A stretch of DNA of 64,000 nucleotides. Origin: Candidatus Nitrosopumilus sp. Its GTDB lineage: Archaea; Thermoproteota; Nitrososphaeria; Nitrososphaerales; Nitrosopumilaceae. This document shows, in pieces, positions 1-64,000 of this stretch. The DNA is taken from NCBI GenBank assembly GCA_013215285.1, contig JABSRD010000001.1:1-64000 (forward strand), read 5' to 3'. The notes below the pieces were generated by a model. The model had not been told where the DNA came from, searched no databases, and saw only the letters and a list, made by a program, of their open reading frames with translations. Both the position numbers and the translations under genes were made by a program. Each line of letters opens with the position of its first letter. The stretch's first letter is position 1.

Positions 1-1251
1 TTGCTCATCAAGACATGAATCCCATCTGTCATCTACTCCATCTTCATCAACATCTGCAAAAAGATAAGATGAAACAGTAGAATCAATTGAATCAGGACAG
101 CCATCTGTATCTTGGAATTTATTGTAAGTTTCAGGTTCTAATGGACATGCATCTAACACATCACGAATTCCATCTGCATCTGAATCAAGTTGAGAATCAA
201 AAGTGTCAGGACAACCATCTGTATCTAAGAATCCGTTATACACTTCAGGTTGGTTTGGACATAAATCTAAAATGTCTGGAATACCATCACCGTCAGAATC
301 AGCTGTTGATTTATTGTCATACACATAGTCTGGACAACCGTCATCATCTTGGAATTTATTGTAAGTTTCTTTAGCGTAAGGACATGCATCAAATTGATTT
401 AAAATGCCATCGCCATCTGAATCACCAGTTATTTGATAATCAACACTGTCAGGACAACCGTCTTCGTCTTGGAATTTATTAAAATTCTCACGGTCAAATG
501 GACATGCATCTAAATGATCTGGAATACTATCATAATCAGAATCAATTAGTCCATCAGATGCAACACCAAGAATGTCAGGACAACCGTCCCAATCTAAATA
601 ATTATTATAATTTTCAGGTTCAGTAATACATGAATCCCATCTGTCCTCGATTCCATCACCGTCAGTATCTGGGAATTGGTATTGTGATATAGTTGAATCA
701 ACTGTATCAGGACAGCCATCTGTATCTTGGAATTTATTGTAAGTTTCAGGTTCTAATGGACATGCATCTAATACATCAGAAATACCATCTTGATCAGTAT
801 CTCTTAAAGTAATATCATCGTCAGGGCAACCGTCTTTGTCATCAATGCCATTGAATGTTTCTGGTTGAGTTGGACACAAGTCCATGTAATCAGGATAGCC
901 ATCACCGTCAGTATCTGCAATTCCTTTTCCATCAGCTGGAGATAAATCAGGACAACCGTCTTCGTCTTGGAATTTATTGTAAGTTTCTTTTACAGTTGGA
1001 CAATTATCTACATGATCTTGGATACCATCATAATCTGCATCATACCATGGAACAAAATCTGCAGGGCAACCGTCAATGTTATTACCATATTGAGGATCAT
1101 AGTCTTCTAAAAGATGAGGACAAAAGTCAAGAGAGTTAGGTACTCCATCTCCATCTGAATCAATTTCCTCAATAGCAAATACACTACCTGGCAACATTCC
1201 AATAGTTGATGTAAGTAAAAGTAAAAATCCCAAAAGATATTGTTTTTTCAT
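1..1251 (-). CDS. Thrombospondin type 3 repeat protein, secreted (partial, runs off left edge)
   Basis: The frame is open on the minus strand from an ATG at 1251 to the window edge (417 codons visible). It starts with a signal peptide (MKKQYLLGFLLLL...GSVFA) and then repeats a roughly 37-residue unit of the form DTDGDGxxDxxDxCPxxPExYNxxxDxDGCPD. Such Asp-rich units are thrombospondin type 3 calcium-binding repeats, found in exported surface or matrix proteins. It begins 12 bases after the stop of a paralogous gene on the same strand, so the two are a tandem pair probably cotranscribed. One unit has Trp at a usually hydrophobic position (DRWDSC). The C-terminus, and so any membrane anchor or enzymatic domain, lies outside the window. 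The specific role is unknown; calcium-dependent cell-surface structure is an inference. Confidence 0.85.
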   Translation of the reverse strand, partial: MKKQYLLGFLLLLTSTIGMLPGSVFAIEEIDSDGDGVPNSLDFCPHLLEDYDPQYGNNIDGCPADFVPWYDADYDGIQDHVDNCPTVKETYNKFQDEDGCPDLSPADGKGIADTDGDGYPDYMDLCPTQPETFNGIDDKDGCPDDDITLRDTDQDGISDVLDACPLEPETYNKFQDTDGCPDTVDSTISQYQFPDTDGDGIEDRWDSCITEPENYNNYLDWDGCPDILGVASDGLIDSDYDSIPDHLDACPFDRENFNKFQDEDGCPDSVDYQITGDSDGDGILNQFDACPYAKETYNKFQDDDGCPDYVYDNKSTADSDGDGIPDILDLCPNQPEVYNGFLDTDGCPDTFDSQLDSDADGIRDVLDACPLEPETYNKFQDTDGCPDSIDSTVSSYLFADVDEDGVDDRWDSCLDEQ

Positions 1252-1263
1252 GCTCAGATACAC

Positions 1264-3702
1264 CTATGGGTCAGGACAGCCGTCATAATCTCTGTCACCA
1301 TCATAATCTTCAGGTTCTAGAGGACACAAGTCATGTTCATCAATAATACCATCTAAATCAGCATCATGTTTGTATCTTGATTGTTCTGGAGCAATATCTG
1401 GGCAACCGTCATGATCATTATACTTGTTCCAAGTTTCTTTTTCATTTGGACATAAATCAATTTCATCATTTATACCATCACCATCACTATCAATTGTAAC
1501 ATTTCCAGTTGGTAAAACATCTGGACAACCGTCATAATCAACATACATATTCCAAGTTTCGTTTTGCTCAGGACACATGTCCATTACATCTGGCACCCCA
1601 TCACCATCCGAATCAATTATAGTATCATTAACATCAGGGCAACCGTCTTCATCTTGGAAACCATTGTAATTTTCAGCAACTAGAGGACAATCATCATAGA
1701 CATCGTTAATTCCATCATTATCAGAATCAATTACAAATGATTTGGAAATAGTATCTGGGCAACCGTCATCATCTTGGAATTTATTGTAAGTTTCTTTAGC
1801 AGTTGGACATGCATCAATTGCATCAGGGATTCCATCTTGATCACGATCATTATTTAAGATATAATTATCTGGGCAACCGTCTCTATCTAAAATACCATTG
1901 AATGTTTCTGGTTGATTTGGACAGTGATCATTATAATCATTAATTCCATCATTGTCTGAATCTGGGGTTCCTTTGTTATCTGCCACATTGTCTGGACAAC
2001 CGTCTTCATATTGGAATTTATTGTAAGTTTCTGGGATTAATGGACATTGATCAACTTCATCAGGAATGCCATCAAAGTCTGAATCTAAACTAGTAAGGTA
2101 ATCAGGATAATCTGGGCAACCATCTTCGTCTTGGAAACCATTGTAACGTTCTCTATCAAGAGGACATTCATCTACATCATCAAAAATACCATCAAAGTCT
2201 GAATCTAATTCAGATGGATTATCAGGGCAACCGTCATAATCTTGATATCTATTCCAAGTTTCTGCAGCTGTAGGACATTGATCCAAAGTATCTCTAATTC
2301 CATCCCCATCTGTATCCATAACTGCTACATCAGGACAGCCGTCAAAATCAAGATAGCCATTTACTACTTCAGGTTCTAGAGGGCAATTATCATTCAAATC
2401 AAAGATACCATCGCCATCATAATCTAATGCTGAAAATCCTGAAACATTATCAGGGCAACCGTCTTCGTCTTGGAATCTATTGTAAGTTTCCTTTACAGTT
2501 GGACATTCATCTAAATAATCTGGAACTCCATCTTGATCATGATCACCAGAACCAAATGAATCAGGGCAACCGTCTCTATCTAAGAATCCATTGAATGTTT
2601 CTGGTTGGTTTGGACACAAGTCCATGTAATCAATAATTCCATCACCATCTGAATCAGCAGTGGATTTGTTATCAGCCATATAATCTGGGCAACCGTCTAA
2701 ATCTTGAAATTTATTGTAAGTTTCTTTTACAGTAGGACATTGATCAATACTATCAGGAATACCATCAAGGTCTGAATCATTATCACTAGAATAAGGAGGA
2801 ATGTCTGGACAACCGTCTTCATCTTGGAAGCTGTTGTATCTTTCAGGTTCTAGAGGACATGCATCATCAACATCCATTATTCTGTCACCATCTGCATCAT
2901 TTAATGTGCCAATAAATGATGGAATTGAATCTGGACAACCATCATAATCAGCAAATCTATTGTAAGTTTCAGGTTGATTTGGACAAGTATCAAATGGGTC
3001 TGCAATTCCATCACCATCTGCATCATTAAATGAAGAATCTAATAATATGTCTGGACAACCGTCTAAATCAAGATAGCCATTATACACTTCAGGTTCTGTT
3101 GGACACAAATCTACTTTGTCTTGAATGCCATCATTGTCAGTATCAATAAAAGATGAATCATCAACAGTATCTGGACAACCATCAGTATCTTGGAATCTAT
3201 TGTAAGTTTCAGCACTAAGTGGACATTCATCTACATTATCTGGAACGCCATCTTGATCACGATCATTATTTAAGATATAATTATCTGGGCAACCGTCTCT
3301 ATCTAAAATACCATTGAATGTTTCTGGTTGATTTGGACACAAGTCTACAGTATCAACAAAACCATCACCATCAGAATCAGGTAAACCGCCTTCGCCAGTT
3401 CCAGGAACCGTATCAGGACAACCGTCTTCATCTTGGAATCTATTGTAATTTTCTTTAAGATTAGGACATTGATCAATATGATCTTCTATTCCATCATAGT
3501 CTTCATCATACCATGGAACAAAATTTGAGGGACAACCATCAATTGCACCTTCATAATCTTCTTGTAAATTAGGACATGCGTCAACCACATCTTCAACACC
3601 ATCATTATCCAAGTCAGCAGCTGCAAAAGTGGAAGTTATAGGCATACTGGCTAAGGTTGTAATTAATAATAGTAAAAATGGTAAAATGTATATTTTTTTC
3701 AT
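1264..3702 (-). CDS. Thrombospondin type 3 repeat protein, secreted
   Basis: 812 residues. Residues 1-28 form a signal peptide (MKKIYILPFLLLL...TFAAA). The rest is about twenty calcium-binding thrombospondin type 3 units, each built from D-x-D-x-DG(I/V)-x-D-xx-D-x-CP, a PExYN(K/R)FQ-type segment and DxDGCPD. The two Cys per unit are regularly placed. No transmembrane segment, enzyme domain or C-terminal anchor follows the repeats; the protein ends DYDGCPDP. It lies just upstream of a paralogue on the same strand. Family knowledge says that such repeats bind Ca2+ in a rigid extended wire, so a cell-envelope or matrix role is likely, but the exact function cannot be read from the sequence. Some units are identical at DNA level (see the repeat entry), so length may vary between strains. 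Confidence 0.85.
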   Translation of the reverse strand: MKKIYILPFLLLLITTLASMPITSTFAAADLDNDGVEDVVDACPNLQEDYEGAIDGCPSNFVPWYDEDYDGIEDHIDQCPNLKENYNRFQDEDGCPDTVPGTGEGGLPDSDGDGFVDTVDLCPNQPETFNGILDRDGCPDNYILNNDRDQDGVPDNVDECPLSAETYNRFQDTDGCPDTVDDSSFIDTDNDGIQDKVDLCPTEPEVYNGYLDLDGCPDILLDSSFNDADGDGIADPFDTCPNQPETYNRFADYDGCPDSIPSFIGTLNDADGDRIMDVDDACPLEPERYNSFQDEDGCPDIPPYSSDNDSDLDGIPDSIDQCPTVKETYNKFQDLDGCPDYMADNKSTADSDGDGIIDYMDLCPNQPETFNGFLDRDGCPDSFGSGDHDQDGVPDYLDECPTVKETYNRFQDEDGCPDNVSGFSALDYDGDGIFDLNDNCPLEPEVVNGYLDFDGCPDVAVMDTDGDGIRDTLDQCPTAAETWNRYQDYDGCPDNPSELDSDFDGIFDDVDECPLDRERYNGFQDEDGCPDYPDYLTSLDSDFDGIPDEVDQCPLIPETYNKFQYEDGCPDNVADNKGTPDSDNDGINDYNDHCPNQPETFNGILDRDGCPDNYILNNDRDQDGIPDAIDACPTAKETYNKFQDDDGCPDTISKSFVIDSDNDGINDVYDDCPLVAENYNGFQDEDGCPDVNDTIIDSDGDGVPDVMDMCPEQNETWNMYVDYDGCPDVLPTGNVTIDSDGDGINDEIDLCPNEKETWNKYNDHDGCPDIAPEQSRYKHDADLDGIIDEHDLCPLEPEDYDGDRDYDGCPDP
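1832..1923 (-). repeat. Intragenic 92-bp direct repeat, copy 1
   Basis: This stretch is identical over 92 bases to 3248-3339 within the same TSP3 repeat gene. Other units of the gene differ from each other by many synonymous changes, so this identity points to a recent duplication or gene conversion. Confidence 0.8.
3248..3339 (-). repeat. Intragenic 92-bp direct repeat, copy 2
   Basis: Second copy of the 92-base segment at 1832-1923; it encodes the same part of a TSP3 unit (DRDQDGxPD...LDRDGCPDNYILNN). Confidence 0.8.
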
Positions 3703-3733
3703 TGCCCTATTTTTCCTTGAGGATCCAGTTATT

Positions 3734-3773
3734 AAACCTCACTCTAAAATTGACTTAAAATTTTGAGAGGTTT
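3734..3773. promoter_or_regulatory. Inverted repeat in divergent intergenic region
   Basis: AAACCTC at 3734-3740 pairs with GAGGTTT at 3767-3773, and the inner AAAATT/AATTTT segments extend the symmetry with a small bulge. It lies between the divergent TSP3 gene and taw1, so it may be an operator or a hairpin in the TSP3 leader. A function is only inferred. Confidence 0.35.
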
Positions 3774-3840
3774 CAGAATAACTTCCATGCAAGATGAAAA
3801 ACTCGATCAATTTAAGTAAAGTAAAACGAGATTTAAAATC

Positions 3841-4869
3841 ATGAGTTGCTCCGCCGAAACAGTTGAAGAAGATGATCGGCTACTTCAGATTAAACCTGTA
3901 ATAGTTAAGCAGTTAAAAAAAGCAAAGTATGGAGTTGCTGATCATTCTACAGTAGCACTATGTCATTGGACAAAAAAATCATTCAAACATGAAGGAAATT
4001 GCTATAAACACAAGTTTTATGGAATTTCAACTCATGGATGTATGGAGTTTTCTCCTGCTGGCATGTATTGTGAAAATAGATGTGTGTATTGTTGGAGACC
4101 AATGGAATTTTATGATTCAATGGAAATGAAACCAGATCAAGTTGCAGAACCTGAACAAATTATAACAAAATTAATGGCTGAAAGAAAAGAATTGATTAAT
4201 GGATATTATGGAGATTCAAGAAACGATAAACAAAGATTAGATGAATCATTATTACCTAGTCATTATTCAATTTCACTTTCGGGTGAACCAACAATGTATC
4301 CAAAGTTACCAGAATTAATTAAATATCTACACTCACTTAAAGCAACAAAATCAACTTTTCTTGTAACTAATGGACAAGAACCAGATATGATACAAAGACT
4401 ACAAGATGAAGATGCATTACCAACACAATTGTACTTATCAACAAATGCTGCAGACTATGAATCATTTAAGAGAATAAACAGGCCAAAATATGATGATTCA
4501 TGGGAAAGATGGAATAGAACTCTTTCAATGTTAAAACATTTGAAAACAAGAACAGTTCTAAGAATTACTCTGATTAGAGATTATAATGACATAAAAGAAA
4601 TGATTCCAGCATTTGCAGAAATGGTTAGAAAAGCAAGTCCGCACTTTATTGAAATAAAATCATACATGCATATTGGCCGTTCAACCAATAGATTAGAATA
4701 TGAAAACATGTTGGAAATGGAAGAAATAAAAAATTTTAGTGAACAGGTTTCAAAACAAAGTAAAATATTTTCAGTAATGGATGAAAGTATTGTTTCAAGA
4801 ATTTCAGTTTTACAAAATAATGAACGATTAATTGATCGCTATATTCCTACTTGTGTAAATACCAACTAG
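3841..4869 (+). CDS. taw1: tRNA 4-demethylwyosine synthase (Taw1/TYW1 family radical SAM enzyme)
   Basis: 342 residues. The radical SAM motif C77-x3-C81-x2-C84 (CENRCVYC) is present. Upstream Cys41, Cys54 and Cys67 have the 13-residue spacing of the extra [4Fe-4S] ligands described for archaeal TYW1. Other family signatures are the SLSGEPTMYPKLPEL segment and LVTNGQEP. The enzyme condenses N1-methylguanosine-37 of tRNA-Phe with pyruvate carbons to form the tricyclic base of wyosine derivatives. The ATG at 3841 gives normal family length. Its 3' end overlaps the convergent ITP pyrophosphatase gene by 23 bases. Confidence 0.93.
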   Translation: MSCSAETVEEDDRLLQIKPVIVKQLKKAKYGVADHSTVALCHWTKKSFKHEGNCYKHKFYGISTHGCMEFSPAGMYCENRCVYCWRPMEFYDSMEMKPDQVAEPEQIITKLMAERKELINGYYGDSRNDKQRLDESLLPSHYSISLSGEPTMYPKLPELIKYLHSLKATKSTFLVTNGQEPDMIQRLQDEDALPTQLYLSTNAADYESFKRINRPKYDDSWERWNRTLSMLKHLKTRTVLRITLIRDYNDIKEMIPAFAEMVRKASPHFIEIKSYMHIGRSTNRLEYENMLEMEEIKNFSEQVSKQSKIFSVMDESIVSRISVLQNNERLIDRYIPTCVNTN

Positions 4870-5404
4870 AAAATTTTTTTAACGCTTTATACCTATGTGA
4901 CAATTCATTTTTGTTATTCATTTCAGCAAACGTTTTTCTGGTATTTTTTGGTATAAAGATTGGGTCATATCCCCAACCTTTTCCTTTTTGTAAATTTGAT
5001 ATAGTACCATCAAGTTTTGCATCAAAGGATTGTATAATTTTTTTATCGCAATAACTAATAATTGAAACAAATTTTGCCTTTCTATTATTTTGTATGAGAT
5101 CAAGAATTCCTTTGTTGCCGATTGTTTTGAAAACATATGATGAATATGGACCCGGAAATCCACCAAGTGAGTTAATGAATAAACCATCATCTTCAATTAT
5201 TACAGGTTTTTTACATTTTGAAAATGCATCTTTTGCTTTTTTGAATGCAATATCTTTAAGTGAATTTGATTGAATCTCTTCTAAATCAAATTTGAAAAAA
5301 CCAAGTTTTATTCCAAATGAATCTAGAATTTTTTTTGCCTCTTGATATTTGTGACTATTTGAAGATACAAAAAATAGATCAAACGACTGCTGCATACCTA
5401 CCAC
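4847..5404 (-). CDS. rdgB: Non-canonical purine NTP pyrophosphatase (RdgB/HAM1 family)
   Basis: 185 residues. The N-terminus carries the Ham1 signature SSNSHKYQEAKKIL, and the middle has IIEDDGLFINSLGGFPGPYSSYV, the nucleotide-binding and metal-binding region of this family. Near the end are GWGYDPIFIP and FAEMNNKNELSHR, also diagnostic. The enzyme hydrolyses dITP, ITP and XTP to the monophosphate and so keeps deaminated purines out of nucleic acids. A second Met four residues in (5395) is an alternative start. The gene overlaps the 3' end of bud32 by 26 bases on the same strand, so it is translated from the same operon, and it converges on taw1. Confidence 0.93.
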   Translation of the reverse strand: MVGMQQSFDLFFVSSNSHKYQEAKKILDSFGIKLGFFKFDLEEIQSNSLKDIAFKKAKDAFSKCKKPVIIEDDGLFINSLGGFPGPYSSYVFKTIGNKGILDLIQNNRKAKFVSIISYCDKKIIQSFDAKLDGTISNLQKGKGWGYDPIFIPKNTRKTFAEMNNKNELSHRYKALKKFSSWYLHK

Positions 5405-6014
5405 GACTTTCTATGTCTAAAACTAGTTTTGTGATTTTAACGTAATTTGCATTTCCAACAATAGATTTGTAACCAATCAAGAAATTTTTCCAAGCAGGTT
5501 CCATGATTTTAGCATGAGCACTGTTAAGAATTTCTTTGATTAATCTCAAATCAACTGCATGATCTTCAGGTTTTATACTATTTTGAGATAATCCAAAATC
5601 TATTACATAAACTGTGTTTTGAAATAAGATAAAATTTGATGTAGTTAAATCACCATGCATTACTCCATTTTTGTGTAACAATCCAACTAACTTTCCAATT
5701 TCTTTTGATAATTCAACAATTTTTGATTCAGATAAATCATTTACTGGTTTTCCAGGTATTTCTTGCATTATAATTAATGATTTTTTTAAATTTACAAAAT
5801 AAACAAGAGGTGTTGGAATTCCAAAAGATTTCACCTGGGATAATATCTGAGACTCTTTTAGTGTTCTTTGTTTACGAATTTTTGAATCAAGTAAAGAATT
5901 ACGATAATTTTTAATTTTTCTAATTTTAAAAATTGCGTTATTATTATTCCATGTAATTTGATAAATATCAGCTTCTGCTCCTTTTTTTATTAATTTCATT
6001 AACATTATATCCAA
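5379..6014 (-). CDS. bud32: KEOPS complex Bud32 kinase/ATPase
   Basis: 211 residues in the small atypical kinase fold. KKGAEADIY forms the shortened nucleotide-binding loop; the catalytic loop is HGDLTTSNF and the metal-binding DFG motif is VIDFGLS; the tail ends in the Lys/Arg-rich style of Bud32 (SRGRYAAVV). Bud32 supports Kae1 in making threonylcarbamoyl-adenosine (t6A37) in ANN-decoding tRNAs. The start may be the Met at residue 6 (5999), because homologues usually begin MKLIKKGAEA. Unlike many archaea, bud32 is not fused to kae1 here: a small gene on the opposite strand sits between them. Confidence 0.92.
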   Translation of the reverse strand: MDIMLMKLIKKGAEADIYQITWNNNNAIFKIRKIKNYRNSLLDSKIRKQRTLKESQILSQVKSFGIPTPLVYFVNLKKSLIIMQEIPGKPVNDLSESKIVELSKEIGKLVGLLHKNGVMHGDLTTSNFILFQNTVYVIDFGLSQNSIKPEDHAVDLRLIKEILNSAHAKIMEPAWKNFLIGYKSIVGNANYVKITKLVLDIESRGRYAAVV

Positions 6015-6036
6015 AGGAATTCAATAAAAATTAATC

Positions 6037-6363
6037 ATGGATAAAGGAGAAAAAAGAATAAAGCAAGAAGATTGTAATGAAGATAATTTAGGTTCAGGAA
6101 TTCTTACATTAACAAACAAAAGAGTAGCATTTGATAAAACTAGAGCAAGATTAATGGATTTTTCAAAACATATGGGAGACACTATTATGGATATTCCATT
6201 TGATGACATTGTAAAAACATGGAAAGAAGGATTGTTAATGAAAAAAGTGTGTTTTACAGCAAATACAAGTGATGGTGAAAAAACTTTCAAGTTTGGTGTT
6301 TTCAGTACAAAAGGTTGGCTCAAAAGTATTGATAATGCAATTAATGATAGTAAGAATCAATAA
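6037..6363 (+). CDS. Small PH/GRAM-like domain protein
   Basis: 108 residues with no signal peptide or membrane segment. The strand pattern GSGILTLTNKRVAFDK, an internal helix-poor middle, FDDIVKTWKEG, and FKFGVFSTKGWLKSIDNAI at the end resemble the bacterial/archaeal PH- or GRAM-like fold ('xLxLTNxRLxF'). It is a single gene placed on the plus strand between bud32 and kae1, overlapping the 3' end of kae1 by 7 bases. No enzymatic motif is visible. The specific function is unknown; the domain call is from pattern similarity only. Confidence 0.6.
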   Translation: MDKGEKRIKQEDCNEDNLGSGILTLTNKRVAFDKTRARLMDFSKHMGDTIMDIPFDDIVKTWKEGLLMKKVCFTANTSDGEKTFKFGVFSTKGWLKSIDNAINDSKNQ

Positions 6364-7349
6364 TCTACTTTAACTGAATCTAGTCTCCATGATTGTGTAA
6401 CAAAAGTATCTTTTAGTAAAACACCTTGTTTTACTTGAGATTCCAAAAGTCCAGTCCAACATATTTGACTACCACAATCTCCCGCATATTGTAATGGGAC
6501 TACAAAAAATTTGCACCCGTGTCGTTTACATACCTCTTGAAGCATTTCAGATAATCTTTTGTTTGCAGCTACACCACCAACTATCATTAATTCTTTTTTT
6601 CGTGTAAATGATAAAGCTCGTTCTACAACCTCACTAATCATAGCAAAAGCAGTTTCTTGTAGAGAATAACATGCATCAACTTTATTTTTCTGTGCAATGG
6701 ATTTTGTTGCAGATAATAATCCTGAAAAAGAAACATCATTTCCTTTTACGGAATATGGCAGTGTGACATAATTTGATGATTTAGATGCCAAATCTTCTAG
6801 TTGTTTACCACAGGGTGATGCAAATCCAATTGATCTTCCAAATTGATCTAATAATTGACCCAATGTAATATCCAAAGTTTCACCAAAAACTCTCCATTGC
6901 TTGTTAAGAAATGCTAGAAGCATAGTATGCCCACCAGAAACTAAAAGTACTAATGGATTAATTGCACCAGTAAGTAATTTTCCTAATTCAATATGACTAA
7001 TTGCATGATTTACAGGGTAAATAGGAATTTTATAAAAAGAAGACAAAGATCTTGCAACTACAGCACCCACACGTAAACATGGTCCTAATCCAGGACCTGC
7101 AGCATAAGACACAATATCCAGATCTTGAATAGTAGTTTTTGCTTGAATGAGACATTCAGACAATACACTAGAACTAATTTCAATATGATGGCGTGATGCT
7201 TCTCTGGGATGAATTCCTTCTCCATCTGCAGGACGATAAATTTTTTTAATATCGGCAAGTATTTTGCCTTTCTTTCCTTTTTTCTCAATTATGGCACAAG
7301 AAAATGTATGAGCTGTGCTTTCTATTCCCAAACCAAGCATGTTATCCAC
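6357..7349 (-). CDS. kae1: KEOPS complex Kae1, tRNA N6-adenosine threonylcarbamoyltransferase
   Basis: 330 residues of the ASKHA fold. LGIESTAHTFSCAII forms the first phosphate-loop region; HPREASRHH carries the paired metal-binding histidines; LVSGGHTMLL and GGVAANKRL are the further nucleotide-binding signatures; the C-terminus has AGDCGSQICWTG. Kae1 transfers the threonylcarbamoyl group to A37 of ANN-decoding tRNAs, with Bud32, Pcc1 and Cgi121. Its 5' end overlaps the 3' end of the YchF-type GTPase gene by 8 bases, so these two are one transcription unit. In the usual family motif the last strand reads GDNG; here GDCG, a mild substitution. Confidence 0.94.
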   Translation of the reverse strand: MDNMLGLGIESTAHTFSCAIIEKKGKKGKILADIKKIYRPADGEGIHPREASRHHIEISSSVLSECLIQAKTTIQDLDIVSYAAGPGLGPCLRVGAVVARSLSSFYKIPIYPVNHAISHIELGKLLTGAINPLVLLVSGGHTMLLAFLNKQWRVFGETLDITLGQLLDQFGRSIGFASPCGKQLEDLASKSSNYVTLPYSVKGNDVSFSGLLSATKSIAQKNKVDACYSLQETAFAMISEVVERALSFTRKKELMIVGGVAANKRLSEMLQEVCKRHGCKFFVVPLQYAGDCGSQICWTGLLESQVKQGVLLKDTFVTQSWRLDSVKVDY

Positions 7350-8529
7350 GACTAAGTGTAGATATAATTTTTATCACATCCCCATTTTTTAATTTCTGAT
7401 CACCACTGATTCTTTGTTTAGTTTTACAATCAATTGCATGTAAAAATCCCTTGGCAATATCAGCATGAATCAAACCTGCCAAATCTTTTGCAGTGGAATC
7501 TTGTGGAAGTAATTTTGTATCAGGTAAGATAACACCATCTTTGTTTGTTAGTTTAGTTTCATCTTCTACAGGATATACAACAATGAATTTTAATGAATCA
7601 AAAACAGCAGTGTTTAGAATTTTCTGAATTCCAGTTGTAGATATTTTAGAAAAAACTAATTTCACTAAATCAAGTGCTTTTTGTTGTGGAGCTAAAATTT
7701 CTTTCCCTTCAACAATTGTAAAATCATTATCTCCAGAAGAATAATTTACAAGTCCAGCTTTTGATGCTTTTCGTAAAAGTAATTCAGTTTCAGCACTACA
7801 AGGTATTACAACATCTGAAATTTTTTTAAGAATATCAAGATCCTGGCAAAGATCTGCTTTATTTGCAGCAATAATCATCGGTTTTGTATTTTTCCTTAAC
7901 TCTTTAACAAAAGTTTCAATATCAGAATCATTCCATTCTTTTGGATTTCTAGAAATAAAACCTAGTCTTTGTAATACCTCGTGTACTTGATATTCTTTAA
8001 TTCCTAATCCTGTAAAATGTTTAGCAATACCATCAGTAAGTTTTGCTCTTTTCTGATCTATTTCACGAGTAATTTTATCCCATTCTCTTTTTAGAATATC
8101 TGCAAACCATTGATCAAATTCATCCTGTACAAATGCAACATCTTCAAGAGGATCATGTGTTCCAACTGGAACAGGCTGTCCTTGTATATCGGTAGTTCCA
8201 GCAATATCAACCACATGAATCAAAACTTCAGCTTGTCTTGCATCATCAAGAAATTGATTACCTAATCCTTTTCCTTCATGTGCACCTGGAACTAATCCTG
8301 CAATATCAATGAGTTTTACTGGAATGAAACGAGTTCCATTTACACATAATTCATTTTCATGTGAAATATCAAAATGTTTGCAAGCACAGTCAGACTTTAC
8401 ATAAGCTACACCAACATTTGGTTCAATTGTAGTAAACGGGAAATTTCCTGATGGTACAGGAGTTTCAGTTGCAGCTGAGAAAAATGTTGATTTCCCAACA
8501 TTTGCCTTACCTAGTAAACCAATTTGCAA
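7342..8529 (-). CDS. ychF: YchF/OLA1-type translation-associated GTPase/ATPase
   Basis: 395 residues. G1 is GKANVGKST at residues 6-14, G2 region has NFPFTTIEPNVG, G3 is DIAGLVPGAHEGKGLGNQFL, and G4 is NKAD. A C-terminal TGS domain (residues about 320-395) ends KNGDVIKIISTLSRG. The long helical insertion between G3 and G4 and the TGS end are typical of archaeal YchF-like Obg family proteins, which associate with ribosomes. ATP versus GTP preference cannot be decided here. The gene starts close to the divergent AK6-like gene and overlaps kae1 by 8 bases at its 3' end. Confidence 0.9.
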   Translation of the reverse strand: MQIGLLGKANVGKSTFFSAATETPVPSGNFPFTTIEPNVGVAYVKSDCACKHFDISHENELCVNGTRFIPVKLIDIAGLVPGAHEGKGLGNQFLDDARQAEVLIHVVDIAGTTDIQGQPVPVGTHDPLEDVAFVQDEFDQWFADILKREWDKITREIDQKRAKLTDGIAKHFTGLGIKEYQVHEVLQRLGFISRNPKEWNDSDIETFVKELRKNTKPMIIAANKADLCQDLDILKKISDVVIPCSAETELLLRKASKAGLVNYSSGDNDFTIVEGKEILAPQQKALDLVKLVFSKISTTGIQKILNTAVFDSLKFIVVYPVEDETKLTNKDGVILPDTKLLPQDSTAKDLAGLIHADIAKGFLHAIDCKTKQRISGDQKLKNGDVIKIISTLSRG

Positions 8530-8601
8530 TACAGTAAAAAATTCATTTCTACTTATTAGTATTACAGAAATCGTTTAATGCAGCATATCAGGTTTCATAT
8601 C

Positions 8602-9150
8602 ATGTCAATAGTTATTACTGGAAATCCAGGAGTTGGAAAACATACCATTACACATGAAATTGCTAAAAATCTAGAACTATCCATTATTGATATCAATGAA
8701 ACAGCAAAAGTTGAAGGATTATTAGAAAAAAATAAAAATACAAATGATGTAGATACAACTAAACTCAAAAAAGTCCTAGAAGGAAAAATTTCTGAAAAAA
8801 ATATTGTTGTGGGTCATTTAGCACCATATGTTTTAGAAAAAAATAAAGTAAAAATTATGATTGTTTTAAGAAGAAGTCCTTATGATTTGATTACAGTCTA
8901 TAAAGAAAGAAAATACTCAGATGAAAAAAGTAGGGAAAATACAGGTAGTGAAATATTAGGAATTATTGCACATGATGCAATAAATGAATTTCAAGAAAAA
9001 GTATTTCAAGTAAATACTAGTGAAAAAAATATTCAAGAGGTAGTAGAAAAAGTGATGAATATAATTTCTGGAGATAAATGTGATGAAGAAGTTGATTGGT
9101 TAGAATTAGTTACAAAAAATAATGATTTAAAAAAATTTTTTGTTGATTGA
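8602..9150 (+). CDS. AK6/Fap7-like adenylate kinase family protein
   Basis: From the ATG at 8602 the protein has 182 residues (an ATG at 8578 would add eight). The P-loop GNPGVGKHT is at the N-terminus, followed by a helix and the acid-rich central region. IVVGHLAPYVLEKNKVKIMIVLRRSPYDL matches the AK6/Fap7 family (GH-x-APY). The family acts as adenylate kinase/ATPase and, in eukaryotes and archaea, in maturation of the small ribosomal subunit. One oddity is that the residue after the P-loop lysine is His instead of Ser/Thr, with Thr one place later. It stands alone on the plus strand just before tgtA. Confidence 0.8.
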   Translation: MSIVITGNPGVGKHTITHEIAKNLELSIIDINETAKVEGLLEKNKNTNDVDTTKLKKVLEGKISEKNIVVGHLAPYVLEKNKVKIMIVLRRSPYDLITVYKERKYSDEKSRENTGSEILGIIAHDAINEFQEKVFQVNTSEKNIQEVVEKVMNIISGDKCDEEVDWLELVTKNNDLKKFFVD

Positions 9151-9169
9151 TTAAATAACGCCTTTAAAT

Positions 9170-10693
9170 TTGTGTAATTACTTGTTTGAAATTTCTAAAA
9201 CAGATTTGGCAGGAAGAATAGGTACACTCTATACCAATCATGGAAAAATAGAGACACCAGCATTTGTTCCTGTTATTCATCCAGTAAAACAAACAATTCC
9301 TTCAAAAAAAATTCAAGATATTGGTTTTAATCTAGTAATAACAAATGCATACATTACAAGAAATAATTATGGGGATAAGGCAATAAAAAAAGGAATTCAC
9401 AACATAATAGATTTTGACGGTGTAATTATGACAGATTCTGGAGGTTATCAAGTATTAGAATACGGGGATGTTGAAGTTTCACCGCCAGAGATGGCAAATT
9501 TTGAAAAAGGAATTTTAACTGACTTTGCAATTCCACTTGACAAACCAACAGGATTTGGATTACCAATAAAAAAAGCAGAAGCATATGTAAAACATACTCT
9601 CAAAGTTTCAAAGCAAACATTTGATGATAGAGAAGATAATGGTCAGATATGGATTGGTCCAATTCAAGGAGGGGAACATTTTGATCTTGTTGCAAAATCA
9701 ACAAAAAGTTTGGTTAACATTGGTTTTGAAATGTTAGCTTTAGGAAGTCCAGTTGAATTTATGGAGTCATATGAATATAGATTGTTAGCACAAATGATTG
9801 TAGCTGCTAAAAAACAAATGCCACAATCAATTCCATTACATCTTTTTGGAGCAGGGCATCCGCTAACTATTCCATTTGCAATAGCTTTAGGCTGCGATAC
9901 ATTTGATTCAGCTTCCTACATACTTTATGCCAAACAACAAAGATACATCACAGATGATGGCACACGATATTTGAAAGATATCAAAGTGTTTCCATGTAAT
10001 TGTGAAATTTGTTCGAAATATACTCCTGATGAATTACGTCAACTTGAAGAGACTGACAAAATAAATGAACTTGCAATTCATAACTTACATGCAATTAAGC
10101 TAGAAGTTGATAAGGTAAAACAAGCAATTCATGAAGGAAGATTATGGGAATATGTGATTAAAAAAGCAAGAGCACATCCAAAATTATTTGAAATGATTGA
10201 GGTCATGACAGATAATTATGAATTTCTAGGACTATCTACACCAAAATTCAAAGAAAAAGCCATATTCCTATATGATAAAGAAGACCAATTTCGTCCAGAG
10301 GTTCAATCATTCCATAATATGGTTAGAAAATTCAAGTCAAAGAAAAAGAAAATCATCATTACAAAAGAATTCAATACAAAACCAGGATATCTGTCGAATC
10401 AATATGTTGGATTAAAAAAGAAATTCAAGGATTTTGATTCAATTCAAGTGTGCCAATATAATCCCCAATTAGGATTAATTCCAATTGAGATTTCAGATAT
10501 CTATCCTGCTGCACATCATGAAACTTCTAGAATAGATTTTGATCCAAAAGAATTCCCCACATTTGAAAAGACATGGCAAGATTTCTTTAGAAACAATAAA
10601 TTTTCAGAAATTCATTATGATAAAAATGACATATTTTTAAAATATTTTATCAAAACATTGCCAAAAGAGATCAAGAAAAAATCTTTTGTTTAA
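9170..10693 (+). CDS. tgtA: tRNA-guanine(15) transglycosylase (archaeosine pathway)
   Basis: 507 residues from a TTG at 9170; a second TTG at 9182 would give the more usual beginning FEISKTDLAGRIG. TPAFVPVIHP, the catalytic region VIMTDSGGYQVLEYGD, WIGPIQGGEHFDL and LHLFGAGHP are the TGT family signatures. GCDTFDSASY contains the nucleophilic Asp, and the zinc site is CNCEIC with a downstream His. TgtA exchanges G15 in tRNA for preQ0 as the first committed step of archaeosine. A further 130 residues after the catalytic domain correspond to the archaeal C-terminal extension; a clear PUA domain is not evident, so it may be shortened or encoded elsewhere. Confidence 0.92.
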   Translation: MCNYLFEISKTDLAGRIGTLYTNHGKIETPAFVPVIHPVKQTIPSKKIQDIGFNLVITNAYITRNNYGDKAIKKGIHNIIDFDGVIMTDSGGYQVLEYGDVEVSPPEMANFEKGILTDFAIPLDKPTGFGLPIKKAEAYVKHTLKVSKQTFDDREDNGQIWIGPIQGGEHFDLVAKSTKSLVNIGFEMLALGSPVEFMESYEYRLLAQMIVAAKKQMPQSIPLHLFGAGHPLTIPFAIALGCDTFDSASYILYAKQQRYITDDGTRYLKDIKVFPCNCEICSKYTPDELRQLEETDKINELAIHNLHAIKLEVDKVKQAIHEGRLWEYVIKKARAHPKLFEMIEVMTDNYEFLGLSTPKFKEKAIFLYDKEDQFRPEVQSFHNMVRKFKSKKKKIIITKEFNTKPGYLSNQYVGLKKKFKDFDSIQVCQYNPQLGLIPIEISDIYPAAHHETSRIDFDPKEFPTFEKTWQDFFRNNKFSEIHYDKNDIFLKYFIKTLPKEIKKKSFV

Positions 10694-10731
10694 TTAAAAA
10701 TAAGAAAAAAGAATGTGCTAAAAGATTCAGC

Positions 10732-11034
10732 TTATAGTGCTGCGTCTTCTGCCCAACCTTTGACGAAGACTCCGTTTTTGTGAAGAGGTACTGGTTGTCC
10801 AGCAGTGTAATTCATTGGTCTCATCCAAAAGATTGATTTTGTTGGGCATACACCGATGCATGCACCATCAGAAATACATCTCTCTGGATAAAATACAAAT
10901 GCTTTACCTCTCTTCCAGCCTTCAACAGGTTTTACCCTAAGGACATCAGGACCAAGTGTTGTACAGATTTCTACACATAGTGCACATCCGATACATCTTT
11001 GTTCATCAATGTCTGGAAGTATTGCTATTGGCAT
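10732..11034 (-). CDS. Ferredoxin with two 4Fe-4S type motifs
   Basis: 100 residues, soluble. The first cluster motif is C14-x2-C17-x2-C20-x3-C24. The second is C53-x2-D56-x2-C59-x3-C63-P, with Asp replacing the middle cysteine. Asp at this position is known from some archaeal ferredoxins such as that of Pyrococcus furiosus, where the cluster can interconvert between 3Fe and 4Fe. A small electron carrier is the most likely role; the partner cannot be told from context because the gene is monocistronic, between tgtA and the tandem 70-aa genes. Confidence 0.88.
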   Translation of the reverse strand: MPIAILPDIDEQRCIGCALCVEICTTLGPDVLRVKPVEGWKRGKAFVFYPERCISDGACIGVCPTKSIFWMRPMNYTAGQPVPLHKNGVFVKGWAEDAAL

Positions 11035-11174
11035 TACAAAAATAAGATTGCTTGGTGACTATTTAAACCATGATTGAAATTCATAACCCTGTTATGAAAT
11101 TGATCGACTTAAAATATATGCGCAGAATCTAAATTAAAAAATTTAAAAAACAAAAAGTAATGTATTTTGTACGT

Positions 11175-11387
11175 TTATTTTCTCATTGCATCTATTTGAC
11201 CAGAAGTAACCCAGTCAAGTAGTTCTGCAGAAGAAGGATTAAGTTCAGATTTCTTGTCCATCATATTTTTACACCAAATCCAATTGAGTTGGTTTAAGAG
11301 TGGTTTGTTTGCTTCGTCGTCTTTACGTGTTGCAGCGACTAAAGCTGGATCTACTGTTTTAATCCATTCGTCATAAGTTCTTCCCAT
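11175..11387 (-). CDS. Conserved small protein, tandem paralogue A
   Basis: 70 residues, soluble, with no signal peptide. It begins MGRTYDEWIKTVDPA and ends with the block LNPSSAELLDWVTSGQIDAMRK, which is identical in the neighbouring copy. Two conserved Trp, a mixed-charge helical pattern and one Cys (in copy A only) are visible. A TATA-like box lies 27 bases upstream of the ATG, giving a short leader. I do not recognise the family. The duplication with its own promoter suggests that dosage or alternative regulation matters. Confidence 0.75.
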   Translation of the reverse strand: MGRTYDEWIKTVDPALVAATRKDDEANKPLLNQLNWIWCKNMMDKKSELNPSSAELLDWVTSGQIDAMRK

Positions 11388-11409
11388 GAGAAACGAGTCT
11401 TAGCTAACA

Positions 11410-11419
11410 CTAATTAAAG
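11410..11419 (-). promoter_or_regulatory. TATA-like box of small protein gene A
   Basis: CTTTAATTAG on the minus strand, centred 27 bases upstream of the ATG at 11387, the usual place for an archaeal TATA box before a nearly leaderless message. The same box occurs in copy B. Confidence 0.6.
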
Positions 11420-11520
11420 CTTTTGTAGATTATATCACAAACATAATGATCGACTAGAAATATACGCACTTGATCTAAATTGAAAAATTTAAAAAACAAA
11501 AAGTAACATGTTTTATACGT

Positions 11521-11733
11521 TTATTTTCTCATTGCATCTATTTGACCAGAAGTAACCCAGTCAAGTAATTCTGCAGAAGAAGGATTAAGTTCAGGTTTCT
11601 TATTCATAAGATTGTTAACCCAAATCCAGTTAATTTGATTTAAGAGTGGTTTGTTTGTCGCATCACCAGCACGTGTTTTAGCAACAACGGCCTGATCTTG
11701 TGTTTTAATCCATTCTTCATAAGTTCTTCCCAT
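11521..11733 (-). CDS. Conserved small protein, tandem paralogue B
   Basis: 70 residues, same length as its neighbour and about three-quarters identical to it: MGRTYEEWIKTQDQAVVAKTRAGD, NKPLLNQINWIW and the shared C-terminal 22 residues. Differences cluster in the first half and around WVNNLMNKKPE, where copy A has WCKNMMDKKSE. Its promoter is a near-exact copy of that of gene A. The function is not known. Confidence 0.75.
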   Translation of the reverse strand: MGRTYEEWIKTQDQAVVAKTRAGDATNKPLLNQINWIWVNNLMNKKPELNPSSAELLDWVTSGQIDAMRK

Positions 11734-11755
11734 GAAAAACGAATCTTAGCTAACA

Positions 11756-11765
11756 CTAATTAAAG
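11756..11765 (-). promoter_or_regulatory. TATA-like box of small protein gene B
   Basis: CTTTAATTAG on the minus strand, centred 27 bases upstream of the ATG at 11733; duplicated with the gene. Confidence 0.6.
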
Positions 11766-11844
11766 CTTTTGTAGATTATGTAATAATTATCATAATAAAT
11801 TGAACTCAGAAGGTTTTAACGTCGATAAAAATTCATTTTAATTC

Positions 11845-13110
11845 TTGGATGTTAAAGTTTTAGGAGCTGCAAATGAAGTAGGCAGATCTGGGTTTTTAGT
11901 TAATTGTAATGGAACAAAATTATTACTTGATTATGGTGTGATGTTTGGAAGAAGAGGAACACCACCAGGATATCCACTTCATGTAAAACCTAAAGATATT
12001 GACGCCATAATAATTACTCATGCACACCTGGATCATTCAGGAAATGTACCATCTCTTTTTGTGAGTGGTAATACAGATGTTTATGCCACGCCACCAACAT
12101 TTGATCTATCAAAATTATTAATTGAAGATATGCTAAAAATTGAAAAAAATTCACATCCGTTTGACTTACTTGAAGTGAATAATATGATGAAAAATGCAAA
12201 AGAAATAGGATTTAGACAAAAAATTACAAAGGGGAATGCAACTTTTGAATTAAGAGAATCAGGACATGTGATTGGAGGTGGTACAGTTTTAGTAGAATCA
12301 GAAGGAAAGCGACTTTTCTATACGGGAGATATCAAGACAAATGGTTCAAGAATGCTACGAGAAATGGATTTGGATATAGGAGAAATTGATTTGTTGATTA
12401 CTGAGAGTACTTATGCTAAGACAGAGCAAAAACCTAGGCAAGAGTCAGAAAAAGAATTAATTGACTTTGCAAATGTAGTAATGGATAGAAAAGGAATTTT
12501 ATTTATTCCATCATTTTCAGTTGAACGTTCTCAAGAAATTGCATGTGTTTTAAGAAGTGCAAATTTCAAACATAAAATCATCATGGATGGAATGGCACTA
12601 AAAGTAAATGAGATAATGTTTAGACACCCAGAATATTTACGAGATCCAAAAGTATTTTCAGAGGCAATAAAAAGTGCAACTGCAATAAGAGAGCATTCTG
12701 AAAGAAAACGTGCAATGGGTGAACCATGTGTTGTGATATCACCAGCTGGAATGCTAGTAGGTGGAAATGCAGTATATTATTTACAACAATTATCATTTAA
12801 TGCTAAAAATGGAATAGCTCTAGTATCGTATCAAGGGGAAGGTACTCCAGGGAAAAAATTGTTAGATACAGGAAAGGTTTCAACTAGAGGCAAAGATCTT
12901 AGTGTTACAGCAGAAGTAAAACAATTTCAATTTTCAGGTCATGCAGATAAAAAAGAATTGTTTGACATGATCAAAAGAATCAAGGGGAATCCCAAAGTAT
13001 GCACTGTTCATGGAGATTCTGAATCATGTGAAATGTTTGCTCAGGAAATTCATGAAAAGTTTGGTTTTGAAGCATATGCACCAGCAGTTGATGATACAAT
13101 AACTGTCTAA
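11845..13110 (+). CDS. Beta-CASP metallo-beta-lactamase ribonuclease (aCPSF2-like)
   Basis: 421 residues from a TTG at 11845; the first strand MDVKVLGAANEVGRSGFLV begins there. The zinc motif is THAHLDHSG, the second metal ligands lie in SGHVIGGG and YTGDI, and the beta-CASP region has ITESTYAK, PSFSVERSQE, ISPAGMLVGGNAVYYL and QFSGHADKKEL. It lacks N-terminal KH domains, which separates it from aCPSF1/FttA, the archaeal termination factor. Such short beta-CASP enzymes are endo- or 5'-exoribonucleases in RNA processing. The downstream OGG1-type gene begins one base after its stop, so the two are cotranscribed. Confidence 0.9.
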   Translation: MDVKVLGAANEVGRSGFLVNCNGTKLLLDYGVMFGRRGTPPGYPLHVKPKDIDAIIITHAHLDHSGNVPSLFVSGNTDVYATPPTFDLSKLLIEDMLKIEKNSHPFDLLEVNNMMKNAKEIGFRQKITKGNATFELRESGHVIGGGTVLVESEGKRLFYTGDIKTNGSRMLREMDLDIGEIDLLITESTYAKTEQKPRQESEKELIDFANVVMDRKGILFIPSFSVERSQEIACVLRSANFKHKIIMDGMALKVNEIMFRHPEYLRDPKVFSEAIKSATAIREHSERKRAMGEPCVVISPAGMLVGGNAVYYLQQLSFNAKNGIALVSYQGEGTPGKKLLDTGKVSTRGKDLSVTAEVKQFQFSGHADKKELFDMIKRIKGNPKVCTVHGDSESCEMFAQEIHEKFGFEAYAPAVDDTITV

Positions 13111-13111
13111 G

Positions 13112-13954
13112 ATGCAAAAAAACTGCACAATAAATGTTGAAAATTCAATAAATAGTGGTCAAGTATTTCTTTGGAAAAAAAATGGAGATTATTGGTATGG
13201 AGTTAATGGTCAAGATGTTCTTTGTGTAAATAAAAATGGAATTTTCAGTTCTTATCAAAATTTGAATATAGATTTTTTTAGAAAAAAAGATAACTTAGAT
13301 AATATTATCAAATCAATTTCAAAAGATAAGATAGTAAGAAAAGCTGTAAAACAATATTTTGGATTACGAATACTTAGACAAGATCCTTTTCAATGTTTGA
13401 TCTCATTTATTGTATCAGCAAACTCTAATATTCAAAAAATCAAAAGTAGTCTAGAAAAAATAACAAGAAAGTTTGGTACAAAAATAGAATTTAAAAATCA
13501 AGAATTTTTTTTATTCCCTAATCCAAAAAATCTTGCTAAAGCATCAATAAATGAAATAAGAAATTGTGGAGTTGGGTATCGTGCTAAATTTATCAAAGAG
13601 GCAGCAAATATGACTCTGTTAAAAAAAATTGATTTTGAATATTTAGAAAAATGTAATTATTATGATGCAAAAACGAATATTTGTTCAATACCAGGAGTGG
13701 GAAACAAAGTAGCAGATTGTATTATGTTATTTTCTCTGAACAAATTAGAAGCATGTCCATTAGATAGATGGATAATTAGAATTTTAGAAAAATACTATTC
13801 AGAAAGATTTCATCTCGAAACAAAAACAATTACAGATAAACAATATAGTATTCTTCATGAAAAAATTGTAAATTATTTTGGACCATATGCAGGATATGCA
13901 CAACAATTTTTATTCAAAATGGAAAGAGAGAATTACCAAAAAAAGTGGCTGTAA
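13112..13954 (+). CDS. ogg: OGG1-type N-glycosylase/DNA lyase
   Basis: 280 residues. The N-terminal half holds SGQVFLWKK and DPFQCLISFIVSANSNIQKIKSSLEKI, matching the OGG1 segment that contacts the lesion. The helix-hairpin-helix and GPD region is IPGVGNKVADCIMLFSLNKLEACPLDRWI, with catalytic Lys199 and Asp218. The enzyme should excise 8-oxoguanine and nick the abasic site. It lies one base after the beta-CASP gene and is followed by tRNA-Arg. N-terminal region is complete, unlike the shorter archaeal Ogg2/AGOG types. Confidence 0.87.
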   Translation: MQKNCTINVENSINSGQVFLWKKNGDYWYGVNGQDVLCVNKNGIFSSYQNLNIDFFRKKDNLDNIIKSISKDKIVRKAVKQYFGLRILRQDPFQCLISFIVSANSNIQKIKSSLEKITRKFGTKIEFKNQEFFLFPNPKNLAKASINEIRNCGVGYRAKFIKEAANMTLLKKIDFEYLEKCNYYDAKTNICSIPGVGNKVADCIMLFSLNKLEACPLDRWIIRILEKYYSERFHLETKTITDKQYSILHEKIVNYFGPYAGYAQQFLFKMERENYQKKWL

Positions 13955-13956
13955 AC

Positions 13957-13966
13957 CCTTAAAATG
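13957..13966 (+). promoter_or_regulatory. TATA-like box of tRNA-Arg
   Basis: CCTTAAAATG centred about 25 bases upstream of the mature tRNA 5' end at 13987. Confidence 0.5.
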
Positions 13967-13986
13967 CCAATTAATTGCAGGCTTTT

Positions 13987-14061
13987 GGGCCCATAGCTCA
14001 GCATGGATAGAGTGCCGGACTTCTAATCCGATGGTCAAGGGATCGAAGCCCTTTGGGCCCG
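13987..14061 (+). tRNA. tRNA-Arg (anticodon TCT)
   Basis: A complete cloverleaf can be drawn. The acceptor GGGCCCA pairs with TGGGCCC, the discriminator is G, the D stem is GCTC/GAGT, and the T arm is AAGGG-ATCGAAG-CCCTT. The anticodon loop is CTTCTAA with TCT at 14022-14024; the outermost pair of the anticodon stem is a C-A mismatch. CCA is not encoded and there is no intron. Its 3' end (14049-14061) is the attachment core of the downstream mobile element. Confidence 0.93.
14049..14061 (+). repeat. Attachment site at tRNA-Arg 3' end
   Basis: CCCTTTGGGCCCG forms half of the T stem, the 3' acceptor strand and the discriminator base of tRNA-Arg. It is repeated in the same orientation at 31413-31425. 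Confidence 0.8.
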
Positions 14062-14471
14062 TAGGGATTTACCAATTAATTTGGACCCATAAGGATTTGA
14101 TCTTGTAACCAATCAGTTAGTATCATGACAAAATAAATATTCATACAAAAAATTGTTGGTACTAAACTAAATTTTGATTTAATAGTATTACCCCTCCTTT
14201 TTTTATTCACACTACCCAAAAACTCGGCTTTACTAGTGATTTGATTATTGAATTATATAATTTAGGGTTCTGTAATCTACATTTGGTATTTCTTCGTGTC
14301 TACTTTCGAGTGGCAGAATTTAATCACAAGTCTCAAATAACATTTTTCATCTCGGTTTATATCCTGTCTTGGTTCTTCTCTAAAACTATCAAATGAGCAA
14401 AGTCATAATTCTGAAATCAGGACTCGCTAGATTGACAATGCCTGTTATTTTATTTTGCACCTAAATCATCA
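14062..14471. other. Non-coding left end of the element
   Basis: About 410 bases without a credible gene. A run of seven T at 14198-14204 after a C-rich stretch could end transcription from the tRNA. I looked for a C-terminal integrase fragment, as expected for SSV-type split integrases, in both directions and found only short frames with stops. Confidence 0.5.
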
Positions 14472-17400
14472 TCATCGATCTTGTATTGTAAGGTCAACTT
14501 GAGGGAATATGATTGTTGCCTCGTTGTTTCTTACTGTTACCTTTAGCTTGTATGTTTTATCGCCTTGTGTAACATCATCATTTATTTTAGTGGGGATCTT
14601 AACTGATATAGAATCACCCAGGATATACTTGTAAGAGCCATAATACACTTTGTCATAGTATCCTGGCCCACCCCATTTTATTCCGTTATCATAGGAGAAC
14701 AAGTTTGGGTCATTCCATAGTTTAATATTCTCGTTATCTCGTACTTTGTTTCCATCTGAATCAATTACATCAAAGCTTGCCCATTCAGTTTTGGATAAAG
14801 TGTAATCATACTGAAATGATACTACAAATGATTCACCCTCAGTAACTACCAGGGTGCTAGAGTCAACATCAACTGTAATTACTGGATGCCCACGTCCTGA
14901 TTCTTTTATGGTTAGTGGTATTAATTTCGGCTCAAATTGTGGGTTGTTTCGGTCTTCTCGTATTTTTAGATAGTATACCTCATCGCTTTCTGTTTCATCA
15001 TAGTCTACAAAGGTTGGTATGCTCAACCATAACTGATCCCCTGTAATGTACTTGCAGGTTCCATAAAACACCTTATCGTTGTATGAATCACCACCCCAGC
15101 TTACACCATCAAAGGAATATTGGCTAGGATCATTCCATAGTTTGATGTCAGCATTTTTCTTTACTTTGTTTCCATCTGAATCAATCATCTCAAAACATAC
15201 CCATCCTGTTTTTGACAGGTTCTCTGAATATTGGAATTTTACAATAAATGGTTCACCCTCAACTACCTCAAGTATGCTGGAATAATTATCGACTGTTGCA
15301 GAAAGATACCCTGTAGGTTGTGAATCATACACTGTAACATCAAATGGTACAGTTGAGGTTTGATTTTTAGATATAGCTTGAGCTGTGATGGTATAATTTC
15401 CTGCGTTGTAATAATCAGGCGATATTGTTATAGTGTTATTTGTAATTGTGACAAATGACGGTTTTTGTGTTAAAGAATATGTTATTGGGGATTGGTCTGT
15501 TGTTGTTGCAGATACTGTTACGATATGAGTTTGCCCCTCACTTATTGTAATATCATTAATTGATTCGATTATTAGAGATATTGTTGTATCTGTAGGTATG
15601 TATGCATCATAAATTCTTAGATTGTCAATTTCTATATCCTCGCTGTTTGAACTTGATGTTGCAATGAATTTTAATTTGAATTGTGTTGAGGTGTAGTTAG
15701 CAAGACTATACTCTTCAAAATGCCATATACCATCATCTTCGGATTCATCGGCAGTGAAACTGTCAAGTGTGATAAACGTTACACCGCCATCATATGATAC
15801 TGATACCTCTCCCTTTTGGGAACCATACTGTAAATAATGTGAATTGAATCCAAGGTATATGGTATCATACCCAGATACTGTAATTTCAGGAGTGCTTAAT
15901 GTGCTGTTAAAGGTGCCTGTACTAGCAGGATTTCCTTTGTCATTCCACTCATCAGGATCTGCAACTGCAATTATTCCTGTGCCGTTTAGAAATGCTGACC
16001 TTCCCTGAGTGTCAGCTGATTGCCAAAAGTCAGGTGTAACAAATGACCATCCGCGCCATTCTGTTACTCCATTGTTTTTGGTGTGCTCAGAGGATGTTAT
16101 AGACCATCCTGTTGGAGTATCATGTGTCCATCCTATACCGTCAATGCTCTCATCAGTTGCTGATTTCAGTACAGATGATAATCCATCAAAGTTTTCAGAG
16201 AGCAATATGACATCAGGCTGTACAATAGTTATTCCTCCAGGGTCGGCAATGGAACCATTTACAGTATTATCTGCATCAAAGATACTACCATCAATTAAAG
16301 TTAATGTGATTGTGTTATCTCCATCATTACTGCCAAGTATACTAGTTGCATTAATCCACGAATCATTAATTATCTTCCAGTACTGGGAGTTTGCAGATAT
16401 ATTATCAGGATATGTAACTGAAAGTGTTATGGAACTACCGTTGTTTAATCCTGTCACATTCCAAGAGAGTAACCCGTGTGGGAAGGATATAGTGGATGGC
16501 TTGCCAATCATTGGTAGTGTTGATTCATCAACACTTGATGTATAAGATAAAAAACCAGAACTGGCAGAAATTACAATAGTGCCAGAGTTTGTAGATGACT
16601 GGATGGTTTTTGTAATTACATTTGTTGTCACACTTGCAACATTTGATGGAATGCTTGTTCCGATTTGATTAATTGCAGATACTCGATATTGAGATATATC
16701 TTCCGGATTTAGTGTTTTATCACTGTATGTAGTTAGTGCAGATGCAGTATCAGAAACTAGAGTTATGAATCCTGCACCATTTAGGTTTCTTTCAATGAAA
16801 TAACCTGTTATAGAAGAACCACCGTCATTATTTGGTGTACTCCACACAATGTCAATCTGTGTAGGGGATACAGCGTTTGCCACAAGTCCTGTTGGTGCAT
16901 CAGGTATTGCACTTGTGTTTATTGTGAATGTTACAGATTGGGAGGATGACAGTCCTACACCATTTGTTGCAGTGGCAGTTATGGTGTGAGAATCATTAGT
17001 TAATCCTGTAAATGTGTGACTCCATGATGAGGTTCCTGTTGTAATAATTGGCGCTCCCCCATCAAAAGATACCTTAACGTTACCAATTCCTGACTGAGAG
17101 TCTACTGCAGTACCTGTTATTGCTACTGATGATGATATGATAATCTGATTGTTTGTAGGTGCTGTGATGGATATGGATGGTGCAGTTGTATCAGGTGGGT
17201 TTCCCTCCACTATTTTTACTTGGTCAATTTCTGCATTCTCACTGGAGGAATCACTGACAACTGTAAATCTTAGCTTGAATGTGTTTGATGAGAATGATGA
17301 TAAATCATATGATTCTTTTATCCATTGGTTCTCATCAGTGTCACCAAATGATTCACCATACTTTGCAATTTGAATCCACGTGGAGCCGTTGTCTGTTCCC

Positions 17401-17966
17401 TCAACTAGCATATAGTCTTCTGTATCATCAAAGGATGCATCAATGAATCTGTAAAATTCCAGTTTTGGTTGAGAGAACTGTGTCAGGTCAATGTTGTTGA
17501 GTAATGTTAGGACACAGTTCTCATCACAGTCATCAGTGTGTGCAACTACATTTGTGTATCTGGAATGATTTGGTACCTCACTTTCATCTGGGGACTGTAC
17601 AGTCCATGATACGTCACCCGTATTTGACCAGTTTGATAAACTAGGACTTTGTTTTGTTCCAAATTCCTCCTCAAAGGATGAGACTGTCTGCGGACATCCG
17701 TCATTTGTTGCAGGACCAGGTATTGTAGGACAGTTATCTGCAGAGTCATCCACACCATCACCGTCTGTATCTTTTGATGTTATGATTGTGTTTAGAAATA
17801 GTATGTTATCGAGATTCTGGTAATTATTATCATTCCAATCATCAACAAAGTTCAGCATTGTTTTTGCCACGTATGTTTCACCAGTTTCTTTAACATCTGA
17901 GAATGTGTTCCATATGGATGAGCGTCCATTTGAAATGTCATCCCCCTGATTCGTTGGTACTATCAT
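14472..17966 (-). pseudogene. C-terminal part of secreted zinc metalloprotease, shifted frame
   Basis: 1164 residues if started at the out-of-frame ATG 17966, but the real continuation begins at the G-run near 17942-17946, where the upstream protease frame ends. Removing one G joins NESG to DDISNG. Regions in order: a short helical end of the catalytic domain, one TSP3-like calcium unit (DTDGDGVDDSADNCP), a MAM/jelly-roll-like domain, an Ig-like domain, a fibronectin type III domain, a second jelly-roll-like domain, an Ig-like domain, and two about 100-residue repeats containing 'EGE(P/S)F(I/V)V' and 'DSDGNKV'. No C-terminal membrane anchor is seen. These are typical adhesion and substrate-binding modules of large secreted proteases. 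Without a frameshift correction it lacks any signal peptide. Confidence 0.75.
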
Positions 17967-20142
17967 AGATGTCCCATAACGTTGATGCTATTCTACCCTC
18001 TACCTTCTTACCCTCTGCAAATGGCTGGCCACCAATTATGTCACCCCCAATGTTGTATCTTCCCGTCTCAAAGTTGATGGGGTATTGGTATGCAGAAAAT
18101 GATGCAGTAGGTGAATCTGTAATTAATAATGCAACAAAGTGTGCCCACCCTTCAGTCCATGCACATTCAGAATCTGATGTGTCATACACTTTGTGAGATG
18201 CACATGTAGATGTGTCACCTGGAAATGGTGAATTGTTTTTCTGGTATATGGATTTTTGTATGTGGTGTCCGTATTCGTGTAGAATTGTTGCAGGCGAGGA
18301 TTCGTCTGGAGTATAAACGCTTCGTTTAAGATCAATTATTTTATTTAATCGAATGTAATTGTCTTCGTGAACATATTCTGTTTTTACTAGTTCAGGAGAT
18401 CCCCACTTTACTGTAGTTCCTGGAATTTCATAATTTAGTTTAGCATCAAAATAATTCCATCCATCAAGAATAGTACCATATATCCAAGATGCTCTACTAA
18501 AATCATCAACAGTATTTCCATCAGGAGATATGGTTCCATAGTTGAATATTGTTCCTGATAAATTTGGATAGACATTTCCTGTAATCTCAAATAATTTGTT
18601 TTCAAAATTAATAATAGTAAAATTATCATGTTTTAGTTTTGCTTTTACTATAACATCAACTGTATTCTCACCATCAGGATCACTTTGTGGAATTACAAAT
18701 GAAAAGTTTCCCGCACTGCTTGTTTGTGTACATAGATCCTTGTTATCAGAATCTTTGATTGGTGTATCAACACCGGTCCCCACATTACGTTCATAGATAC
18801 ACGCACGAACAGAATCAGCTCCAGTTAACACATTGTCTGCATTCTTGGTCTTTATTGTTCCATAAACAAATACTTGAGATGTGGGTGTCTGACTAAATGC
18901 TTGCGGCAATATCCAGTGGAATGATGGTAAATAACTTTGTGCTGATAATTGTGGTGATTCAAGTTCGGGATGTTTTGCAAACAATTCATCTATAGTGTTT
19001 TGTGATACATTTTCATTTTGAAGAAACTGCCTTGTATTTTCAGTAGATACGCTATTTTTGATAAACTCTGATAAATTTTCTATCAAGTATGAATCTGTTT
19101 CTATAACAGAATCTGATTCATGTGTTGTTTTACTTGGCCAAGAAAAAGATTCTTCTACTGATATTAATTCACTTGATGAAAGTGATCTTGCTAATCGTGA
19201 TGGGGTATTCGTTGTGACTTGATCTTCAGAAAGAAATACAGTATCACCAGAATATGTAAAATATCTTTCTTGATTATGTGCATCGGCCCAAATTACAATT
19301 TTGTTGTAAGGATAATTAATTGATTTATCTATCTGAAGTGTAATGGTTTCAGAATGAATTTTGGTATCATCATAATCAATTTGTTTTTTATATTCAGATA
19401 AAGTGATTCCTGAATAACTATCTCGTTCATCAACAAGATTAAACCCAGATGCAGATACAAGTTGTACTCCTGCCCAAAGACTAAATGTAAGATGTACTCC
19501 TTCAGGTCCTTCATCACCTGGAGATATATCATCAATCTCACCTGTCTCTTTGTCAAACTCTACCATGCTCCAAGTTAATGTCACATCAAATGGTTCTCCC
19601 ATCTTTACCTGTAATGGTGTGTCAAGGGTAGTCTTTGGCCAAGGACTAGTTCCACCTATCGATGAAGAGTTAGACTGAGAATCATCAGATGTTGTGATTA
19701 ATCGTTGATCAGATATTTTCTGTATAAACATTGGATAAGGGATATTTTTTATTAGATCACCGAACTGTACGTTTACAGGAATTATTTCATTTGTATTGTT
19801 TGTTGTAATATTAGAATAAACATCAGTGTTGTCTGTAATTTCTACAGAGTTTGAAATGTCTTCTGTCAGAGTTTTTGGATTTATTATATCATCTTTTTGT
19901 ATAAACTCTGTTGCAATGATGCTCCAATTCATCTTATTTACAGTGGATTCATGTACACAAGCTGGATTATTATTATCTCTAATTACAAGTACACGACTTT
20001 CTCTACAAATTATATCCTCAGGTAAAACACCTGATTCTAGCTGCTTTTTTGGAGAAATATACTCAGCATATGATGGTAAAATTACTCCCATCACTAATAC
20101 TATAAAAAGAGACAATACCAAAACAGAGTTAAGGATATTCAC
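17938..20142 (-). pseudogene. Secreted zinc metalloprotease, N-terminal catalytic part (frameshifted at 3' end)
   Basis: About 734 residues from a GTG at 20142 (a TTG at 20151 is the longer alternative). A signal peptide (VLVLSLFIVLVMGVILPSYA) is followed by a long pro-region and a metalloprotease domain with the zinc motif HEYGHH (HExxH) and, further on, ECAWTEGWAHFVALL, which supplies the third ligand and Met-turn region of this kind of peptidase. The frame stops at WDIYDSTNESGG, in the middle of the fold, at five G (17942-17946). The next frame continues the same domain. A TATA-like box lies 25 bases before the GTG, so the message would be leaderless. It may be a pseudogene, a phase-variable gene or a sequence error. 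Confidence 0.75.
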
Positions 20143-20160
20143 AAGTATCAAATTGAATTA

Positions 20161-20172
20161 TTTAATTTAAGC
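20161..20172 (-). promoter_or_regulatory. TATA-like box of the metalloprotease gene
   Basis: GCTTAAATTAAA on the minus strand, centred about 25 bases upstream of the GTG at 20142; supports that GTG over the upstream TTG. Confidence 0.5.
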
Positions 20173-20244
20173 ATTACCAGAGATTCTTCCTTTTTGGAAA
20201 ATCAATCTCTGAAATTTGTATCTAGAAATAATTACACAATATGT

Positions 20245-21003
20245 CTAATCATCAAACATTCTCTCAAAGAGCTGCTTTTCATTATCGTTACATCCAAACT
20301 TTACTGCAATGTATTTTGTGTACTGTACAAATTTCTCCTCATCATAGTTTAACTCCTCAAAGGCTTCTACAAAAATCTCATTTGATACTTTTGTATGTTT
20401 TGTGTGTAGTTCCTCTAGTTCTTTAGAATATTTCTCATGTGTTACATCATTCCAGTCTTCTTTTTTTCCATGTTGTTGTACAAATTGTTTTGATAAATCT
20501 GATTTCTCAAATGGTTGTGTATTATACAACATGCACAATGACAAAAGACACTTTGCAAATGTATCGCCTTGGTGCACATATCTTCGTAACAATGCAAACT
20601 GGAACAAGTCATATTCAAATCCTGATACCATGATACTGCATTGGTTTAATCCAAGCTCATACATGTGATGATATATTGAATCTGCTTGTTGTGTAGTGCA
20701 GTTCTCCAAGTTTATAATTTCAGATTTTATTGACTTTTCAGTTAATCTTGGATTCTTTGCATATTTTAGAGTCAAAAATAAAACAATATGTCTGATTAAT
20801 TTTTCATTGATTTGTATTTCATTTGTCTCTTTTCGTCTTATACCATAACAGTATTCCAAGTTATTCTCTATGATTTGCAGTTCCACATCTAACAGACTAG
20901 CTAACTTTTCAGAGTTATACCCATAATCAAAATGAAGACGATAAACCTGATTTTGTCTTTGTGTAGTGTCATCTGTTTTGGATAATTCTAATGATTTATT
21001 CAT
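20245..21003 (-). CDS. HTH-domain protein, companion of the TIR-HTH protein
   Basis: 252 residues from the ATG at 21003, which overlaps the TGA of the upstream gene (ATGA), so the two are translationally coupled. Near the N-terminus VYRLHFDYGYNSEKLASLLDV is a helix-turn-helix that aligns with VYRLHFELGYSARKISEMMKV in the upstream protein, showing that they are paralogues. The remaining part is helical (for example KSIKSEIINLENCTTQQADSIYHHMYELG, and a matching 'QQAELMIENLNQFGLSQ' segment upstream), with no signal peptide or membrane segment. I do not recognise a catalytic motif. It may be a regulator or the partner of the TIR protein; the pair is inside the mobile element. Confidence 0.65.
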   Translation of the reverse strand: MNKSLELSKTDDTTQRQNQVYRLHFDYGYNSEKLASLLDVELQIIENNLEYCYGIRRKETNEIQINEKLIRHIVLFLTLKYAKNPRLTEKSIKSEIINLENCTTQQADSIYHHMYELGLNQCSIMVSGFEYDLFQFALLRRYVHQGDTFAKCLLSLCMLYNTQPFEKSDLSKQFVQQHGKKEDWNDVTHEKYSKELEELHTKHTKVSNEIFVEAFEELNYDEEKFVQYTKYIAVKFGCNDNEKQLFERMFDD

Positions 21004-21929
21004 GTGAATTCTCGTATCTTTTTTACAATGTTTGATTTTTCTTGAATCATTGATTTTTCTAAAATACAATCTGAATTACATGATACATACTGTACCAATA
21101 GATCATCCAGATATTTTGATTCTTTATCACTTAGATATCCTCTCATTGCACTAAATTCCTTAAAGTTATGATATCCTGATTGTAAAAACTGTGATAAACC
21201 AAACTGATTTAAATTCTCTATCATTAATTCAGCTTGTTGTATTTTACATCTTTGTAGTTTTATGACTAATGTTAATAATTCTGATTCTTTTATAGGATTT
21301 ATGATTTGCAGTGCAGATAATTTTCTAGCTAATTGTGATATCTCATTTTCTTCAACTGTTTGTGGTTCTGTATGATTCTCCAATATCTTGAGATAAAGAC
21401 TGGAAGTTTTGTTGTTAATTTCTGCAATCAGTTTCTCAATGTTTAATTCTAATTCCAAGTCTTGGCAAGATTCTAGTTTTTCTGTTAATCTACTAATTTG
21501 ATTTTCGTATCGTGTTAACTGTTTTATTATACATCCCTTTATCTCATTTTTCTCAAAGGATTTTCCTAGTGTTTCATACCAAAACCGAACATCGGCATTA
21601 ATTGTATTGCGATTTACTTTCATCATCTCTGAGATTTTTCTAGCTGAATATCCAAGCTCAAAGTGTAATCTATACACTTCATCTCTTCTCTTTTCTTTTG
21701 CAATCTTAACTTCTTTTTTAATTGGAATACTTTGGATAGCACTGTTAGTAAGAAATACGATAAAAATATGACAGTCTTTTAGAGATTTATCAATTTGTTC
21801 TTGCCATTTTTCACCTTTTGGAATAAGCTGATCTATGAAAACTTCACAATAAGGTGTGTGTTTATTCAAATAATCTCTCACAAATTTTGCCTCTTCTTTA
21901 TAATCCTCTTGTGAATATGAAATGAATAT
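21000..21929 (-). CDS. TIR-domain/HTH protein, non-canonical or missing start
   Basis: The reading frame carries a TIR domain: KIFISYSQEDYKEE (strand A, 21932 downward), CEVFIDQLIPKGEKWQEQIDKSLKDC, HIFIVFLTNSAIQS and IKKEVKIA, where the Glu in KKEV is at the position of the TIR NADase catalytic Glu. The domain then breaks off and is followed by an HTH (VYRLHFELGYSARKISEMMKVNRNT) and a helical C-terminal region. No ATG, GTG or TTG exists between an upstream in-frame TAG and the first GTG at 21881, which would delete strand A. So it either starts at ATA/ATT near 21929 (used as nominal coordinate) or is 5'-truncated. From GTG 21881 the protein has 293 residues. It overlaps its paralogue by ATGA. 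Confidence 0.6.
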   Translation of the reverse strand: MFISYSQEDYKEEAKFVRDYLNKHTPYCEVFIDQLIPKGEKWQEQIDKSLKDCHIFIVFLTNSAIQSIPIKKEVKIAKEKRRDEVYRLHFELGYSARKISEMMKVNRNTINADVRFWYETLGKSFEKNEIKGCIIKQLTRYENQISRLTEKLESCQDLELELNIEKLIAEINNKTSSLYLKILENHTEPQTVEENEISQLARKLSALQIINPIKESELLTLVIKLQRCKIQQAELMIENLNQFGLSQFLQSGYHNFKEFSAMRGYLSDKESKYLDDLLVQYVSCNSDCILEKSMIQEKSNIVKKIREFT

Positions 21930-21956
21930 TTTAAGAAGTATTAAAATTAATTGGAA

Positions 21957-21980
21957 TGTACAGATAAATCTGTTTGTACA
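21957..21980. promoter_or_regulatory. Inverted repeat upstream of recombinase gene
   Basis: TGTACAGA at 21957 and TCTG(TT)TGTACA ending at 21980 form an imperfect dyad between the TIR-HTH gene and the divergent recombinase gene; a possible operator. Confidence 0.35.
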
Positions 21981-22024
21981 CTAGTATTGAATCTGTTAAG
22001 ATACAATACAATAATGTACCTTTT

Positions 22025-23404
22025 ATGGTTACAATGAATAACAGTTCTGTGAAGATTACTCAGGAAGAAATTATCGAAATCAGTGAGACTCCTTTCCAGT
22101 TATTTCACAGAGGAATTCCAAACCCAAAGACAAATCGTGTTTGGACTGATGTGTTAAAGAAGGTTCTTTGTGAATATCTGGAAACTATTCTGGCAGGGGA
22201 TGTACGACTGATCCAACAACAAAAAGATGAGATGGCAAGAACTGGAAAAAAATTACAATATCGTAAATCATACTATGATGCAGACTTTGAGATTCGTGTT
22301 AACGAACTAGTTAGAAGGGCAAAAGAAGATTCTAAATGGATTGATTCTATTCTGATTACTGTTACATCCAAATTAATGGATCGCAACAAACTAGAAAAAA
22401 ACAATCCTGATTACATTCAGTCATCCATGGTTAAAGGTGCGTTAAAACCACTGAAAAAATTATTCAAAATGACTGATGTTCCTATAGCTTGGGGAAAAAT
22501 TGACAGTTTGATTACAGATGATAATGATGTTAAAGACAAGTCTAGAGGTTATGAGTTAGACGAATTACAAAAAATAGACAAATTTTGTGACCCTATGGAG
22601 CGTGTCATGATAAAACTTGGTGCAAGTTCTGGTGTTCGTTGTGGTGCATATTCTTTGAAATGGGGTCATATCTTCAAAGTCTATCAAGTACAAAAAGACA
22701 AATTCATTTGGGAAACAAATGAGGTCACTGAGACTATCTCTGAGAACTATCCTGTAGTATGTAGAATTATTATAGTCTATGCTGATTCAAATTATGAGTA
22801 TTTTGGACTAGTCACACCTGAATGGTTAGATGATTTAGAAGTTTATCGTGAAACTTGGATTAATGATACTAATCAAATTCCAAAAGATGATGATCCCTTA
22901 TTCAAGAGAGCAGGACCATTTGTCAAAGAATTACATTATGGTGGAATCCGAAAACGAGTTGAAGATGTTATCAATGCCTCCAAAGTTCGAAAACGAATTC
23001 CTAACACCAAACAAAAATACAATGTACCTTTGTTCAATGGACTACGGAGATTTTTCAACAAACAAAATAAAAAAGCATTATCTAAAACCTCAATACTTGC
23101 ATCATTAATAATTAAAGAATATCAGTTAGGACATGGTGGATTGGTAAAACTAGACAGAAGTTATTTCAAAGAACAAGTTGAAGAATTAGTTGAAGAATAT
23201 TTACAAACAATTCCATATGTCACAATCAATAAAGAAGCAATAAAACAAACAGAACTAGATAAAGTCATAAAAGAAAAATCAAAATTAATCAAAGAAAAAG
23301 AAAATGCAGTATCACTATCAAAAAGAATTGATGAACAAGATACCGTAATTGCAGAATTCAAAGAATTGTTACAGGACATACGAAAGAAAAATTTGACTGA
23401 TTAA
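22025..23404 (+). CDS. Tyrosine recombinase (site-specific integrase)
   Basis: 459 residues from the ATG at 22025; an upstream in-frame TTG at 21974 lies in the dyad and is less likely. The C-terminal catalytic domain shows box I in LGASSGVRCGAYSLKW with the first catalytic Arg, box II as FNGLRRFF (Arg kept, the usual His replaced by Asn), a GHGG segment at the usual His/Trp position, and KLDRSYFKE with the nucleophile Tyr. A C-terminal coiled coil (about 40 residues, Lys/Glu-rich) follows. Such enzymes integrate elements at tRNA genes. It sits divergently from the TIR-HTH pair in mid-element, not at the end. Confidence 0.8.
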   Translation: MVTMNNSSVKITQEEIIEISETPFQLFHRGIPNPKTNRVWTDVLKKVLCEYLETILAGDVRLIQQQKDEMARTGKKLQYRKSYYDADFEIRVNELVRRAKEDSKWIDSILITVTSKLMDRNKLEKNNPDYIQSSMVKGALKPLKKLFKMTDVPIAWGKIDSLITDDNDVKDKSRGYELDELQKIDKFCDPMERVMIKLGASSGVRCGAYSLKWGHIFKVYQVQKDKFIWETNEVTETISENYPVVCRIIIVYADSNYEYFGLVTPEWLDDLEVYRETWINDTNQIPKDDDPLFKRAGPFVKELHYGGIRKRVEDVINASKVRKRIPNTKQKYNVPLFNGLRRFFNKQNKKALSKTSILASLIIKEYQLGHGGLVKLDRSYFKEQVEELVEEYLQTIPYVTINKEAIKQTELDKVIKEKSKLIKEKENAVSLSKRIDEQDTVIAEFKELLQDIRKKNLTD

Positions 23405-23407
23405 TTA

Positions 23408-23815
23408 TTATGAAGTTATATCATTGTCATATGCGGAATTAAATCCATGTTTTTTTAGAATTTTTACAACGTCTGGTAATTCCCACATGAATTTTACATG
23501 TACACAGTTATCTGATTCACAATATTCGCAAAATCCTTTTTTTTCAGAATCTTTTAAGAAAACAGTTACAATGTCCCCCATTCTTCCCATATCATTATCT
23601 AGAATTCTTACTTTGTCATCATATGTGTTAGAATGCTGTAATCGTTTTTGTTCATATTCTTCTATTGAATGATTTACAGATCTTGCGATAAATTGGCTAA
23701 TGCTAGCAAATCCTTTCTTTTTCATCATGTCTGTTTCTAAAATTTTCTCAACTTCATCTACTAGTTCTTTTGGAAGTTGTACAGTACGCCATTCTGCCTT
23801 GTTTTTTTGAACCAT
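23408..23815 (-). CDS. Ribbon-helix-helix protein with C-terminal Cys/His cluster
   Basis: 135 residues from the ATG at 23815 (MVQKNKAEWRTVQLPKELVDEVEKIL). Residues about 8-55 form a ribbon-helix-helix DNA-binding domain with the strand WRTVQLP and helices LVDEVEKIL and SISQFIARSVNHSIEEY. The tail has CEYCESDNCVHVKF, a possible zinc site. It converges on the recombinase gene with three bases between stops. It is probably a regulator of the element. The broken ORF at 23927 is a plus-strand paralogue of its RHH part. Confidence 0.75.
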   Translation of the reverse strand: MVQKNKAEWRTVQLPKELVDEVEKILETDMMKKKGFASISQFIARSVNHSIEEYEQKRLQHSNTYDDKVRILDNDMGRMGDIVTVFLKDSEKKGFCEYCESDNCVHVKFMWELPDVVKILKKHGFNSAYDNDITS

Positions 23816-23926
23816 GTATTGTATGTCATATTGGATACTTAGTAAAATATGTGAAAACAATTGAGCTATGATGTGGTATCTATCTAACATATATTGAAAT
23901 ATTTGATGTGATATGGATATAATATT

Positions 23927-24079
23927 ATGGCTAAATGGCGCGGAGTATAACTCTCACGTAATTTAGTAAATGATGTTGAGAAAATTGTCAAGTCAAAGTC
24001 ATCATCATATCATAGTATTTCTGAATATGTAACCTACTCGATAAGGAAAGAATTAGAAAGAGTGAGATCTCAGAAATGA
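23927..24079 (+). pseudogene. RHH (CopG-like) gene with in-frame TAA
   Basis: Translation from ATG 23927 reads MAKWRGV, stop (TAA 23948-23950), then LSRNLVNDVEKIVKS...SISEYVTYSIRKELERV. This matches the RHH protein next door (WRTVQLPKELVDEVEKIL, SISQFIARSV) if the TAA is read as Gln (CAA). So a single base change has stopped a 50-codon RHH gene. The next ORF overlaps its terminal TGA by ATGA, so the old operon structure is intact. Confidence 0.75.
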
Positions 24080-24252
24080 GCCAAGTTTTAAAACCAAAAC
24101 TCAAGGAATTTCTCATTACTTATGATGGTCAAGAACCTCAAGTTTTGGTAGTAACTCATCAACTATTCTATTCCAATAAAGAATTTCAACAATTCATTAT
24201 TCATCAAAAATGTCTAGATTGTGATTTTGAATCTCATTTTGAGAAGGTGTAA
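24076..24252 (+). CDS. Small hypothetical protein of the element
   Basis: 58 residues, start ATG 24076 overlapping the stop of the RHH relic (ATGA). It begins MSQVLKPKLKEFLITYDGQ and contains a CLDCDF motif near the end. No function recognised; kept because of its coupling to neighbours on both sides (the next start is two bases after its stop). Confidence 0.55.
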   Translation: MSQVLKPKLKEFLITYDGQEPQVLVVTHQLFYSNKEFQQFIIHQKCLDCDFESHFEKV

Positions 24253-24254
24253 AA

Positions 24255-24452
24255 ATGCCATATGTAAAAAAATCAATTTATGACAAATTACTTCATTATC
24301 ATGAAATTTTTCATGTTCTACAATCTGAATTTCAAAGACACGATAGATTTGTAAAAAAATATGAAAATAATTTTCAATCTAGGAATCGTGCTTCTAATTT
24401 TCAAGAGATTAAACAAAAACGAGATTTGTTAAAGGAGATTCTACAAAAATGA
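24255..24452 (+). CDS. Small hypothetical protein, helical
   Basis: 65 residues, charged and helical (SIYDKLLHYHEIFHVLQSEFQRHDRFVKKYENNF, then a second Lys-rich helix). No membrane segment. Its stop overlaps the next start by ATGA. The family is not recognised. Confidence 0.55.
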   Translation: MPYVKKSIYDKLLHYHEIFHVLQSEFQRHDRFVKKYENNFQSRNRASNFQEIKQKRDLLKEILQK

Positions 24453-24637
24453 ATAAAAAACATTCTGAATGGATTCAAGTTGTAGGAATTATTGCAGTGT
24501 TACTTTTCATTAGTTTTACATTTTGTACATCAATTGATTTTTTCACTGATGGCGAAATTAGTTGTCGTCCATTAAAGAAAGTAAATGAGATTGTACAAAA
24601 TGAATTTCAGTTTACTATGAGGTGTTACATAAAATGA
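24449..24637 (+). CDS. Small membrane protein of the element
   Basis: 62 residues with one transmembrane segment (VVGIIAVLLFISFTFCTSI) after a short basic N-terminus, followed by an outward tail with two Cys. Both ends overlap neighbouring ORFs by ATGA, which supports translation. Function unknown. Confidence 0.55.
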   Translation: MNKKHSEWIQVVGIIAVLLFISFTFCTSIDFFTDGEISCRPLKKVNEIVQNEFQFTMRCYIK

Positions 24638-24750
24638 CTAATGTTTGTTACAAATGTTCTAGAGGATATCATGAAGAATGTTTAGGTGATACTTGTGAAT
24701 GTCTTGTTGTTTTTTGTAGAATTATAATTGATGGAGTTTCCAATAATTGA
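24634..24750 (+). CDS. Very small Cys-rich protein
   Basis: 38 residues starting MTNVCYKCSRGYHEECLGDTC, with a Cys/His pattern (C-x2-C-x4-H-x2-C-x4-C-x-C) that could bind zinc. Start overlaps the previous stop (ATGA) and its stop overlaps the next TTG (TTGA). Confidence 0.5.
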   Translation: MTNVCYKCSRGYHEECLGDTCECLVVFCRIIIDGVSNN

Positions 24751-24908
24751 CAAATTGTGCAAATTGTAATTTTGATTTGAATTATCATTCAGAAACTAAA
24801 ACTGAGATTTGTCTAAAGAAATTATCAAAGAAACTTGAAGGAAGGAATGTCGGAGTTCTCCTTCAAGTCAATCAACACAATAGAATACTGGCTGATATAT
24901 TTGGATAA
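24747..24908 (+). CDS. Small protein with CxxC motif
   Basis: 53 residues from a TTG at 24747 that overlaps the previous TGA. It begins MTNCANCNFDLNYHSETK, a small zinc-ribbon-like start resembling that of the preceding ORF (MTNVCYKC). Weak on its own; supported by the overlap chain. Confidence 0.45.
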   Translation: MTNCANCNFDLNYHSETKTEICLKKLSKKLEGRNVGVLLQVNQHNRILADIFG

Positions 24909-24963
24909 CATTATCTCATTCTTTAAGGGTTCGGTAGAATAGCTATGCATTCTGATCATTCCA

Positions 24964-25131
24964 CTATAAGGTTCCACTAACAATAACATCTGAGTAGTCA
25001 TTGTAATGTCTTACTGAATCATAAGATAATGGGGGATAGCAGGGATACGGTCCTACACATCTAGCTTCTGTATCTTGAATTCCAATAATTCCAAACAAAA
25101 CCAATGGAATTACTACCCAAACCAACTTCAT
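24964..25131 (-). pseudogene. N-terminal fragment of a secreted protein
   Basis: 55 residues. A signal peptide (MKLVWVVIPLVLFGIIG) is followed by RCVGPYPCYPP and YNDYSDVIVSGTL, then stop. This is the usual opening of exported netrin/TIMP-like domain proteins (signal peptide, Cys motif, first strand 'SDVIVSGT'), cut off after the first strand. The plus-strand gene at 26829 lacks just such an opening. See the finding on a possible inversion. Confidence 0.45.
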
Positions 25132-25183
25132 ATTCTTGATTTTCTGATAGGTTATTCTTAAAGACCACTCATCTTTAGTTCAT

Positions 25184-25333
25184 TCATTGAGCAATCATTC
25201 TTTGCTTGCTTAGACCTCCAAAATAATCAAAGTGTTCTCTTTTTAGATGTGCATAAAACCATCTCTCAAGAACATAGCCTTTTTTGATTCGTCTTCCACA
25301 AAAAGGACAGAAATATTTTTTTTGACGTTTCAT
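25184..25333 (-). CDS. Small zinc-finger protein downstream of rep
   Basis: 49 residues, start ATG 25333 overlapping the TGA of the Rep gene (ATGA). It begins MKRQKKYFCPFCGRRIKKGYV and has HLKREH about 20 residues later, giving a C2H2 zinc-finger pattern. Probably a DNA-binding accessory of the replication gene, by position only. Confidence 0.6.
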   Translation of the reverse strand: MKRQKKYFCPFCGRRIKKGYVLERWFYAHLKREHFDYFGGLSKQRMIAQ

Positions 25334-26886
25334 GAGTAATCCATCCATGATTTTATTTTCTGACTTGATGTAATTCTGTTATAGATTAGCGGATTATTTT
25401 CTATTCTTTCTAACTCACGTTGTTTTTTGGTTTTATGATGGATTGTATGATATGACTCATCATAGAACTCCATCTTTTCACCACTAATCATATCAATCTC
25501 TAAGAGCAGTCCTTCTGCAAACATGCAACCCTCACTCATGGCATCATCATCAGGCAGGAATCCTTGCCAATTGTGATAATCTTTGTTGATTTTGGCTGGA
25601 ACCAACGTTTCCCCACACAATTTGCATGATTTACTTTTCTCTATGTCTTCATCCTCTAAGATGTAATTGTCATCTCTGAATTTTTTAAGATATGAATTTT
25701 TGATTTTTCTGTATGATAATTCCCCAAACCAGTGAACAGAATGTTTGTGATTCTTTATGGCACAGTGGGATAACAAATAAAACGCAACAGAAAATACATT
25801 TTTTCTTTCATGTAAAGTGCCTTTGATTGGCTTGTGGTATACTACATTAATTCCAAACTTTTTGTAAATATCTTCTTTTGCAGTGGGCGATATCCAACCA
25901 AATGCAATGAGGTGATTGTGAATTGAGACATATGGTTTTGTCTTTCCAGTTTCAAATCTCCAATAGTGTGTAATTGAGACACCGCCTGTGATTCCTGCAA
26001 TCCTTCTCATCTGTTTTAGAATTCGTTGTTGTTTTGATTTGGAGTAACTCCAGAATATATCATCAGCAGGGATAGACTCTACAACGTGTGAAGGCTTTGA
26101 GTTTCTTTTCTGGTTTGTGGTTTTTTGTATCATTAGTCGATACAACCAAATTCTTCTCTCAATCTTTTTGGCGATTCGCATTCCTGCCTTTTGCACACAG
26201 ACAGGACATGACAATCTATTACAACTGTGAACTATTCTTTTTCCATAGTTATAATCCCTACATTTTGAGAATCTCCACTTGCCACAAGTTTCGTATTGGT
26301 CTGCACTTCCAGGTAACGTGTACCCCTGAAAGTCTAGCATTAATTTCCACTCAGAACGTTTTGCTAATTCGTAAATGTGTTCAGTGTTTGTTGGATTGAT
26401 TTTCTCTAGATTGGTTTGTTGTGTTTTCTCACTAATGATTTTTGGAATTTCTTGTTTGTCCTGGACTAATTTTTCTAAGAATTCTTTTTCTTTTGTTTCC
26501 CATTCTTCCTGGCTGAAAATCTCACCATTGCTAAAGACTTTGTATGAATTTCTTTTTTGTTGTTCTATAATGGATGCAGCAATTTTATGATTTAACGTTA
26601 CAGAGATTGGAATTCCTGCATAATCATCTGAATCAGAGTAAAACTTGAATCTGGCCAACTTTTTAGATTCATGCCATTTCAGGCCATTTTCATGCAATTT
26701 TATGCCTAGTTGACGTTTTTGAGTCAGCTGCAGCACTTGCTCTAGTGTCTCACACTGCGATAATTCCAGATCAAAGAATGTCTTGTTTCTTAATCTGAGA
26801 ATGTATGCTCTTTTCTCTGCATCTTTAATTGATTCCTCTAGTGGGTTACTTTTCGGAATGGCAGGAAACCATTGTTGATAAAACAT
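25330..26886 (-). CDS. rep: HUH-type replication initiation-like protein
   Basis: 518 residues. A zinc-binding stretch CGKWRFSKC...HSCNRLSCPVC (Cys201 to Cys230) precedes a basic helix; further on SIHNHLIAFG (His323, His325) resembles the HUH metal motif, and VFSVAFYLLSHC (Tyr370) may carry the nicking Tyr. This order is that of rolling-circle Rep proteins of archaeal plasmids and viruses. A second CxxC (CKLCGETL) lies near residue 425. The middle residue of HUH is Asn rather than hydrophobic, and the usual YxxK is not exact, so the call is probable rather than certain. The first 20 residues overlap the divergent frame at 26829. Confidence 0.62.
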   Translation of the reverse strand: MFYQQWFPAIPKSNPLEESIKDAEKRAYILRLRNKTFFDLELSQCETLEQVLQLTQKRQLGIKLHENGLKWHESKKLARFKFYSDSDDYAGIPISVTLNHKIAASIIEQQKRNSYKVFSNGEIFSQEEWETKEKEFLEKLVQDKQEIPKIISEKTQQTNLEKINPTNTEHIYELAKRSEWKLMLDFQGYTLPGSADQYETCGKWRFSKCRDYNYGKRIVHSCNRLSCPVCVQKAGMRIAKKIERRIWLYRLMIQKTTNQKRNSKPSHVVESIPADDIFWSYSKSKQQRILKQMRRIAGITGGVSITHYWRFETGKTKPYVSIHNHLIAFGWISPTAKEDIYKKFGINVVYHKPIKGTLHERKNVFSVAFYLLSHCAIKNHKHSVHWFGELSYRKIKNSYLKKFRDDNYILEDEDIEKSKSCKLCGETLVPAKINKDYHNWQGFLPDDDAMSEGCMFAEGLLLEIDMISGEKMEFYDESYHTIHHKTKKQRELERIENNPLIYNRITSSQKIKSWMDYS

Positions 26887-28154
26887 ATGGGATTATTGCT
26901 CTGGATGGTTTTGATTTAACAGAATTAGAAAATCCATGTCGTGTAATGAATACTCATCAAAATCGTACAGTGTATGATTTTAGTTTACCTTTTGAAGATA
27001 GATCTCAATTCAAAACCACCCTAACAAGTCATGGTGTATTTTTGGAAAACAGTGTACACAAGGCACCTTTTAAGGTACAATTACAAGTTGAGCAAGTCTT
27101 CAAAGGAAATGTAACTAAACAAATAATTGATATTTATGGAATAGATGGATTCCCTGTTCAATCTTTCAATGGATATTGGTTTGATCCAGAAATCGATGAT
27201 GAAGTTTTATTGTATCTACATAATCCAAGTGATAAAACATTTGGTACTACATGTCAGATGAATGATGTATACAAAGTAATTTCATTACAAGGTACTATTT
27301 GGGGTTGGAATGAAGATGATTTCATTCCAGATATTTATCCAGGCGATATTAAAGAAATACCTCAATTAAAAACACAACAACCGTACATCAGTAATTCTCT
27401 ATGGGTAACTAATGAAATGCCTGCATGTCAATTAGGATTTGAGTCTATGGCGAGACTACATTATGGCCCTCCAATTTGTGTAAAGATAGAATCTGTTCAA
27501 GATTTGATTCAACGTGGATTTGCAAAACTTGTTCCACCAAATGAGAATCATTATGATGAATCAAAGTACATTTATGAAAAAGGAAGTCTAGATTTAAAAT
27601 CGGATAGTACAAAATGGTATTTAGGATTCCATGAATATCAAAAATATGGTGAAGCTAGAATCACTAGAAGTGAAGATGTAATCATAAAAAATACCATTGT
27701 ATCTGGAATAAACAAATTAGATTCTAGATTTGATGAAGCAAAAAAATATTTGAAAATTAATAGAAATGTTTCTCAAGAAACATTTTGGGAAGCAGGCCCA
27801 CGAACTCATGGCATAAATGATCTTCCCACTTATGAAGTACAAATATCTGGTATCTGGTCAAACAATGATGCAAAACCATTTGAAGAAATTTTTAAACAGA
27901 TTCCAATCATCAAGCATGTAACCATTCCCACTACAGATGGAGGTACACAATGTACTGATTCATTACAATGTGATGGGCATTGCAAGCCAATAATTTATGA
28001 CAGAGATCATTCTACATCTGATTATCGATGTGGTCTTGCCTTTCCAACAAATAATTCTTGTTTTGCAGATGTTGGCGTATGTTCAGATTATTATTTCAAG
28101 AATTGTAATCCTGAATTAATAAATGGTACACTTCAAGGTCGTGGTTGTTATTAA
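26829..28154 (+). pseudogene. Secreted netrin/TIMP-like protein lacking its N-terminus
   Basis: The frame (up to 441 residues from a TTG at 26829; first ATG 26946) has no signal peptide, although it looks like an exported Cys-containing protein. KVQLQVEQVFKGNVTKQIIDIYG and DPEIDDEVLLYLH match the inner strands of netrin/TIMP-like domains, whose first strand and signal peptide are missing. The C-terminal third has several Cys (CTDSLQCDGHCKP, CGLAF, CFADVGVCSDYY). The missing start resembles the 55-residue minus-strand fragment at 24964-25131. It overlaps the 5' end of rep, which supports a recombination break here. It might still be expressed from an internal start. Confidence 0.5.
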
Positions 28155-28352
28155 TCAGGACAGAATCATTGTTTTTCAATCTTAATTATGCGTCCATGTT
28201 CATGCCCAAAATGGCAGATGAACATCAGAATTTCTAGATATTTAATATTAAATAAAAAACTGCAAAACAGATCTTAGCTGTCCTTCAACAAAATGATTTT
28301 TTGAGTTAAATACCTAGTCGGATCTAAATACCAAATTCCATAATTATTTTTC
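28155..28352. other. Intergenic region before the element's right operon
   Basis: 198 bases without a gene. It has an AT dyad (ATTTAATATTAAAT, near 28240) and the TATA box described separately. Confidence 0.5.
28324..28331 (+). promoter_or_regulatory. TATA-like box of the right operon
   Basis: CTAAATAC, centred 26 bases before ATG 28353; the message would be leaderless. Confidence 0.5.
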
Positions 28353-28538
28353 ATGACACAAAGATTTGAAAACGGTAATGCTGTCCTTGAGAATTGTCTT
28401 TTTTGCGGTGCAACATTTGAGGAAGCACAAAAGTTAGGTGATAAGATAGAGTGTGACGAGTTACAAGGCGGATGCGGTAATACATACAAAGTATCAATGT
28501 ATGCAAAGCCTGTTGTAAAATCAGACGAGGATGAATAG
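28353..28538 (+). CDS. Zinc-ribbon protein
   Basis: 61 residues. CLFCGATFEEAQ and CDELQGGCGNTYKV form a zinc ribbon with CxxC at residues 15-18 and Cys further on. It is the first gene of a six-gene operon in which starts and stops touch or overlap. No further function can be read. Confidence 0.65.
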   Translation: MTQRFENGNAVLENCLFCGATFEEAQKLGDKIECDELQGGCGNTYKVSMYAKPVVKSDEDE

Positions 28539-28540
28539 TA

Positions 28541-29254
28541 ATGCCTGAAGATGGTGAGTCTCAGGAATTTTCTCTATCTGAGAGTGTCCGTTCTTTTATC
28601 CAACAAGCATTTGACAATAAGATAGATCTCTCTGTTCCATCAAACAGAAAAGAGATGATAAAACAATTCAAGGAAGCATATCCAAAAGAAAAACAAAGTA
28701 CTATTGACCCGATATTTTCAAGAGAAATTCCAAAGATTGCAAAGTCATACGGTGTAAATCTTGATGATGTAAAAAAGACTCCTGCAAAAAAATATTCCAA
28801 GAATAATGAAATCAATGTAAACGCAACTGAGAAAAAATCTGGAGTCAAAACTGTAGGAATTAAAAATCCTGGAATTGTAAACAAAGACGGTGACGGTAAA
28901 CCTGTAATTGGTGGAATTGGTCAGCCAGTCCAGTACAAGTATGAGATAAAATCATCGCAACTCTCAGCATTTAGCAATTCGTTTTATTCACTATTCCAGG
29001 TGTTTTCTGAAGATTTAGAGGATTTGACAGAATCTGAATCAGCAGACTTGGGCGACCTATGGCAACCAGTAGCCCAGCAAAAATTAGGAAATTCTGATAG
29101 AGGTCAAGCGGCACTAGCTGTTGGTGGAACCTTTGAAATCATGGCACGTAAAACCAAAAAGGCAAAAGAGAATCGCAAACTCAGAAAGGAAAAAGAATCC
29201 AAAGAAAGAGGTACTACACTAGAACCAAACAGGGACCCTGAGGTTAAGAAATGA
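28541..29254 (+). CDS. Hypothetical protein of the element
   Basis: 237 residues, not recognised. The N-terminal third is helical and acidic, the middle has a Gly-rich linker (DGDGKPVIGGIGQPVQ), then a helical domain (SAFSNSFYSLFQVFSEDLEDL) and a very basic Lys/Arg tail. No signal peptide or membrane segment. It starts two bases after the previous stop and overlaps the next gene by ATGA. A structural or DNA-binding role would suit the basic tail but is only a guess. Confidence 0.65.
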   Translation: MPEDGESQEFSLSESVRSFIQQAFDNKIDLSVPSNRKEMIKQFKEAYPKEKQSTIDPIFSREIPKIAKSYGVNLDDVKKTPAKKYSKNNEINVNATEKKSGVKTVGIKNPGIVNKDGDGKPVIGGIGQPVQYKYEIKSSQLSAFSNSFYSLFQVFSEDLEDLTESESADLGDLWQPVAQQKLGNSDRGQAALAVGGTFEIMARKTKKAKENRKLRKEKESKERGTTLEPNRDPEVKK

Positions 29255-29580
29255 GTACAGAGTTTGACCCAGATGAACTACAACTAGAGAAAAAAGATAT
29301 CATTAGAATTGTAGAGGTAGTTCAAAAAAGATGGCGTAAAGGTGGATTCAAAAATAAATTATACCTCATGGGAATTGCGGCATTCAAACAAGGTATTGAA
29401 TGGACACCAGATGAAATTCTAAAATTTGTTTGGCGTGATATGGTATCACTAACAAACAAGATGATAGAGTACAATGCACGAAAAAGAATGATGGGTGAAA
29501 TGCCAAAGACTGCTGAAATGCTAAAACTATTAGAAGATGAAATAGAATATGGAAACTTTGCAGGTGAACCAATTGACTAA
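29251..29580 (+). CDS. Hypothetical protein of the element
   Basis: 109 residues, helical and charged (KDIIRIVEVVQKRWRKGGFKNKLYLMGIAAFKQGIEW, later YNARKRMMGEMPKTAEMLKLLEDEIEYG). No recognised domain. Its stop overlaps the next gene. Confidence 0.65.
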   Translation: MSTEFDPDELQLEKKDIIRIVEVVQKRWRKGGFKNKLYLMGIAAFKQGIEWTPDEILKFVWRDMVSLTNKMIEYNARKRMMGEMPKTAEMLKLLEDEIEYGNFAGEPID

Positions 29581-29956
29581 TTACGAATTTGATAACAACA
29601 TTTCAGATAAAGAATTTGCAAATAGATTAACAAAGTGTTTGATATTATTTTCAGACATTTTACCAATTTATTCAAAAGAGCATCAAGCCGCATTTCGATT
29701 AATCTTTGATGCAGACATGTCAGAAATGATTCCAAAGTTCTTGTATGATCTATCTATTCAATGCTCAAAAACTAGAGAGCAATCAACACCATATCTTATT
29801 TTCCTAAAACAATCCCTAGACCACACTCTAGGATTTACAGATAAAATGCCAGAAGTTGACTATCCGCAAGCAGAAATTGAGAAATTAGTGAATAAAAGAA
29901 TTGCAGGACTAAACCTTGATGATGTTACACCACATGTGATAAAGGAATCAGAATAA
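29549..29956 (+). CDS. Hypothetical protein of the element
   Basis: 135 residues from ATG 29549, which overlaps the previous gene by 32 bases; a TTG at 29573 is an alternative that would overlap by only 8. All-helical, acidic, with no known motif. It ends two bases before the ATPase gene, so they are coupled. Confidence 0.6.
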   Translation: METLQVNQLTNYEFDNNISDKEFANRLTKCLILFSDILPIYSKEHQAAFRLIFDADMSEMIPKFLYDLSIQCSKTREQSTPYLIFLKQSLDHTLGFTDKMPEVDYPQAEIEKLVNKRIAGLNLDDVTPHVIKESE

Positions 29957-29958
29957 TC

Positions 29959-30621
29959 ATGATTGATTTTAACTGGATAGTATACCAACAGAATATCTCA
30001 TTTTTGGGAATGCAGGGTTCAGGTAAAATAACTCTTGCCAAAAAAATTCTTGATACAATTCCAGGTGTTCCAAGACTAATCATATCTCCACAAAAACCAC
30101 TAGAAAACTATGGTGGGTATGGTACACCAATTGATAAAATTTCTGACATCCAAAGCGGTGCAATGATTTGGACTGGGGATTTTTCTCAAGGTACCTTTGA
30201 GAGAATTTGTAGTACTTTGATGGCTAGATGTTCTGATATGGTTCTACTAGTGGACGATGTTCATGAATTTTGTAGTAAACAAAAGATGCCTAGTAACTTT
30301 AACACTTTGATACAATCTGGCAGAAATAGGGGAATCTGTGGAATGTATCTCTCACCATCTGCCAATTTGGTGAACAACTACATTTTGCAATCATGCCAGC
30401 ATATCTTTGCATTTAAAATGAAATTACATTCCCAAATAGAATGGCTTGAAAAAAATTACTTTGGAAATGATGCAGAGATTCTAATTGCTAGTGATTTGAG
30501 GAATCCAAAAAAGACCATCCATCTGGACTATGATTGTGACGTACTGCCAAAGTACTCATTTCTGTACAGAGGAGATGAGGATTCTCAGAATCAGTTGTAT
30601 GTCGGAGATGATGATGATTAA
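29959..30621 (+). CDS. P-loop ATPase, FtsK/HerA-like (packaging/DNA-translocase type)
   Basis: 220 residues. Walker A is GMQGSGKIT at about residue 15 (the residue after Lys is Ile, Thr follows), Walker B is MVLLVDDVHEF, and SGRNRGICGMYLSPSANLVNNYILQSCQHIFAFKM resembles the sensor and C-terminal strands of compact HerA/FtsK ATPases, such as A32-like packaging ATPases of archaeal viruses and related plasmid proteins. Presumed role: moving element DNA. The gene stands in the operon 28353-30833 and its stop overlaps the next start by one base. No capsid gene accompanies it, so virus packaging is not proved. Confidence 0.65.
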   Translation: MIDFNWIVYQQNISFLGMQGSGKITLAKKILDTIPGVPRLIISPQKPLENYGGYGTPIDKISDIQSGAMIWTGDFSQGTFERICSTLMARCSDMVLLVDDVHEFCSKQKMPSNFNTLIQSGRNRGICGMYLSPSANLVNNYILQSCQHIFAFKMKLHSQIEWLEKNYFGNDAEILIASDLRNPKKTIHLDYDCDVLPKYSFLYRGDEDSQNQLYVGDDDD

Positions 30622-30833
30622 TGGTTGGAATCATTGACACCAGACTGATATGCTGTCCTGAATGCCTGCCAAAAATTAAAAGGTTCAAAAAATTCAAGGA
30701 TCTCAATATTCACCTGAAATTGAAACATAACACCAGATACAAGATGGACTTGAGGAATAATTCAAGAATTGTCATATCTCAAAGAGAAAAAGCCAAAGTC
30801 CACTCATTTGATGATCATGGCACGGTATCTTGA
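30621..30833 (+). CDS. C2H2-type zinc-finger protein
   Basis: 70 residues with CCPECLPKIKRFKKF...NIHLKLKH: Cys12 and Cys15, then His31 and His36, a C2H2-like finger, followed by a basic tail. Last gene of the operon; the iteron-like array begins right after it. Confidence 0.6.
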   Translation: MVGIIDTRLICCPECLPKIKRFKKFKDLNIHLKLKHNTRYKMDLRNNSRIVISQREKAKVHSFDDHGTVS

Positions 30834-31141
30834 TGGGATATGGTATCAATCAAGTAAAATCATCTTAACATCTACTTGACAAATCACTTGACAGAATCTA
30901 TGATTACTTGATGGTTTCTTGACAAAAGTTTCTAACACCCACTTGACGCGTCAAGTACTGTCAAGACGCGTTACTTGACAGATTTTGTACGTCAAGTTTT
31001 CATTTCTTGACGCGTAAAAATCGTTTTAATCTGTCAAGTGTTAGAAAATAATTGTCAAGTGTTTCTTGACAGATTTTAATTTTTCATGACAGTTCTTGAT
31101 GATTACTTGACAGATTTTCTTACAAGTTTTGACAGTATTTT
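30834..31141. repeat. Iteron-like array of CTTGAC boxes with a perfect palindrome; possible origin
   Basis: At least thirteen exact CTTGAC/GTCAAG boxes in both orientations lie between 30875 and 31166, several as the longer form CTTGACAGATTTT (30974, 31065, 31106). In the centre, ACTTGACGCGTCAAGT at 30941-30956 is a perfect 16-bp palindrome, followed by an inverted pair CTGTCAAG/CTTGACAG at 30958-30981. The region has no gene and lies between the operon end and the att site. Arrays like this serve as replication origins, partition sites or regulator targets on plasmids and viruses. Confidence 0.75.
30941..30956. promoter_or_regulatory. Perfect 16-bp palindrome ACTTGACGCGTCAAGT
   Basis: Two head-to-head CTTGACG half sites fused through the central CGCG. 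It is the only perfect dyad in the array and the likely main protein-binding site. Confidence 0.7.
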
Positions 31142-31363
31142 CTAACCATTTTTTACACATCTTGACTGATTTTTAATATCTTTTCTTGATAAATTTCTGA
31201 TTTTTGGTTCATAATCCAGATATTGTCTATATATTTCATTTGGAATTAATTCCAAAAAGAGATTCAGATAACTATTGTATTTTCTAAAAGTTTCCTTATC
31301 CCTGATAGAATCTATGAAATTTTGATATGCGTTTTCTTGAATATCAGAGATCTTTAATTTCAA
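31142..31363 (-). pseudogene. Integrase N-terminal domain fragment
   Basis: 73 residues. MKLKISDIQENAYQNFIDSI...TFRKYNSYLNLFLELIP resembles the N-terminal SAM-like core-binding domain of archaeal tyrosine recombinases, and then the frame stops without any catalytic domain. It begins 50 bases from the far att site and points into the element. So it is likely the remains of the element's own integrase; the resident full-length recombinase is at 22025. Confidence 0.5.
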
Positions 31364-31412
31364 TATTAATGTATAATATTGGGTCTATATTAGTGAATAA
31401 AATGTTATGGGA

Positions 31413-31425
31413 CCCTTTGGGCCCG
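31413..31425 (+). repeat. Far attachment site of the element
   Basis: CCCTTTGGGCCCG, identical and in the same orientation as the tRNA-Arg 3' end at 14049-14061. The bases before it (ATGGGA) do not fold into a tRNA, so this is a free att copy and not a second tRNA. Confidence 0.8.
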
Positions 31426-31466
31426 CTTAACAAAATTATTTATTCTTATTTAAAGGAAATATTTTC

Positions 31467-31817
31467 ATGAAAGATATCGAATTCGAATTAAATTCAACAG
31501 ATATTCATCCAAATTCTGAAATCAAAGGAATGATTTCTGTTGCATATCCAGGAAGGTATGATGGAGTTGTAATAAATACACAAATTCTAGATTCAAATGA
31601 GCATATACTATACAAATCATTCAATGGAAAGAACATTTCTCAAAATGTTGCAAGATTATTTATCAACAAAGACGTAATGCCTGAAAATAAAGCAGAGTTT
31701 ACAGCATTAATTAAATTTGAACCAAAACAAGAGCATGAAATAAAATTTAGAGTTTCAATTATTGAACAACATAAGGAAATTGAAAGTCAAACAATTTTTG
31801 CAAAATATTCTATTTAG
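31467..31817 (+). CDS. Conserved hypothetical, beta-sandwich-like protein
   Basis: 116 residues, soluble, all-beta pattern: DIEFELNSTDIHPNSEIKGMISVAYPG, then VVINTQILDSNEHILYKSF and IKFRVSIIEQ. This strand order is reminiscent of arrestin-like or Ig-like sandwiches. It lies just outside the far att site and overlaps the convergent cupredoxin gene by four bases. No known function. Confidence 0.65.
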   Translation: MKDIEFELNSTDIHPNSEIKGMISVAYPGRYDGVVINTQILDSNEHILYKSFNGKNISQNVARLFINKDVMPENKAEFTALIKFEPKQEHEIKFRVSIIEQHKEIESQTIFAKYSI

Positions 31818-32275
31818 AATCTGCTCTTCTCTACAGATAATGATCCTTTCATCCATGGATGAGGGTCACAGTGATAAAGAACCTCTTGAGATTCTGTGAA
31901 TAGAAATTCATACACATCACCAGGTTTTAGAACACCATGAGTACCAAAGTCTCCACTATATGCATCAGAGTGTCTATGATCAGGAGTTACTGTATGAGCA
32001 GTATCATCATTATTTTGCCAAATTACTTTATTATTGATACCCAAGTATGCTGTTGGCGAATTTGGAACATAACTTTCATTTCCTTCAATTACTGCACCTG
32101 GAACAATTTCAATAATTAGATCTTCTTCAGGATTTAAGATATGTTCAGATACTGAGGGCTTTAACAAAGATTCTGGAAGATAAAATGATGTGTAAAATAC
32201 TACAAAAGCGGACATGCCAATTATTACTGCAATTACACCTATACCATATGCGTGACTAGAGGTAGGCATACTCAT
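31814..32275 (-). CDS. Membrane-anchored cupredoxin (plastocyanin-like)
   Basis: 153 residues. One N-terminal membrane segment (IGVIAVIIGMSAFVVFYTSF) anchors a blue-copper domain. The type 1 copper ligands are visible: His in DTAHTVTP, then Cys, His and Met in YHCDPHPWM. Such proteins carry electrons on the outer face of the membrane, which is a hallmark of ammonia-oxidising Thaumarchaeota that use copper proteins in place of cytochrome c. The gene lies just downstream of the cytochrome b gene on the same strand, so it probably takes electrons to or from that complex. Confidence 0.9.
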   Translation of the reverse strand: MSMPTSSHAYGIGVIAVIIGMSAFVVFYTSFYLPESLLKPSVSEHILNPEEDLIIEIVPGAVIEGNESYVPNSPTAYLGINNKVIWQNNDDTAHTVTPDHRHSDAYSGDFGTHGVLKPGDVYEFLFTESQEVLYHCDPHPWMKGSLSVEKSRF

Positions 32276-32327
32276 AATTTTTTTAATTCCCCCAAGTTCT
32301 TATAAAGTTTGTTTAGAATTTTTGAAA

Positions 32328-33917
32328 TCATGGTTTGTTGAGATCATTAGAACCTAGATTTGTATTGTCATTTGTATCAACTCCCAAATCTGCTTGAGTT
32401 TTTGGTGTAGGAATTTCAGAGGGTAATTCTTTTGGTTCAGATTTTTCTTTAGTAGAATCATCTTCTGAGATTTCACTTGGTTTAGGTACATCAGATTCAA
32501 CTAGCTTTGGAATTTCTTCTTGCACTAAAACAGGTGGAGGTGGTGGAGGTGCATTCTTTTGCTGACTCATGGCATATCTGTAAACATGGAAAAATGCTGC
32601 AAACACCAACAAGATTACTCCAATGAAGAATAATGAAACGTTCTTCATTCCTGTCAAAGAAGCATTGTATGCTGCAATGTTTAAGAATACTTGGAATGCC
32701 AAGAGGGCAATTAGTAACCAGTTAATCCATTTTTCAGAAAGATTGATTGTAGCAACTTTTTGTGGTCCAGTACTTTTTGCTAGTTTTGATTTTCTTTCAG
32801 CTTCATTTGCAAGTTTAATCATCATGTATGTAAATCCAAATCCTAATGGAACCATCAAGATCATTACAGAGTAGAAGAATATTGGATCAATTACCAAACG
32901 TTCTACTAATGGAATTGAGACATCAGGTGAAATATAGAATCCCCAATAAGTTGTAACCATAATTTGAGCAAGACTAGTAATTCCAAATGCCGTAACTATT
33001 GGTCTATCTCTCCAAGAGAATTTCTTGTATCTATCAATAAACGGAATTAATACAAATGACGCTATGAATATCAACGGCCACAATAATCCAGTTACAAACT
33101 TATCATACTGTGTCCTCATGAATGCATAGATTCCTGTAAGATACCATTCAGGAACAGTTACTCCTGGCGGTACAGTAGGTTCAAACTTGAATCCCATATC
33201 AATTGGAAATACACCACCTGTAATCAGAATAGCACCACTAATGGCCATAACCATGGGTACATCAAATACCAAAAATCTTGGGAAATGAACTGCCATTAAT
33301 CCAATCATCACTATTGGTAACAAGAATACATGTTGTGCATAGAATCGTAATACGAAATCCGAAAATCCACTACCCAACGCCGCATCACGAATCGTCGGTC
33401 CTACAACAGGAATTGATGTAGTCAGAGACGCCGCAATACTAATTGCCAGCTCCGCTCTTTCACTAAATATAACATCATATCCAGTAAATGCTTCAAGAAT
33501 AGTAACAACACCAAGAATTACACCAGTCATCCATAAAATTTCATTTCTAATTTTGTATCGTCCACTAAAGAATTGATAATACATGTGAAGAATAGCTAAG
33601 AGTACCATTGCATTAGAACCATGATAATGAATATTTCTTATATGAAAACCAAATGGAACATCATCATTAATGAACTGAACACTATCCCATGCTCTATCCA
33701 ATATGGGTTGATAGTAAAACATGAGTAACGCACCAGAAACTCCCAAAATAATAAACACAATGAATGTTAACATTCCCAAGAAACCAAATGGACTTACAAA
33801 TCTTGCAGGAAATGAAAACTTTATTCCAGCAAAGATTGTTCTATCTACACCATCCCAAATCCAGTAAAGAAGTGCAACTACTCCAGTTCTTCTCTCAAGC
33901 GAAACGGCCATATCCAA
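32328..33917 (-). CDS. Cytochrome b of the Rieske/cytochrome b complex
   Basis: 529 residues. An N-terminal cytochrome b6-like part has four helices with paired heme His: HIRNIHYHGSNAM and LHMYYQFFSG on one side, YAQHVFLLPIVMIGLMAVHF on the other. The PEWY-type quinol site reads VPEWYLTGIY. A further set of helices (subunit IV-like) follows to residue about 450. The last 80 residues are a soluble tail, Pro-rich then acidic (PPPPPP...), unusual in length. It overlaps the 3' end of the Rieske gene by 23 bases, so they are translated together. Role: oxidation of quinol and transfer of electrons to the cupredoxin. Confidence 0.92.
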   Translation of the reverse strand: MDMAVSLERRTGVVALLYWIWDGVDRTIFAGIKFSFPARFVSPFGFLGMLTFIVFIILGVSGALLMFYYQPILDRAWDSVQFINDDVPFGFHIRNIHYHGSNAMVLLAILHMYYQFFSGRYKIRNEILWMTGVILGVVTILEAFTGYDVIFSERAELAISIAASLTTSIPVVGPTIRDAALGSGFSDFVLRFYAQHVFLLPIVMIGLMAVHFPRFLVFDVPMVMAISGAILITGGVFPIDMGFKFEPTVPPGVTVPEWYLTGIYAFMRTQYDKFVTGLLWPLIFIASFVLIPFIDRYKKFSWRDRPIVTAFGITSLAQIMVTTYWGFYISPDVSIPLVERLVIDPIFFYSVMILMVPLGFGFTYMMIKLANEAERKSKLAKSTGPQKVATINLSEKWINWLLIALLAFQVFLNIAAYNASLTGMKNVSLFFIGVILLVFAAFFHVYRYAMSQQKNAPPPPPPVLVQEEIPKLVESDVPKPSEISEDDSTKEKSEPKELPSEIPTPKTQADLGVDTNDNTNLGSNDLNKP

Positions 33918-34500
33918 TTACTCCATTTTGGTTTACATCAAATTTTGGTGGTAAGATAAATACAAATCCATCAGAATCAATTTCAAAATATAATTCAGGT
34001 AACGTATTTGATGGTGCAGCTTGTACTGATGCAGGGCCTAGAAAAGCTGTTCCAGTTGTTGGATCATACATACTACCATGACAAGGACATTCACCTCTTT
34101 TTCTCCCCTCATCTGGCCAATATTTCCACAAACACCAAAGATGAAGGCATATCATACTGTATGCACGAATAGCCTTTAGATCTTTTTTTGCTCCACCAAA
34201 CTCTTCAGGTAATCTAATAAATTGCCATTTACGAAATGCTTCTGCATCAAGTGCAGGATCACCTGTTGAAGGATATGTGATAACTTCTGCGTGATTAATT
34301 GGATATGTGTTGATATTAGCATGAGTGCCATCAGGTAAAATTACTGGAACTTTTTCAAGAGATGCCTGATTTGGGTTTGGCATGAAATTACCAAACGGAA
34401 CAAATGGAGCAAATGCTAATCCTGTGCCTGCAGCACCCATCAACTTTAGAAAGTCTCTTCTGGATAATCCGCCAGACTTTTTTGTCCCTAGCTCTGACAT
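33895..34500 (-). CDS. Rieske iron-sulfur protein
   Basis: 201 residues. A twin-arginine signal (LSRRDFLKLMGAAGTGLAF) is followed by the Rieske domain. Cluster ligands are Cys118-x-His120 and Cys138-x2-His141 (CPCHGS), and Cys123 and Cys140 supply the family's disulfide. The first motif reads CLHLWC where CTHxGC is common. Only 15 residues lie between the two motifs. The gene is the first of Rieske, cytochrome b and cupredoxin, and starts after a short leader from the divergent side of the protease gene. Confidence 0.93.
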   Translation of the reverse strand: MSELGTKKSGGLSRRDFLKLMGAAGTGLAFAPFVPFGNFMPNPNQASLEKVPVILPDGTHANINTYPINHAEVITYPSTGDPALDAEAFRKWQFIRLPEEFGGAKKDLKAIRAYSMICLHLWCLWKYWPDEGRKRGECPCHGSMYDPTTGTAFLGPASVQAAPSNTLPELYFEIDSDGFVFILPPKFDVNQNGVIGYGRFA

Positions 34501-34542
34501 TCAGCTGACTAACTCGCCAAATTGCTTATAAATCTTATTCAA

Positions 34543-37500
34543 TTATTTTGAAGGTTTTTGTCTAATGATGAATATACAAACTACTCCGATCGTAATTCCA
34601 ATGATTATTCCAATTACAATTCCAAGACCAAGAGAAGAGACAGAATTATCAGATGAAATATTTGTAGAATCATTAGGAGTAATTTCTGTTTCAGGAATTA
34701 TAGAAGGAATATTTTTTAAAACAGAATCACCATATTCTGTTTCTAAATCATTTTGTAAAATAACATCAGATGAAATATTTGAAAATTTTGCTATAAGAGT
34801 AATTGGTTCAGTTGTAGAATTTCCTCCAAATAATGTAGAATGTGTCAAAAGGGTGTAGGTGCCTGTTTGATTTATTGGAACATAAAGAACAGTTGATGTA
34901 TTATCTTTATTTTTTACAGGAAAAAATCCACCACCTTGACTAAAAATAGAATTGCCTAACCAATCAAGAGAAGGCCATCCAAGAAAGTGGCCAAACACAC
35001 CTGATGGAACATTAGTTTGTATAATTTCTCCAAATGGATTAATCACAAATACTGCTAAATTAGTATCATCAGAAATCCATGAAATTTCAATTGCTGCAGA
35101 ATTTATTGATTCATTTTGAATATCAAAATAATATTGTCTCCAATCTCCTGCCATGTAACGATTAACCATATCAAATGCACCTTTAGTATATCCATTGCCG
35201 TAAATAACATCATCACTTTGTTTCCCTTCAATGATTACAAGAGAATCATTTTGATCAATTAGTTGTTTAACAACAAATGATACAGGAGCATTTACCAAAT
35301 GTTGTTCTCCCTCAAAAGTTAAAAATCCTTGATAAACTCCTGTTTGAAAATCAGTTGGTACAACTAATGTTACATCAACAATTACAACATCGTTAGGAGG
35401 TATTGTAATCGTTTGAGATTCAGGCCAAATAACAGACCACTTTTCTTTTTGATAATAACTTGCAGATAATGTATAATCCATTGATGTTGAATTCATTTTT
35501 GTGTCACCTAACCAATAAGAAAATTTTGTTGGAACAGGGTATACTCCAACTAAAGGGATTCCTTCAAATTTTTCATTTGGATCAGTTACTCTAAGTTCTT
35601 GTACAGTGCCCCAAGAACCAGCTCTATTTACTAGAGATAATTCATCACTTGAAATTTTTGTATCATTATTGTTATCAAGCCAATCATAAATGTACAATGA
35701 AGAAATTTGGATATCATCAGCATAAACATCTGAAGTTTCATTCATGAATGTATGAAATGGAAAATTTACATTTAGTATCATCAATGATGAATCATTAGGT
35801 ATTGGGTTTTTTTCATCAAAAAATTCATCTAGTGTAGATGGATTATTTACATCTGAAAGTTTGATATAATTTGGAATATAAGTTCCAGATTTATTTAGTA
35901 TTGAGTCCTGTTGTTGCACAATAGTTATTCTATTAATCTCATTTTTTGAAATTAAAGATAATTTTTTTGGAGTTACATCAAGTGTTATTTCATTTTCAGA
36001 AGGATTAACGATAGTAAAAGTAACAGAACTTCGCTCTCCAGGGAATAATTGTCCTGCAAACCAACTAGTCATAGGAAAAGAAGTAGAAGGTAATTGAAAT
36101 CGTTCTAATCTAATTTCAGTAGAATTTACTTTACTTATTGCAGGATCTAATATTTTTTTGATGTTTTGATAGGATGCATCATTATGGACAATAAATGTTC
36201 CATTTTTACCATTTACATAATCTAATGCTGAAGAAACATTAACCAATCCTGCACCTTGAGTAAATGGATCATTTTTGAGATCAGTTGCAGTAGACATTAG
36301 AATATTTTTAATTGTAAATGGATCATAATCTTGGGATTGTTTTTTCATCTCTTCTATCAAAATTGCAGCACTACCAGATACAATAGGTGCAGCCATGCTT
36401 GTTCCCCCAAACAAAGAAAATGATTCATCCTTTGAATCTTTTTCAGATTTTATAACATTTGATGGAGTGAATCCGTGTGCACCAATACTCATCAAATCAG
36501 GTTTTGGATCACCAATTGAACTAGGACCTCTACTCGAAAAATCAACTACGTTATTGTAGTGCGATGTGGTATTTCCAAATCTGGGTTGATCTTCAAATGG
36601 TCCATATCCAACAAAAACATTGTTAGTGGTTGCACCAACTGAAATTCCAAAAGGTGATGCGTTAGGTAATCCAATTGTCCCATATCCATGTCCGGAATTT
36701 CCAGCACTGGAAACTATTGTAACTCCAGGATAATCATCATCTAAGGAATGAGGTGTTACAAGTACACTAAGAATCAAAGAAAGAATATCCATGCCAGGAG
36801 ATGCATTAAATGATGGAAAAGTTGATACTCCCCAGCTATTTGAAATTATATCAACTCTAGGTTTTCCTGAAAATTTCCAATCATGTTTTGCATTATCAAA
36901 TCCTGCAGCCCACAACCATCCATAAACAGTATCACCAAACCACAATGCCTTTACAGGTATAATTTTTGCATCAGGTGCTACACCAATAATAGAATAACTT
37001 TTTGAATTATTGTAAATATTATAGGTCTCTTGACCACGTGAAACAATTGATGCAGCACTAGAAGTACCATGACCCATAAAATCAGTCATTAACCCAAAAA
37101 ATTCACCATCAGGATCTAATGCAGGTAATAGTGTTCCATTAATTGCATTTATTGAATCAATAATTTCAGTAGAGTTGTTTCTAATTACCCCATAAACATC
37201 TAGTACTTGTGCACCAAATGTTCCTGCACTATAATCATTTTTTCCATCATCATTTGAATCATAAACAAGGAATTCTTTTCCACTACCCAATACAATTGGT
37301 TTTTCATCAGTAAAATCAAAGTCATAGTTTGGTTTCTCACCTGACTCTAAATCAAATCTAGTATAATCTTCCCATGAAGTACTTAGATCAGGGATGATAG
37401 TATCATAAACTCCAGGAATGAAAGAATCAACTACAAGTACAGGTACAACTTGAATTCTAGAAAGTGATCCTTGATAAATTACTCCAAGATGATATACACC

Positions 37501-38328
37501 ACTTTTTGATTTTATGTAATTTCTGTTATCTTGACCAATTTTCATATCATCAGATAAAGTTCCATTGAAAATTATTGAAGAGCCAAGTTGTGGAAAAAAT
37601 GAATTGTAAATTGGAATTTCAGTACCTTTACCTCCTTGAGATATATCAAGAAACACACCATCTGAAGTAACATATACTGATGAAGTAAATTGAGATGGGA
37701 TTGGTTTACTATAATTTCTAATAATTTCATTTTTATCAATATATGCAAAAAAAGTTGCATTGGTTAAAATAATTCCTTGTCCATCAGCATCAAGCATGAT
37801 AGGATGATTGAGTTTATCTCGTGCCAATGAATACTGAATATCAGGATTAGAAAAATCAACTCCAGTATCTACAATTGCAATTACAGTACCATTTCCTGAT
37901 GAATCATATTGTTTTTTAGCTACAGTTGAACCAGTAATTTCACCAATTCTTGAAGCATCTTGAATTACATCATCAGATGAATGAAAATCTAATTTAGAAT
38001 CTTCAATTATATGATAACCTTGTGAAGCTAAAAAGGAAGCTGATTTTTCAGAGAGAATAGATACAGAAAAAAATCCACTATCAGATCGGATCCCATATAT
38101 TGAATTATCAGATAAGGAATTAATTTTCTGTGAATCAGTTCCAAAAATTAAATATCTTTTGAAATTATTTTCAGTAAAAAAATTGGAATCAATTTCGATA
38201 ATATCTGAATCAAAAATTATCGGGTTTTGTACATCTATCGAAATTAAATCACCAGAAGTTAATGCATATGAATTACCTATAACAACAGATAGTAGTAAAA
38301 CAGAAAATAAAATAGCCGCTTTGGGCAT
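34543..38328 (-). CDS. Subtilisin-like serine protease, S8 family, membrane-anchored
   Basis: 1261 residues. A signal peptide (AILFSVLLLSVVIGNSYA) and an inhibitor-like pro-region precede the S8 catalytic domain: Asp154 in VIAIVDTGVD, His in FMGHGTSSAAS, Ser in GGTSMAAPIVSG. A long insert with TTKNVFVGYGPFEDQ-type strands, C-terminal beta-sandwich domains and a final membrane helix (LGLGIVIGIIIGITIGVVCIFII) with RQKPSK at the cytoplasmic end place it on the cell surface. It is on the same strand as the surface protein and S-layer genes upstream. Likely role: processing or turnover of exported proteins. Confidence 0.9.
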   Translation of the reverse strand: MPKAAILFSVLLLSVVIGNSYALTSGDLISIDVQNPIIFDSDIIEIDSNFFTENNFKRYLIFGTDSQKINSLSDNSIYGIRSDSGFFSVSILSEKSASFLASQGYHIIEDSKLDFHSSDDVIQDASRIGEITGSTVAKKQYDSSGNGTVIAIVDTGVDFSNPDIQYSLARDKLNHPIMLDADGQGIILTNATFFAYIDKNEIIRNYSKPIPSQFTSSVYVTSDGVFLDISQGGKGTEIPIYNSFFPQLGSSIIFNGTLSDDMKIGQDNRNYIKSKSGVYHLGVIYQGSLSRIQVVPVLVVDSFIPGVYDTIIPDLSTSWEDYTRFDLESGEKPNYDFDFTDEKPIVLGSGKEFLVYDSNDDGKNDYSAGTFGAQVLDVYGVIRNNSTEIIDSINAINGTLLPALDPDGEFFGLMTDFMGHGTSSAASIVSRGQETYNIYNNSKSYSIIGVAPDAKIIPVKALWFGDTVYGWLWAAGFDNAKHDWKFSGKPRVDIISNSWGVSTFPSFNASPGMDILSLILSVLVTPHSLDDDYPGVTIVSSAGNSGHGYGTIGLPNASPFGISVGATTNNVFVGYGPFEDQPRFGNTTSHYNNVVDFSSRGPSSIGDPKPDLMSIGAHGFTPSNVIKSEKDSKDESFSLFGGTSMAAPIVSGSAAILIEEMKKQSQDYDPFTIKNILMSTATDLKNDPFTQGAGLVNVSSALDYVNGKNGTFIVHNDASYQNIKKILDPAISKVNSTEIRLERFQLPSTSFPMTSWFAGQLFPGERSSVTFTIVNPSENEITLDVTPKKLSLISKNEINRITIVQQQDSILNKSGTYIPNYIKLSDVNNPSTLDEFFDEKNPIPNDSSLMILNVNFPFHTFMNETSDVYADDIQISSLYIYDWLDNNNDTKISSDELSLVNRAGSWGTVQELRVTDPNEKFEGIPLVGVYPVPTKFSYWLGDTKMNSTSMDYTLSASYYQKEKWSVIWPESQTITIPPNDVVIVDVTLVVPTDFQTGVYQGFLTFEGEQHLVNAPVSFVVKQLIDQNDSLVIIEGKQSDDVIYGNGYTKGAFDMVNRYMAGDWRQYYFDIQNESINSAAIEISWISDDTNLAVFVINPFGEIIQTNVPSGVFGHFLGWPSLDWLGNSIFSQGGGFFPVKNKDNTSTVLYVPINQTGTYTLLTHSTLFGGNSTTEPITLIAKFSNISSDVILQNDLETEYGDSVLKNIPSIIPETEITPNDSTNISSDNSVSSLGLGIVIGIIIGITIGVVCIFIIRQKPSK

Positions 38329-38359
38329 TAGTTAATTTAATTTTCCAGCATTATTATAA

Positions 38360-39328
38360 TTATCTTCTTCGTGCAAGTATTGCAATTTGTAAGGCTACAA
38401 TAAATCCAATAGATGCAATAATTGGCAACATTAATGCATTAAGTTGAGATGAAGCTTCACTAATGAATTTTACAGAATCAGAAATATCTCCAATATTTTC
38501 ATCAATTATATCACTTGCATGATCTAAAGTATCATCAAATCCTGAAATTTCAGACTTTAGAATATCAAGTTCCTTGGAGGTCTCATCTAAAATTGAATTT
38601 AATTTAATTATTTGTTCAGAAATTCCACCAAGATCTTGACTAAGAACATTTGTTGCAGCAGATCCATGAGATGTAGTTCCCTGACTAAATGCTACAACAT
38701 GAAAAACATGTGTTCCTTCTTCTTTTGGAGTATAATCAACAAAATACAATCCTTGATGTAATGTCTTAAATGAATTAGACAAAGAAATAGATAATCCAGA
38801 GGGTAAATGGACATGTGTGGTTCCCAATAATTCAGCAGGGTTATTTCCAATTAAAAGACCATCACTAGTAGTTTGTACAAAAACTCGAAATGGTTGATTT
38901 ATTGCAGCAGATTCCGGAGCAAAAACTAGTGTGTTAACATGTCTCTCAACAGGTACATCAACCAAATCTGTTGTTGATGTAAATTTTACATCAATTTTTT
39001 TAGAAATGCCATTTTGTGCAGTACTAATTACCTCAACTGTATATGTCCCATAAGGAAAAGTTGTCAATGGTTCAGGCCAAGTTATCAAATCATAATTAAA
39101 AGAGCCATCAGAATTAGTAGTTATTTGATCAAATTTTGCAATGGATTCATCAGGTGCAAAAAGTCGTATAATCAAATTTTCTTCAGGTAATCCATTACCA
39201 TAAACTTGTAAATTATGTTCAGGCGAATAGACTTTACTGTTTGTAAATAACTCTAATTCTGAAAATGAGTCAGGAATATTTGCAAATAAAATAATTATCA
39301 AAACAGAAAATAAAATATGAAACTTCAT
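38360..39328 (-). CDS. Secreted, membrane-anchored surface protein
   Basis: 322 residues. Signal peptide (FSVLIIILFANIPDSFS), two beta-sandwich regions (the first with VYGNGLPEENLIIRLFAPDE, typical of archaeal exported Ig-like proteins), a helical coiled-coil (residues about 235-295, with ILDETSKELDILKSE) and a C-terminal membrane helix (LPIIASIGFIVALQIAIL) followed by ARRR. It is located between the S8 protease and the S-layer gene, all on the minus strand. Function unknown; a coiled coil standing on the membrane would suit a stalk under the S-layer. Confidence 0.75.
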   Translation of the reverse strand: MKFHILFSVLIIILFANIPDSFSELELFTNSKVYSPEHNLQVYGNGLPEENLIIRLFAPDESIAKFDQITTNSDGSFNYDLITWPEPLTTFPYGTYTVEVISTAQNGISKKIDVKFTSTTDLVDVPVERHVNTLVFAPESAAINQPFRVFVQTTSDGLLIGNNPAELLGTTHVHLPSGLSISLSNSFKTLHQGLYFVDYTPKEEGTHVFHVVAFSQGTTSHGSAATNVLSQDLGGISEQIIKLNSILDETSKELDILKSEISGFDDTLDHASDIIDENIGDISDSVKFISEASSQLNALMLPIIASIGFIVALQIAILARRR

Positions 39329-39442
39329 TTTAATTAATGGATATAGTTCTCATAAATATTACTTCTGGAAAAATTATCCAGAACTATCGTTAAGTTGTAT
39401 TCAAAAAAAAGAAAAAAAGGGTAATGTGAACTAGTTTCTTAC

Positions 39443-42400
39443 TTATTGTACAGTTACGGTTGTACTAACTGGTGGTGATAATGCCGTTGGATTATCAATT
39501 GATTCCCAAACGAATGCAGTAGCAGTGTATGTTCCTGCTTCAGTTGGAATCCATGATAATGCTGGGCTGAATGATTGACCACTTGATAGTGAACCTGTAA
39601 TCCATGCTAGTGAGACTGTAACACCGTTACCATCCTGAATCTGTACCAAGTATGCGAATGCTTGCTCTCTATCCTGACCATTTGCTAAGTCAGCACTGAT
39701 TTGCACCTGTTGATCAACGGAGACAGTATCTAAACTGTTACCGAATGCATCAACTGTTCTCAAGTTAGCAGCTGGTGCTCTCTCGAGAGGTGGTACAACA
39801 GTACCGATTAGTGTAGTGGCAGTAATATCAAGTTCATCTGCAGTTGTGTACGGATCTGGAAGTGTATTGTCTTCATATTCTGCAGTGACAGTGTCACCTT
39901 CTGCGACTCTGAGTCTGTGACCAGAAGATTCATCAGTAGTTGTGAAGAACACAGTACCTTCGAATATTCCGGTTGCCTCATTAGTCTCAGTTACAGTAAG
40001 ATCAATACCTCCGGCGTCGGAGTCAGACCATATATCAGCGTCGAAATTATCGACTGCTTCTGGATCTAAGTTCATATCTGGATCAATTATTCTTACAACA
40101 CCTGTTCCGCTAGCTGGATAGCTTGCTTCTAACCATTGTACCTCACCGATATTCCATCTAATTAGTGATGAACCGACTACAGTTTCATCCTCTGAAAATT
40201 CAAAGGAGACAGTAAGTCCGTCATCATCATCAGTTTGTAGGAATCCATCAGTTGGACCTGATCCACTTGTACGTGGATTAGTATCGTCACCTGCTTCACC
40301 ATCAGCATCATGTAAGAATCCAGTAAGGATAACCTCACCAGTAAAGATGCCTGTGTCAGTTCCAGTTTCAACGAGTTTGTATTGATCAATATCGAATCCT
40401 CTGGTAGAGACCTTTATTGGGTCTGTCTCAGTGTTTCCAATTTCGTCAATTAAATCACCGTCAAAGTTGTGATCTGGAGCGACAATGGTAATGTAGACTT
40501 TATCAGTCCATGAGTATACTTTTTGGTCGAGCTCTACAGTTGCTCCGAAGTTAGAAGTAAAGATTGTCACGTTGACATCTTCATCTTCGTCACCTACATA
40601 GTCAGAACCGGATGGACCCCAATCAGTGTACTCTAAGATAATTTCTTCGCCTCTTTCAAGGGAATCATTATCTAATTCTTGAGGAATCTCGATGACAATC
40701 TGGAAGATACCAGTGCTGTCACCTGTTTCTCTAAAGTTGAGTGGTTCAGGGTCAAAGGATAATCCTTCACCGTCAGCATCACCCATGGTGAGCGTGGCAG
40801 CGTCAGAGTCCCATTCGATTAAGTCTAAGTCATAAGTCTCAGCCTGATCATTGTCCAAATCTAAGTCTGGTTCAATGAGGGTCAAGATCATATCGGATCC
40901 AATAATGTACACAGATTTGTCAGATTGTAAGACACCATTTCTAAGATCAAATGTAGCTGAATCAGTTACAGTATTAACGTCACCTGATGCATCGGCTGGA
41001 TCAGTGTATTGTACTTGGAGAATATCTCCTTGTAGAATACAATAATTACTGCTTCCTGCACTTGGTACGTTAAATCTGAAGTCTTCGCCAGTACCAGCAG
41101 TTCCATTAAGTGATGTGAAATCACTTGTATCTGGACATGTTGGACTTGCGGGACCATCAGTGTATCTTATAATGATATCAGCTTCAAAGATTCCTGCGTC
41201 TGGTGCGATTTCAGCAATTGGACCGAATTCTGGTGCATCGAGTGGTGTATTATCACCAACGTCAATCAAACCATCTTCAGATGCTGGACCACCTGCATAT
41301 GTTAGTACGACTGTGTCAGAGCCTCTGATAACAGAGATTTTGACAGGTCCTACGTCATCTGCGGCGGTGTCAGCTGCAATGCTATCTTCACCTGATGCGG
41401 AAATATCGAAGTCTGGGTCGTTAATTCTGACATGAATTGTTAGATCTCCTGAGGCCAAGTATTCACCAGTATCCAAACCAGATGTTTGAGTGCTGATTCC
41501 AGCACCATTCATACCAGATTGGTGTATTGGGAATACTGAACGTTCAGTAGTACCATCGGCTGGAGTTGATGTTAATCCTGCACCGCCAAAGTCGGCTGGT
41601 ACACCAAATGGTACTGGGTAGACGGTTCTGTCAAGACTTATGGAACCAGTGTTTGCGCGAATGCCTGCACTGTCTCCTACTTCAATGATTTCACCAGATG
41701 CATCTCTAAAGTCAACATAGTTAACTTCAATATCGAGACCTGTAACGCTTTCGGAATCAGTTGTGGTTCCATCAGCTCTACAGAATGCGGCTGGAATTTG
41801 GAAGTCACCAACAAAGATACCAGTTTCAGTACCAGTTTCAACTAGAGTAAATCCAGTTGAACCAAGTCCATCATCGATACCTGCACCAACTATACAGCCG
41901 GCGTGTTCGCTTGTCCAAAGTCCGTCATCAAAGGTGACATCTAAGAGTCTACCCAACTGCTCGCCGTTATCAAATGAGAAGGATAATCCGCTTGTGACGG
42001 AATTTCCTACTACATCTGCGTTGGCATCAAGAGCTGTTGTGACTGTTGTATAGATATCAATCAAATCAGAATCTACGTTAAGATCTAAGTCTTCGAGTGT
42101 AATTGTAACTGTGTCAGCTTCCTTGTATGAATTGCTATCGAATGATACAACACCAGAGTGACTTGGAGCTTCTTCTTGATCAGCTACTTGAGTAGATACA
42201 CCATCAGAACCTAAGTCCAGATAATTAACTCTTGGAGAGTCTTCATCTGTCAAATCTTCAATTACGATGAAACTTGGATCATCTGCAATTGGAGATAGGC
42301 CTGTGTATGTACTTGGATCAAGTATGTTTAGCTGATTAATCATGATGTATTCCAAAGAGCCAATGAAGGCACTTGTGTTATCACCTGATTCTTCGGCTTC

Positions 42401-44527
42401 AATTCTAATGATTTGGTTAGCAATCCTTTCAGATGCAATTAAACCATCGTTAATGAAACCAAATGAGAAGAAGTCTGCAACTACTGCATCCTCTGCATTA
42501 GCAAATCCACCAGTTGTTGCTACAATAGCAAGACCTACAGCATCATCTGCTGGAAGTGATTGAATGTAGTCAATGGTATCATTACTTAACAGAGTTAGGG
42601 ATTGAGCATCAATACCTGCTGCAATTTGATATGCATAGGTAGAGGAACTCAATGTTCCATTAGTACCGATAATGACACCTGCTGTGTTGTTTAACAAGTA
42701 AGCATCAAATGGACCAGTAAAATCTAGGCTTCTAACATCTAAGTTAAATAGACTAAATCCTCTTAGTACATCTCGGTCTAGTACAGTGTTTTGCAAGTCT
42801 GCTGCGGTTGTCTTATAATCGAATGCGATAGAATCAACAGTGGTAGTGATACTCGTAGTATTCAATAATGCTCTGTCACTGAATTTTTGTACAGTGGCAT
42901 TTACAATTAGAGAACTGGTAAGTGGAGTGGTAACTAATGTACCATTCACAATACCAGCAGATGAGTTATCAAACCAAACAGCTTGTAAAACAGAACTTGA
43001 TTCTGTACCTGCTTCACCAAGTGTAAATGGATCACCAGTACTTAATGATGGGATCAATTTTACAGATGGGTTAAACAAGTCAAGATCTTCGTCTGCTCTG
43101 CTGTTTAGGTTGGCATCACTATCTATGATTTCGACTGGAATCTCTTCACCAGAGTTCCATTCGTCATCAAGTGGTTGAATGTCAACACTACCAAAGTCGT
43201 GACCTACAAGAATAGTATAAGCGTCCTCATTATATGTGAAAGATGCTGAGGTTCCCCTCTTTGCATCATCAGTGATAATGATTACGGATGTATCTGATTC
43301 ATCATATGTACCAAATACACCTGAGTTTGGACCCTGTTCTGTAATTGTAATTGGTATTGTGGTATCCAATAATGGTGTGGTACTTGGGAAAGCACCAGAA
43401 GATACAGCCCAAGAGGCTGGATCTTGACCATCACTTGCATCAGTTATAAAAATTACAGTGTCATCGTTATCCTGTATGGTAGCGACATCACCTTTACTTT
43501 GAACATCTGGGTTGAATTCCATAATACAATTATCTTCACACATTAAATCACCTAAGGCAGCAGTTAGTAAGTTAGCATCTGTATTTGAGGTTGCATTACC
43601 AACAGCGGCGCCGTTCTCATCGAATACTTGGTAGTTTGTAGAAATTGTTCCACTTGTACCAAATGTCCAAGAGTCTTCGTCGGTTGGGTCAATGTTTAAC
43701 CATAAATCAGTGACGGTAATGTGTACTTCTGAACCTTGTGGGTATACAGATCTATCCAAACTTAAACTGACAAAATTATCAACAGTATCAAAAGTTAGTG
43801 TTACTGATTGAGCACCACCACCTTTGTTGTACTGTATGATAACGTTACCAGTTGGGTTTAGAGAATAGAGTTGAATGAAAGGCCATGCGATTTCGATAAC
43901 GCCAACTGGGTTTGTACTCACAGCTGGTACGTTACCGTTAATCTCCTTTGCTTCTCTTAAAACATTTTGATTACCGTCCTTAGCGTCAACGGCGGTACAA
44001 GAAGCTGTAATAGCGTCTCCGCTAGCACCTGCTTCTAGACCATCAGCTCCACCTTCATCGGCATCATCAATAGCAAAACCTACTGTATTACCAAGATCAA
44101 TTCCGACTGCTGTTTTGCCGCTTGATGCTACACAAAAAGAGCCGAAGTCTAATCCAAGACCAGTGGTTGTACCGGCAACAACTGCAGTTGAATCTGCAGT
44201 TACTGCCATGTTTCGATCTGCAAAGTAACCATACCAGTTACCGTCGACGGCTTGTACCATTCTAAGTATTTTACCGTTAACTGTAACGTCTGGTTCACCT
44301 TTTGCCTCACCTGTATCATTAATATCTGAATCAATCACAACGACCTCAATTACTTGAGGTCCTGACATGTAGTTGTCAAACTGTGAGTTTTCTGCGGAGA
44401 CAAATAGGTTAGCATTGGCTGCATGAGCTGCTGGCACCATTCCTGGTGCAGCGATAACCATACCGCCTGCTAACATAATTGTCATTAATGTAAGACTAGT
44501 TATTTTACGTCCTATTTCGTTATTCAT
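39443..44527 (-). CDS. S-layer protein
   Basis: About 1694 residues from the ATG at 44527; a TTG at 44545 (six codons up) is a less likely start. Signal peptide (SLTLMTIMLAGGMVIAAPGMVPAAHA) and mature start ANANLFVSAENSQF. The body is acidic, with many beta-sandwich repeats that share the pattern 'DKxVY..G..V.ITL.D.DLN.D...D', and ends in an Ig-like domain (SFSPALSWIPTEAGTYTATAF). No C-terminal membrane anchor. Size, signal peptide and acidic repeat style match the S-layer protein of Nitrosopumilus. A clear TATA box gives a very short leader. It is probably the most highly expressed gene here. Confidence 0.85.
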   Translation of the reverse strand: MNNEIGRKITSLTLMTIMLAGGMVIAAPGMVPAAHAANANLFVSAENSQFDNYMSGPQVIEVVVIDSDINDTGEAKGEPDVTVNGKILRMVQAVDGNWYGYFADRNMAVTADSTAVVAGTTTGLGLDFGSFCVASSGKTAVGIDLGNTVGFAIDDADEGGADGLEAGASGDAITASCTAVDAKDGNQNVLREAKEINGNVPAVSTNPVGVIEIAWPFIQLYSLNPTGNVIIQYNKGGGAQSVTLTFDTVDNFVSLSLDRSVYPQGSEVHITVTDLWLNIDPTDEDSWTFGTSGTISTNYQVFDENGAAVGNATSNTDANLLTAALGDLMCEDNCIMEFNPDVQSKGDVATIQDNDDTVIFITDASDGQDPASWAVSSGAFPSTTPLLDTTIPITITEQGPNSGVFGTYDESDTSVIIITDDAKRGTSASFTYNEDAYTILVGHDFGSVDIQPLDDEWNSGEEIPVEIIDSDANLNSRADEDLDLFNPSVKLIPSLSTGDPFTLGEAGTESSSVLQAVWFDNSSAGIVNGTLVTTPLTSSLIVNATVQKFSDRALLNTTSITTTVDSIAFDYKTTAADLQNTVLDRDVLRGFSLFNLDVRSLDFTGPFDAYLLNNTAGVIIGTNGTLSSSTYAYQIAAGIDAQSLTLLSNDTIDYIQSLPADDAVGLAIVATTGGFANAEDAVVADFFSFGFINDGLIASERIANQIIRIEAEESGDNTSAFIGSLEYIMINQLNILDPSTYTGLSPIADDPSFIVIEDLTDEDSPRVNYLDLGSDGVSTQVADQEEAPSHSGVVSFDSNSYKEADTVTITLEDLDLNVDSDLIDIYTTVTTALDANADVVGNSVTSGLSFSFDNGEQLGRLLDVTFDDGLWTSEHAGCIVGAGIDDGLGSTGFTLVETGTETGIFVGDFQIPAAFCRADGTTTDSESVTGLDIEVNYVDFRDASGEIIEVGDSAGIRANTGSISLDRTVYPVPFGVPADFGGAGLTSTPADGTTERSVFPIHQSGMNGAGISTQTSGLDTGEYLASGDLTIHVRINDPDFDISASGEDSIAADTAADDVGPVKISVIRGSDTVVLTYAGGPASEDGLIDVGDNTPLDAPEFGPIAEIAPDAGIFEADIIIRYTDGPASPTCPDTSDFTSLNGTAGTGEDFRFNVPSAGSSNYCILQGDILQVQYTDPADASGDVNTVTDSATFDLRNGVLQSDKSVYIIGSDMILTLIEPDLDLDNDQAETYDLDLIEWDSDAATLTMGDADGEGLSFDPEPLNFRETGDSTGIFQIVIEIPQELDNDSLERGEEIILEYTDWGPSGSDYVGDEDEDVNVTIFTSNFGATVELDQKVYSWTDKVYITIVAPDHNFDGDLIDEIGNTETDPIKVSTRGFDIDQYKLVETGTDTGIFTGEVILTGFLHDADGEAGDDTNPRTSGSGPTDGFLQTDDDDGLTVSFEFSEDETVVGSSLIRWNIGEVQWLEASYPASGTGVVRIIDPDMNLDPEAVDNFDADIWSDSDAGGIDLTVTETNEATGIFEGTVFFTTTDESSGHRLRVAEGDTVTAEYEDNTLPDPYTTADELDITATTLIGTVVPPLERAPAANLRTVDAFGNSLDTVSVDQQVQISADLANGQDREQAFAYLVQIQDGNGVTVSLAWITGSLSSGQSFSPALSWIPTEAGTYTATAFVWESIDNPTALSPPVSTTVTVQ

Positions 44528-44553
44528 GTTATTGTCTTTTTTCAATAAAATTT

Positions 44554-44563
44554 GTATTTAAGC
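44554..44563 (-). promoter_or_regulatory. TATA box of the S-layer gene
   Basis: GCTTAAATAC on the minus strand, centred about 31 bases before ATG 44527. Confidence 0.65.
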
Positions 44564-44716
44564 CTAATGGACGAATTGTCCACAAATAAAGTGATTCTTG
44601 TATATTTTTCATGCCTAGAGTGGAATTCATGTAATTTTTTGATCGCTTGATGTAATTCTTACACTTTTATGCCTATTTCGTACCATTACAATCTAATTTT
44701 ATTAACTTTTTGAGAT

Positions 44717-44749
44717 AATATGGTAAATATTTTAATATTTTATCATATT
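44717..44749. promoter_or_regulatory. AT-rich dyad in the S-layer/epimerase divergent region
   Basis: AATATGGTAAATATT and its near-reverse complement form an imperfect dyad, framed by TGAGAT (44711) and ATCTCA (44762). The 260-base divergent region has no gene. It may bind a regulator or simply reflect AT-richness. Confidence 0.35.
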
Positions 44750-44805
44750 TTAAAATAATTGATCTCATAGAAAGTATGATAATTACGAATAATTAGTAAA
44801 TTTCA

Positions 44806-45696
44806 TTGAAGATTCTAGTTACTGGCGGTGCAGGATTCATTGGAAGAAATGTAGTTGATTCTTTTTTGAAAAAACATGAAATTACAATCTATGACAATTT
44901 ATCAAACAGCTCAGAGCAAAATATTACTTCACTAATTGAGAAAGGTGTAGACTTTGTAAAAGGTGACATTTTAGATTATGATGCTTTGGTTGAATCTTGT
45001 AAAGAGTTTGATGTTGTGATTCACCTGGCAGCAAAGTCAGATGTGTCAGACTCTGTAATTCATCCAGAGATTACAAAAAAGGTAAACGTTGATGGAACTG
45101 TAAATGTAGTACAGTGTTGTATACAAAATAAAATTAGAAAAATAATTTTTGCATCATCAGCTTCTGTGTATGGTGATTGTAATGATACCATTACAGAAAA
45201 AACTCTAACAAATCCATTATCACCATACGGGAGTAGTAAACTAGATGCAGAAAATATTATCAAAAAAGTTTCTCAGAAGAATGAATTAGACTATATTATT
45301 TTTAGAATGTTTAATGTATATGGTAAAGGACAAAACAAACAATATGTAGGTGTGATTACAAAGTTTTTAGAAAACATTACAGAGAAAAAATCAATTACAA
45401 TTTATGGTGATGGTAAACAAACTAAGGACTATATTTCAATTCATGATGTTGTAGATGCATTTAGTATGGCAATAAAATTAAATAAAACTGGAACATACAA
45501 CATTGCAAGTGGAAAATCTATTTCAGTTAATGAATTATCAGAATTGATGTTTAATATATTTGGAAAAGTTGATGTAAAGTATTTAGAAAAACAAAAAGGT
45601 GACATACAAAATAGTATTACAGATGTTTCTTTGGCTAAAAACGAGTTAAGTTTTACTGCAAAAAAAACATTAAGGGATGAATTACAAGAACTCTAG
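44806..45696 (+). CDS. NAD-dependent sugar epimerase/dehydratase (SDR family)
   Basis: 296 residues from a TTG at 44806, right at the first strand MKILVTGGAGFIGRNVV (GxxGxxG). Catalytic S/T in SSASVYG, YxxxK in SPYGSSKLDAE, and YGDGKQTKDYISIHDV are UDP-sugar 4-epimerase/dehydratase signatures. Exact substrate (UDP-glucose, UDP-GlcNAc or another) cannot be told. It converges on the glycosyltransferase gene with a four-base overlap and lies in a sugar block beside the S-layer gene, so S-layer or surface-glycan synthesis is a likely use. Confidence 0.87.
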   Translation: MKILVTGGAGFIGRNVVDSFLKKHEITIYDNLSNSSEQNITSLIEKGVDFVKGDILDYDALVESCKEFDVVIHLAAKSDVSDSVIHPEITKKVNVDGTVNVVQCCIQNKIRKIIFASSASVYGDCNDTITEKTLTNPLSPYGSSKLDAENIIKKVSQKNELDYIIFRMFNVYGKGQNKQYVGVITKFLENITEKKSITIYGDGKQTKDYISIHDVVDAFSMAIKLNKTGTYNIASGKSISVNELSELMFNIFGKVDVKYLEKQKGDIQNSITDVSLAKNELSFTAKKTLRDELQEL

Positions 45697-46595
45697 TATC
45701 TGTCACGAATAAGATTGGCCATAGAAAATAAAATTATTGCAGTTACACACAATATTGCACCTAATAAAAATAGTAAAACTGATGCCAATAATGAACCAAA
45801 AAATACAACTTGTTGATTCAGATATGCATCAAGAAATATTCCACTTGTAACTAGACCTGCAAGAACAAAAATAATTCCGGTAATGCCATAAAATTTTAGA
45901 GGGTGTTTAATTGAGACATATTTTATTGTATTTGCCAAAACAGACATTCCATGAGATATGGAATTTTGCTCAGATGTATCACCATCATAGGATATGGTGA
46001 TTGGTACCTCAGCTAGGGATAATCCCTTGTTTGATATTTTTAATAAAATCTCAGTAGATACTGACATTCCCTGCTCTGTTGGATGTATGGCATCAATTGC
46101 ATCTTTAGAATATGCTCTGAATCCAGATTGAGAATCAGTTACTTTGAAGTTTGTTCCATAATTGGAAGCTGATGTAATAATTTTGATTCCAGTTTTTCTA
46201 TACCCTGATGCTTTTGTCGAATCATCAAGAAATCTAGAACCAATTGCTACATCAACACTATGAGCAGTAATTGCATCAATTAGTAATGGTATTTGTTCAG
46301 GATTATGTTGTCCATCTCCATCAATAGTTATCATTATCTTAGCATTATTCTTTCGTGCATACTCAAATAGTGTAGAAATTGCTGCACCATATCCTTGATT
46401 TTTTTGAGAAATAATAGTAATATTATCAGAAAAATATTCTAAGATTTTAACCGAGTTGTCAACAGAACCATCATTAACGACAATAATCTCTAAATTTTTG
46501 TAAGTCTGATTTAAAATGGAATTAATAGAATCGTTTAAAAATTTTTTAGAATTATATACTGGAATTATAATTTAAACTTTTTCATTATTTTCCAT
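45693..46595 (-). pseudogene. GT2 glycosyltransferase (DPM1-like) with in-frame stop near its start
   Basis: From ATG 46595 the frame reads MENNEKV, stop (TAA at 46572-46574), then IIIPVYNSKKFLNDSIN...LEIIVVNDGS, the canonical N-terminus of a GT-A fold. Homologues have Ser here ('VSIIIPVYN'), one base away from TAA. The rest is intact: DGDGQHNPEQ with the DxD-type motif, GSRFL and SGFRAYS, and two C-terminal membrane helices. Initiation after the stop would need the first internal ATG at 46334, which removes the nucleotide-binding half. It is 12 bases downstream of the isomerase gene, so it belongs to that operon. Confidence 0.8.
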
Positions 46596-46607
46596 TTCAA
46601 TTCTATG

Positions 46608-47627
46608 TCAATCACATAATTCTAGTTTTTCTTTAATAAAATCAATTGATTTTACTGTTGATGGGTTCATTTCTGATAAAATTGCTCTATAAATTGAAGA
46701 AAAATCAAGTAAATATATCAAACATACAAGTTTGGACAAAATGTTTCCATCGATAGATAGAACTTCCTGAAAAAATATATTATTTTTTTTAAAATATTCC
46801 TTCACTATATCCCATCTTTCCTGAGTTTTTTCATAATCATCTGTACCTCTAATTAAAATGGGTTTAAAGTTAGAAGGTTTTTCCCAAGACATAATTCCAT
46901 TATGACACATTTCAATTACATCTTCTACAAATGCATGAACTTTGACATTTTCTTGTAATGAACTCTTAAATCTAATTGCTGCAGCATAAAGTCCATAAGG
47001 ATAATAAATACAAGGTGATCCTTGAATAGATTTAGCTAAATGTAAAGAAGGATTAGAATCTATCAGATTTAATGAAGAAATTTTGGATGACATTTTTTCT
47101 AATTCTGTAATAGATTCTATCACATGTTCTTTTTTAATTGGTAAAACAGAATTTAAAACATAGAGTATTGAATAAATGAATTTTACAAATGATGCACGTG
47201 GTGAATGAATCATATCGATTTTTCTGAATTCAGTACTTTTTTTACATAATGATTCCATTTTTCCACCAGATGAAAATGCAATAATTTTACAGTCAAGCTT
47301 CTGTGCAGACTCTAAAATTGTCAACGTCTCTATAGTGTTTCCTGAAACACTAATACATACAACTAAAGTGTTTTTATCAACCGTCTTTGGTAATAAATAT
47401 CCCTTTACAACATTAACATGAATGTCAGTTTTTGACAATATGGATTCAAACAAATCACCTATTGCTCCGGAACCACCCATTCCAGCAAGAACAATATGAT
47501 CAATATTTGAAAAATCAACAGATTTTAAATCAGACTCATAAGATTTTTTTGCAATTTCAGGCCATTTGTCATATACTTTGTACATTCCTTGTGTATCAAT
47601 TTTATCCATAGTAGCAATATCAAGCAA
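46608..47627 (-). CDS. Bifunctional phosphoglucose/phosphomannose isomerase-like protein
   Basis: 339 residues with two SIS domains. The first holds AGMGGSGAIGD (phosphosugar-binding loop) and SVSGNTIETLT; the second has a His in VEDVIEMCHN with the catalytic region. This matches the crenarchaeal/thaumarchaeal PGI/PMI family, which interconverts glucose-6-P, mannose-6-P and fructose-6-P for central metabolism and nucleotide-sugar synthesis. The true start may be the Met at residue 7. The glycosyltransferase gene follows after 12 bases. Confidence 0.85.
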   Translation of the reverse strand: MLDIATMDKIDTQGMYKVYDKWPEIAKKSYESDLKSVDFSNIDHIVLAGMGGSGAIGDLFESILSKTDIHVNVVKGYLLPKTVDKNTLVVCISVSGNTIETLTILESAQKLDCKIIAFSSGGKMESLCKKSTEFRKIDMIHSPRASFVKFIYSILYVLNSVLPIKKEHVIESITELEKMSSKISSLNLIDSNPSLHLAKSIQGSPCIYYPYGLYAAAIRFKSSLQENVKVHAFVEDVIEMCHNGIMSWEKPSNFKPILIRGTDDYEKTQERWDIVKEYFKKNNIFFQEVLSIDGNILSKLVCLIYLLDFSSIYRAILSEMNPSTVKSIDFIKEKLELCD

Positions 47628-47708
47628 TGAAATCTAGAATATTTTGAATCAATATAATATTTGGGAAATGCTAAGGATATAACAAACAGATTCTAAAATA
47701 AAATAATA

Positions 47709-48934
47709 TTGAAAGAGCACAAAAATATTAGAAACATAGAATCAGGCACAAATTCTACTATTCCATGGATTGTCTTTTTGTTTTCAATTAGTATAGTTTT
47801 GATTAGCTTTATCACTGTAATTTTTCCAGCATTATTACTAGCATCAGATACCGTAATCATTCCAGAGTAGAGCCAGTAACACCTGATCCATTTGAAACAG
47901 GAGTTTGGTCTGGTGGTGTCATTATTACTAGTGGAATAATTTTTAGTCTGTTACTACTCCATTATAAAAAAAGATACCTACACTATCCAAACTGTTTGAA
48001 AGGATATTCTCATTTGAGATATCAAAAAAAAATATCATTAATAATTATGGGAATTATTCTAGTAATTTACATCTCTATTTCTGCAGGTGAGTTAACAGTT
48101 CAAGAAAATCTAGAAGACTATGTAGGAGTCAAAAATAGACTGGAATCATGGTCATTAGATAGTATAACATCCTTTGAACCACATGTAAGATATTTCCTGT
48201 TATCAATATCAATGGATATCTTCAATAATTACAAGGTAATTCCATTTCTTGCGAGCATCACACTACTAGTTGTAACGTATCTAATTACAACTACAATTAC
48301 TCGTAAAAGATTTGCAGGAATTGTCGCTACTATAATTTTACTACAGAGTTCAGTGTTTCTAACATATGACACTACAGTATCTTATACTAATTTCTGGATT
48401 TTATTTTATTTAACATCACTATACACGGCGTATAGATTTTGGCCATTATCTCCTGTAATGTATCTATTATCCATTCCAGCAAAGTCATTAACTGCGGCAT
48501 TTCTGCCAATGTCAATTTACTTTATTTTACGAAGTAATATTACAAGAAAGAAAAAATTAATAATTTCAGGATTCACTGTAGGAATTATTCTTGCTGGTGG
48601 TATTGCATCCACACAAATTAACGCAACACAAGGAACAGAGGAACCATTTGATGCAAAAGAGTTCCAGATGGGATTCACATCATTTGCGTATCAATTAAGG
48701 GGAGATGGAGTAGTAATGCTATTCATGATACCATTAATGGTTGGACTATTCATCGTATCAAGGAGTGGAATAAAGCATGGAGAGTCAATGATGGTATTTA
48801 TCTCAGGAATGCTACTAATTGCACCAATACTAACAGGATTTACAAATCAGACAAACCAGCCATACAGATTCGTTCCACTAGTGGTGTTTTTTGCAATAGG
48901 TGTAGGAGTATTACTCTCAAAGAGAGAGAAATAA
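47709..48934 (+). pseudogene. Polytopic membrane protein, GT-C-like, with a frameshift
   Basis: The first segment runs from TTG 47709 (LKEHKNIRN, one membrane helix VFLFSISIVLISFITVIFPA, then SDTVIIPE and stop at 47864 region). The frame then shifts; the rest runs RVEPVTPDPFETGVWSGG and on to 48934 with many membrane helices (total about 408 residues). One additional base near CCAGAG at about 47862 joins them. The C-terminal part from TTG 47996 (312 residues) contains ESWSLDSITSFEPHVRYFLL and KSLTAAFLPMSIYF, in the style of GT-C lipid-linked sugar transferases. It lies next to the sugar genes on the opposite strand. GT-C is a weak call because no DxE/DxD motif is clear. Confidence 0.6.
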
Positions 48935-49006
48935 AATACCCATCCTTTAGGCAGAAATGTTATTGTAATGATTTTTCTTTCATCGTAGTGTCATATTGTT
49001 TTCTGT

Positions 49007-49420
49007 TTATGTTTGATCTAACAGATTCAACATTCCACGTGCACCTGCTTGATTTGACCACACTTTCTTACTATCCACATCAACTTTCCAAATAAACAAG
49101 GAATTTTCCTGAGATGTCTTAATTTCTAAATGCACTTGGTATGTATTTGAAAATGGGGAATCTCTAACTGCACTCCAAGAAATATTTGTTCCAGGATTAA
49201 GAAAAATATTCTGTCCCGGATAAACTTCATCAATTGCAGTAATTATTGCACCTAGCATACTTTCGCCTTTCCCATCTATTCCTTTGTATGCTTTGAGAAT
49301 TTCTATTGCTTGTTTTTCAAGTTCTGATGAATCCGAGTTATCTGATTCCAACATTGAACTTGATGCAAAAATAATACCAAAAATAATTAAAATGACAGAA
49401 ACAATTACAATTTTTTTCAT
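49007..49420 (-). CDS. Small secreted or membrane-anchored protein
   Basis: 137 residues. One N-terminal membrane segment (IVIVSVILIIFGIIFASSSML), then a soluble domain with SELEKQAIEILKAYKG and SNTYQVHLEIKTSQENSLFIWKVDVDSKKVW, which resembles a small PepSY-like fold seen in archaeal exported proteins. No known function. Confidence 0.7.
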   Translation of the reverse strand: MKKIVIVSVILIIFGIIFASSSMLESDNSDSSELEKQAIEILKAYKGIDGKGESMLGAIITAIDEVYPGQNIFLNPGTNISWSAVRDSPFSNTYQVHLEIKTSQENSLFIWKVDVDSKKVWSNQAGARGMLNLLDQT

Positions 49421-49528
49421 AACATTTTCTCAATACACTTTCATTATAACAATTTTCCAATAAACTCTCAAAATCTTACGGATTGTAGTCTATTTCAGTA
49501 TCTAAATGAAAGGCATTCTATTTTGTCT

Positions 49529-49969
49529 CTAAGAGATAATCCTAACAAAAGTCCACATGGACTCCAAAGTATCCCCGGATACTACAGAATATCCATCGTG
49601 TGCAAATCTAGCAAGAATTGTATTTTTACCATCCACACTATCAGATAGTATGGTACTTGCAACCAATCCTTCAGAATCAAATGACTGTGATTGGACTCGT
49701 CTTATCACCTGATAATTATCACCGTCAATAGTAATGATTGGATCATTTCCTCGTGTTGCCTCAAAGTTCAAAAAAGTTTTCAAACCAGAAAAGTTTAGAT
49801 CAGTGAATTTTGATGACTCTAAATATGCCACTAGTACTCCATCAGAGTTGCGTATAGTGCTTTGAACGAAAATAAAAATATCATCTCCAAGTTCTGTTTG
49901 AGTTGCACCAAAGGAATTACTAAATGGAATTAAAAGTAAAACAAATGAAAATAAAATAATTCTATTCAC
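49529..49969 (-). CDS. Small secreted protein
   Basis: 146 residues with a signal peptide (IILFSFVLLLIPFSNSFGA) and a compact, mostly beta soluble domain. It contains RNSDGVLVAYLESSKF and VVSGDTLESMWTFVRII at the end. Not recognised. Confidence 0.7.
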   Translation of the reverse strand: MNRIILFSFVLLLIPFSNSFGATQTELGDDIFIFVQSTIRNSDGVLVAYLESSKFTDLNFSGLKTFLNFEATRGNDPIITIDGDNYQVIRRVQSQSFDSEGLVASTILSDSVDGKNTILARFAHDGYSVVSGDTLESMWTFVRIIS

Positions 49970-49995
49970 AAAATCAATTCAGGAATAGTAGATAA

Positions 49996-51333
49996 TTAAT
50001 TTACTGTTTTGATGGTTTGTCCTAGTAATTCCTTGTATAGTGATATTGCATCTGCTTCATCTTTTGATCCAACTATTACTGCAGAACCTTTCTTCATGAA
50101 ACTAACTGACATTTCATTTGTTCTCAAAGACAATCCAAATTCACCTTGATTATCTATTAGGAATCCTTTTTCTTTTGCAATACCAGTTACTGTACTCACA
50201 TCAAGATCAAATGTAGTGGTAGGTGTGATAGAGAATGTTCTTTTTCCTTGATTCCTCCCACACAGTTCCTCTAAGAGTAATTCTTCTTTTACTACTTCTT
50301 CTAGTTTTCCAGATCCGCAAACAGGACATTCTTCTGCTCTAAATGTTCTAGTACTAGTAAAATCCAAATTTTCAATATCTACATGTAATATTTTATCAGA
50401 CAAACTAGGCTTTTTTCCCATTATTACCTTGACTGCTTCAGAAACTTCTATCCCACCAACAATAGATAGTATGGATGGATGTACTCCCTCAATACTACAT
50501 GTCGGCATTGAATCCTCATCAAGTGATGGAAACATACAGTAGTAACATGCACTATTCCCAGGAAGTATGGTAAATATCTGGCCTGATACTCCAACTGCAG
50601 CACCAGTTACAAAGGGGATTCCAAACTTTACACATGCTTTATTCAACGCATATCGTGCATTAACTGAATCCAGTGCATCAACTACAACATCACATCCCTG
50701 TACCACTTCAAGTGCAGTATAATCATTAACAGATATAGCTAGTGCTTCAATTTTACAATCAGGATTTAATTTTTGTAATTTCTTTGCTGCCACTTCAACT
50801 TTGACTTGTCCAACATCGTCCTCATCAAACATTGTCTGTCTATGTAAGTTGGATAATTCAATTACATCTCTGTCAACTATTCTCAAAGTTCCAACACCCA
50901 TTGCTGCAAGTCTTGTAGTTATTGGATTACCCAATCCACCAACACCAACAACACAAACTTTGGAATTTTTGAGTTTCAGTTGACCATTATATCCAATTTC
51001 TTCAAGCATTACTTGTCGTGAAAATCTATCTAGTTCTTTTTTTGATAGTTCTTCAGAGCCACCTGCAACTGCAGGTAAAATATACACCTCATCTCCATCT
51101 TTTAGAGCAGTCTCCATGCCGCTAGAAAATTTTGCATTCTTTCCATTAATGTAAATATTAATTAATGAACGAGGAGTTCCATCACCTTCCAATACTTTAC
51201 GCTTAAAATCATCACCCATGATATCAGAGATTTTTGCAAATGCATCTTGTAGAGAGTCACACAATATCTCAGTTTTTTTCTCACCACCTCCTGAATTTAG
51301 CACAGATGGAATTGTAAATGTGATATTAGCCAC
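49996..51333 (-). CDS. Ubiquitin-like (MoaD/SAMP) domain fused to an E1-like adenylyltransferase (ThiF/MoeB family)
   Basis: 445 residues in three parts. Residues 1-92: a MoaD-type beta-grasp domain that ends in AVAGG, the Gly-Gly typical of sulfur-carrier and SAMP proteins. Residues about 95-345: an E1-like domain with GVGGLGN (130-136), RIVDRDVIELSNLHRQ, DALDSVNARY, a zinc site C263-x2-C266 and C336-x2-C339, and a candidate thioester Cys at MPTC279S. Residues about 350-445: a C-terminal extra domain of unknown role. The E1 adenylates and activates a carrier for sulfur insertion or for protein conjugation; here the carrier is part of the same chain. The gene begins at the stop of thrC (one-base overlap). 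Confidence 0.88.
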   Translation of the reverse strand: MANITFTIPSVLNSGGGEKKTEILCDSLQDAFAKISDIMGDDFKRKVLEGDGTPRSLINIYINGKNAKFSSGMETALKDGDEVYILPAVAGGSEELSKKELDRFSRQVMLEEIGYNGQLKLKNSKVCVVGVGGLGNPITTRLAAMGVGTLRIVDRDVIELSNLHRQTMFDEDDVGQVKVEVAAKKLQKLNPDCKIEALAISVNDYTALEVVQGCDVVVDALDSVNARYALNKACVKFGIPFVTGAAVGVSGQIFTILPGNSACYYCMFPSLDEDSMPTCSIEGVHPSILSIVGGIEVSEAVKVIMGKKPSLSDKILHVDIENLDFTSTRTFRAEECPVCGSGKLEEVVKEELLLEELCGRNQGKRTFSITPTTTFDLDVSTVTGIAKEKGFLIDNQGEFGLSLRTNEMSVSFMKKGSAVIVGSKDEADAISLYKELLGQTIKTVN

Positions 51334-52553
51334 TAGTTTACTACCGCCGAAATCTCTGCAATGTCTGCTTTCATTGTTTGTGGCTTTTTTAGAACAGACA
51401 TTATTGATTCAGTTGCTTTAAGGCCATTTCCAGTGACATAACATACGACCTTGTCGTTTTTGTCAATTTTACCCTGCTCAACCATCTTTTGCAATACAGA
51501 GATAGATACGCCTCCTGCAGGCTCTGTAAATATTCCCTCAGTTTGAGCCAGTAAAATAATGGCATCTAGAATTTCTTTATTGTTACATTCCTCTGCAAAT
51601 CCATTATACTGTTGTAATCGTTTTAGCACATATCTCCCATCTCCAGGATCACCTATTGCCAAACTTTTAGCTACAGTATCAGGATTTTCAACTGGAATTA
51701 CTTCTTTGGAGTTTTTCTTAAATGCATCAACGATTGGTGCACATCCATGTGGTTGTGCTGCAATCATGTGCATGTTAGATACATCATTTAACAATGAAAC
51801 TTCTTGCAACTCTTCAAATCCTTTACAAATTGCATTAAGCATTGCACCACTACCAACTGGAACTATCAATTGATCAGGTACAGTCCAGTCAAGTTGTTCT
51901 GCAACTTCAAATGAAAATGTTTTAGAGCCTTCAACATAGTGAGAACGCATGTTAATATTTACAATTCCAATTCCCTTACTATCACCTATTTGTGCTGCAA
52001 TTCTGTTTGCATCATCATATGTTCCATCAACTGCAATGTAATTTGCTCCATACGATAATGCCTGTGTAATTTTTGCCATTTCAATATTACTTGGTGCAAA
52101 TACATGACAAGGTAATCCAGCTTTTGCTGCATGTGCAGCTGTTGCTGATGCTAAATTACCAGTAGATGCACAACCAACAGCTGAGAGTCCAAATTCTTTT
52201 GCTTTAGAAATGGCAACACCTGCAGGTCTGTCTTTAAATGAAAATGTAGGATTTACAGAATCGTTTTTGATGTAAAGATTGTTTAGTCCTAATTTTTTTC
52301 CAAGATTATCAGCTTTGATTAATGGTGTCATCCCTGCACCAATAGATACAATATTTGATTTGTTCTCTATTGGAAGTAATTCAAAATATCGCCAATACGT
52401 TTGTTCACGATTAGAAAATGTATCTTTTGTAATTGTAGGAAAATTATATTTTACATCTAGTGGTCCAAAACACTCATCACACACATACTTGAAAGCAGTG
52501 TCATAGTCTTTTTTGCATTCTCTGCATTGTAATGATGTTCTAGCCAAGATCAA
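51333..52553 (-). CDS. thrC: Threonine synthase
   Basis: 406 residues. N-terminal zinc-ribbon-like Cys (CRECKKDY and CDECFG) is common in archaeal ThrC. PLP lysine in SFKDRPA, phosphate-binding GSGAMLNA, and the family segment STGNLASATAAHAAKAGLPCHVFAP. It makes threonine from O-phosphohomoserine. Its stop overlaps the E1-fusion start by one base, so they are cotranscribed; no metabolic link is obvious. Confidence 0.92.
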   Translation of the reverse strand: MILARTSLQCRECKKDYDTAFKYVCDECFGPLDVKYNFPTITKDTFSNREQTYWRYFELLPIENKSNIVSIGAGMTPLIKADNLGKKLGLNNLYIKNDSVNPTFSFKDRPAGVAISKAKEFGLSAVGCASTGNLASATAAHAAKAGLPCHVFAPSNIEMAKITQALSYGANYIAVDGTYDDANRIAAQIGDSKGIGIVNINMRSHYVEGSKTFSFEVAEQLDWTVPDQLIVPVGSGAMLNAICKGFEELQEVSLLNDVSNMHMIAAQPHGCAPIVDAFKKNSKEVIPVENPDTVAKSLAIGDPGDGRYVLKRLQQYNGFAEECNNKEILDAIILLAQTEGIFTEPAGGVSISVLQKMVEQGKIDKNDKVVCYVTGNGLKATESIMSVLKKPQTMKADIAEISAVVN

Positions 52554-52766
52554 TTTTTTCCTTCACACAATACATAAAAAATCCTAATATCAAGTTAAGT
52601 AATACTTAATTTTATTGCATAAAAAATATAGTAATAATTTTTACCCAAATATAGTAAAATAAGTAAAAATGAAGCATAATTTTTAAAAATATCAAAAAAA
52701 ATTCTAACTTTATTGATTTTTCAATAATGAGTAAGGTTTTTAGAGATTTTGATAAAAATTACTCAC

Positions 52767-53336
52767 ATGAAGAATGTTGGAATTATTGGTATAGCAGGGG
52801 GAATTGGAGTATTTGTTGTGATTTTAGTAATTGTTTTTACAATTAATTCTGAATCAGATGTTGCAGAAGTTGAAGATACATTTGGCAAAGAGATTCAACC
52901 AATTGAAATTCCAGAAATTCAAGAAAAATTAGATGCGATTGAAAAAATTGCAAACAACAGTAAATACAAACCATTAGAAAGAGAATGGATTACATCTGGT
53001 GCATTTCAGATTGATCGAAGTGAGTATGCAATAGGTGAAAATGTGTTTATTAGAATTGGAGGATTAAGTACAGATGAAAAAGGACAAATTGCAATAATGA
53101 GACCGCTTAATGTAACTCATTACAAAGTTTATTTCACCATTCCATTTGACGGAACGGATAAAGAATCAGCTAATACTTATTTTACTCCTCAAATTTCAAA
53201 ATTAAAAGGAATATGTTCTATAGATGACCTAATTGGTAAATGGACATTAGTTTTTAGAGGAACAAATTATTCTAACATAAATTTTGAAATTACAGAAAGA
53301 ATTGTACCTGGAACAAATATTGAAACAGTTTGTTAA
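52767..53336 (+). CDS. Membrane-anchored exported protein
   Basis: 189 residues from ATG 52767 (a TTG at 52749 would add six residues). One membrane segment (GIIGIAGGIGVFVVILVIVFTI), then a helical stretch (EIQPIEIPEIQEKLDAIEKIAN) and a beta-sandwich domain (VFIRIGGLSTDEKGQIAIM, WTLVFRGTNYSNINFEI). It converges on hisI with one base between. Function unknown. Confidence 0.7.
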   Translation: MKNVGIIGIAGGIGVFVVILVIVFTINSESDVAEVEDTFGKEIQPIEIPEIQEKLDAIEKIANNSKYKPLEREWITSGAFQIDRSEYAIGENVFIRIGGLSTDEKGQIAIMRPLNVTHYKVYFTIPFDGTDKESANTYFTPQISKLKGICSIDDLIGKWTLVFRGTNYSNINFEITERIVPGTNIETVC

Positions 53337-53337
53337 A

Positions 53338-53667
53338 TTATTGTTCCAAACTATTGTGAAAACAAACTTTCTCACCAGTATGACATGCCGGACCTGATGG
53401 TTCAACAAGATAAATAATTGCATCAGAATCACAATCAACTAAAATCTCTTTCACTTTTTGTACATTACCTGATTCTTCTCCTTTCATCCAAAGTTTCTTT
53501 CTTGAACGACTCCAAAACCAAGAATTTCCAGTCTTTTTAGTTAATTCAAGGGATTCTTTATTGGAATATGCAAGGGTAAGAACATCTTTTGTAATACTAT
53601 CCTGAACGATAATTGGAATTAGTCCTCCGCTTTTTTCAAAATCAATATCATCAATGGATTTCTGCAT
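53338..53667 (-). CDS. hisI: Phosphoribosyl-AMP cyclohydrolase
   Basis: 109 residues: IVQDSITKDVLTLAYSNKESLELT, GNSWFWSRSRKKLWMKGEESGN, and DCDSDAIIYLV with the Asp metal ligands. PACHTGEKVCFHN carries the zinc cysteines. It opens the purine ring of phosphoribosyl-AMP in histidine synthesis. There is no fused HisE; hisE is not in this window. It is the last gene of the operon, 23 bases after hisF. Confidence 0.95.
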   Translation of the reverse strand: MQKSIDDIDFEKSGGLIPIIVQDSITKDVLTLAYSNKESLELTKKTGNSWFWSRSRKKLWMKGEESGNVQKVKEILVDCDSDAIIYLVEPSGPACHTGEKVCFHNSLEQ

Positions 53668-53690
53668 GACTATAATTTGAGAATTAGCTA

Positions 53691-54494
53691 TTATAATCTT
53701 ACATGAATTTTTTTTTCTTTAAGAAATTCCTTGACGCTAATTACCCCATGAGTTTCATAGTGAAAAATAGATGCTGCAAGTGCAGCATCAACATTAGATT
53801 TTTCAAATATTTCTACCATATCATCTGGTTTCCCACATCCACCAGATGCAATTACTGGAATTGATACAGAATCAACAATGGATTTTGTTAGTAGAATATC
53901 ATATCCGTCTTTTGTGCCGTCTTTATCAATACTAGTAAGAAGGATTTCACCTGCACCTAATTTTTCAGCCTTTTTTGCCCATAAAATAGCATCAATTCCA
54001 GTTTCTTGTTTTCCACCAAAAATAAAAACCTCAAACCAAAAATTCTTACCATCTTCTGAAAATACAGTTACATTATCTTTAATCTCATAGTTTCTTTTAG
54101 TATCAATTGCAACTACAATACATTGTCTACCAAATAATTCCATTAGTTCTGTAAGTATTGCAGGATTCTTTATTGCACCAGTATTAATTCCAACTTTATC
54201 TGCACCATTAAGCAAAATATTTCGTGCATCCTCTAATGATTTCACTCCACCTCCAACAGTAAATGGAATATCAATTACTGATGCAACTTTCCTAACTAAA
54301 TCTTTGATAGTTTTTCTTTGTTCATCAGATGCAGTAATATCTAAAAATACTAATTCATCAGCTCCTTCATCACTATATTTTTTAGCAAGTTCTACAGGAT
54401 CACCTGCATCTTTAATGGATTCAAAATGCAACCCCTTTACAACTCTGCCATTTTTTACATCAAGACAAGGAATAATTCGTTTTGTTAGAGTCAT
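53691..54494 (-). CDS. hisF: Imidazole glycerol phosphate synthase cyclase subunit HisF
   Basis: 267 residues of the TIM barrel: [17 protein letters not shown] and catalytic Asp, [30 protein letters not shown], and [15 protein letters not shown] for the second phosphate site. With HisH it makes imidazole-glycerol phosphate. It overlaps hisA by four bases (ATGA). Confidence 0.96.
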
Positions 54495-55198
54495 GCTATC
54501 TTTTTTGCACCCTCAATGGATATTTTATTTTCATAAAGTGCCTTTCCTAAAATTACTCCAAAGGCATTTTTTTCTTTAACATTACTAACATCATTAACAT
54601 TTGAGATACCTCCACTTGCAATAACATTGGCATTCTCCAAGTTACAGGCTTGTTCTAAATATTCTAAATCAGGTCCTTCCAAGGTACCATCACGGTTTAC
54701 ATTTGTTAACAGAAATTCAGTAAAGCCCATCCCAAGGAATTCATTAATAGAATTAATTAATTTGATTCCAGTTCTATCTTGCCAACCATGAATGACAATT
54801 TCACCGTCTTTATGATCAGTTGAGATTACAATTTTTTCAGGTCCTAGTAATGTCAGTAATTTTTTTAGCAATTCTTTGTCTTTAAAGGCTAAAGTCCCAA
54901 TTACAACTCTGTGAGAAATTTTTGCGACATCTAAAATTAAAGATTCATCACGCAATCCCCCTGCAACCTCAACTGGAATTAAGATCTCATTCAACATGTT
55001 TTTAATTATTTCAAGATTAGAACCAATTCCTAAAGTTGCGTCCAAGTCTACAACATGTAACATATCAGCGCCATTTGCTTCCCATTTTTTTGCAATCTCA
55101 ATAGGATTATCGCTATACACGGTTTTTTGTTTTGGATCACCTTTGTAAAGGCGAACTACTTGTCCGTTCATCAAATCAATAGCAGGAATAACTTTCAT
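54491..55198 (-). CDS. hisA: ProFAR isomerase HisA
   Basis: 235 residues. [20 protein letters not shown] with the catalytic Asp, [21 protein letters not shown], and [13 protein letters not shown]. The half-barrel symmetry with HisF is visible. It overlaps hisH by four bases and hisF by four bases. Confidence 0.96.
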
Positions 55199-55800
55199 CG
55201 TTTACACACATCAAGAAAATTTTTTAGCATTATTTTTCCAACAGTACTAGATTTCTCGGGATGAAATTGTGTTCCAAAAAAGTTTTCATGTTCCACTACT
55301 GCTGGAACTTTAATTCCATAATCAGATTCTGCAGTGATTATATCATTGGAATTAGGTTTGACCCTATACGAATGGACAAAATAAACCCAAGAATTATTCT
55401 CAACTCCTTCCAATATTTTTCCTGGTTTTTTTATTTCTAAATTATTCCATCCCATGTGAGGCACTTTCATTGAATTAGGAAGAATAACTACTTCACCGTC
55501 CATTACGCCTAATCCTTTCTCTTTTCCTTCTTCACTTTTCTCAAAAAACATTTCCATGCCAAGACAAATTCCAAGAACAGGAATGTTACCAACATAATCT
55601 AAAAACTGAATTTTAGAAGAATCCCTAATACTATGAATAGCAGGATCAAAGTTACCCACACCTGGAAGTAATATTCCGGAATACTCATTTAGTTTATCAA
55701 AATGGGTAATCACATCTACTGTAGCATCTACTTTTTCAAGAGAGTTTTTCAAACTGAAAATATTTCCAGCACCATAATCAAAGATTGCAACTTTAACCAT
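55195..55800 (-). CDS. hisH: Imidazole glycerol phosphate synthase glutaminase subunit HisH
   Basis: 201 residues; class I glutamine amidotransferase. Catalytic Cys in LGICLGMEMFFE, His and Glu in FFGTQFHPEKSS. GYGAGN-type start IFDYGAGNIFSL. It supplies ammonia to HisF. Its first base overlaps the last base of the hisB stop. Confidence 0.96.
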   Translation of the reverse strand: MVKVAIFDYGAGNIFSLKNSLEKVDATVDVITHFDKLNEYSGILLPGVGNFDPAIHSIRDSSKIQFLDYVGNIPVLGICLGMEMFFEKSEEGKEKGLGVMDGEVVILPNSMKVPHMGWNNLEIKKPGKILEGVENNSWVYFVHSYRVKPNSNDIITAESDYGIKVPAVVEHENFFGTQFHPEKSSTVGKIMLKNFLDVCKR

Positions 55801-56387
55801 TACATTGAACCTTTTGTACTTGGAATTCCTTTTTGTTTCTTATCAAATGCAGATGCATATCTAAATGCAACAGCTAATGACTTTATAGCAGATTCTACTT
55901 TGTGGTGATCATTTTCCCCATACTTTACAGTAAGGTGAATACAACAATTCAGATTTTGCAATAAGGATTGAAAAAAGTGCTCCAAATCTTCTTTGGAGAT
56001 ATCTTCAATTTTATTTCGTTTAATTGATAAAGTTAATTTCCAAAATGGTCGTTTCACTAAATCAATTGAAGCCTCAGCAAGGGATTCATCCATTGGTACT
56101 GATGCATAACTGAATCTTGTAATTCCACGTCTTGAGCTTAATGCTTTGTCAATTGTTTGACCAAGTGTAATTGCAGTGTCTTCAATTAAGTGATGTTCAA
56201 TTCCATCATTTGATTTTGCATCAACTTTAAGATCCATCATACTGTGTTTACCAAAAGATACAATCAGGTGATCAAGAAAATTAATACCAGTTTTGATACT
56301 TGTTTTTCCCATTCCATCTAGATTAACTGAAACTTGAATGGTTGTTTCTTTGGTACTTCGTTTAATTGATGCTTTTCTTGACGACAT
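55800..56387 (-). CDS. hisB: Imidazoleglycerol-phosphate dehydratase HisB
   Basis: 195 residues from ATG 56387 (a GTG at 56396 is also in frame). [18 protein letters not shown] and [14 protein letters not shown] bear the manganese-binding His; [16 protein letters not shown] and [20 protein letters not shown] follow. Stand-alone dehydratase without the bacterial phosphatase domain, as normal for archaea. Confidence 0.95.
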
Positions 56388-56412
56388 ATCTCTCACAGGT
56401 ATGTAGTCTGTT

Positions 56413-57381
56413 TTATTCTAAATTTAATACCTTTGGGAGTAAATGAATTGAATCCAATACCAGTACAGCCTCATTTTTCTCAAATAATTCAAGCTTTTCC
56501 TGAGGATTTTTACTAGTACCAATAATTCCACAAAAAATTGTTTTGCAACCCATATCAGTCACTCTTTTTGCCATGATAAAGTCCTCCATCGAATCCCCGA
56601 TGTACAAAGTAGAATTGCCATTCATCCCTTTAATAGAATCAAATAATGGTTGAGGATTAGGTTTTGCAAGTTCACGTGATTCATCTTCTAAAAATACAGA
56701 ATTATTTAGATCAAACTTTTTCAACAATTCCTTTAAAGAATAACTGACAGAATCTTTACCTCTACCAGTTACCATTGCAATTTTTGAATTAAATTTTTTG
56801 TACAGTAATTCAAGTAAAGAATCATTTAAAATCACATCATCTTGTTCTATTAAACCAGGTTCAGAAAATTTAGATTTATTTTTAAATAATTTTTTATACA
56901 ACTCAGGTCCATAAAATAATTGATCAAATATTTGGTATAGTGAATTTTCATTATGGGTGCCAGGGTATGATAACTGTTTTTGGATTTCAGAAATATCAGT
57001 TTGTTTCTCTAGATATGTTTCAACAGATACAATACCAGTGGAATCAGCATTATTAATCACATTAAAAATAAAATCAGTGGGATCTTTTTGTAATTTTTTT
57101 GCAGTAACTAGAGAAATTATTGCAGCATATGCTAAATCAACCTCATCATTAAAGCCACCAGTTGATTTGAATCCATCAATTATTTTGTAATCTACATCAA
57201 TACTATCTAAGATTCCAGCATATTCTTCCAGGACATATCTTGTTGTCTTAATAATGGTTTGATCATACGATTTTGTAATATCAATTAAAACACCATCACA
57301 ATCAAATACTATACAATCAATTTTAGATAAATCAAGTGAATCATCAGTGTAGATTCCTTCAGACTTTTTTTGTATAGTCAT
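56413..57381 (-). CDS. HAD-family phosphatase in the his operon, candidate histidinol-phosphatase
   Basis: 322 residues. HAD motifs: DCDGVLIDI (nucleophile and acid Asp), [15 protein letters not shown] with the motif III Lys, and [13 protein letters not shown] large alpha-helical cap of about 150 residues lies between motif I and II, longer than in HisN/HisJ-like HADs. It overlaps hisC by four bases at its start and is 16 bases before hisB. No other gene here could remove the phosphate from histidinol phosphate, so the position suggests that step. This is inference; the substrate is unproved. Confidence 0.75.
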
Positions 57382-58448
57382 CCCAACAAGTCTCTAATTG
57401 CTAGTAAAAATTTTGAATTCATCTCTTTTGTTCCAATTGTTACCCTAAGACAACCATCATGATTTCCTATTTTTCCTAGTTTTCTAATCGATATTCCTTG
57501 TTCTGCAAGTGCTGAATAGACTCGTTTGTAGACTCCATGAGCATCAAATAACACAAAATTAGCCTGAGAATCAAAGACTTCAAAGGCATCATATTTTTGC
57601 AAAGTTTCAATTATTCTTTTTCTTTCAATTTTGATATTAGTTACAGCATCTCTCATCAGATTTGATTTTTCTAAAGCTAAAATCCCAGATTCAATAGTAA
57701 TAGTACTAAGAGGATATGGATATTGTAGTATAGTCATAAAAGTATTAGTGAATTTTTTATTTGCAATAAAATATCCTAATCGAAGCCCAGCCAATCCAAA
57801 CGATTTTGAAACAGTTTGTACAACAATTAGATTCTCTTGGGTTTTCACCATACTTGCAAGAGAGTAACTACCAAATTCACCATATGCCTCATCAATTATT
57901 ACAAGACCGTTGAATGATTTGATTAGTTTTTGTAATTCACTTTTTGAAAATTGAAATCCAGTAGGATTGTTTGGAGAATCAAGATATAATATATCTGCAT
58001 TTTTTGATTGTTTTATAAAATCTTTAATGTCTAATTTCATATCATTTGAAAATGGAATTGCAATTAATGGAATGGAATATAGTTTACATCGCTCTTCAAA
58101 GAACCCAAAAGTGGGATTGGATGTCAAAACTTTAGTTTGTTTTGATGCAAAATTAGCTAGTATCAAATCTAAAATTTGATCAGAGCCATTACCTACACCT
58201 ATCATTGAAGAAGGGATTTTAACAAATTTTGATATTACAGAAATTAAGCGTTCTACTCCACCAAGTGGATATTCTCGTACATCAGAATTTTTTCTTGCAG
58301 AGGTTAAAATATCATTTTGAAATTGTTTTGAAATACCATAATTTTCATTTGAATCAAGTTTTACTGCATCCGAAATGAGTTCAGGTTTTTGATATCCTCC
58401 AATAAAGGAAAACTTATCTATTTTTTCATCAAACCAATTTTTTTTCAT
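57378..58448 (-). CDS. hisC: Histidinol-phosphate aminotransferase HisC
   Basis: 356 residues of the class I/II PLP fold. GVGNGSDQILDLI, YLDSPNNPTG, IIDEAYGEF and SKSFGLAGLRLGY with the PLP Lys, and a C-terminal RKLG...CLRVTIGT for the substrate carboxylate. It shares a four-base overlap with both hisD upstream and the HAD gene downstream. Confidence 0.95.
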   Translation of the reverse strand: MKKNWFDEKIDKFSFIGGYQKPELISDAVKLDSNENYGISKQFQNDILTSARKNSDVREYPLGGVERLISVISKFVKIPSSMIGVGNGSDQILDLILANFASKQTKVLTSNPTFGFFEERCKLYSIPLIAIPFSNDMKLDIKDFIKQSKNADILYLDSPNNPTGFQFSKSELQKLIKSFNGLVIIDEAYGEFGSYSLASMVKTQENLIVVQTVSKSFGLAGLRLGYFIANKKFTNTFMTILQYPYPLSTITIESGILALEKSNLMRDAVTNIKIERKRIIETLQKYDAFEVFDSQANFVLFDAHGVYKRVYSALAEQGISIRKLGKIGNHDGCLRVTIGTKEMNSKFLLAIRDLLG

Positions 58449-59719
58449 TCTAATCTACCTCTAACTGCTTCATAGTGATTAGGAAGTCCTTCAGATTTTG
58501 TTAAAACTTCTAGATATTTTGAAAGATTGGATAATGATGATTTGGAACAAGTTACCTGAGTGTTTACTTTGATAAAATCTAAAACAGATAATGAACCACG
58601 AATTTTCCCAAATCCACTAGTAGGAAGTATGTGATTTGAGCCTAAAACATAGTCACTTGCAGATGATGGAGAGTCATTTCCAAGTAGAACTAGACCAGAT
58701 GAAGTGATTTTTGATGAAAATGATTCAGGGTTCCTGGTCATGATTTGTAGATGTTCAGGAGATAAAGTATTTGCAAGTGTTATCATATCTGATTTTGTTT
58801 TACATATTGCAATAAATCCATTATTTTTTAAACTATATTTTACAAAATTTGCTCTTTGAATTTTTGGTATTAATTCAGAAATTATCATATTAACAGATTT
58901 TGCAAGTTTTTGGGAGGTTGTAATCAAATAACATAAAGTATCATTACTATGTTCTGCTTGAGAAATAAGATCTAATGCGATAAACTTTGGGTTGGCTGAA
59001 TCATCTGCAATTATTCCTAGTTCAGTAGGACCTGCAAGCATATCAATTCCAGTTTGATTATTAATCAAAGATTTTGCCATCATAACAAATGCACCACCAG
59101 GGCCCACAATCTTATCAACAGGAGTAATTGATTTTGTTCCATAAGATAATGCAGCAATTGATTGTGCACCACCTGTTTTGTAAATTTCATTAGCACCACA
59201 AAGATTTGCAGCAACTATTGTAAGTGGATCAATTTTTCCATCAGAATTTGGAGGCGATACTACTACAATTCTTTTAACACCTGCAACTTTAGCTGGAACT
59301 ACAGACATAATTGCAGAGCTTGAATATTTTGCTAGCCCACCAGGAACATAACAACCAACACTTTGTATTGGAATAAATTTTTTAGAAATTTTAATTCCAT
59401 TGTTATTGATAGTTTTATTTTTTAACAGAGATTTAATTTCAGATTCTGTTTTTTCAAGTCGAGTTTTGGCTAACCGTAATGCGCTAAGTTCAGATTTTGA
59501 AACTTTAGAGTATGCATTTTTTATTTCTATTTGAGATAAACGTAAGGAAGAAATATTTGCACCGCTAAATTTTTTCTCATATTTTTTAATTGCGTCATCT
59601 CCATTTTTTTTAACATTTTTTAGAATTGATTCAACGATTTTTTTGTTTTTTTGAGGCTGTTTTGGAAGAATTTTGGTTGCAAATTTTTCAATATTAGTTA
59701 CTTTGATTATTCTCATCAA
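58445..59719 (-). CDS. hisD: Histidinol dehydrogenase HisD
   Basis: 424 residues. PIQSVGCYVPGGLAKYSSSAIM, VDKIVGPGGAFVMMAKSLI, DMLAGPTELGIIAD and DLISQAEHSNDT with zinc ligands, and SPEHLQI and GSNHILPTSGFG. It catalyses the last two oxidation steps to histidine. It overlaps hisG and hisC by four bases each. Confidence 0.96.
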   Translation of the reverse strand: MMRIIKVTNIEKFATKILPKQPQKNKKIVESILKNVKKNGDDAIKKYEKKFSGANISSLRLSQIEIKNAYSKVSKSELSALRLAKTRLEKTESEIKSLLKNKTINNNGIKISKKFIPIQSVGCYVPGGLAKYSSSAIMSVVPAKVAGVKRIVVVSPPNSDGKIDPLTIVAANLCGANEIYKTGGAQSIAALSYGTKSITPVDKIVGPGGAFVMMAKSLINNQTGIDMLAGPTELGIIADDSANPKFIALDLISQAEHSNDTLCYLITTSQKLAKSVNMIISELIPKIQRANFVKYSLKNNGFIAICKTKSDMITLANTLSPEHLQIMTRNPESFSSKITSSGLVLLGNDSPSSASDYVLGSNHILPTSGFGKIRGSLSVLDFIKVNTQVTCSKSSLSNLSKYLEVLTKSEGLPNHYEAVRGRLE

Positions 59720-60693
59720 TTTTCTTCGTCACGTTTAATCTCCTCAAGTTCCAATATTTGTCGTGGTTCATGAACTACAAGACCTTGAGCAATCTTCCTT
59801 AGTTTAGGGATAAGTTTGTAGAATTCTTCTTTTTTGATGACTGTATTTACTCCAAACCAACCATCTTCACTTAACGGGCTAATAGTAGGTCTTTTGAGTG
59901 ACGGCATCTGTGATAGTAATTTCTTTAGATTCTTCTCTTCAACATTTAGGTAAATGTGTAAGTATTTTCTACCATTTACTGCACCTCTCATAAGAGTAAT
60001 GATATCAAATATTTTTTCACGTTTTTTTGGATCCTTTAGAGATTTCTTGTTTACAATCAAATGTGCAGTGGAAGTTAACACCTCATCTACAATTTTTAAT
60101 TTATTTTGTTTTAGTGTGGTACCAGTTTCAGTAACATCCATAATTGCATCTACATCCTCAGGAGGTTTTGCTTCAGTTGCGCCAAAGGATAGATGAATTT
60201 GAACGCTTTTGTTAGTTCCCAATCTAACCCAAGGAGTTACAATAAGTGGATCTTTTGAGCCATAATATTTTTTGTAAGATTTACATTGTTTGATAAATTT
60301 TGAAGCAGTGGTTAAATATTCTGAAGATATTCGAAGTGTTTTTTTCTTTTTGCCATAATCTGCAATCATTTCATCAAGATTTTTGTAACTATACTTATCT
60401 GGAAACGCAATCACTAGTCTAATTTTACCATATTCCAAATCTAAAATAGATTCAACATCAGAATTTGTTTCACCTACCCAATCTTTACCAGTGATACCTA
60501 CATCATACAGTCCTTCTGCTACCAAAGTTGGAATCTCTTGTGGACGTAGCATCTTAACCATAATACTTGGATCATCAAGATATACACGATAGGTTCTACT
60601 TTTACGATTAACTTTAGTCCAAGATTTTTCTAATAATTTGAAAGTGGCATCCTCTAAACTTCCTTTAGGGATTGCAAATTTTATCTCAGACAT
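59716..60693 (-). CDS. hisG: ATP phosphoribosyltransferase HisG (long form)
   Basis: 325 residues. FAIPKGSLEDAT, DVGITGKDWVGE, and DVTETGTTLKQNKLKIVD (PRPP-binding) identify HisG. The last about 80 residues (KYLHIYLNVEEKNLKKLLSQMPSLK...WFGVNTVIKKEEF) form the ACT-like regulatory domain of the long form, which gives feedback inhibition by histidine and does not need HisZ. First gene of the histidine operon; HMG-CoA reductase ends 39 bases upstream. Confidence 0.95.
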   Translation of the reverse strand: MSEIKFAIPKGSLEDATFKLLEKSWTKVNRKSRTYRVYLDDPSIMVKMLRPQEIPTLVAEGLYDVGITGKDWVGETNSDVESILDLEYGKIRLVIAFPDKYSYKNLDEMIADYGKKKKTLRISSEYLTTASKFIKQCKSYKKYYGSKDPLIVTPWVRLGTNKSVQIHLSFGATEAKPPEDVDAIMDVTETGTTLKQNKLKIVDEVLTSTAHLIVNKKSLKDPKKREKIFDIITLMRGAVNGRKYLHIYLNVEEKNLKKLLSQMPSLKRPTISPLSEDGWFGVNTVIKKEEFYKLIPKLRKIAQGLVVHEPRQILELEEIKRDEEN

Positions 60694-60732
60694 TTTCAGT
60701 TTTTTCCACTTTTTAGTAATATAATAGCATGT

Positions 60733-61989
60733 TTAAATTTGCTCTAGTAATTCTTTAGCTCCATCAAGTGAAATTTTCTTTTCTTCAATCATTTTTTGAA
60801 CAAGTTCATCTATCTGTTCAGATTTAGCTCCAGCAGCAGATGCAAGATTTCTTGCATGTAATCGCATGTGCCCCTTTTGAATTCCTTCAGTAGAGAGAGC
60901 ACGAATTGCACTAAAATTTTGAGCCAAACCAGTAGCAGTAATAACACATGCAAGTTCTTGAGCAGATGTTACTCCAAGAATCTTTGTACACACCTTTGCT
61001 ATAGGATGAACAGTCACAATTCCTCCCACAATTCCAACTGAAAGTGGGATTTCCAAAATTCCAACTAGATTACCCTCTTCATCTTTATTCCACTTACTAA
61101 GAGAACGATATTTTCCAGACTTTGCAGCATATGCGTTAGCTGCTGCCTCAATTGCTCTACTATCCTGTCCTGTTGCGTTAGCTACTGATATCATTCCATT
61201 CATTATTCCCTTGTTGTGAGTTACTGCTCTATACACATCATTGTCTGCAAACTCGTATGCCAGTATAATATTATCAACTACTTGTTCACCTCCAACTGCT
61301 TCTTTTTCAAAAACTGCTCGAGCTTTTACCATTCGTCTAGTGGAGTAATTGGATAGTATTCGTAATAGTGTTTTTCCACCAGTAATTTCCTCAATTAGTG
61401 GAGATACTGCCTCACACATTGTATTTGTAATATTTGCACCCATTGCATCGCCTACATCAATTAGTAGTTCTGCAATTAGCATCTTACCTGAGGGTGTATC
61501 AATTACTTTACAAGTAATCTCTTTGGCACCTTTGTTCATTTTAGGTAATGAATTGCTTTTGGAATTTGCTAGTTTAAGAATTTCATCTGTTGATGAATCA
61601 ATTTTTTGTATGGCTAATTCAATATCTACATTTAAAATTTGAATTTGACCAATGCTGTATGATTCATCAGCAGTAACTGTAAATCCACCTTTGATTCGTG
61701 CAACTTTGGCCCCCTTTGACGCTGCAGCAATCACTGATGGTTCCTCAATTACCATTGGAACAACATAGTCTTTACCATTAATTTTGAAATTAGTTGCAAC
61801 ACCTAATGGAAGTGAAAATGTGCCAATTGCATTTTCTACCATTTTGTCTGCTTGGTCATATGAGATTCCACCATTCTCATTTTGTAAAATTTCCAAATCA
61901 TCTTTTGATAAATTAGAAAAATTTGCAACAATGTCTAGTCGCTCTTTTTTGGATTTCTCAAAGAATTTTGAAATTGATGAATCAGGCAT
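60733..61989 (-). CDS. Hydroxymethylglutaryl-CoA reductase (class II-like)
   Basis: 418 residues. ENAIGTFSLPLGVATNFKINGKDYVVPMVIEEPSVIAAAS is the class II-style substrate region with Glu; GDAMGANITNTMCEAV is the DAMGxN motif; and HMRLHARNLA contains the C-terminal catalytic His. The reaction gives mevalonate for archaeal isoprenoid lipids. It resembles the bacterial-type (class II) enzyme, which lacks the N-terminal membrane anchor. It lies directly before hisG on the same strand and starts one base beyond the end of the sugar dehydrogenase gene upstream. Confidence 0.92.
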   Translation of the reverse strand: MPDSSISKFFEKSKKERLDIVANFSNLSKDDLEILQNENGGISYDQADKMVENAIGTFSLPLGVATNFKINGKDYVVPMVIEEPSVIAAASKGAKVARIKGGFTVTADESYSIGQIQILNVDIELAIQKIDSSTDEILKLANSKSNSLPKMNKGAKEITCKVIDTPSGKMLIAELLIDVGDAMGANITNTMCEAVSPLIEEITGGKTLLRILSNYSTRRMVKARAVFEKEAVGGEQVVDNIILAYEFADNDVYRAVTHNKGIMNGMISVANATGQDSRAIEAAANAYAAKSGKYRSLSKWNKDEEGNLVGILEIPLSVGIVGGIVTVHPIAKVCTKILGVTSAQELACVITATGLAQNFSAIRALSTEGIQKGHMRLHARNLASAAGAKSEQIDELVQKMIEEKKISLDGAKELLEQI

Positions 61990-61990
61990 T

Positions 61991-63121
61991 TTATTTTAGT
62001 ATCCTTATTAGTTTATCATCAGTTCTATCTGGAAAACCTTTTCCATCAGTGTTTGAGGTAATTACATAGAGACTCCCATCAGGACCTTCCACTACATCAC
62101 GAACACGACCAATACCACTAAGAATAGATTTTTGGGAACTTAGTCCCTCAGCAAAATCTACTTGGTAAAGATTAGCAGTATTCATGGAGGATAGTATGAA
62201 TGGGAATTCAAAGTCAAGTTTATCTCCAGAATAAAACAAGATACCACCAGGTTCTATACTTGGATCATAACAAATGATGGCATCCTCAAATTTTGTATCT
62301 CCTGAACATTGTACTTCAGGCCAACCATAATTTTTTCCAGCCAAAATAAGATTGATTTCATCATTTTTCTCAGGACCTACTTCTGCAACATACAAGTTAC
62401 CATCATTATCCCACGTCATTCCTTGTGGATTTCTATGTCCTAGTGAATATACTGGGGAATCAGAAAATGGGTTATCTTCAGGAATGGTCCCATCATCATT
62501 TAGTCTTAAAATCTTTCCAGATAAGGAATCAAGATTTTGTGGAAGATGAGATGCATCATAAACTGCACCAGTTCCTACATACAATTTTCCATCAGGTCCA
62601 AATTTTAAAAATCCACCATTAGTAAATGAGGAGCCAGGAATTTTATCAAAGATAGTTTGAGCATCTTGTAATTTATTGTTTGATTCAGTTATTCGTAAAA
62701 TTTTATTCCACAAATTTCCATCTTCTTGATATGTCAAAAATACATAAAGTAAATGATTATTTGAAAAATCAGGATGAAGTGTAATTCCTAATAGTCCACC
62801 ATCAAATGCATTAACTGTTCTAAATGTGGCTAATGGGGAATCAAGCAAAGTATTGTTTACAATAACTCGAATTAATCCATCTTTTTCTGTAACAAATATC
62901 CTATCACCAGAAACTGCAATGGAACGAGGTTTGTCAAGATTTTCAGCTATAATAGTTACAAATTCATTCTCAGAATTTGTTGTGGGTTTTGGTAATGGAA
63001 TGGGATCATTAGGAGATGTTAAAACTAATACTGAAAACACCACAGCAACAACAACTACAATAATTTGAATTCTCTTATCCACAAAAAGACAATCTTTACA
63101 AATCCTATTAATTACTTTCAA
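61991..63121 (-). CDS. Sugar dehydrogenase, PQQ-type beta-propeller (GSDH family), secreted
   Basis: 376 residues with an N-terminal membrane/signal segment (IIVVVVAVVFSVLVL). The beta-propeller has NLDKPRSIAVSGDRIFVTEKDG, GLLGITLHPDF, GGFLKFGPDGKLYVGTG, SLGHRNPQGMTWD, and EVGPEKNDEIN...KNYGWPE, all characteristic of soluble glucose/sorbosone dehydrogenases (residues that bind PQQ and Ca2+). It probably oxidises aldoses outside the membrane. Upstream of it lies the initiator tRNA on the other strand. Confidence 0.88.
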   Translation of the reverse strand: MKVINRICKDCLFVDKRIQIIVVVVAVVFSVLVLTSPNDPIPLPKPTTNSENEFVTIIAENLDKPRSIAVSGDRIFVTEKDGLIRVIVNNTLLDSPLATFRTVNAFDGGLLGITLHPDFSNNHLLYVFLTYQEDGNLWNKILRITESNNKLQDAQTIFDKIPGSSFTNGGFLKFGPDGKLYVGTGAVYDASHLPQNLDSLSGKILRLNDDGTIPEDNPFSDSPVYSLGHRNPQGMTWDNDGNLYVAEVGPEKNDEINLILAGKNYGWPEVQCSGDTKFEDAIICYDPSIEPGGILFYSGDKLDFEFPFILSSMNTANLYQVDFAEGLSSQKSILSGIGRVRDVVEGPDGSLYVITSNTDGKGFPDRTDDKLIRILK

Positions 63122-63135
63122 AAATTTGATAAAGC

Positions 63136-63143
63136 GTATATAC
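63136..63143 (+). promoter_or_regulatory. TATA box of initiator tRNA-Met
   Basis: GTATATAC centred 26 bases before the tRNA 5' end. Confidence 0.6.
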
Positions 63144-63165
63144 GGTATATCATATTTTATCGATC

Positions 63166-63240
63166 AGCGGGGTGGGGAAGTCAGGTCATCCCGGCGGGCT
63201 CATAACCCGCAAATCAGTAGTTCAAATCTACTCCCCGCTA
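63166..63240 (+). tRNA. Initiator tRNA-Met (anticodon CAT)
   Basis: Acceptor AGCGGGG pairs with CCCCGCT, giving the A1:U72 pair seen in archaeal initiators, and the discriminator is A. The anticodon stem has three G:C pairs next to the loop (GCGGG-CTCATAA-CCCGC), the initiator signature. D-arm GGGAAGTCAGGTCATCCC and T-arm AGTAG-TTCAAAT-CTACT complete the fold. No intron; CCA is not encoded. Confidence 0.93.
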
Positions 63241-63241
63241 C

Positions 63242-64000
63242 TTAGTTGCTATAAACACAAAACCACAAAAGAGATTTATCAAATTTTGAGGTTTTGTTAG
63301 TAATTCCTATTCGTTGCAAAGGTCTTGTAAGGTGTCTGTGCGCAGATATTTTTGGAATATACAATTGTTTTTTGATTTTTCTTTTGATTTCAATTATAGT
63401 TTTTTTAGAGGCTTTTTTTCCACAACGAACACATTGAAATCCTTGAGTTTGACCTTTTGATTTCATTTTTTTGTTACATTTTTTACAAAAAGGATTAGAT
63501 GTTGAAAGATTTTTTTCTAAATTAATAATTTCAATAAATTCAAGATTAATGATTCTAGGAAAATTTTTTGAAGCCTTTCTAACCCCGCCGCCTACACATA
63601 TTTTATCACCTTTAATCAAGTGTGAAGCAATAGATGTGATGCCTGTTGGTTTGTAAACAGCACACCAAAACTCGTGATTTTTAGAAATAATTTTGAAAAA
63701 AATATGTCCCCCTTTTACAATTTTTGGCGTGCTTGATATAATTCCAGTAATTTTTCCAGAAGCATAAGGTTTCATTGTTTCAAAATTTAATTCATTTTTC
63801 AAATGATCACCAGTTCCTTGATTAGATTTGAAGATCATGTAACCATCTAATTTTTCATCAGTTTTTAGAATTTTTGTAGCATAAAGTAATGAAGCCACAT
63901 TTTCTCCCCTTACACCATAAAAAACTGGATCAGGGCCATGGGGAGTAATTAAAACTCGTCCTTTTTTTGTGTCAAAACTGTTAAACGTATTTGGAAAAGT
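63242..64000 (-). CDS. tiaS: tRNA(Ile2) 2-agmatinylcytidine synthetase TiaS, C-terminal part (cut by right edge)
   Basis: 253 codons visible to the window edge; the true start lies beyond 64000. ITPHGPDPVFYGVRGENVASLL is a TiaS signature. Then an OB-fold (ASGKITGIISSTPKIVKGGHIFF), and a zinc ribbon (CKKCNKKM...FQCVRCGKK) and basic tail follow, the domain order of TiaS. The enzyme attaches agmatine to C34 of tRNA-Ile2(CAU) so that it reads AUA. It converges on the initiator tRNA, with one base between them. Confidence 0.88.
   Translation of the reverse strand, partial: TFPNTFNSFDTKKGRVLITPHGPDPVFYGVRGENVASLLYATKILKTDEKLDGYMIFKSNQGTGDHLKNELNFETMKPYASGKITGIISSTPKIVKGGHIFFKIISKNHEFWCAVYKPTGITSIASHLIKGDKICVGGGVRKASKNFPRIINLEFIEIINLEKNLSTSNPFCKKCNKKMKSKGQTQGFQCVRCGKKASKKTIIEIKRKIKKQLYIPKISAHRHLTRPLQRIGITNKTSKFDKSLLWFCVYSN

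What the first reader, a model, noticed from the sequence alone, without database searches (positions are those of the whole stretch)
20245..21956. TIR-HTH protein coupled to a paralogous HTH protein: possible defence or regulatory pair
The first protein has a TIR start, strand and acid pattern with the Glu of TIR NADases kept, but the domain stops after about 80 residues and changes into an HTH; the second protein, overlapped by ATGA, has the same HTH without TIR. TIR proteins are common in anti-phage systems, and this pair is carried by a mobile element next to its recombinase. This TIR-to-HTH fusion with a TIR-less partner is not a system I recognise.
Basis: partly seen in the sequence, partly recalled or inferred. 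Interest (0 to 1): 0.7.

Follow-up and report, generated by a model that had tools for sequence, protein, structure and literature searches.

The report
Truncated TIR fused to archaeal regulator
In a mobile element of a marine ammonia-oxidising archaeon, the front two-thirds of an immune-type (TIR) domain has been joined to a DNA-binding regulator of a family otherwise free of TIR; it is probably a one-off regulator chimera rather than a new antiviral system.

Summary
P1 (21003–21941, minus strand) has a real TIR start: Pfam TIR_2, E=2e-13, profile positions 1–79 of 122. Its first 84 residues fold as TIR at pLDDT 92–95, and Glu77 is kept. It runs without a linker into an HTH, a coiled coil and a C-terminal domain. 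P2 (20245–21003) follows with an ATGA overlap; it shares the C-terminal domain but has a degenerate HTH and no coiled coil. Both lie in a 17.36-kb element in tRNA-Arg (13-bp att repeats, empty site in relatives), divergent from its tyrosine recombinase.

The defence interpretation is weak. The HTH family is a Nitrososphaerota regulator family, and no other member found carries TIR. The TIR lacks βD–αE, and no ATG/GTG/TTG precedes its first strand. Of 58 HTH genes, 46 carry an upstream AACTATGC direct repeat, a candidate operator, which P1 lacks. Coupled HTH + C-domain gene pairs without TIR exist in another Nitrosopumilus genome, so the pairing is not TIR-specific. No Thoeris, SPARTA or other known TIR system was recognised here.

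Best reading: an element-borne regulator pair whose first gene acquired a truncated, probably non-catalytic TIR by chimeric fusion. The fusion was found once; decay is the main rival.

The parts
21690..21941 (-). Truncated TIR module of P1 (residues 1-84 counted from an ATA at 21941); betaA-alphaA-betaB-alphaB-betaC-alphaC; Glu77 kept; betaD to alphaE absent
   Evidence: Pfam TIR_2 E=2e-13, profile 1-79/122; AF2 pLDDT 92-95; Foldseek TIR hits; invariants F6, D13, E77
21003..21689 (-). HTH (NRNTIN recognition helix intact), coiled coil and C-terminal domain of P1; stop codon at 21000-21002
   Evidence: Family matches in 38 of 200 Nitrosopumilaceae genomes, the best ones starting at or near residue 78; AF2 mostly above pLDDT 90 from residue 80
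20245..21003 (-). P2, 252 aa, ATG in ATGA overlap with P1; degenerate HTH, no coiled coil, C-terminal domain related to the long family members
21957..21980 (.). TGTACA-N12-TGTACA repeat between the divergent P1 and integrase genes; candidate operator
   Evidence: Only pair of TGTACA less than 40 bp apart in the 64-kb window (29 copies in all)
21974..23404 (+). Tyrosine recombinase (integrase) of the element; true start probably an internal ATG
   Evidence: R222, R358/R359, H387 and Y397 invariant among 5 relatives; relatives in 29 of 101 family genomes, own included
14049..14061 (+). attL: CCCTTTGGGCCCG at the 3' end of tRNA-Arg(TCT)
31413..31425 (+). attR: CCCTTTGGGCCCG followed by CTTAACAAAATTATT, the sequence that directly follows the intact tRNA in two relatives (empty site)

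Best explanation
P1/P2 is a pair of DNA-binding-regulator-type proteins carried by a 17.4-kb integrated element of a Nitrosopumilus-type archaeon. Shown: P1 is a member of a Nitrososphaerota HTH-coiled-coil-C-domain family in which the usual N-terminal arm (KKGGPYTKxEQ) and the usual upstream direct repeat are replaced by the first ~84 residues of a TIR domain. Shown: P2 is a second, divergent relative whose recognition helix and coiled coil are lost while the C-domain is kept. Inferred: P1 binds DNA as an oligomer through its intact HTH and coiled coil; P2, made by coupled translation, joins it through the C-domain as a non-DNA-binding subunit; the pair acts at the shared P1/integrase promoter region (TGTACA-N12-TGTACA). 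Inferred: the TIR remnant is not a competent NADase, because strands D and E and helices D and E are missing; it is either a self-association module, made only if a non-standard start such as the ATA at 21941 is used, or it is largely untranslated, with synthesis starting at GTG 21881.
For: Every homolog found with the HTH in 200 family genomes, 400 class genomes and 33 named genome contigs lacks TIR. Of 44 TIR_2 places in 250 family genomes, all but the window's (ends at 79) and one weak one (ends at 77) run to profile position 88 or beyond. P1 keeps the conserved HTH and coiled-coil residues of alignment A4 (R85, V89, A100, I103, T113, R151, E169 and the NRNTIN motif). P2 loses NRNTIN and the coiled coil. 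Coupled HTH-stop/C-domain-start pairs (TTGA overlap) occur without TIR in L203/L069 and L208, two loci of one Nitrosopumilus genome. Most family genes have a same-strand AACTATGC direct repeat upstream (46 of 58 with at most 2 mismatches; 0-3 copies per whole genome), as expected for autoregulators. The HTH superposes on the DeoR DNA-binding domain (rmsd 1.3 A over 46 columns, probability 0.99, E=1.2, so a fold hint only).
Against: No protein of this family sits beside the related integrases looked at, so control of the integrase is not a conserved arrangement. The proposed operator is one repeat in one genome. The TIR segment keeps conserved TIR residues including the catalytic-type Glu and a clean frame, which is more than a dead remnant needs. 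P1 has no close relative, so selection on the fusion cannot be measured.
Confidence: 0.5

Rival explanations
1. Chimeric gene on the way to decay: illegitimate recombination in the element joined a TIR gene fragment to an HTH gene, removed the HTH gene's own promoter and start, and neither P1's TIR part nor P2 has a function now.
For: No ATG/GTG/TTG before the first TIR strand; TIR lacks its last third; P2 has lost recognition helix and coiled coil; family operator repeat absent; found in one genome only; related genes elsewhere carry stops (G146:C68, G153:C9).
Against: No internal stop or frameshift in 313 + 252 codons; coding-like codon use in the right frame in both parts; P1's HTH residues intact; exact ATGA coupling kept.
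Confidence: 0.3
2. Two-protein anti-virus system: the HTH/coiled-coil/C-domain part senses or binds invader DNA or protein, gathers TIR domains, and the TIR degrades NAD+ to stop growth; P2 is the partner or restraint.
For: TIR fold and conserved Glu77; mobile element location; a sister locus with a 41% identical integrase (L136) carries SIR2, ThsB-type TIR, SLATT and TIR-WYL genes.
Against: Missing betaD to alphaE; no standard start codon; no such fusion elsewhere; TIR-less pairs of the same family exist; no PADLOC or NCBIfam model of a known system reached in full.
Confidence: 0.12
3. The TIR remnant works as a scaffold: betaA to alphaC self-associates and raises the cooperativity of a DNA-bound regulator, without catalysis. 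This is a sharper form of the best explanation.
For: The retained part is the well-folded N-terminal portion with conserved residues; alphaC appears to run straight into HTH helix 1, so the join is structurally tidy.
Against: The D/E side of the domain is missing; no homolog shows it; start codon problem.
Confidence: 0.2

Closest known systems
TIR_2 domain proteins of Nitrososphaeria (for example the TIR of L138, about 40% identical over residues 1-86, and L139, L140)
   Same: Start motif, betaA to alphaC, invariant Asp13 and Glu77
   Different: Those TIRs continue beyond alphaC and are fused to NACHT/pentapeptide repeats (L138) or other tails; none is fused to an HTH
Nitrososphaerota HTH-coiled-coil(-C-domain) family (L034, L036, L061, L039 and others; no Pfam or NCBIfam model matched above cut-off)
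   Same: HTH with NRNTIN, coiled coil, C-terminal domain; two members are followed by a coupled C-domain gene
   Different: N-terminal arm and AACTATGC repeat replaced by TIR in P1; P2 lacks the recognition helix and coiled coil
Thoeris (ThsB TIR with ThsA)
   Same: TIR fold; weak profile matches (ThsB 7.9e-6; type III ThcB4 5.4e-9, 35 bits against a cut-off of 220)
   Different: No ThsA-type partner seen next to P1; truncated TIR
SPARTA (TIR-APAZ with short pAgo)
   Same: Best structural neighbours of the TIR part; TIR joined to a nucleic-acid-linked module
   Different: No APAZ and no Argonaute recognised; HTH in place of APAZ
Cryptic integrated elements of Thaumarchaeota (PMC6563490)
   Same: Size about 17 kb, tRNA integration, tyrosine recombinase, probable rolling-circle Rep (25330-26886)
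   Different: A text search of that paper found no TIR-domain protein (its 'TIR' means terminal inverted repeats)

Membership tests
TIR domain (PF13676, TIR_2) | Profile score above curated cut-off | tested here: met
   51.3 bits against 28
TIR domain (PF13676, TIR_2) | Complete five-stranded domain | tested here: not met
   Profile 1-79/122 only; model has betaA to alphaC, then HTH
TIR NADase | Conserved Glu in alphaC | tested here: met
   E77 invariant in 20 sequences; its catalytic role is from established knowledge of TIR enzymes
TIR NADase | NAD+ cleavage | not testable with these tools
   Needs a biochemical assay
Thoeris | ThsA-type effector gene next to the TIR gene | tested here: not met
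   Neighbours are P2, a tyrosine recombinase and large exported-type proteins; PADLOC on six element proteins gives no ThsA; Pfam gives no SIR2/SLOG on the ten proteins scanned
SPARTA | APAZ domain and short Argonaute | tested here: not met
   None in Pfam or PADLOC scans of P1, P2 and neighbours
Nitrososphaerota HTH-coiled-coil family | HTH with NRNTIN and conserved coiled-coil residues | tested here: met
   P1; P2 fails this
Nitrososphaerota HTH-coiled-coil family | Upstream AACTATGC direct repeat | tested here: not met
   0 matches in the window with 2 mismatches; 46 of 58 family genes have it
Thaumarchaeal integrated element | Integrase, att repeat in tRNA, empty site in relatives | tested here: met

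The most novel reading that the evidence does not exclude
A functional half-TIR that lets a DNA-bound archaeal regulator assemble or respond to NAD-type ligands, tempered by a non-DNA-binding partner: a TIR used in gene control of a mobile element rather than in cell killing.
Probability: 0.1. Interest if true: 0.65.

Novelty: new variant of a known kind. Interest (0 to 1): 0.33.

Why it matters
TIR domains are known mostly as NAD-consuming or signalling modules of immunity. A TIR piece grafted onto a regulator of a mobile element would show how immune domains are recycled into gene control in ammonia-oxidising archaea. Even if it is a dead end, the work exposes a sizeable, unnamed Nitrososphaerota regulator family with a candidate operator, which can be tested directly.

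Tried and rejected
Searches for a second TIR-HTH fusion found none: IMG/VR with P1 and with the HTH family, PLSDB plasmids, phages (weak hits only). phrog_13899 seemed to span TIR and HTH; the best phage hit, a protein of Escherichia phage P2_AC1, has an ordinary TIR over residues 3-113 and no HTH match, so that overlap is probably a TIR C-terminus aligned to the HTH by chance. A mixed TIR + HTH alignment misaligned the TIRs, so the two halves were modelled with separate alignments; neither model shows the whole chain at high confidence. The idea that the HTH family always sits beside an integrase was rejected.

Full report
Setting. The window is part of a 1.66-Mb, 99% complete genome; named relatives of its HTH family are Nitrosopumilus and other Nitrosopumilales, so the host is taken to be a Nitrosopumilus-type ammonia-oxidising archaeon. 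The pair lies inside a 17.36-kb element. A 13-bp repeat, CCCTTTGGGCCCG, marks the 3' end of tRNA-Arg (14049-14061) and recurs at 31413-31425. In relatives L227 and L228 the intact tRNA is followed directly by CTTAACAAAATTATT, which is the sequence to the right of attR in the window; in L227-L229, L231 and L232 the two host genes that flank the element here lie close together. The element encodes a tyrosine recombinase (R222, R358/R359, H387, Y397 invariant among five relatives), a protein with HUH-type and Cys motifs of rolling-circle Reps (25330-26886; motif by inspection; no convincing Pfam match) and a packaging-type ATPase (29959-30621; terminase PHROG, E=1e-14). It fits the 'cryptic integrated elements' of Thaumarchaeota (PMC6563490).

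P1. Residues 1-84 are a real TIR start. The profile match ends at position 79 of 122, so betaD, alphaD, betaE and alphaE are missing; HTH helix 1 begins where alphaC ends. The frame has coding composition in both parts. There is no ATG, GTG or TTG upstream of the first strand within the frame. An ATA at 21941 would give MLLKIFISYS; a TTTATC about 25 bp upstream could serve as its TATA element (inference). From residue about 80 onward P1 belongs to a Nitrososphaerota family with HTH, coiled coil and, in the long form, a C-terminal domain. P1 keeps the conserved HTH and coiled-coil positions.

P2. P2 starts in an ATGA overlap. It is closest to the long family members L061, L035, L034 and L036 and is not a fresh duplicate of P1. 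Its HTH has lost NRNTIN and the coiled coil is deleted, so it probably does not bind the family's DNA site (inference).

How widespread. The TIR part used alone finds only three weak TIRs in other genomes among 250 of the family; TIR_2 as a profile finds 44 places in 39 of them. Among the frames fetched, only P1 matches both the P1 TIR and the HTH family. P1 matches occur in 38 of 200 family genomes, all but the window's by the HTH side. In the 400-genome class search 48 genomes match P1; five of these lie outside the family, three with TIR-only matches and two with HTH matches. The 33 named genome contigs are all Nitrososphaerota. No viral contig was confirmed. Two loci of one Nitrosopumilus genome carry a TIR-less coupled pair, an HTH-coiled-coil gene followed through a TTGA overlap by a C-domain gene (L203, which is also L069, and L208). 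Coupling of two family proteins is therefore not unique to this locus; the TIR is.

Operators. Of 58 distinct family genes (the window's two included), 46 have AACTANGC-NN-AACTANGC with at most two mismatches on the same strand upstream, 36 without a mismatch, while the 15 whole genomes counted hold 0 to 3 copies each and the reversed control none. This is a candidate autoregulatory site. The window has none. Between P1 and the integrase lies TGTACA-N12-TGTACA, the only TGTACA pair closer than 40 bp in the window.

Mechanism. Shown: fold and truncation of the TIR, membership of P1's remainder in the HTH family, degeneration of P2's HTH, the overlap, the element context. Inferred: DNA binding by a P1 oligomer, mixed oligomers with P2 through the C-domain, action on the divergent promoter region, and loss of NADase function. 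The defence reading keeps some life from the conserved Glu77 and from a sister locus (L136) that carries SIR2, ThsB-type TIR, SLATT and TIR-WYL genes near a related integrase, but nothing else at this locus supports it.

Verdict. The most economical account is a one-off chimera in a regulator pair; decay is the main rival. The confidences given to the best explanation and to the scaffold rival overlap, since the second is a sharper form of the first.

Noticed in passing
L003, L007, L011, L015, L030, L066 and others (46 of 58 HTH-family genes): A same-strand direct repeat AACTATGC-NN-AACTATGC, often followed by a T run, lies upstream of most members of this Nitrososphaerota HTH family; candidate operator, with a few more copies elsewhere in each genome.
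   Followed up: partly
L136: 4688-10325 and 12404-13702: A relative's locus with a 41% identical integrase carries SIR2, two ThsB-type TIRs (one checked by Pfam), a SLATT protein and a TIR-WYL fusion: a possible defence cargo.
   Followed up: partly
L203: 3890-4911 and L208: 3941-4974: HTH-coiled-coil gene whose TGA overlaps the TTG of a C-domain-only gene: a TIR-less coupled pair of the same family, twice in one genome.
   Followed up: yes
L138: 3487-8865: A SLOG/SLATT-like gene (by eye) followed by a TIR-NACHT-pentapeptide protein in a Nitrososphaeria genome of another family; a similar first gene precedes a TIR gene in L140.
   Followed up: no
window 14472-20151: Two large exported-type proteins with a short overlap (HEYGHH metalloprotease-like motif; Ig, fn3 and TSP_3 repeats) inside the element; possibly one gene split by a frameshift.
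   Followed up: no
window 25330-26886: Probable rolling-circle Rep (SIHNHL HUH-type motif, Cys pairs) with no convincing Pfam match.
   Followed up: partly
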